A DNA stretch of 36,660 nucleotides from contig JALOLA010000013.1 of the NCBI GenBank assembly GCA_025456205.1, positions 1 through 36,660 on the forward strand. The letters run 5' to 3'. A program made the position numbers and the translations under genes. The number at the start of each line of letters is the position of its first letter. Positions within the stretch are counted from its first letter, which is position 1. This stretch comes from Acidobacteriota bacterium. Its GTDB lineage: Bacteria; Acidobacteriota; Aminicenantia; UBA2199. Shown piece after piece: positions 1 to 36,660 of this stretch. The notes under the pieces are model-generated. The model made no database searches, was not told the DNA's origin, and saw only the letters and a list, made by a program, of their open reading frames with translations.

Positions 1-375
1 TCCAAGCCTGACCTTCTCCTGTTGTGGTCCCCGGCGCTGGACGTCGCTGCCGACGGCTGGTTCGTGAAGCTGCTCCAGGGCCGGGCGAATGCCGCGGCTT
101 ATTCGCCCCTGGAGCACGCCGGGGCGACGACTCCTCCGACCTGCATCGTCAACGGCGACAGGGACACCCTGACGCCGCTGACCAAGGCGGAGCGGTTCCG
201 CGATCGCGTGATGCGGGCGGGTGGCGTCTGCGAGCTGCATGTCTATCCGGGAGTGGGTCATTTGCTGACCCGCAATCTGGCGGACCAGGAAGATAATTTC
301 GACCCCGACCCGAAATTCAAGGCCGACGGCATCGCCCGGATGGAACGATTTCTGCGAAAGCACGGCTATCTTTAA
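1..375 (+). CDS. Alpha/beta hydrolase, C-terminal part (cut by window edge)
   Basis: The reading frame is open from base 1 and ends at TAA 373-375, so only the last 124 residues are visible. They look like the end of a prolyl-oligopeptidase or acetyl-esterase type alpha/beta hydrolase. The motif GDRDTLTP carries the likely catalytic Asp and YPGVGHLL the likely catalytic His. The nucleophile elbow (GxSxG) would lie upstream, outside the window. A family assignment beyond 'esterase or peptidase fold' is not possible from this fragment. The next gene starts about 210 bases downstream on the same strand, with no obvious terminator between. Confidence 0.8.
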   Translation, partial: SKPDLLLLWSPALDVAADGWFVKLLQGRANAAAYSPLEHAGATTPPTCIVNGDRDTLTPLTKAERFRDRVMRAGGVCELHVYPGVGHLLTRNLADQEDNFDPDPKFKADGIARMERFLRKHGYL

Positions 376-584
376 TTTTACTACTTTAAACGTATCGAAA
401 AGCACGCCGAACCGTTGAATCCCGGCAAGTAAGCGATCTCACCGCGCGTCGATCCGGGCAACCCCAGTCATTGAACCGAAGACTCTCCGCGTTACGGCTT
501 TCCTTATACAAAAAAGTATCCTGTCAACGAATCGGCGGGCTGCCGCGTCAAAGCGTATTCAGGGCAACGGCCAAGGAGAAAACC

Positions 585-3500
585 ATGCAATTTGGCGCGA
601 AACGAATATGGCTTGTCGCAGCGCTCTCTGTTCTATTCTTCAGCTTGCCGGGCGCGGCCGCGGAAACGAAATTGCTGCGTTATCCGGATATCCATAAAAA
701 AGGGATCGTGTTTTGCTACGGCGGCGACCTGTACACCTCTTCGGTCACTGGGAAGAACGTCAGGCGACTAAGCGATTTTCCTGGAGAAGAGCTCTGGCCG
801 AAATTTTCTCCCGATGGCGAGCAGATCGCCTTTACGGCGGAATTCGCAGGAAACAAGGATGTTTACGTAATGTCGGTTCATGGCGGCCAGGCGAAGCGGT
901 TGACCTTTCACCCGGCGGCGGAGCATGTCGTTGACTGGCACCCGGACGGCAAAAGGATCATTTTCCGCTCCAACGGCAGCAGCTCCAGCTTCCGGTTCAA
1001 CCGGCTTCATGCCGTGCCGGTTCAGGGCGGGCTGCCGGCCGTTCTGGAATTGCCGGAAGCGGAGTCGTCCGGGTTCAACGATGCCGGAGACAAGGTCGCC
1101 TATTGCCGGACCAGCGTGGATGCGCTGCTCTTCAAAAGGTATCGCGGTGGCATGGTGCCAGCTATCTGGACCTATGATTTTCCGGCGCGCAGTGCGGAAC
1201 GGGTGATCGCCGATGGCTCCATCAACCATCACCCCGTGTGGATAGGCGAGCGCATCTATTTTGTCAGCGATCGCGGCAACCCCCGGGAACAGAATTTATG
1301 GGTGTATGATTGCAGCAGCAAAACCGTCCGTCAGATCACCTTTTTCAAGGAATGGGGCGTCAGGCAGCCGAGCAAGGGCGGCGATGAGATCATCTTTGAA
1401 AATGAAGGCGGGCTCCGGGTCTATAACACGAAAAGCGGGACGCTGCGCTCGCTGCGCATCGAGGTCCCCGGGACGTCCGGGCGGCCGGTGGCCCGGACGA
1501 TCGACGCCAAAGAATTCATCAGCGGCTCACCGGTACTGTCGGCGGATGGCAAGAAAGTGATCCTGGCCGCCAGGGGCGACCTGTTCCTCCTGGATCCCGA
1601 AAATAAGCTTGCCAGGAACCTGACCCGGACTCCGGGAGCCAACGAACGGTATCCGGTTTGGAGCCCCACGGGACGGCGCTTCGCCTACATTTCGGATCGC
1701 TCGGGAGAGGACCAGGTCTATATCCAGGATGAGGACGGCGGCCATGCGCCGCTGCAGGTGACCCATTGCATCGCCTCCCGGCTGGGTGCGCTCAACTGGT
1801 CGCCGGATGGAAAAAACATCGGCTACGCGGACCACCGGGCCTGCTTCTATCTCCTCGATATCGAACGCAGGGAGACCAAAAAAATCTTTTTCAACGCCTA
1901 TCTCGGCAGCGAGAAATTCGTGTCGGCTTCCTGGTCCCCGGATAGCCGTTGGCTCGCCTATGCCAGCGGGAATCCCAATTGGTTCAGTTCGATCTGGCTC
2001 TATTCCCTGGAAAACGGGAAAACCTGCCGGGTCACGGATGAATTTGTCCATTCAACAAATCCGCAATTCGATCCGGGAGGGAAATACCTCTACTGGATCG
2101 CCGCTTGCCAGGTCAATGTCGAGGATTCGTATTGGGATTTCGAGCATCATATGGTCAATCCCGCCAAAATCCTCGCGGCGACGCTGCAAAACGACATGCT
2201 TTCCCCGTTTTCGCCGGGACGGGAAATCAAAGCGGAAGAAAAGGAGGGCATGCCCTTGCCCTTGCGCATCGACGTGGAGGGATTGGGCCAAAGGGTGACC
2301 GCTCTGCCCAGCGAAGATTCCAATTACGGCAATCTCCTGGCGCTGAAGGGGAAATTGATCTATCGGTCCGAACCGGCCAAGGGCGAAGCATCGATCAGGG
2401 TGTTCGATATGGTCGGGAAAAAGGAATCACCGTTGCTGAAGGATGCCTGGTACTGCAGTCCCGCGGCTCATGCCGACGCGTTCGTGTATCGCACCGGGGG
2501 CACGATCGGCATTCTGGCGATGGGCGCGAATCAAAAAGCCGGGGACGTTCAGGTCGATCTCTCCGGCATGAAAATGACGATCGATAGTCGGAAAGAATGG
2601 CGGCAACTATTCCATGAGGCCTGGCGCATCCAGCGGGACTTCTTCTTTGACGAGAAGCTGCACGGTGTCGATTGGCAGGCGATGAAGCGGAAATATGAAA
2701 CGCTACTGCCTTTTGTGGCCTCGCGCCGGGACCTCAACTATCTGCTCGAAGATCTGTTTGCGGAGCTGGGTCAAAGCCATTTGGAAATTAAGGGTGGTGA
2801 TCTTCCGGAAATTCCCCGAGTCAAAAACGGCATACTCGGGATCGACCTGAAAGCGGATAAAAACAGCCGATTTTACAGGATCACCAGGATTTACCGCGGG
2901 CAAAATTGGGATGCGAAGCGGAGCAGCCCGCTCACGCTGCCGGGCATGAATATCAAGGCCGGGGATTATCTGCTGGCCATCGACGGGACGCCATTGCATG
3001 AAGGCGTCAACCCGGACTCATTATTGGAAAACAAGGCCGGCGCAACCGTCGCCTTGACCATTAATGCAGGACCTGCCTTGGAGGGCGCGAGAACGGTGCA
3101 GGTGAAAGCGGCGGAATTCTCGGAACAATGTGGTGATATCCTCCGCTACAACGATTGGGTTTTGAACAATATGGAAAAAGTGAGCCGGGCCAGCGGCGGG
3201 AAAGTCGGCTATATTCATATTCCTGATACGTACTACCCGGGAATCGAATCTTTTTTCCGCTACTATTATCCGCAACTCGACAAGCAGGCCTTGATCGTGG
3301 ATATCCGCTTCAACAGCGGCGGATACCCGGCCTATTGGATGATCGAGCGTTTGAACCGCAAGTTGATCTATTATTCCCATTTGCCTCATGGAAAAGCCTC
3401 GATCAAGGAGCCTGATCCGGGTTTTTTCGGCTCCAAGATATGCATCGCCAATGAATGGGCCGAGTCGGGCGGGGAAGTGCTTGCCGCCACCTTTCGTCAA

Positions 3501-3770
3501 ATGAATTGCGGGCTGCTTATTGGCCAAAGGACCTCCGGCAATTTAGCCTCCACCGGTGGGTTCCGTCTGCTGGATGGCGGCATCGTCGTTTATCCGGCAG
3601 AAGGGAAGCGAAACAACCAGGGTGAAAGCGTTATAGAAAACATCGGTGTTTTTCCCGATATCGATGTCAGCAACCGGCCGGACGAGGTGATCCGGGGAAG
3701 CGATCCGCAACTGGAGAGGGGCATCGACGAGATCATGAAGGAGTTGAAAGCAAAGGGAAATGGCGATTGA
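585..3770 (+). CDS. Tricorn-like protease (S41 family), secreted
   Basis: This is a 1061-aa protein close to the length of Thermoplasma tricorn protease, which trims oligopeptides released by larger proteases. The start ATG 585 is chosen because an AAGGAGA ribosome site lies at 573-579 and a signal peptide follows (hydrophobic core about residues 8-24, ending GAAA). An in-frame TTG at 471 would add a non-signal leader and is less likely. Residues about 30-340 and 350-660 carry repeated blades of the 'SPDGxxIAF' kind, fitting the two beta-propellers. After them come a C1 helical region, a PDZ-like segment and the S41 core. The catalytic residues of tricorn can be matched: Ser731-His732 (QSHLEI), nucleophile Ser961 in AESGGE and Glu1018 in IENIGVFPD. 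Codon use is visibly less GC-rich than in the next genes. Export suggests peptide breakdown outside the cytoplasm. Confidence 0.93.
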   Translation: MQFGAKRIWLVAALSVLFFSLPGAAAETKLLRYPDIHKKGIVFCYGGDLYTSSVTGKNVRRLSDFPGEELWPKFSPDGEQIAFTAEFAGNKDVYVMSVHGGQAKRLTFHPAAEHVVDWHPDGKRIIFRSNGSSSSFRFNRLHAVPVQGGLPAVLELPEAESSGFNDAGDKVAYCRTSVDALLFKRYRGGMVPAIWTYDFPARSAERVIADGSINHHPVWIGERIYFVSDRGNPREQNLWVYDCSSKTVRQITFFKEWGVRQPSKGGDEIIFENEGGLRVYNTKSGTLRSLRIEVPGTSGRPVARTIDAKEFISGSPVLSADGKKVILAARGDLFLLDPENKLARNLTRTPGANERYPVWSPTGRRFAYISDRSGEDQVYIQDEDGGHAPLQVTHCIASRLGALNWSPDGKNIGYADHRACFYLLDIERRETKKIFFNAYLGSEKFVSASWSPDSRWLAYASGNPNWFSSIWLYSLENGKTCRVTDEFVHSTNPQFDPGGKYLYWIAACQVNVEDSYWDFEHHMVNPAKILAATLQNDMLSPFSPGREIKAEEKEGMPLPLRIDVEGLGQRVTALPSEDSNYGNLLALKGKLIYRSEPAKGEASIRVFDMVGKKESPLLKDAWYCSPAAHADAFVYRTGGTIGILAMGANQKAGDVQVDLSGMKMTIDSRKEWRQLFHEAWRIQRDFFFDEKLHGVDWQAMKRKYETLLPFVASRRDLNYLLEDLFAELGQSHLEIKGGDLPEIPRVKNGILGIDLKADKNSRFYRITRIYRGQNWDAKRSSPLTLPGMNIKAGDYLLAIDGTPLHEGVNPDSLLENKAGATVALTINAGPALEGARTVQVKAAEFSEQCGDILRYNDWVLNNMEKVSRASGGKVGYIHIPDTYYPGIESFFRYYYPQLDKQALIVDIRFNSGGYPAYWMIERLNRKLIYYSHLPHGKASIKEPDPGFFGSKICIANEWAESGGEVLAATFRQMNCGLLIGQRTSGNLASTGGFRLLDGGIVVYPAEGKRNNQGESVIENIGVFPDIDVSNRPDEVIRGSDPQLERGIDEIMKELKAKGNGD

Positions 3771-3909
3771 AATCGCGATGGTAATTGCGGACAGGCGTTT
3801 TTCAGACGCTGGCTGAGCGGATAATCGGGGTGGTCGTTTCGGGATACATTGGCAGGCGGTGGGATTTTTTCCGCATACGTGCTTGTCCCATCCTGTCTCA
3901 TCGCGGTCC

Positions 3910-3938
3910 TTCCCAATGTCACCCGATATGGGTATAAT
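3910..3938 (+). promoter_or_regulatory. Possible sigma70-type promoter of the M29-like peptidase gene
   Basis: TTCCCA (3910-3915), 17 bases, then a perfect TATAAT (3933-3938). The -35 matches 4 of 6. The leader would be only about 12 bases and would start inside the strong GCGGAGGAGG ribosome site (3941-3950), so the box may be fortuitous. Confidence 0.35.
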
Positions 3939-3956
3939 GAGCGGAGGAGGCTGCCC

Positions 3957-5105
3957 ATGCTGACACTGGCCCCTGAGGAATTGGTCGCCCTGGTCCGTTC
4001 CGTGTTTCCCCGCTATGAGACCGACAAGGCCCTGGCCATCCTGGTCGATATTCCGCGCGAAGAGGCCCTCGACAATCCCGCCTGGAAAGAGCGCCGGCGC
4101 CTGGCCCGCGAGTGGCATGCCCTGCTGGACGCCCGGAAAGCGGAGATACCGCTCATGGAAGTGAAGCTGATCGCCTATGCCGACGTGGGCTCGAACAACG
4201 CCGACCTGCCGGCCGACGGCTATCTCCTGGCAGGACCGATGCCGGAGACTGCCGCCGAACTGGAACGTGCCGGCGAACGGGTGAGCTTCGAGCAGGTTTT
4301 CTCCGGCACGCAACTCTACCTGGCCCCGACCGAGTATTCCACTACCGCGCCGCTGAAAGTGGCGGCCAGGCGCCACGGCTTCCGGGCGGCGACCATGCCC
4401 GGCTTCGCTGCCTCGATGATCCCGGCCCTGCGCATCGACTACGGCGAGGTGGCGCGGCGGGTGGAGATCCTGCAGTCCAGGCTCAGCGCGGCCGACCATG
4501 CCGACATCTCCTTCGCGGTGGACGGCAGGAGCGGCTACGACATGCACTTCGACCTGCGCTGGCGCGCGGCCCATGCCAGCTCCGGGCGCTTTCCCGATGC
4601 TGGCACCGCGGGCAACCTGCCCAGCGGCGAGGCCTACATTGTCCCCTATGAGGGCGAGAAAGGCGAGGGGAGCCGAACCGCCGGTGTCCTGCCTGTCGAG
4701 ATCGACGGCGAGGTGGTCCTGTTCGATGTCCGCGCCAACCGCGCCGTGGCGGTGCGCGGCGACGGGGCGGCTGCCCGGGCCGAGCGCGCCCATCTGGCCG
4801 CCGAGCCGGCCTACGGCAACATGGCCGAGCTGGGCTTCGGCGTGCTGGCCGACTTCGGCCTGGAGCCGATCGGCGAGATCCTGCTCGACGAGAAGCTGGG
4901 CCTGCACATCGCCTTCGGGCGCAGCGAGCATTTCGGCGGCGCTGTGGGGCCCAAGGATTTTTCCGCGCCGGCGGCGGTCATCCACCTCGACCGCATCTAC
5001 ATCCCGCAGGCGCAGCCGCGCATCGCGGTGAACGCGGTGGTCCTGGGCTATGCCGACGGCCGCAGCGAAACCGTGATGGCCGGCGGCGCCTACGCCATTT
5101 TCTGA
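3957..5105 (+). CDS. M29-like (aminopeptidase T-type) metallopeptidase
   Basis: A 382-aa protein without a signal peptide, so probably cytoplasmic. M29 aminopeptidases remove N-terminal residues from peptides using two metal ions. The expected ligands are visible in order: Glu225 (NLPSGEAY), Glu291 (NMAELGFG), His317 (GLHIAFG), and His343 with Asp345 (VIHLDRI). The Tyr that normally follows the third ligand by seven residues is Glu324 here (RSEHFGG). The N-terminal 180 residues are only loosely like the family. Start ATG 3957 is fixed by the GGAGGAGG ribosome site at 3943-3950. The stop is one base before the start of the following MA-type peptidase gene, so the two are probably co-translated. 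Confidence 0.72.
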   Translation: MLTLAPEELVALVRSVFPRYETDKALAILVDIPREEALDNPAWKERRRLAREWHALLDARKAEIPLMEVKLIAYADVGSNNADLPADGYLLAGPMPETAAELERAGERVSFEQVFSGTQLYLAPTEYSTTAPLKVAARRHGFRAATMPGFAASMIPALRIDYGEVARRVEILQSRLSAADHADISFAVDGRSGYDMHFDLRWRAAHASSGRFPDAGTAGNLPSGEAYIVPYEGEKGEGSRTAGVLPVEIDGEVVLFDVRANRAVAVRGDGAAARAERAHLAAEPAYGNMAELGFGVLADFGLEPIGEILLDEKLGLHIAFGRSEHFGGAVGPKDFSAPAAVIHLDRIYIPQAQPRIAVNAVVLGYADGRSETVMAGGAYAIF

Positions 5106-5106
5106 C

Positions 5107-6273
5107 ATGGGCCCCGACTGGCAAAACCCGCATTACGAGTATTATCGCCAGCAGAGGCGACGGGCGTTTGCCGCTCTTGCCGTCCTCGCCCTCGTCGTGA
5201 TCGCCGTTTTGGCCCCCCGGCTGCTGCGGCGCGGCCCGGTCCCGGGCGCCGCGGCCGGGACGAGCGCCGCGGCACAGCCGCTTCGTTCCGCGCCCGCGCC
5301 CGCGCCCCGGCAGGTTCCGCGGCAGACGGGGATGGAAGAGCCCGCGGATGACTTTTTGCCGCCGTTCCCGGTGGCTGACGAGACCGGGCCGGCGATGCCC
5401 GCCCCGCTGCCCACGGCCCACGGCGGCAATGACGATTTCGCCGCGCGCAAGGCGTCGGCCCTCTCCCTCTATCGGCAGAACAAGCTGCCGGAGGCGCTGG
5501 AGCAGGTGCGGGCCGCCCTGGCCCTGCAGGCGGACGACGAGCTGCTCGAGCTGCTGGCGAAGCTGCAGCGGGAGATCCGCGTGCAGCGCAACTACGACCA
5601 GGCGCGCTCGGACAACTTCGTCGTGCTCTTCGACGGCTACGAGCATGAGGAGATAAGGCGCACGGTGCTGGACATCCTGAAGGACGCGTATGCCGAGATC
5701 GGCAAGGAACTGGATTTTTTCCCTTCCGAGCCCATCACCGTCATCCTGTACACCGGCGAGGATTTTTCCGACGTCACCCAGGCCCCGGGCTGGGCCGGCG
5801 GCATGTTCGGCAAGGTCGACGGCAAGATCCGCCTGCCGGTGCAGGGCGCCGAGGGCCAGGAGCGGACGCTGCGCCGGGTGCTGACCCATGAGTACGTCCA
5901 TGCCCTGCTGCACGCCCTGGCGCCGGCTACGCCCCTCTGGCTGCATGAGGGCCTGGCCCAGTACCTCAGCGGCGACCAGGCGGTCAGCGTGGCCCAGCTG
6001 ATCCCGCTGGCCATGCTGGCCAACGGCTTCCCGCGCCAGGCGCGGCCCGCCTACGTGGCCTATATGGAAAGCCTGCAGGCGGTGCAGGACCTGGTGGAGG
6101 AACGCGGCATGCCGCGCCTGCGCCGGCTGCTGGACGGGTTGGGCGCCGGCAAGGGCCTGGAAGCGGCCTTCGCCGCCGCCTATGGGCAGCCTTTCAGCCG
6201 CTGGGCGGCCGGATGGCGGCCGGTCGAGCGCGGGGAAACGGCGGCCACGGGGCCGGAAAAGAATGATGGATAA
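5107..6273 (+). CDS. Membrane-anchored MA-family (gluzincin) metallopeptidase with TPR-like segment
   Basis: A 388-aa protein whose ATG comes one base after the stop of the M29-like gene. One membrane segment spans about residues 17-37, followed by a Pro/Ala-rich linker to about residue 110. A TPR-like helical pair follows ('ALSLYRQNKLPEALEQVRAA'), then a peptidase-MA domain. Zinc site: His261-Glu262 and His265 in THEYVH, with the third ligand probably Glu281 in WLHEGLAQYLSG, an arrangement typical of gluzincins. The catalytic part should face the periplasm or outside. Substrate unknown. Together with the tricorn-like protease and the M29 enzyme it makes a peptidase-rich block. Confidence 0.82.
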   Translation: MGPDWQNPHYEYYRQQRRRAFAALAVLALVVIAVLAPRLLRRGPVPGAAAGTSAAAQPLRSAPAPAPRQVPRQTGMEEPADDFLPPFPVADETGPAMPAPLPTAHGGNDDFAARKASALSLYRQNKLPEALEQVRAALALQADDELLELLAKLQREIRVQRNYDQARSDNFVVLFDGYEHEEIRRTVLDILKDAYAEIGKELDFFPSEPITVILYTGEDFSDVTQAPGWAGGMFGKVDGKIRLPVQGAEGQERTLRRVLTHEYVHALLHALAPATPLWLHEGLAQYLSGDQAVSVAQLIPLAMLANGFPRQARPAYVAYMESLQAVQDLVEERGMPRLRRLLDGLGAGKGLEAAFAAAYGQPFSRWAAGWRPVERGETAATGPEKNDG

Positions 6274-6372
6274 AAAGAGATCAGACGCAGCTGCAGGCTC
6301 ATATTGCAACCGTTCGCCGGCAAAGGCTACAAGCGGAAAAGGCGAGGCTGAAGGGACGTGACCGCCGACGGG

Positions 6373-7035
6373 TCAGCGCCGCGGCAGCAGCAATGACCTG
6401 AGGCTGGAGAAGGCGCGGTCGATATTGGCGTCGTCGAGCAGGATAACGAACTCGGTGTAGGTGGAGACGACCTCGGTCACGTTGATGTTGTCCCAGGCCA
6501 GCAGCTTGAGGACCAGGTAGTAGATACCGGGGGCGGCCACGGTCTGCGGACTCAGGCGCAGGATGATCGCCGACAGCCCGTCATAGCGCGCCAGCAGGCG
6601 TTCGCCGGCAAAGATGCGCTGCATGGCGCCCGACAGGTCGGAGCTGACGATGGCCGTCACTTCGTCGGCGCCGCTGGAAAAAGTGACGAAGCGGTCGCCG
6701 CGCCCGCGGATCTCCTGCAGCAGCTTGATCTGCCTGGGCAGCATCGTCTCCGAGTTCCTGAACGTGAATTCGCTCAGGTGCGAGCGCACGGTGATGTCGC
6801 TGACATACTTGGCCATTTCCTTGGGTCGCGGCTGTTTTCCCCTGATCCGCTCCGCCAGCCGCTTCAGGGCCATGACCAGGGCGGCGTCACTGACGTCCTT
6901 GAGCAGCCGCTTCTCGATGCCCGGGCGCAGGGAACGGGCCAGGGCGGAGAGGTTGATGATCCCGGAGGCGAGTCCTTCCTCAAGGAAAGGCGTCTGGGCC
7001 ACGATCTTGCTGAGCGCGTCACTGATGGAAACCAT
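6373..7035 (-). CDS. ACT-domain protein with N-terminal helical (HTH-like) region, possible regulator
   Basis: A 220-aa protein. Residues 1-100 are mostly helical and contain 'SALARSLRPGIEKRL' and 'ALVMALKRLAERI', which could form a winged-helix or similar DNA-binding fold; this is an inference. Residues about 105-218 read as tandem ACT-like beta-alpha-beta units ('VTAIVSSDLSGAM', 'IYYLVLKLLAWDNINVTEV', 'FVILLDDANIDRAFSSL'). ACT domains usually bind amino acids. The gene is divergent from the LysW-like/homocitrate-synthase pair and shares its control region, so it could sense an amino acid and control that pair. There is no Shine-Dalgarno; a TATATT box ends 6 bases before the ATG, suggesting a leaderless mRNA. 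Confidence 0.7.
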   Translation of the reverse strand: MVSISDALSKIVAQTPFLEEGLASGIINLSALARSLRPGIEKRLLKDVSDAALVMALKRLAERIRGKQPRPKEMAKYVSDITVRSHLSEFTFRNSETMLPRQIKLLQEIRGRGDRFVTFSSGADEVTAIVSSDLSGAMQRIFAGERLLARYDGLSAIILRLSPQTVAAPGIYYLVLKLLAWDNINVTEVVSTYTEFVILLDDANIDRAFSSLRSLLLPRR

Positions 7036-7041
7036 GGTCCC

Positions 7042-7071
7042 AATATAGCAGAAATCGTTTTTTTAAGTCAA
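7042..7071 (-). promoter_or_regulatory. Promoter of the ACT-domain gene
   Basis: On the minus strand: TTGACT (7071-7066), 18 bases, then TATATT (7047-7042) with an upstream TG (extended -10). The box ends 6 bases before ATG 7035, which places the transcript start at about the initiation codon. The -35 overlaps the first copy of the 12-bp direct repeat. Confidence 0.55.
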
Positions 7072-7139
7072 TTTATTTGTAGCCGATGTTTAAAAATAAA
7101 CATTATTTCAATTAATTTAAAATAAAATCAATTTATTTG
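7068..7139 (+). repeat. 12-bp direct repeat TCAATTTATTTG, two copies exactly 60 bp apart
   Basis: Identical copies lie at 7068-7079 and 7128-7139 in the AT-rich spacer between divergent genes. Copy 1 overlaps the minus-strand -35 (7066-7071); copy 2 overlaps the plus-strand -35 (7137-7142). The position on both -35 elements suggests a shared operator, but the sequence is A/T-only except one C and one G, so chance is not excluded. Confidence 0.6.
7086..7103. promoter_or_regulatory. Inverted repeat ATGTTTA-N4-TAAACAT, possible operator
   Basis: A perfect 7-bp inverted repeat (7086-7092 and 7097-7103, loop AAAA) lies midway between the two divergent promoters. A second, weaker one, AAATAAA-N5-TTTATTT, lies at 7120-7138. 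With no G/C stem neither is a terminator, so a protein-binding site is the better reading. Confidence 0.4.
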
Positions 7140-7164
7140 ACGCTCAACGATGGATGGCTATAAT
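7137..7164 (+). promoter_or_regulatory. Promoter of the LysW-like/homocitrate-synthase pair
   Basis: TTGACG (7137-7142), 16 bases, then a perfect TATAAT (7159-7164). Transcription would start near 7171, giving a leader of about 24 bases that contains the GGAGG ribosome site (7184-7188) six bases before ATG 7195. Confidence 0.65.
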
Positions 7165-7194
7165 CGCGTTGAATATCACTTTTGGAGGTGTTTC

Positions 7195-7368
7195 ATGCTC
7201 ATTCTGGTTGAATGCCCGGTTTGCGGGGAAGAAAAGGAGTTCCCGGCCGATGCGGCCGTCGGGATGCGCCGCGGCTGCCGTCGCTGCTGGGCCGTGCTGG
7301 AGATCCGCGCGCTCGTGCCTTTGGAGGTCGCCAAAATTCCCTTATGCGCGGAGGACTTCGGGATATGA
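7195..7368 (+). CDS. LysW-like small zinc-binding carrier-type protein lacking the terminal Glu
   Basis: A 57-aa protein. It has the LysW layout: CPVC at Cys7/Cys10, a second pair Cys28/Cys31 (CRRC), an acidic/hydrophobic middle, then a tail AEDFGI. In LysW and related amino-group carrier proteins the first part is a zinc knuckle and the tail is EDWGE; the terminal Glu is joined to the amino group of aminoadipate or glutamate during lysine or arginine synthesis. Here the tail is nearly kept (EDFG) but the last residue is Ile57, and the middle/second knuckle is unusually basic (MRRGCRRC). The start ATG 7195 has a GGAGG site. The stop overlaps the start of the homocitrate-synthase-like gene (ATGA), so the two are translationally coupled. 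LysX, LysZ, LysY, LysJ and LysK are not in the window. Function without the terminal Glu is unknown. Confidence 0.78.
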   Translation: MLILVECPVCGEEKEFPADAAVGMRRGCRRCWAVLEIRALVPLEVAKIPLCAEDFGI

Positions 7369-8579
7369 CGGATATGAATGCCGCGGCCTTGAACAGGGGG
7401 AAGGTCGCCGTCCTCGACGCAACCCTGCGCGAGGGCGAGCAAGCGCCGGGCGTCTGCTTCGCTCCTCATGTCAAGATGGCGATCTGCGAACTTCTGGACG
7501 AGATCGGCGTCGATATCATCGAGGCTGGCCACCCGGTGGTCAGCGATGAGATCCGCCGCGGCATCGGGGTGCTCGCCCGCCGCGGTTTCCGCGCCTGCAT
7601 CGGCGCCCATGCCCGGGCGCTGAGGCATGACGTCGAGGCGGGCGTGGACAGCGGCGCCGGTTTCCTGGGCATATTCCTCTGCTTGTCCCCCGAACGGCTC
7701 AGGGACCGGGGCGTGACACTCCCGGCCGCCCTCGAATGCGCGGCCGAATCCATCGCCCTGGCCAAGGAGCGCCAGCCCGGGCTGATCGTGCGCTTCACTC
7801 CCGAGGACGGCGTCCGCTCTCCGCTCGCCGACGTCGTGGAAGCGGCCCGCGTCGCCGTCGGGGCCGGCGCCGATATCATCAGCGTCGCCGATACGACCGG
7901 CAGCATGGTCCCGGGCGGTGATCGCAGCCTTTATGACTGGGTAAGCCGGTTCCGCGAGCGACTGGCGGGTCAGGGGTCTTTTCCGCGCATCGCCGTCCAT
8001 TGTCATAATGACCGCGGGCTGGCCCTGGCCAACGCTCTCGACGCCCTGCGCGCCGGCGCATCGATCATCGACGCCTCGGTGCTCGGCCTGGGCGAGCGGG
8101 CCGGCATCGTCGACCTGGCATCGCTGCTGGCCGTGCTTTCCCAGGATTTGCCCGGCAGCGGCAGCTGGCGCCTCGACAAGCTCGCCGAACTCTATCGCCT
8201 GGTCAGTCATTATTCGGGGGTCGATGTGCCGGTTCATTTTCCGGTCATGGGGCGCAATGCTTTCAGCCATTGCGCCGGGGTCCACAGCCAGGCGGCCCTG
8301 CGCGATCCCCGCCATTATCAGAGCCTCGATCCGCGGCCGTTCGGGCTGCGCCCGGAACTGATCCTCGACCATATGACGGGGCGCACCGCGCTGCAGCATG
8401 CGCTGGAGCGTATTGGCGTTAGTGGCATTGACGGGGAACTCCTGTCCCTGGTGCTGGAGCGGGTCAAGGAAACCGGCCAGAAAGGGCGGGTGGTCACTCT
8501 CGAGGAACTGCGCTGGATCATCGACTACGAAAAACGATCGCCGCCCGGCTTGCCGGCGCGAATGACGCGTACGGCATGA
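7365..8579 (+). CDS. Homocitrate synthase / 2-isopropylmalate synthase family enzyme
   Basis: A 404-aa DRE-TIM metallolyase, expected to condense acetyl-CoA with a 2-oxo acid. Motifs: LDATLREGEQAPG (Asp18, Arg22, Glu23), HCHNDRGLALANA (metal ligands His212, His214) and GLGERAG (241-247). A second domain has the usual SHCAGVHSQ segment and TGRTAL. The length fits NifV/LysS homocitrate synthases; the longer regulatory domain of LeuA is absent. The start ATG 7365 overlaps the LysW-like stop by 4 bases. Pairing with a LysW-like protein favours homocitrate synthase of an aminoadipate-type pathway, but substrate choice cannot be read reliably here; isopropylmalate, citramalate or another 2-oxo acid remains possible. 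Confidence 0.88.
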   Translation: MTDMNAAALNRGKVAVLDATLREGEQAPGVCFAPHVKMAICELLDEIGVDIIEAGHPVVSDEIRRGIGVLARRGFRACIGAHARALRHDVEAGVDSGAGFLGIFLCLSPERLRDRGVTLPAALECAAESIALAKERQPGLIVRFTPEDGVRSPLADVVEAARVAVGAGADIISVADTTGSMVPGGDRSLYDWVSRFRERLAGQGSFPRIAVHCHNDRGLALANALDALRAGASIIDASVLGLGERAGIVDLASLLAVLSQDLPGSGSWRLDKLAELYRLVSHYSGVDVPVHFPVMGRNAFSHCAGVHSQAALRDPRHYQSLDPRPFGLRPELILDHMTGRTALQHALERIGVSGIDGELLSLVLERVKETGQKGRVVTLEELRWIIDYEKRSPPGLPARMTRTA

Positions 8580-8696
8580 TCCGCACCTCCCCGTAAGTGG
8601 CCGGGAAGGGCCTTGAAAAAAGTTCCGCGCCATGCTATCCAATGGCATCTGCAAGTTGGACGGGAGCCATGTGGCGCCGCAAGCCGGGAGGATAAC

Positions 8697-9512
8697 ATGA
8701 ATTGGGAATGGACAAGGGAGATCAGCCCCGTCTGGCTGGCGCTGGCGGCGACCCTGTTCACCTGGGGGGTCACTGCCCTTGGGGCCGCCATGGTCTTCTT
8801 CTTCAAGGAGCTGAACAAGCGGCTGCTCAACACCATGCTCGGTTTCGCCGCCGGCGTGATGATCGCCGCCAGCTACTGGTCGCTGCTGGCGCCGGCCATC
8901 GAGATGTCGCGGGCGCGCGGCGGACCCCCCTGGCTCCCCGCGCTCGTGGGATTTCTCGCAGGGGGAGCCTTTTTACTGGCGATCGACAAGGTCCTGCCCC
9001 ACTTGCACATGGGCCTCGACTCGGGGCACGCGGAAGGCATCAAAACCTCGTGGCAGCGGAGCACCCTGCTCATCCTGGCCATCACGCTGCACAACATCCC
9101 GGAGGGCCTCGCCGTCGGCGTCGCTTTCGGCTCGCTGGCCGACGGCTGGACGCCGGGCGCGCTGGGCGGTGCCGTGGCCCTGGCCTTCGGCATCGGGCTG
9201 CAGAACTTTCCCGAGGGGGCGGCCGTATCGGTCCCGCTGCGCCGCGAGGGATTCTCCCGCGCCAGGGCGTTCTGGTACGGCCAGCTGTCGGGAATGGTCG
9301 AGCCCCTGGCCGGAGTGGCGGGCGTGGCGCTGGTGGTGCTGGTCAAGCCGCTGCTGCCCTATGCCCTGGCGTTCGCCGCCGGGGCCATGATCTTCGTGGT
9401 CGTGGAAGAACTGATCCCCGAGGCGCAGCGCGGCGACGAAACCGATTTCTCCACCATCGGCGCCATGCTCGGCTTTGCGGCCATGATGTTCCTGGACGTG
9501 GCACTGGGATAG
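8697..9512 (+). CDS. ZIP-family metal transporter (GufA/ZIP11-like)
   Basis: A 271-aa inner-membrane protein with about eight hydrophobic segments. The metal-path motifs of the family are present: HNIPEG (His132-Gly137) in TM4 and LQNFPEG (Asn170, Glu173) in TM5, the form seen in GufA/ZIP11-like members. A His-containing loop ([12 protein letters not shown]) precedes TM4. It should import zinc or another divalent metal. ATG 8697 has a GGGAGG ribosome site at 8687-8692. It follows the homocitrate-synthase gene by 117 bases and could be read from the same promoter. The zinc and metallo-enzymes nearby make a metal supply role reasonable, but there is no direct link. Confidence 0.92.
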
Positions 9513-9579
9513 AAAAAAGCTCTCGGTGCAGTGCGTACGGCAAGAATTAAATTCAGGCAACACTGTCACAACTGGCTTG

Positions 9580-9840
9580 TTAATTATTTCGTCCCTGGCC
9601 GCCCAGGAATTTATCCCGGCACTCGCTTGAGCAAAAATAGAGGGTTTCTTTTTTCCCCGGCAGGGAAACGGCCTGGCTGAGCGGCACCCAGGTGCCGCAG
9701 GCCGGGTCCTGGACCATTTCTTCAACCGGCTGATCCTTGGACGGCTCGAAGGTCCGCGGCTTCGGCGCCGGGACGGCGCCGCGCCGCAGCCAGCGGTAGA
9801 GGATGTAGATGACCCAGGCCAGCAGGATGAGCTGGAACAT
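9580..9840 (-). CDS. Small membrane-anchored YHS/TRASH-type (PP0621-like) protein
   Basis: An 86-aa protein. One membrane segment lies at about residues 2-17, followed by a basic linker. A C-terminal metal-binding motif follows: DPACGTWVP, then YFCSSECRDKF, the pattern of YHS/TRASH domains (three or four Cys binding a metal). ATG 9840 shares its A with the TGA of the upstream histidine ammonia-lyase gene (TGATG), and there is no Shine-Dalgarno, so it is probably translated by coupling. An alternative TTG start lies one codon upstream. The molecular role is not known. Confidence 0.75.
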   Translation of the reverse strand: MFQLILLAWVIYILYRWLRRGAVPAPKPRTFEPSKDQPVEEMVQDPACGTWVPLSQAVSLPGKKETLYFCSSECRDKFLGGQGRNN

Positions 9841-11366
9841 CAAAGGAGCTGCAGGCCCGTTTTTTCGGCGGCGGCCACCAGTTGCCCGCTTTCGATCAGG
9901 TCGGCGATGTGGCGGATGGGGATGTCCATGCGCGTATCCTCGTTCAGGAAGGGCACCTGCTTGCGGATGAGGGCCTTGACGCTCTCCAGCGGCTGCGAGC
10001 TTTTCAGGTCATAGAAGTCGAGGGCCTGGGCCGCGGCCATCAGCTCGATGGCCAGGATGAGGCGCAGGTTGCCGATGATCTCGCGTGCCTTGCGGGCGCC
10101 GATGGTGCCCATGCTGACGTGGTCTTCCTGGTTGGCCGAGGTGGGGATGTTGTCCACCGAGGCCGGATGGGCCAGGGACTTGTTCTCCGAAGCCAGCGCC
10201 GTGGCGGTGACATGCACGATCATGAAGCCCGAGTTCAGCCCGTTGTCCGCGACCAGGAAATTGGGCAGCCCCATGTTGGAAGCGGGGTTGATCAGGCGGT
10301 CGATGCGCCGCTCGGAGATGTTGCCCAGCTCGGTCATGACGATGGACAGGAAATCCATGGCAAAGGCCACCGGCTCGCCGTGGAAGTTGCCGCCCGACAG
10401 GATGATCTTCTTCTGCGGGAAGATCAGCGGGTTCTCGGTGGCCGAGTTCGTCTCGATCTCCAGCACTCGGCGCACGTGCTTCAGCGTATCGCGCACGGCC
10501 CCATGCACTTGGGGAATGCAGCGGACCGAATAGGCGTCCTGCACTTTCTTCTTGCCCTGGTGCGATATCCACAGCGGCGAGTCCTTGATCAGGTGCATGA
10601 TATTGCGGGCGCTTTCCATCTGCCCCGGGTGGCGTCGTACGTCCTGGATCTCCTCGTAGAAGGGGCTGGGGCTGCCCAGCTGGGCCTCGAAGGTCATGGC
10701 GCCCGCGATGTCGGCCGTCTTGGCCAGGTTCTCCGCTTCGAGAAGATTAAAGATGCCGATGGCGGTCATGACCTGGGTGCCGTTGATCAGCGCCAATCCC
10801 TCTTTTTCCAGCAGCTCCAGGGGCTGCAGCCCCGCCTTCTTCAGGGCCGCGGCGGCATTCATCTCCTGGCCCTGGAACAGCACCTCGCCCTCGCCGATCA
10901 GGACCATGGCCAGGTGCGAAAGGGGGGCCAGGTCTCCGGAGGCGCCCACCGAGCCCTTGGAAGGGATCATGGGCACGATGTCCTTGTTCAGCAGGTCCAG
11001 CAGCAGCTGCACCACTTCCAGGCGCACGCCGCTGTAGCCTTTGGCCAGCACGTTGGCGCGCAGCAGGATCACGCCGCGCCCGATGTCGGCGGGCAGGCAG
11101 GGGCCGACGCCGGCGGTATGGCTCTGGATCAGGTTGCGCTGCAGCCGCTTCAGGTCCTTCTTTTCGATGCGGCGCTGGGCCAGCGCCCCGAAGCCGGTGT
11201 TGATGCCGTAATAGGGCTTGTCGCTGTGCAGGAATTCCTCGAGGACCTGCCGGCAGTTGCGGACTTTCTCTTCGGCGGCCGGGGAGAGCTCGACGCGCTT
11301 GCGCAGGCGGGCAACGCGGTCGAATTCCTCCAGGGTGAGCCTGTCGCCGTCGATCTGGATGGGCAT
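9840..11366 (-). CDS. hutH: Histidine ammonia-lyase (HutH)
   Basis: A 508-aa protein, the usual family length. It converts L-histidine to trans-urocanate plus ammonia in the cytoplasm. Ala142-Ser143-Gly144, in SVGASGDLAPL, forms the MIO cofactor by self-cyclisation. The active-site Tyr53 (YYGINTGFG), His83 (QSHTAGVG) and the Glu in SANQEDHVSMG match histidine lyases better than phenylalanine or tyrosine lyases. ATG 11366 lies 20 bases after the stop of the acyl-CoA dehydrogenase gene. The other hut genes (urocanase, imidazolonepropionase) are not next to it, which is unusual for a histidine pathway; a related aminomutase is less likely but possible. Confidence 0.93.
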   Translation of the reverse strand: MPIQIDGDRLTLEEFDRVARLRKRVELSPAAEEKVRNCRQVLEEFLHSDKPYYGINTGFGALAQRRIEKKDLKRLQRNLIQSHTAGVGPCLPADIGRGVILLRANVLAKGYSGVRLEVVQLLLDLLNKDIVPMIPSKGSVGASGDLAPLSHLAMVLIGEGEVLFQGQEMNAAAALKKAGLQPLELLEKEGLALINGTQVMTAIGIFNLLEAENLAKTADIAGAMTFEAQLGSPSPFYEEIQDVRRHPGQMESARNIMHLIKDSPLWISHQGKKKVQDAYSVRCIPQVHGAVRDTLKHVRRVLEIETNSATENPLIFPQKKIILSGGNFHGEPVAFAMDFLSIVMTELGNISERRIDRLINPASNMGLPNFLVADNGLNSGFMIVHVTATALASENKSLAHPASVDNIPTSANQEDHVSMGTIGARKAREIIGNLRLILAIELMAAAQALDFYDLKSSQPLESVKALIRKQVPFLNEDTRMDIPIRHIADLIESGQLVAAAEKTGLQLL

Positions 11367-11386
11367 GGTCCCGTTTCCCCGCCGGG

Positions 11387-12541
11387 TCAGCCGATGTTCT
11401 TGGTCGCGCCCAGCAGCTCCAGCGAGATGACGTGCTTCTGGATCTCGTTCGTCCCCTCGTAGATCTGCAGCAGCTTGGCGTCGCGCATCATTTTCTCGAC
11501 CGGGTACTCCTTCATGTAGCCGTAGCCGCCGAAAAGCTGCACGGCGTCGACGGTGACCTTCATGGCCACGTCGGTGGCCATGACCTTGGCCATGGCCGAT
11601 TCCTTGGAGGCCTTCATGCCGTTGTCCAGCATCCATGCCGAGCGGTAGACCATCAGCCGCGCCGCCTCGATCTCGGTGGCCATCTCGGCCAGCTTGAAAG
11701 CGTTGTGCTGGAAGGTGGCGATGGGCCGGCCGAACTGCACCCGCGACTGGGTGTATTTCAGCGCCTCCTCGAAGGCGGCCCGGGCCACGCCCACGCCGCC
11801 GGCTCCCACGGCGGGCCGGGCGTAGTCGAGCGTCTTCATGGCGATGATGAAGCCCATGCCCTCGCGCCTGAGGACGTTGGCGGCCGGGATCTTGACCTCG
11901 TCGAAATAGATCTCGGTGGTGTTGGAGGCGCGGTGCCCCATCTTGTTCTCGTGCTTGCCGATGGTGATGCCCTGCGTGTCCATGGGCACGATGAAGGCCG
12001 TGAGGCCGCGGGCGCCGCGCGATTTGTCGGTGGAGGCGAAAACCACCCCCAACTGCGACACGCCGCCGTTGGTGATGAAGGTCTTGGAGCCGTTGATCAC
12101 GTATTGGTCGCCCTTCTTCACGGCGGTGGTCTGGATGGCGGAGTTGTCGGATCCGGCCTCCTTCTCGGTAAGGGCGAAGCAGGCGAAGGTCATCTTCTCG
12201 GTCAGCGGCGTCAGAAACTTCTTCTTCTGCTCGTCGCTGCCGAAGAGCACGATGGGAGTGGTGGCCAGCGTGTTGGCCATGATCGACGTGTACATGCCGG
12301 CGCAGCCCCAGGCGAGCTCCTCGCAGACGATGGTGTTGATCAGGGTCGAGAAGCCGGCGCCGTTGTACTCGGCCGGGATGCCCGAGGTGAGGAAGCCGGC
12401 GGCGAACGCCTTCTGCATGATCTCGAGGGGAAACTCGTTCTTCTCGTCATATTCGTGGCTCTTGGGTCGCATCTCCTTTTCGGCGAACTTGTGGGTCTCT
12501 TCCTTGAATGCCAGGTGTTCCTCGCTGAGGGCAAAGTCCAT
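11387..12541 (-). CDS. Acyl-CoA dehydrogenase
   Basis: A 384-aa FAD flavoprotein of usual length that desaturates an acyl-CoA and passes electrons to ETF. Helical N-domain to about residue 120, then a beta-domain with FALTEKEAGSD and 'FITNG', and a C-terminal helical domain. The catalytic base is Glu362 in QIYEGTNEIQ, the position used by short- and medium-chain enzymes. The Arg in SRVQFGRPI fits FAD binding. ATG 12541 has an AGGAGA ribosome site. The frame stays open upstream across the kinase gene, but that is GC-rich antisense-frame noise. Chain length or branched-chain preference cannot be set. It is the second gene of the kinase operon. Confidence 0.94.
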   Translation of the reverse strand: MDFALSEEHLAFKEETHKFAEKEMRPKSHEYDEKNEFPLEIMQKAFAAGFLTSGIPAEYNGAGFSTLINTIVCEELAWGCAGMYTSIMANTLATTPIVLFGSDEQKKKFLTPLTEKMTFACFALTEKEAGSDNSAIQTTAVKKGDQYVINGSKTFITNGGVSQLGVVFASTDKSRGARGLTAFIVPMDTQGITIGKHENKMGHRASNTTEIYFDEVKIPAANVLRREGMGFIIAMKTLDYARPAVGAGGVGVARAAFEEALKYTQSRVQFGRPIATFQHNAFKLAEMATEIEAARLMVYRSAWMLDNGMKASKESAMAKVMATDVAMKVTVDAVQLFGGYGYMKEYPVEKMMRDAKLLQIYEGTNEIQKHVISLELLGATKNIG

Positions 12542-12561
12542 TGTTTTCTCCTGCGGTTGAA

Positions 12562-14907
12562 TTAGATTTTTATCGTCTTCATCTCGTTCAGCACTTCCAT
12601 GGCGCTCTGGAAGCGCTGCTCGCGCTTTTTCTCCATGCATTTCTCGATGATATAGCAAAGCTTCTCGGGAACGTCGCTGCGGTATTTCTTGATCGGCGGC
12701 ACCGGGTCGAACAGGTGCTGGTAGAAGATGTTCTCGCCCTTGAAGGGGACGTGGCCGGTGGTCAGGTGGAAGAGGGTGGTGCCCGACGAGTAGATGTCGG
12801 TGCGGTGGTCGACCGGGATGCCCTGGATCTGCTCCGGCGACATGTAGTAGGGCGTGCCGGTGATGACGCCGCTCTCGCCCTTCTTCTGGTCGCCCAGGAT
12901 CACGGCCAGGCCGAAATCCATGATCTTGATCTCCTTCTGCTTGGTGATCATGATGTTGTGCGGCTTGATGTCGCGGTGGATGATCCCCTTGCGGTGGGAG
13001 TAATCCAGGGCCTTGAAGAGCTTGATGGCGATGAAGATGACCTGCGAGGGGGAAAAGGCCTTCTTGCGGCGGATGAGGTTCATGAAGTTCTCGCCCTCGA
13101 TGTACTCCATGGAGATGAAGTAGTCGTCCTTGATCTGGCCGACGTCGTAGACGGTGACGATGTTGGCCTGGGTCAGGGAGGCGGTGGAGCGCGCCTCGGA
13201 GAAGAAGCGCTCCAGGTTGCGCTTGTCGGCGACCAGCGTCTTGTTCAGGATCTTCAGGGCCACCACGCGCTTGAGCACGGTGTCCTCGGCCTTGAAGACG
13301 ACGCCCATGCCGCCCTCGCCGATCTTCTCGATGATGCGGTAGCGCTCGCTGGAGTCCTCGCTGATCAGCTCCATCTCCTTGTATTTCTGGATCAGGCTCT
13401 CCACGTCCTTGATCTTCTGGTGCACGTCGCGAAAGGAGTAGTCCTCGGTCAGGATCATCTGGTAGATCTCGAAGGCCTTCTTGAAGTTGCCCGAGTTCTC
13501 GTAGGCCTGGCCCAGCACGTAGAACCACTCGATGTTCGACTTGTCGATGGCGTTCTCGCCCAGCAGCTTCTCGATCTTCTCGATGACCAGCTGCGGCTTG
13601 CGGTTCTTCAGGAAGATGTTGGCCATGTGGGTGATGGCGGAGTTGTAATCGGGGGAGTCGACGGGGACGAGCTGGAAGTTGGCCAGGGCACGGCGGTCGT
13701 CGTCGACCTTGATGAAGGAAGATCCGGCCTTGAAGTATTCCTGGGCGTTCTCGTACAGCTCGCCGGCCTTCTGGAACTTGCCGTATTTCAGCGAGATGTT
13801 GGCGGCCATCTTCCATTCCCGGCCCATCTCGAACATCTTGGCCGCCTCTTCCTCGTTGCCGTCCTTGAGGTAATTGTCGGCGGCGCCCAAAAAGTTCTGG
13901 TTCATGAAATAGCAGTGGGCCGCCTTGGCGAACTTCTTGTCCCATTCGAAGAGCTCGGCGGCGCGCGTGTAATCCTCGCCCTTGAGGAAGCACTCGGCCG
14001 CCTCCAGGGTGCTGCCCTTGGCGAAGGCGTGCTCGCCGCGCAGCAGGCAGGCGATCTTGGGCTGGTCCAGCTTCTCGTACATCTCGGCGGCCTTCAGCGG
14101 CAGCTGGGCGCGCTCGTAGTTCTTGGCGGCGTCGGAAACACGGTTCATCTTGAAGGCGATCTCGGCCGCTTTTTCGAATTTCCCGTACTTGATCAGCAGG
14201 TCGTAGGCTTTCTCGAGCTCGTTCAGCTGGACGTAGAGGTCCACGGCCTTGAGCAGCTCCTGCTCCAGCTGTTTGGAGCTCTGGTAGCCCACCGTTGTGT
14301 CGAAGCTGGTGATGAACCACTTTTCGAAGTTGGTGGCCGCCTTCTTGATGTTGCCGCTCTTTTCATAGATGTAGGCCGCTTTCTTGTAAAAGCCCTTTTT
14401 CTCGTAGATCTGGGCCGCCTTGTCGTAGCGCTCGTAGTTGTAATACAGCTCCGCGGCCTCCTGGAAGCGGTTGTTGTTCTCCAGGACGGTGCCGGCGGCC
14501 TCGATGTTCTTGCGCTTGAGCAGGAGCTTGACCAGGTTGTCGCTGTTGCCGCTTCTCTTGTAGATCTCGATGGCCTCGCTTTCCTTGTTCAGCTTCTCCA
14601 GCAGCTCGCCCATGATGTCGTATTCCTGGCCTTCCTCGTAGACCTGCAGGGCTTTCTTGTACTCGCCGATCTCCTCGTAGATCTTGCCCGACTTGAGGAA
14701 CATGTTCTGCTTGCGGGCGCGCTTGGCGTCACGCTCCATGTAGGCCTTCTTGGCCAGCAGGTAGAAGAAGGCCTCGAAAAAAGAGCGGTTCTGGAAGGCG
14801 GACACCTTGGCGGTCTTGAGGATCTGGTAGACGATCTTCAGGATCAGGAGCATGACGGCCACGATGATGGCCAGTTTTGCCAGGGGATTGCTCAGTATTT
14901 CATCCAT
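12562..14907 (-). CDS. Membrane-anchored TPR protein with C-terminal Ser/Thr protein kinase domain
   Basis: A 781-aa protein. One membrane segment lies at about residues 9-30, then many degenerate TPR-like units of 'AAEIYEKxGxYKKAA' type (about 50-500), then a complete Hanks-type kinase domain from about 523 to the end. Kinase residues present: glycine loop IGEGGMGVVF, Lys552 (VALK), HRDIKPHN with Asp646, DFG with Asp664, and the APE-equivalent MSPEQ. It should be active on Ser/Thr. The kinase at the C-terminus behind TPRs is the reverse of the common bacterial order. The TPR part is probably cytoplasmic. ATG 14907 lacks a Shine-Dalgarno; a TATACT box ends 14 bases before it. It heads an operon with acyl-CoA dehydrogenase, hutH and the YHS protein, and is divergent from the AAA+ gene. 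Confidence 0.93.
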   Translation of the reverse strand: MDEILSNPLAKLAIIVAVMLLILKIVYQILKTAKVSAFQNRSFFEAFFYLLAKKAYMERDAKRARKQNMFLKSGKIYEEIGEYKKALQVYEEGQEYDIMGELLEKLNKESEAIEIYKRSGNSDNLVKLLLKRKNIEAAGTVLENNNRFQEAAELYYNYERYDKAAQIYEKKGFYKKAAYIYEKSGNIKKAATNFEKWFITSFDTTVGYQSSKQLEQELLKAVDLYVQLNELEKAYDLLIKYGKFEKAAEIAFKMNRVSDAAKNYERAQLPLKAAEMYEKLDQPKIACLLRGEHAFAKGSTLEAAECFLKGEDYTRAAELFEWDKKFAKAAHCYFMNQNFLGAADNYLKDGNEEEAAKMFEMGREWKMAANISLKYGKFQKAGELYENAQEYFKAGSSFIKVDDDRRALANFQLVPVDSPDYNSAITHMANIFLKNRKPQLVIEKIEKLLGENAIDKSNIEWFYVLGQAYENSGNFKKAFEIYQMILTEDYSFRDVHQKIKDVESLIQKYKEMELISEDSSERYRIIEKIGEGGMGVVFKAEDTVLKRVVALKILNKTLVADKRNLERFFSEARSTASLTQANIVTVYDVGQIKDDYFISMEYIEGENFMNLIRRKKAFSPSQVIFIAIKLFKALDYSHRKGIIHRDIKPHNIMITKQKEIKIMDFGLAVILGDQKKGESGVITGTPYYMSPEQIQGIPVDHRTDIYSSGTTLFHLTTGHVPFKGENIFYQHLFDPVPPIKKYRSDVPEKLCYIIEKCMEKKREQRFQSAMEVLNEMKTIKI

Positions 14908-14921
14908 TGTGATAAGCAAAA

Positions 14922-14950
14922 AGTATAGCAAACCTGTTAAAAAAAAGCAA
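14922..14950 (-). promoter_or_regulatory. Promoter of the kinase operon
   Basis: Minus strand: TTGCTT (14950-14945, 3 of 6), 17 bases, TATACT (14927-14922, 5 of 6) with an upstream TG one base before it (extended -10). The leader would be only about 8 bases. It is back to back with the AAA+ promoter. Confidence 0.45.
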
Positions 14951-14957
14951 TTTCAAA

Positions 14958-14986
14958 TTGACTTTGCCGCCGCAGGCAAATATAAT
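14958..14986 (+). promoter_or_regulatory. Strong sigma70-type promoter of the AAA+ gene
   Basis: TTGACT (14958-14963), exactly 17 bases, then a perfect TATAAT (14981-14986). Transcription would begin near 14993, about 23 bases before ATG 15016. This is the closest to consensus in the window. Confidence 0.72.
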
Positions 14987-15015
14987 CGTTGCAGCAACGA
15001 CAAACGGAGCGCAAC

Positions 15016-17973
15016 ATGGACCAGCTGTTCAGCCAGTACCCGCGGTTGGGAGCGTTCCTGGCCATTTTTCTGCCCGAATTCCAGCTGGAGAAGCGCGAAT
15101 TCAACAAGGAGAACGCCGACCGCCTGATCGCCTGCCTGGTCGGCGTGCTGGACGCCCTGTTCAAGGCGGAGAACCTGGCCCGGCGGAAGAACCTGCGCCT
15201 GGCGCCGGGCAAGACCTTTTTTCCCGACGACATGCTGTTGGTCCTGGAAAACGTCGCCGCCTACCTGCAGACTTTCAACACCCAGGTCCTGAGCATGAGC
15301 AAGACCGAGCGCCAGACGCTGGTGTTCATCCTGGAGAACGTCGGCGACTACCTGAAGAACGGGCGGCTTCAGGAGGCGGAAAAGGGAAAAAAGAACCTTT
15401 TCTTCGATTATAAGTTCTGGATCGAGAACCTGTTCAAGCTATTCGACCAGAAGATCAGCGGCGCCGTGACGGCCAGCAAGCGCGTGACCCCGAAGAACCT
15501 GTTCGGTCCGCAGGAGGCGCTGCACGACGAGCTGATCTACGGCAACGCCACCCTGAGCTTCAGCCTGTTCCCGTTCGCCGTCATCCAGGAGGGGCGGGTC
15601 CTCTTCCTGGCGCAGCTGGACGAGACCGGTGCGCGTTTTCGCGACGGCGCCGGGGACAGCGCGCCGGCCTTCAGCGCCGACGGCCTTTGGCAGAAGGTCG
15701 GCGAGTTCCTGCTGGCCAATTTCGCCTTCGCCGACCTGGAGCGGGTCGAATGCCAGCTGCCCGGGGGCGAAGCCGGGGGCCTGGGCCGCAGGCGCCAGGT
15801 GGAAGCGGCGCAGCGCGACCAGCAGCTGAAGCTGTTCGCCGAGAGCCAGCTGCTGCTGGAGGAGATCGCTTTCGAGGACCTCAGCATGCCCCTGGTCTAC
15901 CTGCTGCAGATCCGCAACCTGGCCGAGCTGGGCCGCGGCCTGGAGATGAAGCGGCTGCTGCAGAAATTCCTGCTGTTCTATCCGTTCTACGCCGAGGGCC
16001 ACGAGTTGATGGGAGACGTCTATGCCCGCGAGGAGAACATCGAGCTGGCCCTGAACTTTTACGAAAAGGCGCTGCTGATCTCCCAGAGCAAGGGCCTGGC
16101 CGACAAGATCAAGAAAGCCAGGGATTTCCTGGAAAAGGGCCGGGGCAAGCCGGAAGCGCAGAAGAACGACGCGTTCTTCGACATCACCGACGCGGTGATC
16201 CAGAACGAGCAGCGCATCATCGGCCGCGGCAAGGAACTGCGGCAGATGATCGAGATCCTCATTTCCAACTCGAAGCGCAACCTGCTGCTGATTGGCGAGC
16301 GCGGCGTGGGCAAGTCGACCCTGGTGCGCCTGCTGGCGCAGAAGATCATCTTCGGCGAGGTGCCGGGGGCGCTGAGGGAGAAACGGATCAAGGAGATCAA
16401 TTTCGTCGCCCTGCTCACCGGCTCCAAGTATCGCGGCCAGTTCGAGGAGAAGGTCCTGAAGCTGCTGCAGGAGTTCAAGGCGCAGAACGCCATCCTGGTG
16501 CTGGAGGACATGCACCTGATGATGTCCACCGGCGCGGCCCGCGGCACCTCCCTGGACCTGGTCAACATCCTCAAGAATTTCCTGCGCGACAACTCCATCC
16601 AGGTCATTGCCACCACCGACTATGAGGAATACAAGAACACCATCGAGAAGGACAACTCCCTGCTGGGCTATTTCCAGAAGATCGTCGTCAACGAGCTGTC
16701 AGCGGAAGGGACGCGCAGGATCCTCAGGGACCTGGTCGGCCAGGTGGTCGCCGCCGACAGCCTGCTGGTCTCCAGCCAGATCATCGAGGACATCGTCGAG
16801 AGCGCCAAGCGCGACATCCGCGAGCGCAAGCTCCCGGACGCGGCCATCATGCTCCTGGAGCGCTGCATCGCCAAGGTCAAGCTGAAGAACAGCGCCGGCG
16901 GCGGGCCGCTGAAGATCGAGGAGGCCGACGTGCTGGAGGTGCTGGCCGACATCGGCAACCTGCCCGAGACCAATATCTCCATCTCGCTCAAGAGCCGCCT
17001 GGGCTGCCTGCGGGCCAACATCCTGAAGCGCATCGTCGGCCAGGACGATGCGGTGGCCAAGATGGTATCGTCGGTCATCACCTCCAAGCTGGGCTACGAC
17101 GTCAAGAAGAACCGCCCCGACGGCGTCTTCATGTTCATCGGCCCCACCGGCGTGGGCAAGACCGAGACCGCCATCGCCCTGAGCGAGGCGCTCTATGGCA
17201 GCCAGGACTACCTCATCCGCATCGACATGTCGGAATACATGGAGAAGTTCACCTATTCGCGCTTCGTCGGGGCGGCGCCCGGCTACGTGGGCTACTATGA
17301 CGCCAACCAGCTCACCGACAAGGTGCGCCTCAACCCCTATTCCGTCATCCTGCTGGACGAGATCGAGAAGGCCGACGCGCAGCTGCTGAACATCTTCCTG
17401 CAGGTCTTCGACGCCGGCCGGCTGACCGATGCCCGCGGCAACGTCATCGATTTTTCCAAGACCACCATCGTCATGACCTCCAACATCGGCACTTCGCTGT
17501 TCAGCAAGGCCAACATGGGCTACAAGAGCACCTCGGAGGAGACGCAGGTCTCGCGCGCCACCCTGATCAAGTCCCTGAAAAAATACTTTTCCCCGGAATT
17601 CCTCAACCGCATCGACGAGATCGTTGTCTTCCACCACCTGCGTGACGGCGACATCAAGGCGATCATCGACATTCACCTGCGCGAGGTGCGCCGCGACCTG
17701 GAGAAGCAGGGCAAGGAGCTGGTCGTGCCCGAGGAGGTGCTGGCCCATATCGCCGCCCGCGGCTACTCCCTCGAGTACGGGGCGCGCAACCTGAACCGCG
17801 TGCTGAAAAAAGAACTGCTGGAAAAGATCGCCTACCTGTCCCTGGAAAAGGAATGGGAGGAGGCGCGCTACCTGGCCTGCCGCCTGCGCGACGACGAGAT
17901 CGAGATCCTTCCCGAGCCGGCCGCGGCCGCGCTGTCCGCCGCCCGCGAACTGGAGGAGGCCAAGGGGGAATAA
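15016..17973 (+). CDS. Double-AAA+ Clp/Hsp100-like ATPase with a novel N-terminal half
   Basis: A 985-aa protein. ATG 15016 is preceded by a short GGAG (15006-15009); a TTG at 14989 is too close to the -10 box. Residues 1-390 do not show the Clp_N repeats of ClpA/B/C. They contain an unrecognised helical region, then a TPR-like pair at about 325-372 ('LALNFYEKALLISQ'). AAA-1 has Walker A GERGVGKS (427-434), a RYRGQFEE-like pore segment (KYRGQFEEKV) and Walker B ILVLEDMH. AAA-2 has Walker A GPTGVGKT (709-716), the pore motif GYVGYYD, Walker B VILLDEIEKAD and a D2-small domain with GARNL. There is no ClpB-type long coiled-coil M domain. Met834-Gly835-Tyr836 sits where ClpA/C/X carry the ClpP-binding IGF/VGF loop. 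It is likely a protein unfoldase; partner and targets unknown. It diverges from the TPR-kinase operon. Confidence 0.9.
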   Translation: MDQLFSQYPRLGAFLAIFLPEFQLEKREFNKENADRLIACLVGVLDALFKAENLARRKNLRLAPGKTFFPDDMLLVLENVAAYLQTFNTQVLSMSKTERQTLVFILENVGDYLKNGRLQEAEKGKKNLFFDYKFWIENLFKLFDQKISGAVTASKRVTPKNLFGPQEALHDELIYGNATLSFSLFPFAVIQEGRVLFLAQLDETGARFRDGAGDSAPAFSADGLWQKVGEFLLANFAFADLERVECQLPGGEAGGLGRRRQVEAAQRDQQLKLFAESQLLLEEIAFEDLSMPLVYLLQIRNLAELGRGLEMKRLLQKFLLFYPFYAEGHELMGDVYAREENIELALNFYEKALLISQSKGLADKIKKARDFLEKGRGKPEAQKNDAFFDITDAVIQNEQRIIGRGKELRQMIEILISNSKRNLLLIGERGVGKSTLVRLLAQKIIFGEVPGALREKRIKEINFVALLTGSKYRGQFEEKVLKLLQEFKAQNAILVLEDMHLMMSTGAARGTSLDLVNILKNFLRDNSIQVIATTDYEEYKNTIEKDNSLLGYFQKIVVNELSAEGTRRILRDLVGQVVAADSLLVSSQIIEDIVESAKRDIRERKLPDAAIMLLERCIAKVKLKNSAGGGPLKIEEADVLEVLADIGNLPETNISISLKSRLGCLRANILKRIVGQDDAVAKMVSSVITSKLGYDVKKNRPDGVFMFIGPTGVGKTETAIALSEALYGSQDYLIRIDMSEYMEKFTYSRFVGAAPGYVGYYDANQLTDKVRLNPYSVILLDEIEKADAQLLNIFLQVFDAGRLTDARGNVIDFSKTTIVMTSNIGTSLFSKANMGYKSTSEETQVSRATLIKSLKKYFSPEFLNRIDEIVVFHHLRDGDIKAIIDIHLREVRRDLEKQGKELVVPEEVLAHIAARGYSLEYGARNLNRVLKKELLEKIAYLSLEKEWEEARYLACRLRDDEIEILPEPAAAALSAARELEEAKGE

Positions 17974-17980
17974 GGTTGTC

Positions 17981-17996
17981 GACCGGCGGCCCGGTC
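17981..17996. terminator. Small hairpin between convergent AAA+ and PilZ genes
   Basis: GACCGG (17981-17986), loop CGGC, CCGGTC (17991-17996): a perfect 6-bp stem inside the 21-base space between two convergent stops. No T-run follows on either strand, so termination here is only a possibility. Confidence 0.25.
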
Positions 17997-18285
17997 AATT
18001 CGGGGAGGACAGCAGCTGGTAATACTCTTCCGGGGCTTCGCGGATGGCGATGCCGATGTTGTTGGAAGACTGCCGGGAAACCACGCGGGTGATCCAGCGC
18101 ACGTCGCCTTTCAGCGTGATGACCTTGTTGCCGAACTGCAGCTTGATGTCGACGCTCTGGTTCCTCGGCGGGCGGCTCATGGAGATCTTGATGCCGCCCT
18201 GGGACATGTCGACGACGATCGCCGGCTTGTCTTCGAGGCTGGAGAGGACCCGCCTCTTGATGCGCATTTCTTTTCTCTGCTCCAT
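17995..18285 (-). CDS. PilZ-domain protein (candidate cyclic-di-GMP receptor)
   Basis: A 96-aa single-domain protein. Both parts of the PilZ nucleotide-binding signature are present: RKEMR (Arg4 to Arg8, RxxxR) and DMSQGG (Asp26 to Gly31, D/NxSxxG). The rest is a six-strand barrel-like sequence (VDIKLQFG, ITLKGDVRWI). Such proteins bind c-di-GMP and act on motility, secretion or transcription. ATG 18285 follows a strong GGGGAGGTGGAG ribosome site. It has its own promoter inside the 3' end of the permease gene, so it need not be part of that operon. Confidence 0.88.
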   Translation of the reverse strand: MEQRKEMRIKRRVLSSLEDKPAIVVDMSQGGIKISMSRPPRNQSVDIKLQFGNKVITLKGDVRWITRVVSRQSSNNIGIAIREAPEEYYQLLSSPN

Positions 18286-18330
18286 GCTCCACCTCCCCGC
18301 GTCCTGGCGAAGTTCGATTCCGCTGGCCCC

Positions 18331-18359
18331 ATTATAACTTCATTTATTGTTTTTTTCAA
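18331..18359 (-). promoter_or_regulatory. Promoter of the PilZ gene
   Basis: Minus strand: TTGAAA (18359-18354, 5 of 6), 17 bases, perfect TATAAT (18336-18331). The leader is about 40 bases. The -35 lies inside the last codons of the DppC-type gene (stop at 18342-18340). Confidence 0.65.
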
Positions 18360-19170
18360 AGGCAATAGTGCCGGGCCGGGAGCCGAAGCCCTCGGCAAGC
18401 AGAAGGAAGCCGGCCACCAGCATGACCAGGCAGGCGCCGGGGACCAGGACCAGGCCCGGTCGCTCGAGGAGATGGCCGCGGCCGGAGTCGATCATGCCGC
18501 CCAGGGTCGGCAGACGGGGGTCCAGCCCGAGCCCCAGGAAGTTCAGGCTGGCCTCGGCCAGGATGACCGCGGCGATGCCGGAAACGGCCTGGGTGAGAAG
18601 AACGGGGAAGAGCAGCGGCAGGACGTGCTGCCTGGCGATGTGCCGCGGCGAGGCGTTGAAGCCGAGGGCGGCCAGGATGAAATCCTGTTCCTTGATCCTC
18701 AGGACCTCGCCGCGCACCAGGCGCGCGGTTCCCGCCCAGCCGCCGGCGGCCAGGGCCAGGACCAGGTGCAGGATCCCCTGGCCCCACAAGGCGGCCAGGA
18801 GCAGCGCCAGAAGGAGGCCGGGAAATGCCAGGGCGAGATCGGCCGCGCGCATGATGGCGGAACCCAGCCATCCGCCGTGCCAGCCGGCCAGGTAGCCCAG
18901 GACGAGCCCGCCGCCCGTGGCCAGCGCGACCACGACCAGGGCGACGGCCAGCGATACCAGCGTGCCGCAAGCCAGGCAGGACAGGATATCGCGCCCGAGG
19001 GCATCGGTGCCGAGAGGGTGGCCGGGGGCCGGCGGCAGCAGGCGCTGGGGCAGGTGCAGGTCCAGGTCGATGCCCGCGGCCAGGAGACCGCCGACGAGCG
19101 CAGCGCCGAGCACCGCCAGGAGCAGGACGCCCAGGCGGAAGCGCGGGTCGCGCCTATCCGGTCCGATCAT
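18340..19170 (-). CDS. Peptide/nickel-type ABC transporter permease (DppC/OppC family)
   Basis: A 276-aa inner-membrane permease with about six hydrophobic segments. It has the family start (PLGTDALGRDILS) and the cytoplasmic EAA loop that docks the ATPase (AALGFNASPRHIARQHVLP), then LNFLGLGLDPRLPTLGGMI. Its ATG lies inside the end of the DppB-type gene (17-base overlap), so expression is coupled. Substrate is probably peptide-like, but metal-chelate or sugar transporters share this fold. No ATPase (DppD/F) or binding protein (DppA) gene follows; the next gene is PilZ. Confidence 0.9.
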   Translation of the reverse strand: MIGPDRRDPRFRLGVLLLAVLGAALVGGLLAAGIDLDLHLPQRLLPPAPGHPLGTDALGRDILSCLACGTLVSLAVALVVVALATGGGLVLGYLAGWHGGWLGSAIMRAADLALAFPGLLLALLLAALWGQGILHLVLALAAGGWAGTARLVRGEVLRIKEQDFILAALGFNASPRHIARQHVLPLLFPVLLTQAVSGIAAVILAEASLNFLGLGLDPRLPTLGGMIDSGRGHLLERPGLVLVPGACLVMLVAGFLLLAEGFGSRPGTIAFEKNNK

Positions 19171-20083
19171 GGCCGATGCGCGGGTCGAGCAGCGGATAGG
19201 AGAGGTCGACCAGCAGGTTCAGCAAAAGGTAGAGCGCGGCCATCAGCAGCACCGTTCCCTGGATCACGGGGAAGTCGCGCTGGCGGACGGCGCGGACCAG
19301 CAGCGTGCCGATGCCGGGCCAGGAGAACACGCTCTCGACGACGATGGCGCCGCTGAGCAGGGCCCCCGCCTGCATGCCGGCCAGGGTGACGATGGGGAGC
19401 AGCGCGTTCTTCAGTATGTGGCGCCTGTAGACCTGCGCCTGCGAAAGGCCCTTGGCCATGGCCAGGAGCACGTAGGGGCGCTGCGATTCCTTCTGCAGCG
19501 CCGTCCGCACCATGCGCGTGAGGAAGGCGCTGAGCGGGATGGCCAGGGTCAGGGCGGGCAGGACGAGGAATTCGCCGCTGCCGCTCCCGGAAACGGGGAA
19601 AATCCCCAGTCCCAGCGCGAAGACCAGGATCAGGAAAAGGCCGATGAGAAAGACCGGGACCGCCAGCCCGATCGTGGAAAAGGCCATGACCAGGGCCTCC
19701 CATGGCCGGTTTCCCCTGTAAAGCGAAAGGAACCCCAGCAGCAGTGAAAGCGGCAGCGTGAGCGCCATGGCGGCCAGGGCCAATAGCGCCGTGTTCGGCA
19801 GGTATCTACGCAGGGTGGCCATGACGGGCCTGCGATCGACCAGCGATTCACCAAGGTCCAGCACCGCCAGCCTGAGAAGGAAGCGGGCATACTGTTCGGC
19901 CAGGGGCCGGTCCAGCCGCAGCGAGTGCCGCAGGCGCGCGACATCCTGCCGGTCGGGGTTCGGCCCCAGGATCTCCAGCAACGGGTCGCCGGGGATCGAG
20001 CGCGCCAGCAAGAAGATCAGGCTGGCCGCGCCCCAGATATATAGCAGGAGCAGGCCGGAGCTCTTCAGCAGCCGCCGCGTCAT
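19154..20083 (-). CDS. Peptide/nickel-type ABC transporter permease (DppB/OppB family)
   Basis: A 309-aa inner-membrane permease. Hydrophobic N-terminal segment, then the periplasmic domain typical of DppB (IPGDPLLEILGPNPD, LDRPLAEQYARFL), later membrane segments, and the EAA loop (LAMAKGLSQAQVYRRHILKNALLP) ending with FSWPGIGTLLV. ATG 20083 overlaps the stop of the sigma-54 activator (ATGA), and its own end overlaps the DppC gene by 17 bases. The three genes therefore form one coupled unit. Substrate unknown. Confidence 0.92.
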   Translation of the reverse strand: MTRRLLKSSGLLLLYIWGAASLIFLLARSIPGDPLLEILGPNPDRQDVARLRHSLRLDRPLAEQYARFLLRLAVLDLGESLVDRRPVMATLRRYLPNTALLALAAMALTLPLSLLLGFLSLYRGNRPWEALVMAFSTIGLAVPVFLIGLFLILVFALGLGIFPVSGSGSGEFLVLPALTLAIPLSAFLTRMVRTALQKESQRPYVLLAMAKGLSQAQVYRRHILKNALLPIVTLAGMQAGALLSGAIVVESVFSWPGIGTLLVRAVRQRDFPVIQGTVLLMAALYLLLNLLVDLSYPLLDPRIGHDRTG

Positions 20084-23000
20084 GGCGAGATGCGGTACTT
20101 CTTCAGCAGGTTGAAGAGGGCCATGCGGCTGATCCCCAGCTTTTCCGCGGTCCGGTTCCGCTGTCCGTTCATTTCCTTCAGCGTCTTCAGCAACAGGTCC
20201 TTTTCGTGCTCCTGCCGCGCGGCCTTCCAGCTGAAGGATGCCTTGGCCGCCCCGGCCGGGAGCTCCAGCTCGGGGTTGAACGTGATCATGTTCTTGATCC
20301 GCGATTCCAGCTCGCGCACATTGCCGGGGAACTCTTCGCCGCGGAACATGTCGGCCATGGCTTCCAGACGGTCCGCTCCCTGGTCCGGGTAGCCGAACTT
20401 CTTGAGAAAATGGCCGATGAGCAGTGGAATGTCATCGCGGCGCTCGCGCAGGGGCGGGATGCGGATGACCAGGTCCTGGAGCCGGTAGAACAGGTCCTCG
20501 CGGAACAGATTTTTGCGGATCAGCTCACCCAGGTCGCGGTTGCTGGCGGAAACCAGGCGCACATCGACGTGGACGGTCTTGTTCTCCCCCAGGCGGCGGA
20601 TCTCCCTTTCCTGCAGCGCCCGCAGCAGCTTGGCCTGCAGCGCCAGGGGCAGGTCGGCGATCTCGTCCAGGAAGAGAGTGCCGCGGTCGGCCGCCTCCAG
20701 CAGGCCGACGCGGTTTTCGCCGGCGCCGCTGAACGCCCCCTTCCTGAAGCCGAACAGCTCCGCCTCCAGGAGCGTGTCGGGGATCGCAGCGGCGTTGACC
20801 GAGATGAACGGCTGCCCGGCCCTGGCGCTGAGCAGGTGCACGGCGCGCGCCACCAGTTCCTTGCCGCTGCCGCTTTCGCCGCTGACCAGCAGGGAAAAAT
20901 CCACCTTGCTGACCTGGGCGATCCGCCGCTTCATTTCCCTGATCGCCTGCGATGCGCCGACGATGAAGTCCAGCTTCTCGTCGATGCGGTACTCATTCTG
21001 CAGGAAATTCCGGAACAGCAGCGAGAATTTCCCGAACAGCTCCCGGTGGCGGTTGTAGAAATCCTGGAAGAACAGGGCTCCGTCCCGCGAACCGATGACC
21101 AGGCAGGCCAGGATGTCCTCGGCGAGCGGCCAGCGGATGAGCTTGGTGCAGGCGAACGGGTAGAAGAGCCTTTCCGGGCTGTGGTACTTTCCCTGGACCT
21201 CCGCCAGTCCATGGTTCTGGTTCTGCGGCGCCGCCGCTGCGTCCAGCAGCATCTCCTCTCCCAGGTCACGGAACTGGTCGGAGCTGGCGAAATGGAAGAG
21301 AGGCCGCTGCTTCTCGTGGACGGACATGAGCAGCCAGTCGACCGGTGCCTCCCTGGAGATCGCGCGCTGGAACCCGTTGAAAAAATCCACCGGCAGGCGC
21401 CATTGGCGGTGCTGTTCGACCAGGTGGGCGTCGGCGAAAAGGCCGAGGCCCTGCTCTCCCTCCTCGTAGCGCTGGCGCAGCCGGGTGAGCCTGGCCGAAA
21501 CCTCGCGCTTGTTGGCGCTGAAAAAATCATGCATGGCCAGGAACTCGTCGCGCAGGCCGGCGGGTGGGCCCTCCGCGACCAGGTCGAAGAACATGTACCA
21601 ATATTCGTAAAAATAATAGTTTTTCGCCCGCGGCGACAGCTCCAAGGCCAGTTCCTTGAAGCGCTCCAGCCATTCGTTCCGGCGGTACTTTTTCAGCAGC
21701 AGCCGCAGCGCCTCGAAGCGGGTCTTCCTTGAGCCGATGGCCTGCAGCTGCCGGGCCATCTCCACCTCCCGGCCGTCCCCAGCGGCCGCGAACAAACGGA
21801 ACAGGCTGCGGACGGCTTCCTGGTCGGCGCTGAACCAAGGGCCGCCGCTCGCCGGCGCTTTGTCCTTGAAGCCGCACAGGCATCCCCGGCGGTAGGCGCA
21901 TTCGCTGAGCCCCTTGCTGTTGGCGCTGCCGCGAAAGATCGCTTCGGCGCGCTCGATGAGCTGCAGGGCCTTTTCATCGTGTAGGCGCAGTGTCTCGAGG
22001 CCGGCCCAATTCAGCAGGTCAATGGCGCTGGAATCGAGAAGTTTCTTTTCCTCGTCCCAGGCCAGCAGGCCGCGCAGCAGGTCGTCGGCCCGCGGCCAAT
22101 CCCCCTTGGCCAGGAAAACGTTGACCAGGTTGGCGTTCACCAGCATGATGCCGTCGCGGTTCTTCTCCCTGGCATACAGCTTCGCGGCCTTCTGGTACCA
22201 GCACTCGGCCTGGAAGTCATCGTCGTTCTCGGCATACAGGTTGCCCAGGTCCACGGCGGCGCCGGCCGAGCTGAGGGCCAGGCGGTCCGCCTCGGCCTGG
22301 ACGAAGATGGTCTTGTACAGCGACTCGCTCCGCGTGAAGTCGCCTTCCTCCCGTAGCAGCTTCGCCATCTGGCTCCGGGCTTCGATCTCTTCCCGGCGGC
22401 GCTGGCCGGCGCTGAAATAATCCAGGGCCGCGGCCAGCTGGGCCTTGGCTTTGGCAAATTCCCGGTTGTAGATACTGCGGTCGCTCTGCTGGATGAGGGC
22501 GAGGTTGCGGTAGTAGGCGGAGCGGATCTTTCCGGCAAAGGCGTCGGCCTTGCCCCGCGGCGAGGTCTTTGCGTTGAGGATGAAATTCAGGTAAAGCCAT
22601 TCATCGCGGGATTCCCGCGCCGGGGGGGCCATCCCGGCGAGCAGCCTGCGGAGCTCCGGGTAGTCCCTGCGGCGCATGGCCAGGTGCGCTTTTTTCAAGC
22701 GCGCCCAGGGCGCGGCGGCGTCCGGGATGGCGGCCAGGAGATGGGCGGCCTGGTCCAGGCAGTTGCCATGGATCAGGATGTCGATCCCGTATTCCGGCGC
22801 CCTGCCGCCCGCCGGCAGCAATGGCAGATGGCGGCAGAGCAGGTCCGCGGCGGGGCCGGGTGCGACCCGGCCCGGGGACTCGCCGGCCATTTTCTTGAGA
22901 TGGTCTTCCAAGGCGGCCGGGCAGCCGGCGGCGATGAGATGGGCGATGCGGGCATAGGCCCATTCGCTTTTCATGGCAAGTTGGGTGAGCGCTGCGCCCG

Positions 23001-24255
23001 CATCGCGGCAACCGAGCGGCGGGCAGGACGGATGGTTCACCAGCAGGCCGCGGGTTTCCCTGTTTTCCACCAGGAGTCGCCTTTTCAGCAGGGCAGCGAT
23101 ACAGGCATCCCCTTCAGGGAAGCGAGAGGGGTCGCGCCCATTCCCCGGGGCGTAAAGCAGGCGGGCCGACTCCCGGGGAACGGGGACGCCGATGGCGTGC
23201 AGGAGCTCCAGTAGTTCCCGTTCGCGATCGTCCAGCGCCGGCGAATCCTCGGGCGGGGCCGGCAGGTGCTTGCTCAGCAGGTTCGCGGGGTCCTCATTGA
23301 ATTCCAGGTCGCAGTCGCAGGCGGTCGCGTCGTCGAAGAGGACGGCGGTCAATCCCGAGATATCCCCAGACTCCAGCAGGAAGCGCAGCAAGCGGTCATC
23401 CTCCCTGCGCGCCAGGCGGTCGAGGAGGAGAACGGCCTTCTGGAAAACCGACTTCGTCAGGAAAAGCCGGAATTTCCTTGCCTGCGCGGCCAAGTCATCC
23501 TCCCCGGCGTCCTTTCCGCCTGCCAGGGCTGCGATGTGTGCGCTTAACGGCAGGTCTCTGAGGTCGATGTTCAGCAGCAGGGTCTCCGCGTCGTTCAGGT
23601 TATGGAACAGGTTGTCGCGGGCGACGGCTCCCTGCCAGGGGCGCTTGCTGTTGATCCTGATCTTGGCGTTGGCGCAAGATCTCAGGCTGCCCGGGGACCC
23701 GGAATGAAGCAGGTTGGAGGCGAAGTCCTCGCGGCGGCACAGGTAGGCCGCGTCCCCGGCGAGCGGCGGCGGGGCACTGCCCGCGAGGGCTCCCTGCGGT
23801 TCAGGCTCAGGCCGGCCGCGCCCCCGGCGCGGGCGCTCGAAAAGGGAGATGATGGCGGCGGCCGGAGGCAGCTCCTGGGGCTCCAGCCGCCACGCGAAGC
23901 GCAGCGTCCCCGTCGGCAGGAGCTGGAAGCGGGAAAAATCCACGAAATCCAGGTTCCATTCCCCGGCCGCCGCCAAAAAAGCCAGGGTTTGCCGCAGGGC
24001 GCCGGCCGTCGCTTTTTCCGGCAGCCGCGCCAGGTCGGCGGGCCGGCTGGGGATGAACGGCTGGGTCAGGACGCGGATGCGGAAATGATCCGGGGCCACG
24101 TCCGCGATGTTCTGCAGCAGGCTGGAGCGGAAGGCGAAGATGCCATGGAGGCGCTCCAGGTTTTCCGGGGTGCCGGGAATGGAGACGATCGTTAATTTCT
24201 CGTTCTGCCAGTGATCATGGGCCTGATCGCCCTGGATGTTGAATCGCTGCAGCAA
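20080..24255 (-). CDS. Large TPR-containing sigma-54-dependent transcriptional activator
   Basis: A 1391-aa protein. Residues 1-160 are unusual; a stretch 'FVDFSRFQLLPTGTLRFAW' looks like a decayed kinase C-lobe (inference). Residues about 200-350 may be a decayed STAND/AAA region with a Walker-B-like AVLLLDRLA but no P-loop. About 440-900 are TPR-like helices, followed by a region of unclear, possibly GAF-like, fold (about 900-1090). The sigma-54 AAA+ domain starts near 1098: Walker A GESGSGKE (1126-1133), Walker B LFLDE (1194-1198), and GAFSGA at 1173-1178 instead of the usual GAFTGA. A Fis-type helix-turn-helix covers about 1363-1391. The only start available is TTG 24255; the frame is open to 24324 but has no ATG or GTG, so the N-terminus is uncertain. 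The stop overlaps the permease start. Confidence 0.88.
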   Translation of the reverse strand: MLQRFNIQGDQAHDHWQNEKLTIVSIPGTPENLERLHGIFAFRSSLLQNIADVAPDHFRIRVLTQPFIPSRPADLARLPEKATAGALRQTLAFLAAAGEWNLDFVDFSRFQLLPTGTLRFAWRLEPQELPPAAAIISLFERPRRGRGRPEPEPQGALAGSAPPPLAGDAAYLCRREDFASNLLHSGSPGSLRSCANAKIRINSKRPWQGAVARDNLFHNLNDAETLLLNIDLRDLPLSAHIAALAGGKDAGEDDLAAQARKFRLFLTKSVFQKAVLLLDRLARREDDRLLRFLLESGDISGLTAVLFDDATACDCDLEFNEDPANLLSKHLPAPPEDSPALDDRERELLELLHAIGVPVPRESARLLYAPGNGRDPSRFPEGDACIAALLKRRLLVENRETRGLLVNHPSCPPLGCRDAGAALTQLAMKSEWAYARIAHLIAAGCPAALEDHLKKMAGESPGRVAPGPAADLLCRHLPLLPAGGRAPEYGIDILIHGNCLDQAAHLLAAIPDAAAPWARLKKAHLAMRRRDYPELRRLLAGMAPPARESRDEWLYLNFILNAKTSPRGKADAFAGKIRSAYYRNLALIQQSDRSIYNREFAKAKAQLAAALDYFSAGQRRREEIEARSQMAKLLREEGDFTRSESLYKTIFVQAEADRLALSSAGAAVDLGNLYAENDDDFQAECWYQKAAKLYAREKNRDGIMLVNANLVNVFLAKGDWPRADDLLRGLLAWDEEKKLLDSSAIDLLNWAGLETLRLHDEKALQLIERAEAIFRGSANSKGLSECAYRRGCLCGFKDKAPASGGPWFSADQEAVRSLFRLFAAAGDGREVEMARQLQAIGSRKTRFEALRLLLKKYRRNEWLERFKELALELSPRAKNYYFYEYWYMFFDLVAEGPPAGLRDEFLAMHDFFSANKREVSARLTRLRQRYEEGEQGLGLFADAHLVEQHRQWRLPVDFFNGFQRAISREAPVDWLLMSVHEKQRPLFHFASSDQFRDLGEEMLLDAAAAPQNQNHGLAEVQGKYHSPERLFYPFACTKLIRWPLAEDILACLVIGSRDGALFFQDFYNRHRELFGKFSLLFRNFLQNEYRIDEKLDFIVGASQAIREMKRRIAQVSKVDFSLLVSGESGSGKELVARAVHLLSARAGQPFISVNAAAIPDTLLEAELFGFRKGAFSGAGENRVGLLEAADRGTLFLDEIADLPLALQAKLLRALQEREIRRLGENKTVHVDVRLVSASNRDLGELIRKNLFREDLFYRLQDLVIRIPPLRERRDDIPLLIGHFLKKFGYPDQGADRLEAMADMFRGEEFPGNVRELESRIKNMITFNPELELPAGAAKASFSWKAARQEHEKDLLLKTLKEMNGQRNRTAEKLGISRMALFNLLKKYRISP

Positions 24256-24633
24256 TGTCTTGCCGTATTCCCGCTTGCGGGGCTCAGCAGGCGATGCAGG
24301 AACTCTCAGGCTGATCCATCGCGTTCACCAGTCCTTTCCACTCATGCCGATCGGAAATCGTGGCCCGCTTCGACCTTCTCGCCCGCTCCCTGGGTCTCTC
24401 TTGCCGTGGGCAGGCGCTGCGGGAGTTTCGCTTCAAGCTTGAACTATAGCGACGATGGAACCGCGAAGCAATAGAGGAAAATGTGATATTTTCTTGCCGC
24501 GCCGGAGGAGGCTGCCCCTGGAATCGCGACAGGGACATGCCGGGGCGGCCCCCCCATTGGATGATCGCGGAAAAACCGGCGGCCAGAAAGATGATGCCAG
24601 GTGAATGCGGCAGAAAATAGTGCCGTGCTTGGG
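24256..24633. other. 378-base intergenic region, no convincing gene
   Basis: It lies between the TPR gene (stop 24634) and the TTG start of the sigma-54 activator, both on the minus strand. A small minus-strand frame (24538-24284) has a basic, low-complexity composition with no motif or ribosome site, and I do not call it. A weak promoter may lie at 24443-24471. No clear T-tailed hairpin ends the upstream operon. Confidence 0.6.
24443..24471 (-). promoter_or_regulatory. Weak possible promoter of the sigma-54 activator operon
   Basis: Minus strand: TTGCTT (24471-24466, 3 of 6), 17 bases, TATAGT (24448-24443, 5 of 6). It would give a leader of roughly 180 bases. The -35 is poor, so this is tentative. 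Confidence 0.27.
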
Positions 24634-27468
24634 TTATTTGTCCTGCAGTTCCTGGAATACCGCCTTGATGTCGCGATAACCGGGGTCCTTCTTCAGGATC
24701 TCGAACGCCAGCTTCTTGGCGTAGAGGAAGTCCTCCTTCAGCCTGGCGGTCTGGACCATCTCGTACTTGACGGCGTTGTACTCGTCATCCTTGCGGTCCG
24801 GGGTGCTCAGGGCCCTTTCGAACCAGGCGATCGCCTCGTCCATCATGCCCTTCTCGCGGAAGCAGATTCCCAGCAGGCCGGCCGAGTCGAAGAATTTCAA
24901 GGGGTGCTTGGAGGAAATGAGGAACTCGTGGATGGCCTCCTCGATCAGCCCCATCTCCTTGTAGGCGATGCCCAGGTTGTAGCGCGTGTCGTAGTCTTCC
25001 TGGCCTATCTTCTCGTCGACGCCCTTCTTGAATTCCTTGAATATCTCCATCATGTTCTTTTCGATGGTGGAGGTCCGCTGCTTCTGGAGTTCCTCGACCC
25101 AGTGCTTGATGGCGACCAACTCCTGGGGGACCAGCTTTTCCAGCTCGAAGAAATCCTCCTCCTCGGGAAAGAGGCTCTCGCTCTTCAGGATGTCAACCTC
25201 GCTTTCGGCAAGGTCGCTCTCGTCGATGTCCCGGAAAGGCGACTCGCTGCCGGCCGGGGCTTCGTCCGTGGTGAAGATGTTGTCGATGTCCAGGAAATCG
25301 GCGCTGGAGCCCATATAGCTCGGGTCGGCGACCGCGCTTTGCTTGCTGCCGGAAGGCGCCTGGATGATCTGTTCCGGGTCGATCTCGACCAGGGGCACCG
25401 CTTCCTTGCTTTCCGGCTCCTCCATCTCGATTTCGAAATGGAAGTTGTCGATCTCGGCGAAATCGTTGGAAACGATCTTTTCGGCGGACGGGTTCAGCAG
25501 GCTGTCGAGCCTGATCTCGACCTTGGAATCCTCGAATTTCTGCAGCAGGTCGCTCTCCTGGGAGATCGAGGATTCGATCTCGATCTTTTCGGTCTCGCCG
25601 GGCTTGATGCGGATGGAATCGGTCTTGTCGGGCTGGCGGCCCTTGGCCTTGCGCACCCGGTCCAGGCGCGACTGCACTTCCCGGCTCTCGGGATATTCCT
25701 TCTGCAGCCGCTCCAGCGCCTTTTCGGCATTGCTGAAATAGCCCTCGCTGATGTAGAAATCCAGCTCCGCCAGGTGCGAGGACAGCCCCTTCTTGCTTTC
25801 GGCCTCGGTCTTCATTTGCAGGCTGTCTTCGCCCTTGAGCAGGAAGATGTCCTCTTCCTCTCCCCGCAGGCCCTCGATCTCCATCTCGCCCAGGCTGGGC
25901 TGCTGCAGCTCCTTGATCTGCTCGATCATCTCGGCGTGGTCGAAATCGATCTCGATGTTGGTCCGCTCGTGGCCGCTCAGGTCCAGGAGGCGCTCGTCGT
26001 TCGGCTTGAGCTTGGTCAGCTTGTCGAGCATCACCTTGTATTCGTCGTCGCGATTCTCCTTCTTGTAGATCTTGAGGAGCTCGATGCCCTCGCTGAGCAG
26101 CGCATCGATGTCGTTGCTCATCTGGAAGACGTCGAACAGCTTGTTGCGGATGTCGATGTTGCTGGGGAACGCGTTCTGGGCGGTTTTCAGGAGGTCGACC
26201 GCTTTCTTGAAGTTGTTGCTCTTGAGGGCCTGGTCGGCGTTGTTCAGCTGGAAGGCGATGAATTCCCGCTCCTGCTTGTTCTCCTCCTCCTCGGCCGCGG
26301 GCTCGCCGGTGAGGCGCCCCAGCATCTCCTGATAGGCGAAAGGGGCGTCCGAGAGCTCGACCAGCTCGTTCAGCACGGCGATCAATTCCGACCTCATGTT
26401 CTTCTGCTCGTAGATGGGCAGCAGCGACTCGTAGAGGGCGATCAGGCTGCTGGTCTTCTTGGTCGCCTTGAAGATGGCGGCCAGCTTGTTCAGGGCCGGC
26501 AGGTAGGAGTTGTTCGAGGTGATGATGAAGCGCAGCAGCGAGTTGGCCTCGTCGAACTTCTCCTTCTCGATGAAGCGGTCGATGGTGGGCAGGAACAGCT
26601 GGTAGGCCTTGTCGATCTCCTCGCGCTGCAGGTAGACCTTGCCGAGCTTCATGATCACTTCGGTCTCGTTGGAGTCGATCTCGGCGATGCGCTTGTAGAT
26701 CTGCTCGGCATCCTCGATGAGGTTGTTCTTGAAGTACAGCTCGCCGAGGATCTTCAGCAGGTTCAGGTGCTTGAATATCTCGTCGCCGAGGTTGCGCAGC
26801 ATCTGGATGGCCTTGCTGCTGTTGCCCTGGGTGACGTAGCAGGAGATCAGCTTCTCGAAGACCTTCAGATGCTTGACCTTGCCGTAGGTCTGCATCAGGA
26901 GCTCCTCGGTCTGGGGGAATTCCTTCTTCTTGATCAGGATGTCGCTGGCCGTGAGGTATTCGTTGACCGCCTCCTCCTTCATCCCCTCGCGCAGGTAGTT
27001 GTCCGCCAGCAGGATGCGCATCTTGATGTTGCCGCGGTCCAGTTCCAGGATCTTCTTGTAGATGCCCAAGGCCTTTTTCTGGTTGTTCTGCCGCTTGTAT
27101 TCCTCGGCCAGCTCCAGGTAGATCTGCTTGGCCTCGATGGTCAGGCCCTGCTTGGAGTAAAGGTCGGCCAGCTTGAAGGAGACCGATTCGTTCTGGGGGT
27201 CGAGGCGGGTGATCCGCTTGTACATGGCGATGGCCTTGGTGAAGAACCCTTCCTTCAGGTAAAAATCCGAGATCCACTCGAACTGCTTGAAGGCTTCGGG
27301 GAGCTTGTTCAGCTTGAGGAACAGGTCGCCGATGATCCGGCGCACCTCGAGGTCATCGGGCTTGGCGTCGATGATCTTCTGGTATTCCTTGATGGCGGCT
27401 TCGATCTTCCCCTGTTTGAACAGCTTGTCCGCCAGCTGGAGCGTCTTTAATCGGTTCTCAACAGCCAT
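24634..27468 (-). CDS. Large TPR-repeat scaffold protein
   Basis: A 944-aa soluble protein with no signal peptide or membrane segment. Residues 1-420 are regular TPR units (for example 'AIKEYQKIIDAKPDDLEVRR' and 'ALGIYKKILELDRGNIKM'). An acidic Glu/Lys-rich linker region with scattered repeats covers about 420-810, and a second TPR block runs from about 825 to the end ('NLGIAYKEMGLIEEAIHEF'). It is probably a scaffold for a protein complex; partners unknown. ATG 27468 lies 11 bases inside the end of rnhB, so it is coupled to rplS and rnhB. The Lys/Glu-rich helical style resembles the TPR part of the kinase at 12562-14907. Confidence 0.88.
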   Translation of the reverse strand: MAVENRLKTLQLADKLFKQGKIEAAIKEYQKIIDAKPDDLEVRRIIGDLFLKLNKLPEAFKQFEWISDFYLKEGFFTKAIAMYKRITRLDPQNESVSFKLADLYSKQGLTIEAKQIYLELAEEYKRQNNQKKALGIYKKILELDRGNIKMRILLADNYLREGMKEEAVNEYLTASDILIKKKEFPQTEELLMQTYGKVKHLKVFEKLISCYVTQGNSSKAIQMLRNLGDEIFKHLNLLKILGELYFKNNLIEDAEQIYKRIAEIDSNETEVIMKLGKVYLQREEIDKAYQLFLPTIDRFIEKEKFDEANSLLRFIITSNNSYLPALNKLAAIFKATKKTSSLIALYESLLPIYEQKNMRSELIAVLNELVELSDAPFAYQEMLGRLTGEPAAEEEENKQEREFIAFQLNNADQALKSNNFKKAVDLLKTAQNAFPSNIDIRNKLFDVFQMSNDIDALLSEGIELLKIYKKENRDDEYKVMLDKLTKLKPNDERLLDLSGHERTNIEIDFDHAEMIEQIKELQQPSLGEMEIEGLRGEEEDIFLLKGEDSLQMKTEAESKKGLSSHLAELDFYISEGYFSNAEKALERLQKEYPESREVQSRLDRVRKAKGRQPDKTDSIRIKPGETEKIEIESSISQESDLLQKFEDSKVEIRLDSLLNPSAEKIVSNDFAEIDNFHFEIEMEEPESKEAVPLVEIDPEQIIQAPSGSKQSAVADPSYMGSSADFLDIDNIFTTDEAPAGSESPFRDIDESDLAESEVDILKSESLFPEEEDFFELEKLVPQELVAIKHWVEELQKQRTSTIEKNMMEIFKEFKKGVDEKIGQEDYDTRYNLGIAYKEMGLIEEAIHEFLISSKHPLKFFDSAGLLGICFREKGMMDEAIAWFERALSTPDRKDDEYNAVKYEMVQTARLKEDFLYAKKLAFEILKKDPGYRDIKAVFQELQDK

Positions 27469-28057
27469 TTTTCAGTTTGAAACTTTTCCTGTGGAAAATT
27501 GTTTCCCCCTGCCATAATAGCACATTTTTGTGCTTTTGGGTAGGATAGCCCTTGTTGCGGGCCAGGTCGTAGGCGGGGAAAAAACGTGAAAATGTTTCCA
27601 GCAGGTGGTCGCGGAACACCTTGGCGATGATCGAGGCGGCGGCGATGGACAGGCTTTTTTCATCGCCCTTGACGACGGCCTGGCCCGCCACCGGCAAAAA
27701 ATCGGGCTCGATGGCGTCGACCAGCACATGGTCGGGCTTGAGCTGCAGGCGTTGGTAGGCCTGCAGCATGGCGCGTTTGGTCGCCTCGAGGATGTTGCAA
27801 CGGTCGATCTCGTCGTTCCAGCACCAGCCGATGGAATAGGCCCTGGCCTTTTCGTAGATGTCGAAGGCCAGTCGGCGGCGCCGCGCCGGCGAGAGCCTTT
27901 TCGAGTCGTCGTATTCGGGGTTGAGCCGCAACGGGTCCAGGATGACCGCCCCGGCGACCACCGGTCCGAACAGGCATCCCCGTCCCACCTCGTCCAGGCC
28001 GCAGATCAGGCGATCCTGTTCCCTGAGCAGCCCGGCCTCGATGGCAAAATCGGCCAT
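27458..28057 (-). CDS. rnhB: Ribonuclease HII
   Basis: A 199-aa enzyme of usual length that cuts RNA at ribonucleotides embedded in DNA. The DEDD active site is complete: Asp22-Glu23 (GLDEVGRG), Asp114 (LVDAIEPD) and Asp150 (KVFRDHLL). The GRG motif that recognises the ribonucleotide is at 25-27. A conserved ARNKGYPTQKH segment lies near the end. ATG 28057 shares one base with the TAA of rplS. The rplS-rnhB order is common in bacteria; the TPR gene attached behind it is not. Confidence 0.96.
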   Translation of the reverse strand: MADFAIEAGLLREQDRLICGLDEVGRGCLFGPVVAGAVILDPLRLNPEYDDSKRLSPARRRRLAFDIYEKARAYSIGWCWNDEIDRCNILEATKRAMLQAYQRLQLKPDHVLVDAIEPDFLPVAGQAVVKGDEKSLSIAAASIIAKVFRDHLLETFSRFFPAYDLARNKGYPTQKHKNVLLWQGETIFHRKSFKLKNGC

Positions 28058-28497
28058 TACCTGAGTTCTTTCAGGCGGGATGCTTTTCCTTTCAGCTTCC
28101 TCAGGTAGAACAGCTTGGCCCGTCTCACCTTGGTATGCTTTTTGACCTCGATCTTCTGCACCAGCTTGGAATTCAGCGGGAATATCCGCTCCACGGCGAT
28201 GCCGAACGAATTCTTGCGCACGGTGATGGTCTTGGAGATGCCTGAATTCTTGATGGCGATCACGGTGCCTTCGTAGGTCTGGATCCTTTCCTTGCCGGCC
28301 TCGATGACGCGGTAGAACACCTTCAGCTCGTCGCCCGGGCGGATGACCGGGATATCCCCGCGCGTTTCGGGCGTGGGGCCCTGCGGGGCTGCGGCACCGG
28401 CTTCCCGGGCCTGCTTATCTTCAGCGACAGCCGGCTTTTTCTTGTCTGCGGATTTCGCGGCCGGGCGCTCTTTGCTTTTTTTCTTTTCTTCTGTCAT
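28057..28497 (-). CDS. rplS: Ribosomal protein L19 with N-terminal extension
   Basis: A 146-aa protein. The L19 core runs from about residue 48 (IPVIRPGDELKVFYRV) to the end (FYLRKLKGKASRLKELR), with the conserved QTYEGTVIAIKNSGI and VERIFPLNS segments. L19 sits at the 30S-50S interface. Typical L19 is about 115 aa; here about 45 residues rich in Lys, Ala, Glu and Pro precede the core. ATG 28497 has a GGAGAG ribosome site at the right distance, and the first in-frame Met is this one, so the extension is probably real. First gene of the rplS-rnhB-TPR operon; the usual rpsP-rimM-trmD genes do not precede it. Confidence 0.95.
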   Translation of the reverse strand: MTEEKKKSKERPAAKSADKKKPAVAEDKQAREAGAAAPQGPTPETRGDIPVIRPGDELKVFYRVIEAGKERIQTYEGTVIAIKNSGISKTITVRKNSFGIAVERIFPLNSKLVQKIEVKKHTKVRRAKLFYLRKLKGKASRLKELR

Positions 28498-28536
28498 GTT
28501 TGCTCTCCTAAATGGCAGTGAGTTGAATGATTGACT

Positions 28537-28565
28537 ATTTTACTATTTTTTGGCCGATTTTACAA
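28537..28565 (-). promoter_or_regulatory. Promoter of the rplS-rnhB-TPR operon
   Basis: Minus strand: TTGTAA (28565-28560, 4 of 6), 17 bases, TAAAAT (28542-28537, 5 of 6). The leader of about 35 bases holds the GGAGAG ribosome site. It sits just after the terminator of the upstream porin gene. Confidence 0.55.
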
Positions 28566-28613
28566 TAAGGCTTGTCGCAGGCGGGAAAATTGCCGCGAAC
28601 GGAGAGAAAACAG

Positions 28614-28640
28614 GCGGGGGCGCCGGGACGGCGCCCCCGC
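28614..28640 (-). terminator. Strong intrinsic terminator of the FadL-type gene
   Basis: A perfect 11-bp stem: GCGGGGGCGCC at 28614-28624, loop GGGAC, and its complement at 28630-28640. It begins 21 bases after the minus-strand stop (28662) and is followed on that strand by the T-rich CTGTTTTCTC. Confidence 0.82.
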
Positions 28641-28661
28641 TATGTCAGAACGGTATGCCGG

Positions 28662-29921
28662 TCAGTTGAAGCGATAGGCGATGGTGATGCTGGGCACCAC
28701 GATGTTCATGTTGTGCTCGCCCGGCATCTTGGCCGTGGCCGACAGCGGCACGGTCTGCTTGGCGCCGCGGAGGATCTCCAGGGCGGCGTTGACGCTGAGC
28801 TTGGCGCCATTGTAGCCGGCGCCGAAGGTGTACATGTTGTAGGGGATTTGCGGCAGCAGGATGTTCATCGTTTCCAGCGGCGCGGGGGAGGGGTCTCTCA
28901 TGTAGCCCAGGCGGACCGCCCACTCCTTGTTGAGCATGTATTCGGCGCCGACGCGGAACTGGATGCAGTCCTCCCAGTCCAGCTCGAGGGTCTGGTTGAA
29001 GGCGGCCTTGTAGACCGGATGGCCCATGAGCTGGGTCCAGGCGGCATTGGAGAACTCGACGGGGATCTCGTCCAGCTTCTTCCAGTTGGTCCAGTTGACG
29101 TCAAAGGCCAGCCGCAGCTTGTCCATGGGCTTGAAGCTGACGCCTGCGCCCAGCCACATCGGCAGCGTCGTCTTGCGCGTGATCTCGCTCTCGACGCCGG
29201 CGCCGAGCAGGTTGGCGAAGCCCATCTTGGCGTCGCCCTTGAGGGTGACGCTGACCGGGAGCTTGTAGGAGAGGCCGAAGGCCAGCTTGTCGCTGGGCTT
29301 GAACTGCATGCCGAAGGTGGCGCCGAGGCCGGTGCCGGTCAGGCTCTCCTCGTACTGGCCCACGCCCGGGCGCTTGATGTCCATCAAGCCGACGTTCAGG
29401 TTGAGCGTGGCGCCGACCGCCACCTGGTCGCTGATCTTGTAGGCCACGAGCGGGGCGATGGTGACCACGCCGAGGAAGCTCTCCCACTCGTAGGCCTTGC
29501 CGCCGGAGAGGGCCTTCAACTCTTCGCCGTCCCAGGTGGCGCCGGTGCCCGAGGGGGTATAGATGCCGAGGCCGATGGTCAGCTTGTCCGACAGCGGCTT
29601 GACGAAGCCGAGCGCGCCGGCGGGATAGAGCTTGCTCTGGGTCTTGGCGTCGATGCCGTAGACGCCCAGGGCATAGGTGCCGCTGGGGAGCAGGTTGGTC
29701 TCGAACAGGGAGATCCAGGTGCCTTCGGCAAAGGCCGCGCCGGCCGGGTTGAAGTAGAAGAGGCTGACGTCGTTGGTCCAGGAGATCACGGCCCCGCCCA
29801 TGCCCATGGCACGTGAGCCCGAACCGTTGAGGTTCAGGCCGTTGGCCGGCAGGGAGATCCCGCAGAGAACGATCAGGGCGACGGACAGAACGAACCGTAC
29901 AGTGAATGCTCTTTGTTTCAT
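28662..29921 (-). CDS. OmpP1/FadL-family outer-membrane transport protein
   Basis: A 419-aa beta-barrel protein. A signal peptide covers about residues 1-29; the mature start is rich in the family signature (LNLNGSGSRAMGMGGA, then FYFNPAGAAF). Alternating hydrophobic beta-strands follow and the last residues are IAYRFN, close to the usual aromatic C-terminal barrel signal. Family members let long-chain fatty acids or aromatic hydrocarbons cross the outer membrane. ATG 29921 has a GGAGG ribosome site. It is a single-gene unit with its own promoter and strong terminator. The cargo cannot be read from sequence, though an acyl-CoA dehydrogenase is encoded elsewhere in the window. Confidence 0.93.
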   Translation of the reverse strand: MKQRAFTVRFVLSVALIVLCGISLPANGLNLNGSGSRAMGMGGAVISWTNDVSLFYFNPAGAAFAEGTWISLFETNLLPSGTYALGVYGIDAKTQSKLYPAGALGFVKPLSDKLTIGLGIYTPSGTGATWDGEELKALSGGKAYEWESFLGVVTIAPLVAYKISDQVAVGATLNLNVGLMDIKRPGVGQYEESLTGTGLGATFGMQFKPSDKLAFGLSYKLPVSVTLKGDAKMGFANLLGAGVESEITRKTTLPMWLGAGVSFKPMDKLRLAFDVNWTNWKKLDEIPVEFSNAAWTQLMGHPVYKAAFNQTLELDWEDCIQFRVGAEYMLNKEWAVRLGYMRDPSPAPLETMNILLPQIPYNMYTFGAGYNGAKLSVNAALEILRGAKQTVPLSATAKMPGEHNMNIVVPSITIAYRFN

Positions 29922-29951
29922 TTTTCCTCCAAGAAAATTAGTTTAAAAAAA

Positions 29952-29980
29952 ACAATAATATATTCTTTTGAAAAAGTCAA
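29952..29980 (-). promoter_or_regulatory. Possible promoter of the FadL-type gene
   Basis: Minus strand: TTGACT (29980-29975, 5 of 6), 17 bases, TATTGT (29957-29952, 4 of 6) in an AT-rich 63-base spacer. Other T/A hexamers in the same stretch make the exact -10 uncertain. Confidence 0.45.
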
Positions 29981-29984
29981 TCGC

Positions 29985-31175
29985 TCAGGCATCGGAAGTC
30001 GCCAGGGTGATCCTGCCGTACACGCCGTCATAGCCCGGCAGGCGCCGGACACGGTTCTCGCGCATGGCCTGGATGGCCGCGGCCAGCTTCTCGTCCTCTG
30101 CGGCGATGGCGGCGATGGGTGCGGCCTGCAGGATGGTGAATTCCGGCCCCAGGCGCTCGATCAGCGAAAAATACCGCCGGCTGACCTTCTGCGAATTCTC
30201 CCCGCAGCGCAGGACCTGGGAGAGGACCTGCTTCAAGGGCACCTGGTACGTGAAGGGAACGGGGCTTTCGGCTTCGCGATCGGCCAGCTCCTCGGCGCGG
30301 TACAGGACCCCCAGGGTCAGCGGCTTGCCGCAGACGGGGCAGGTCCCGCCCAGTTCGCGGGTTTGGGCGGGCGCCAGAGACACGCCGCAGAGGCGGTGGC
30401 CGTCATGATGGTATTTCCCCTGCTCGGGGAAAAACTCGATGGTGCGGACGATGGTGTTCTCGCGAATGGCGCGGGCGATGCCTTCGTAGGAGAGGGCGCA
30501 GGCGAACTCGGTGGCCTCGCGTCCCAGGTTCGCGGCCGAATGGGCGTCGGAATTGGACAGGAAGGCGCAGCGCTGCAGCGCCGCCACGCGGGCCAGCATC
30601 GGCGGGTCGGCCGAAAGTCCGGTCTCCACGGCATGGATGAAGGGAGTGACTTCCGCAAAGCACTCCTCCAGGCTGTCGAACCCGGAGCGTGATCCCAGCA
30701 GGGAGAACCAGGGCGTCCAGATATGGGCGGGAATGACCAGCGCCCGGTCGTCGATGGCCAGGATCTCGGCGCTGACCTCGCGGGCCGAGGCCCCCAGGAT
30801 GGGGCGGCCGTCGGCGCTGAGGTTGAAGCGGCGGCCCAGGGCAGCGTTGATCTTCTCGACCACGGCCAGGGATGGGGCCAGCAGCAGGAGGTGCACCTTG
30901 CGCACCCGCCCGCCCTGCTTGAAAATGAGGGATATTTCCGCGCTCAGGATGAAGTGCATGGCCGGGTGGCTTTTCTCCAGCGCATAGAGGCCGGGGGCGG
31001 TTTCATGGAAGGAGGAGCGCATGTCGCGGAACCAGAGGGGATGGGTGAAGTCGCCGCTGCCTACGACGCCGATGCCCTTGATCGCCGCCCAGCGCGCCAG
31101 TTCGGGGAATTCCAACCCCGGCGATGTGCCCCGCGAGTAGCGGGAGTGGATATGGAAATCGGCGAAGAATCCCAT
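29985..31175 (-). CDS. Endonuclease Q (EndoQ) family DNA repair enzyme
   Basis: A 396-aa protein of EndoQ length. The PHP-domain metal site begins at once (ADFHIHSRYSRG, His8 and His10), followed by GSGDFTHP, ILSAEIS, VIPAHIWTPWFSLLG and LSNSDAHS. A zinc-finger region has a lone Cys (HRLCGVSL) and CPVCGKPL. The C-terminus has the family ending GYDGVYGRI. Characterised EndoQ enzymes of Thermococcales and some bacteria cut DNA 5' to uracil, hypoxanthine or abasic sites. Older records name this family as a UvrD-like helicase; no helicase motifs are present. ATG 31175 directly abuts the stop of the glycoside-hydrolase gene (TGAATG) with no ribosome site, so translation is probably coupled. Confidence 0.87.
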   Translation of the reverse strand: MGFFADFHIHSRYSRGTSPGLEFPELARWAAIKGIGVVGSGDFTHPLWFRDMRSSFHETAPGLYALEKSHPAMHFILSAEISLIFKQGGRVRKVHLLLLAPSLAVVEKINAALGRRFNLSADGRPILGASAREVSAEILAIDDRALVIPAHIWTPWFSLLGSRSGFDSLEECFAEVTPFIHAVETGLSADPPMLARVAALQRCAFLSNSDAHSAANLGREATEFACALSYEGIARAIRENTIVRTIEFFPEQGKYHHDGHRLCGVSLAPAQTRELGGTCPVCGKPLTLGVLYRAEELADREAESPVPFTYQVPLKQVLSQVLRCGENSQKVSRRYFSLIERLGPEFTILQAAPIAAIAAEDEKLAAAIQAMRENRVRRLPGYDGVYGRITLATSDA

Positions 31176-32633
31176 TCAGCGGGTTTTCTTGATTCTCAGG
31201 ATCTCCTCTTTCAGGTAAAACTCCAGCAGGTCGCGCGGGGGGACGCTGCCGATCACGGCCAGGTTCCCGTCCACCAGCCGGGCCAGCGGGGCCAGGGGCG
31301 AATCCGGGTATTCGTCCCGGATGAGGCCGGCCAGGTCCCTGGCGCAGCGTTGAAGGTCGCGGGGCAGGGTCCGCTCCAGGGCCTGCCAGCCACCCTCCTT
31401 CAGCAGCGCCTGCGCCTTCTCCATGATCTCCCGCCCCAGCCTGAAAATGCGGGAATCGGCCAGGGAGAGGGCCAGGAACTCCTCGTTCCACTGGTAGTAG
31501 ATGTCGACGGTGGCGCTGGCGGCGCTGGAGTAGCCGCGCAGCAGGTCCCGGGCGGCGAGCATGGACTGCAGAACCGCATTTTCTTCCGCCGGCGCTCCGT
31601 TGCCCGCTGTTTCCTCGGCATAGCATTTCTTGTTGGTCTTGCCTTCGTCGGGGTTGCCGGGATCGGGGAGGAGGCCGGCGATGTAGTCCTTGTAGGTCTT
31701 GTAGGCCGGCTTGGCTTCCAGGTTGCGGCGCAGGATGCCCCAGGGCAGGACCGAGGGCCGCGGGTCGTCGCTGATCTCGTAGAAGAACACCTTGTGGGGA
31801 TAATTCTTGCGGGCCCGGGCGTGCAGCATATCCAGGTAGCGATTGGCCTGCATGGTCTCGGAATAGCGGTTGGTGTTCCAGCCGGTCTCGGTGATCCAGA
31901 AGGGCTTGCCGCCCTGCCCCGATTCCTCGACGATGGTCTTGACCGCGGGGATGAAATGGTCCCCCTCCTCCAGCAGCTCGTACATGAAGTAAACGCCCAG
32001 GTCCTCGTAGAGGTGGTGGGAAATGATGTCGAAATAATTGCCGGCGTTGTCCAGGATGTACTTCATCCAGAAGTACCATTCCGAGCCGCTGGTGGTCAGG
32101 TGGGCAAGCTCGGGCCCGACGATGAAGGCCGCGGCGTCGGTGGCGCGGATGGTCTGGGCGGCCGGCAGCAGGACCTTCTGGACAAAAACGTCCTTGCCCG
32201 GGGCGAAGAATATGTCGAGGTTGGGCTCGTTCCATATGCCCCAGTAGCGGATGTTGCTCTTGTAGCGGTTGACGGTGCGGGCGACGAAGCTCTTCCAGTC
32301 GTTGACGTTGTTGGCCGGGTGATTCCGGCCTTTCTTGCCGTTGGCCCAGCCGGGGGTGCTGCTGATGGAGGCATAGAGCGAAAGGCCGTTGGCGGCGGCA
32401 TAATTGACCACGCGGTCGACCTCTGCAAAGTTGAACTTTCCCTTGCTGGTTTCGATCGTGCTCCAGTCGATGTCGATGCGGATCCAGGCGATGCCCGCGG
32501 CCTTGGTCTTGGCCAGGATCTCGTTCGAGGCCAAATGAACATTGATGCCGTAGGGCAGGGGCGAGATGGTTGCGGCCGCCAGGGGCCATGCCGCCAACAG
32601 GACGATGCCGATGCCGAGTTGCAGCTTTTTCAT
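31176..32633 (-). CDS. Secreted clan GH-A glycoside hydrolase with CFI-box-like C-terminal domain
   Basis: A 485-aa protein. A signal peptide (MKKLQLGIGIVLLAAWPLAAA) is followed by a TIM-barrel glycosidase. The acid/base is Glu136 in GIWNEPN and the nucleophile Glu249 in WITETGW, the spacing of GH39/GH5-like families. Substrate is unknown. Residues about 337-408 (start CYAEETAGNGAP, then YYQWNEEFLALSL) resemble a diverged CFI-box C-terminal sorting domain, and about 75 further helical residues follow. ATG 32633 is preferred: a TATAAT ends 6 bases before it and the signal peptide starts there. An in-frame ATG at 32639 (plus two residues) touches the -10 box. The stop abuts the EndoQ start. Confidence 0.83.
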   Translation of the reverse strand: MKKLQLGIGIVLLAAWPLAAATISPLPYGINVHLASNEILAKTKAAGIAWIRIDIDWSTIETSKGKFNFAEVDRVVNYAAANGLSLYASISSTPGWANGKKGRNHPANNVNDWKSFVARTVNRYKSNIRYWGIWNEPNLDIFFAPGKDVFVQKVLLPAAQTIRATDAAAFIVGPELAHLTTSGSEWYFWMKYILDNAGNYFDIISHHLYEDLGVYFMYELLEEGDHFIPAVKTIVEESGQGGKPFWITETGWNTNRYSETMQANRYLDMLHARARKNYPHKVFFYEISDDPRPSVLPWGILRRNLEAKPAYKTYKDYIAGLLPDPGNPDEGKTNKKCYAEETAGNGAPAEENAVLQSMLAARDLLRGYSSAASATVDIYYQWNEEFLALSLADSRIFRLGREIMEKAQALLKEGGWQALERTLPRDLQRCARDLAGLIRDEYPDSPLAPLARLVDGNLAVIGSVPPRDLLEFYLKEEILRIKKTR

Positions 32634-32639
32634 GATCAT

Positions 32640-32645
32640 ATTATA
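32640..32645 (-). promoter_or_regulatory. -10 box of the glycoside hydrolase gene (leaderless type)
   Basis: A perfect TATAAT on the minus strand ends 6 bases before ATG 32633, and no Shine-Dalgarno is present. The best -35 is TTGCAT (32667-32662, 16-base spacer, 3 of 6). Confidence 0.42.
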
Positions 32646-32719
32646 GGGATTTCAACGAAGAATGCAACCGGGCCCGGCGCCGCCGGCCCTTCTCGAGCAA
32701 CCGGCGGCCGATTCCCGGC

Positions 32720-33769
32720 TCAGGCCCCGTTGGCGCGGGTGAAGGTGAATGAAAAAGCGAACAACAGCAGCCCGACGACGCAAACGGCCCCGGCCACGGT
32801 GATCACCGGCGACATGAAGTGGCGGGAGATCACCAGGGCCAGGCCGCCGGCATGGTCGGCGAAAGCCTCTTGCCAAGGGTTCCAGTGCGGGGCGGAACAG
32901 GCCGGGCCGACGCGCATGGCCCAGGGGACGACGCCCTTGACCAGGGAGGACAGGGCCAGCACCAGGCCGCCTCCGGCCATGATGGCGGCGCCGCTCCAGC
33001 GGAAGAAGTGGGAGGTGCTGCCGGCACCGACCAGCGCCCCCAGGGCGATGAAGGCGGCCGGGATGAGGAAAAGCAGGTAGGCGAACGAGGTCACCGTTTT
33101 GGCCAGGTTGAATCTTCCGCGCGGGAGATCGGAGTTTTCCATCAGGTTGACGCGGTCCGGGATATCGCGGATGACCCAGGCGCGGACGGCCGCCACCGCC
33201 GCGACGGGGCTGATCCCCTGCGTGTTCGCCGGGCGGCAGGCCGGCAGCGCATCGCCGGGGCCGTCGCCGCTCAGGATGCGCTCCCAGGCCACGGCCTGCC
33301 CGGCGGAACATTCCGGCAGCCGTTCCAGCACCTGGGCCAGCCAGCTCTCCATGGCCGGGTGTCCCAGGGCCGATTTCAGCGGCCGCATGTCGAGCCAGAC
33401 ATCGCGGGCGTCGCTCCTGCCGTTCAGGATGTCCCCGATCGAGGCCAGCGACGCCGTGAGCTCCTTTTGCAGCCAGTCGGTCAGGCCGGCCTCCTTCATC
33501 ACCGCCCGGGGCGTCGTGCCCGTCCCGGCGATGGCGTTGAGCCAGGTGCGCGTCTCGTAATCCATGTCGGAATCCTCGTCGCGGGCGGCCAGCATCATCC
33601 CGTCCAGCAGCTCGGGGATCTCGGCGATGACCTCGCCCGGCAGCTGGGAGAGCGTTTTCTGCGAGACCACGGCCTGGGTGAATCCCACGGCCCATATGAT
33701 GCCGAAGAGGATCGGCACGGCGAAAAGGATCATGATCAACAAGCCGAAAACGGTCCGTGTTTGCTTCAT
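32720..33769 (-). CDS. Membrane protein of unknown function
   Basis: A 349-aa protein I do not recognise. Membrane segment at about 7-30, a soluble domain at about 31-222, then three further segments (about 225-248, 256-278 and 315-340). Topology suggests that the 190-residue domain lies outside the cytoplasm; it has two Cys (in LPECSAGQ and LPACRPAN) that could form a disulfide and contains no enzyme motif I know. ATG 33769 has an AGGAG ribosome site. It sits 91 bases after the Memo gene on the same strand and may share its transcript. A sequence or structure search would be needed for any function. Confidence 0.75.
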   Translation of the reverse strand: MKQTRTVFGLLIMILFAVPILFGIIWAVGFTQAVVSQKTLSQLPGEVIAEIPELLDGMMLAARDEDSDMDYETRTWLNAIAGTGTTPRAVMKEAGLTDWLQKELTASLASIGDILNGRSDARDVWLDMRPLKSALGHPAMESWLAQVLERLPECSAGQAVAWERILSGDGPGDALPACRPANTQGISPVAAVAAVRAWVIRDIPDRVNLMENSDLPRGRFNLAKTVTSFAYLLFLIPAAFIALGALVGAGSTSHFFRWSGAAIMAGGGLVLALSSLVKGVVPWAMRVGPACSAPHWNPWQEAFADHAGGLALVISRHFMSPVITVAGAVCVVGLLLFAFSFTFTRANGA

Positions 33770-33860
33770 GGCAGTGCTCCTTTTAATAAGAACGGAAAAG
33801 CGGCCAAAAAGTTCTTGCGGCGGCCGCGGCGCCCCGCCCGGGCGTCGGTCATTGCCGGGC

Positions 33861-34910
33861 TCACTCCAGAAAGAAGCCGGCGGAAAAGAAGCCGACCCAG
33901 TGCTTCAGAGAATAGGGGGCGGTGATGCCGAAGCCTGCTTTTTTCAAGGGCAGGACGCCCTCGCTGTAGGTGTCGGAATAACGGAAGAGCTTCCCGCTCA
34001 GGCGCTTCCCCGTAGCCAGCAGCACGGCCTTGCGCACGGCCAGCAGCCCGAAGGGGATGTCGTACTTGCCGCACCAATAGGTGTTGCGGTAATCCAGGTA
34101 GGTGGCGCCCCAGAGTTCCCGGGTCAGGCCCAGGACCTTTTCGTCATCCAGGACGCCGGCGATGGCGGCCTGGGCGATGCGCCGGTCCTGCTCGATCCCC
34201 TGGGCGTGGGCGTTCTCGTCCTCGCCGAAGGGGATGTTGGCGAAATCGCGGCCGTAGTGGTTGGCGTCGGCCGAGATCAGGAAAACGATGTCGCGGCCCA
34301 GCTGCAGCTTGTGCGCGCGGATATAGGCGGCCATGGCCGCGGCCAGGCGGCTGGAAAGTTCTTCCATCCTCGCGAATGGCATCGCCGTGACCATGATCGG
34401 GGTGATGCGGATGCCGGGATTGAAGTGCTGCAGCCACGGCAGCAGGGCCTCGATCGAGTGCTCCAGGGAGTGGGCGCGGTCACTGACGATGAAATCCCCC
34501 TTCTCCAGGCTGCGCTTCAGGTGCTCGCGCAGTGGCGAGATGCCGACCGGCGCACCCAGGCCGTTCCAGGAGCGGAACCCGTCCAGGATCAGGACGCCGC
34601 GGGGATCGCCGATCTCCTTGCGCACTGAGCCGTGGGTGACGCCGAAGATCACCGCCTCGCGGGTGCGCAGATCCATGAACAGGGGATAGTAGACGCTGCC
34701 GGCGTACAGGTAATCATCGTGGGGGGAAATGCCGGCCACCAGACCGGGGGCCGGCATGTCCGCGGCGACGGTCCCGGCCAGGAGGTCCAGCAGCCGCTGC
34801 ATCTGCGCCGGATGCCAGCAGAAGCCGATATCGTCGCGCACCGCGCGAACGTCCTGGGCGCCCAGGGAGAATACGAAGCACAGGGAAGCGAGGAACGTTA
34901 GCGGCTTCAT
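33861..34910 (-). CDS. Exported Memo-family protein (AmmeMemoRadiSam system protein B)
   Basis: A 349-aa protein. The first 19 residues form a signal peptide (KPLTFLASLCFVFSLGAQ), unlike most Memo proteins, which are cytosolic. Family landmarks: His64 (ISPHDDYLYAG), His93 (GVTHGSV), EHSIEALLPWLQ, SADANHYG, and Cys280 (WCGKYDIP). The two His and the Cys match the metal-binding residues of human MEMO1 (His49, His81, Cys244). In many prokaryotes Memo is encoded with an AMMECR1 domain and a radical-SAM protein; neither is seen here. The function of the bacterial members is not established. A TACAAT box ends 6 bases before ATG 34910 and there is no Shine-Dalgarno, so the mRNA is probably leaderless. 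Confidence 0.85.
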   Translation of the reverse strand: MKPLTFLASLCFVFSLGAQDVRAVRDDIGFCWHPAQMQRLLDLLAGTVAADMPAPGLVAGISPHDDYLYAGSVYYPLFMDLRTREAVIFGVTHGSVRKEIGDPRGVLILDGFRSWNGLGAPVGISPLREHLKRSLEKGDFIVSDRAHSLEHSIEALLPWLQHFNPGIRITPIMVTAMPFARMEELSSRLAAAMAAYIRAHKLQLGRDIVFLISADANHYGRDFANIPFGEDENAHAQGIEQDRRIAQAAIAGVLDDEKVLGLTRELWGATYLDYRNTYWCGKYDIPFGLLAVRKAVLLATGKRLSGKLFRYSDTYSEGVLPLKKAGFGITAPYSLKHWVGFFSAGFFLE

Positions 34911-34916
34911 TCCCGC

Positions 34917-34985
34917 ATTGTATCATTTTGCCTGGCGGGGCGGAATCGCCGGCCAGTGGAGGCCTGCCCGGCGAAATGATATAAT
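34917..34985. promoter_or_regulatory. Divergent extended -10 boxes AAATGATAYAAT forming an inverted repeat
   Basis: AAATGATACAAT on the minus strand (34928-34917) and AAATGATATAAT on the plus strand (34974-34985) differ at one base and point outward. Each contains TGA-TATAAT (or TACAAT), an extended -10, and ends 6 or 7 bases before the ATG of Memo (34910) or of the S51 peptidase (34993). No good -35 is seen for either. Confidence 0.5.
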
Positions 34986-34992
34986 CCGGGGC

Positions 34993-36087
34993 ATGACCGC
35001 AAACACTCGACGGCGCTGGCGGGACAATGGGCGGCGAGCCCTGCCTTGGCTGCTCCTGGCGCCAGCCCTGCTGGCCATTTTCTTCTGCTCTCCCGCCTCG
35101 GCCGATGACCCCCCGCCCATTTCTGAACCAGGCACCCATACGGTGGGCAACGCCGCCGACGTGAGCCCGGAGAGTGAATTCGGCCTGGCGCTGGTCGGCG
35201 GCGGCGGGCGTTGCCCGGAAGCCTACCGCTGGCTCATCGAGCGCAGCGGCGGGGGCGACTTCGTTTTTCTGACCGCCGCGACCTATAGCCACCAGGAGGA
35301 CGAAGCGTTCTTTGCGGACATGAGCCGGCTGGGTGCGGTCGATTCCATCACCACCCTGACCGTCGCCAGCCGCGCCAGGGCCGAGGCGCCCGAAGTCGAA
35401 GGCTTCATCCGCGGCGCCGAGCTGGTTTTTATCGACGGCGGCGACCAGGCCGAGTATTATGAGCTTTGGAACAATACAAGGCTGCACCGGGCCTTGAGGG
35501 ATATCCTGGCCGCGCGCGATGTCCCGGTGGGGGGGACAAGCGCCGGCATGGCCGTTCTTTCCGGGCTGGCCTACATCCCGGAACGCCAGGGAGTGACCTC
35601 GGCCGAAGCGCTGGCCGACCCCTTCCATGCCAACATGGCGGCCATCCGCAAGGATTTCCTGCTCGAGGACTTTCTCCTTCATACCATCACCGACACCCAT
35701 TGGTCGGAGCGCAATCGCTGCGGCCGCACCATCGCTTTCCTGGCGCGCATCGTCGCCGACGGTCTGGCCCCCCTGCCTGGGGCACGGGCGATCTCCTGTG
35801 ACGAGCGCACCGCCGTATGTATCGACGATCAGGCGCAGGCCGTGGTCTTCGGCCGGGATGACTCAGACGATTACGCTTATTTCATCTCGTGCCGGTCGGC
35901 CCCTGACCGTTGCCTGCCCGGACAGCCGCTGCACTGGCCTGCTGCCGTCTCGGTCTGGAAACTGCGCGGGAGCCCCGGCGGAGCGGGTCCCTTCGACCTG
36001 AAGGCATGGCGGTCAGGAAGCGGAACGAAGCACGATGTGAATGTGGTCGACGGAACGTTGTCCGTGGACATCCAGACCCCCCGCTGA
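34993..36087 (+). CDS. Cyanophycinase-like S51 peptidase, exported
   Basis: A 364-aa protein. An N-terminal basic stretch plus hydrophobic segment (about 17-37, ending SPASADD) is a probable signal peptide. The S51 core begins near residue 62 (LALVGGGG); the nucleophile is Ser183 in GGTSAGMAVLSG and the catalytic His is probably His236 in DTHWSERNRCGR, both as in cyanophycinase. An IDGGDQAEYYELW segment fits substrate binding. Cyanophycinases hydrolyse the Asp-Arg polymer cyanophycin; secreted members of non-cyanobacteria feed on it, and other S51 members are dipeptidases, so the exact substrate is open. Two Cys pairs near the C-terminus may form disulfides. ATG 34993 is 7 bases after a TATAAT, with no clear ribosome site. 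Confidence 0.87.
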   Translation: MTANTRRRWRDNGRRALPWLLLAPALLAIFFCSPASADDPPPISEPGTHTVGNAADVSPESEFGLALVGGGGRCPEAYRWLIERSGGGDFVFLTAATYSHQEDEAFFADMSRLGAVDSITTLTVASRARAEAPEVEGFIRGAELVFIDGGDQAEYYELWNNTRLHRALRDILAARDVPVGGTSAGMAVLSGLAYIPERQGVTSAEALADPFHANMAAIRKDFLLEDFLLHTITDTHWSERNRCGRTIAFLARIVADGLAPLPGARAISCDERTAVCIDDQAQAVVFGRDDSDDYAYFISCRSAPDRCLPGQPLHWPAAVSVWKLRGSPGGAGPFDLKAWRSGSGTKHDVNVVDGTLSVDIQTPR

Positions 36088-36092
36088 GGCGT

Positions 36093-36113
36093 TCGCCCCG
36101 CCGGCGGGTGCGA
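36093..36113. terminator. Hairpin between convergent S51 and metG genes
   Basis: A 21-base imperfect stem: TCGC and CCG pair with CGG and GCGA across one mismatch, loop CCGGC. It fills the 32-base space between two convergent stop codons. It lacks a T-run on either side, so it may be a weak bidirectional terminator or nothing. Confidence 0.3.
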
Positions 36114-36119
36114 TCCGGG

Positions 36120-36660
36120 CTACTTCAGGATGGCGCCGACCGGGGTTTCCTCGGGCAGGAAGGGGATATAGGGGCGATTGTCGGCGTCGGAAGCGGCCAG
36201 GATCATCCCCTGCGAGAGGATGCCGCGCAGCTTGGCCGGCTTCAGGTTCTTGACGATGATGATCTTGCGCCCGACCAGGTCCTCGGGCTTGTAGTGGAGG
36301 GCGATGCCGGCGACCAGGGTGCGCGTGTCCATGCCGGTGTCGATCTGCAGCTTCAGCAGCTTGTCGGCCTTTTCCACCTTTTCGGCGGCCAGCACCCGGG
36401 CCACGACCATCTGGACCTTCTTGAAGTCGCCGATCTCGATCAAGCCTTCGCCGGGGGCGGCGCCATCCCCCTGCGGCACGGGCGGTCCAGGCGGCGTGAT
36501 CTCGTTTTCCTGGGTCTTGATTTCCTGCATGGGGACTCCTTTGGGGACTTCGGCGAAAAATGCCTTGCTGTCGACGCGGGGAAAGAGCTGCGTCCCCTGG
36601 CCGATGGCAAGATCCTCGGGCAGCTCCTTCCAGCCCAGCCCCGGGTCAGCGCAGCGGAAA
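36120..36660 (-). CDS. metG: Methionyl-tRNA synthetase, C-terminal part (cut by window edge)
   Basis: The minus-strand frame is open from the right edge (36660) to the stop at 36120. The first visible residues (DPGLGWKELPEDLAIGQGTQLFPRV) are the end of the anticodon-binding helical domain. A Pro-rich linker follows, then the EMAP/Trbp111-type tRNA-binding OB domain: FKKVQMVVARVLAAEKVEKADKLL-like start, LVAGIALHYKPEDLVGRKI and LRGILSQGMILAA. The OB domain raises tRNA affinity and helps dimerisation. An internal ATG at 36530 is preceded by AGGAG at a good distance, so a separate OB-domain product is conceivable, but the frame runs through without a stop and the main product is the full enzyme. 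Confidence 0.93.
   Translation of the reverse strand, partial: FRCADPGLGWKELPEDLAIGQGTQLFPRVDSKAFFAEVPKGVPMQEIKTQENEITPPGPPVPQGDGAAPGEGLIEIGDFKKVQMVVARVLAAEKVEKADKLLKLQIDTGMDTRTLVAGIALHYKPEDLVGRKIIIVKNLKPAKLRGILSQGMILAASDADNRPYIPFLPEETPVGAILK

Follow-up and report, generated by a model that had tools for sequence, protein, structure and literature searches.

A LysW-like zinc-ribbon protein without its terminal glutamate, coupled to a homocitrate-synthase-family enzyme, as a probable remnant of a pruned lysine operon in an Aminicenantes genus

To our knowledge, LysW and ArgW have been described only as covalent carriers, and their functional centre is the terminal Glu. In Natrinema, the ArgW exchange E54A abolished function, and the ligase recognizes the motif EDWGE (PMC10433800). 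The stretch of DNA analyzed here (36,660 nucleotides, hereafter the window) belongs to a draft genome of 2.59 Mb that is 86.9% complete. An initial annotation had reported a LysW-like protein without terminal Glu, coupled by an ATGA overlap to a gene of the homocitrate synthase family (HCS); the open reading frames confirmed this arrangement, which is shared by related species. The features of the locus, and of the equivalent position in other loci, are as follows:

6373-7035, minus strand: R, a divergent regulator-like protein of 220 aa with a helical N-terminus and an aspartokinase-type ACT pair
7088-7101, no strand assigned: palindrome GTTTAAAAATAAAC (GTT-N8-AAC), candidate operator of R
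7137-7164, plus strand: predicted sigma70-type promoter TTGACG-16-TATAAT with 11 of 12 consensus matches
7184-7188, plus strand: GGAGG, putative Shine-Dalgarno of the LysW-like gene as read from the sequence, kept in the congeners G015 and G004
7195-7368, plus strand: LysW-like protein of 57 aa, a zinc-ribbon LysW descendant with the tail CAEDFGI and without terminal Glu
7345-7368, plus strand: tail codons TGC GCG GAG GAC TTC GGG ATA TGA, with GGAGG inside (7350-7354)
7365-8579, plus strand: HCS, an enzyme of the homocitrate synthase family of 404 aa, with the ATGA overlap at 7365-7368
8697-9512, plus strand: ZIP-family metal transporter (Pfam Zip, 84 bits), downstream of HCS
L126:9336-9490, L053:7246-7420 and L054:7827-8000: mini-ORFs of 16 and 19 codons at the LysW position, which overlap the HCS start or lie just ahead of it

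The translation of the LysW-like gene, MLILVECPVCGEEKEFPADAAVGMRRGCRRCWAVLEIRALVPLEVAKIPLCAEDFGI followed by the stop codon, contains two CxxC pairs (CPVC and CRRC) and an EDFG tail with Ile as the last residue. The protein scored 20.2 bits against PF21344 (cut-off 27), 19.3 against TIGR01206 (cut-off 53.2) and 23.4 against NF041070 (cut-off 75). All three matches of a PDB sequence search were LysWs, and the AlphaFold model (pLDDT 86) had a LysW fold, with LysWs as its best six PDB structure matches. The E-values of these structure matches were modest (0.0025 and up), which is expected for only 57 residues. Judged from these profiles, the LysW identity of the protein is real but weak, and below every family cut-off. 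The residues C7, C10, C28 and C31 were invariant across 28 aligned sequences.

The tail was conserved in four species of the genus. It reads CAEDFGI in G004, CAEDFGV in G002 and CAEDFGL in G015, so that CAEDFG is invariant and the end residue is I, I, L or V, as compared with EDWGE or EDWGQ in 55 LysWs of other lineages. The G002 protein is a 32-residue fragment, and in G004 the LysW-HCS pair is interrupted by a contig break. Neither the four zinc Cys nor CAEDFG varied among the three full sequences; all six tail positions were conserved, versus 14 of the 46 other non-Cys positions (Fisher p = 0.002). Apart from the four Cys and the CAEDFG-aliphatic tail the protein evolves fast, with a dN/dS of ∼0.37 in pairs with the window and >1 for G015-G004, the latter from just 58 codons. 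Cys51, Phe55, the aliphatic end and the loss of most net negative charge are new traits of the genus: the net charge is -2 in the window and -1 to -2 in the genus, versus -9 to -17 in carriers. The last codon of the window gene is ATA, two changes away from GAA, and the terminal codons of the relatives include GTA and CTG. The initial annotation was therefore right that a single sequencing error does not account for the end residue, as the tails of the relatives exclude a read error. All three codons would be reachable from an ancestral GAG via GTG by single steps, with no simultaneous double change.

The genomic context of LysW was compared in 80 loci obtained by a contig scan of genomes, nearly all of which are draft metagenome genomes. 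In most of them LysW lies directly before HCS, including loci of Acidobacteriota, Calditrichota, Ignavibacteria, KSB1, Zixibacteria, some DPANN bins and others. On contigs that are long enough, this pair is usually followed by LysX, LysY, a class-II GATase-like protein, LysZ and LysJ. The complete operon, found in many other phyla, has R divergent from LysW-HCS-LysX-LysY-GATase-LysZ-LysJ and LysW tails ending in EDWGE or EDWGQ; G020, which belongs to the same family but a different genus, has kept it in full with the tail EDWGE. An orphan R-LysW-HCS arrangement with the tail QDCGE and no LysX at the examined locus was seen at L068:2546-2812, in a bin labelled as a Proteinoplasmatales archaeon. 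No natural LysW-HCS fusion was present among the collected loci. Judging by gene order, the pairing is not special to this genus: LysW and HCS head a full lysine operon that is widespread and has been pruned here.

LysX over cut-off was found in none of the eight genus genomes (the window genome and seven congeners, four of which are 93-96% complete), which gave generic ATP-grasp matches only; it was present in each of the seven outgroup genomes compared, all carrying an EDWG[EQ] LysW. For LysZ there were only generic weak kinase matches in the genus. LysX, LysY, LysZ, LysJ and the GATase had no match in the genus loci, and no second LysW was found in the window genome, so that a search beyond the locus for an ordinary LysW and its partners returned nothing but the generic LysX and LysZ matches. 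All genus genomes are incomplete, and these absences were judged by profile search. Lysine synthesis by the DAP route was considered and rejected, as profile search detected neither DapA nor LysA in the genus. What is left of the operon is R, the promoter, the LysW-like gene and HCS, together with the palindrome. We therefore regard the LysW-HCS pair as a pruned remnant of a LysW lysine operon in this Aminicenantes genus, with a probability of roughly 0.62 given the gene content compared here. In this scheme LysX and LysZ would have been lost while R, the promoter, the LysW-like gene and HCS stayed, with HCS remaining active under the control of R and the LysW-like gene kept as the first cistron, translationally coupled to HCS. 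The carrier function of the LysW-like protein is very probably lost, because the side-chain carboxyl of the last residue, the ligase and the acidic surface all appear to be gone. The missing LysX and LysZ in the genus, the non-functional ArgW E54A and the recognition of EDWGE by the ligase (PMC10433800) together lead to the same view.

HCS matched the domains HMGL-like (165.4 bits) and HCS_D2 (52.8 bits), both over cut-off, and its best PDB sequence matches were homocitrate synthases of the archaeal type and from Thermus. The family motifs LREGEQ, AH, RFTPED, HCHND and GLGER are intact. A loss of the conserved motifs could be ruled out, as the window HCS departs at only 7 of 109 near-invariant family columns; the dN/dS among close congeners is ∼0.26-0.32. 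The score of the window HCS against TIGR02146 was 317 bits (equivalog cut-off 413.55), and HCSs from complete operons also fell short (334.8 in L033 and 300.5 in L127), so that this cut-off did not discriminate as a test of specificity. Judged by its sequence, HCS probably continues to condense acetyl-CoA, with homocitrate or citrate as its product.

R gave weak Pfam matches only (ACT_7/DUF7523). Its AlphaFold model (pLDDT 88) matched aspartokinase regulatory domains in Foldseek, such as 2zho, 4go5 and 6mx1. R adjoins LysW-HCS divergently in 18 loci (the window and 17 others), and the window protein is 74-78% identical to R of G004 and G015. The pattern GTT-N8-AAC occurred in 16 of 21 R-LysW/HCS intergenic regions, where simple shuffles would give ∼3.7% per region; it was picked after viewing the sequences, and some of the 21 loci are near duplicates. 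The promoter arrangement is the same at the equivalent site in G015, G004 and G011. The Rfam search of the window found no lysine riboswitch and no other Rfam element. R probably controls HCS and senses lysine or a related amino acid, and it is possibly a lysine-sensing regulator of LysW operons in general. The conserved HCS motifs and the good conservation of R suggest that the R-HCS unit is probably still in use.

For the LysW-like protein itself we favour, with slightly less than even confidence, the reading that it still folds around zinc and has been co-opted, either as a partner that assists or regulates HCS or R, or in metal supply together with the ZIP transporter. Tentatively, the co-option would be as a zinc-ribbon accessory or regulator of HCS (or of R), with the CAEDFG-aliphatic end as a new docking tail. 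The ZIP transporter follows HCS in four species (the window genome, G002, G004 and G015). The transporter is missing from the locus of G011, the species with the decayed LysW, which may indicate a zinc link. In the open papers searched, no literature on a LysW-HCS interaction was found.

In G011, a sister species of the same genus, LysW is reduced to a 16-aa ORF (MFFQPECPECREASRT and stop), whose stop overlaps the HCS start in an ATGA and before which a strong Shine-Dalgarno is also retained. Two Acidobacteria loci (L053 and L054) have a 19-aa ORF between R and HCS. The initial annotation asked whether LysW and HCS always occur together; they adjoin in most of the 80 loci, and G011 keeps HCS with the mini-ORF only. 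As HCS was kept there after the decay of LysW, LysW appears dispensable for HCS. Together with L053 and L054, this indicates that LysW is no obligate HCS subunit; in its obligate form, the suggestion that it inhibits HCS or had become its structural subunit is accordingly weakened by G011 and possibly by L053/L054.

The same mini-ORFs make translation coupling a real alternative for the retention of the LysW-like gene, one that has to join the readings offered by the initial annotation, although we consider it less likely than not. The protein would then be functionless and the ORF kept because ribosomes ending there start HCS at the ATGA, with the mini-ORFs doing likewise. The G011 mini-ORF with its ATGA overlap and its retention of the strong Shine-Dalgarno, the 19-aa ORF of L053/L054 and the fast evolution of the protein all fit this explanation, as does the GGAGG within the tail codons (7350-7354), a possible Shine-Dalgarno of HCS. 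Since GGAGG/GAGGAC in the tail can serve HCS in this way, the tail may be conserved in part at the DNA level. Such a constraint could hold Glu53-Asp54; it would not account for Cys51, Phe55 or the last residue. Translation coupling therefore leaves unexplained the invariant CxxC pairs, the gained and invariant Cys51, Phe55 and aliphatic C-terminus, and the full-length ORF in other species.

Another possibility concerns the product of HCS and is compatible with either role of the LysW-like protein. HCS could be a Re-type citrate synthase that feeds a cluster of aconitase-like proteins and an isocitrate/homoisocitrate dehydrogenase, a tenable reading, though less likely than not. Si-citrate synthase was absent from all seven genus genomes searched, which makes citrate a possible product. 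The window genome encodes LeuCD-like aconitase-family proteins and one Iso_dh (G000:C97), and Re-citrate synthases are known from the HCS family, including ones annotated as homocitrate synthase (PMC12016533). Against this, HCS is lacking in G006 (96% complete) even though the aconitase/Iso_dh cluster is there, and the window HCS retains the motifs of lysine-operon HCSs. The cluster on this contig (L188, G000:C97:14000-30000, positions 5307-10510) comprises Iso_dh, an HMG-CoA-lyase-like protein, a CoA-transferase III and LeuC/LeuD-like (homoaconitase-like) proteins.

It is very unlikely that the LysW-like protein is still a carrier by other chemistry, such as a thioester on Cys51 or a bond to the C-terminal alpha-carboxyl. 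The conservation of CAEDFG-aliphatic in four species and the new Cys51 would suit it, but with only generic ATP-grasp matches in the eight genomes, LysZ equally missing and the acidic surface of the carriers lost, the other attachment mode raised in the initial annotation finds no LysX-type ligase that could serve it. There is virtually no chance that the gene is an ordinary EDWGE LysW altered by a local error in reads or assembly: nothing was found in its favour beyond the draft state of the assembly, the same tail with different terminal codons is present in independently assembled relatives, and LysX is missing across the genus.

The complete operons showed a second kind of variation at the carrier tail. 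The last residue is Glu in 36 and Gln in 19 of the 55 EDWG-tailed LysWs that adjoin HCS, of which L033:7821-7997 is an example. Switching of the tail was seen across L003, L005, L006, L007, L027, L033 and ∼50 other loci. Mapped on the HCS tree, which is a quick tree with many weak forks, Glu and Gln replaced each other at least 14 times, and even near-identical proteins differ, with Gln in L007 and Glu in L027. The group used by the known ligase is the gamma-carboxyl of Glu, and tails ending in Gln should therefore need deamidation. Between LysY and LysZ, L033 from Stygiobacter electus (11331-11975, plus strand) and ∼40 other loci encode a class-II GATase-like Ntn hydrolase with an N-terminal Cys that is weakly EgtC-like. 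In 19 genomes, including 14 with an EDWG[EQ] LysW, no LysK exceeded the cut-off; M20-family relatives were present below it. The EgtC-like protein is a candidate LysK substitute and a candidate LysW-Gln deamidase, and a single gamma-glutamyl-amide hydrolase could hypothetically both release lysine and convert Gln to Glu. In the operons read through without a GATase (L015, L022 and L025) all three LysWs end in Glu, a number too small for a test. The Glu/Gln switching beside this hydrolase is perhaps a stronger finding than the LysW-like protein of the window, and it makes the deamidation step directly testable.

The conserved LysW-like protein without Glu and without ligase reveals a stepwise decay of a carrier-protein pathway, in which the carrier residue and the ligase disappear, the carrier shrinks to a mini-ORF, and HCS and the regulator survive. 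With it, one can also test if a carrier scaffold is able to assume a non-carrier role.

With the LysW/ArgW carriers of Thermus (3wwl/3wwn), Thermococcus (5k2m) and Sulfolobus (3vpb), the LysW-like protein shares the small four-Cys zinc ribbon, the ED-aromatic-G tail, the LysW-type predicted fold and a gene adjoining a lysine-pathway gene. Unlike them, it ends in Ile (Val or Leu in the relatives) instead of Glu, has Phe in place of Trp and an extra Cys51, is nearly neutral, scores under the family cut-offs, and has no ligase found in its genome. HCS is 52-58% identical to the HCSs of complete LysW operons and shares the HMGL and HCS_D2 domains and the motifs with the homocitrate synthases of the AAA pathway (Sulfolobus 6ktq, Thermus 2ztj); it differs from the latter in lacking the downstream lysine genes, and 2-oxoglutarate is only its putative substrate. 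With the Re-citrate synthases it shares the superfamily and a genome without Si-citrate synthase, a likeness drawn at the level of the superfamily, whereas the window enzyme derives from a lysine-operon HCS.
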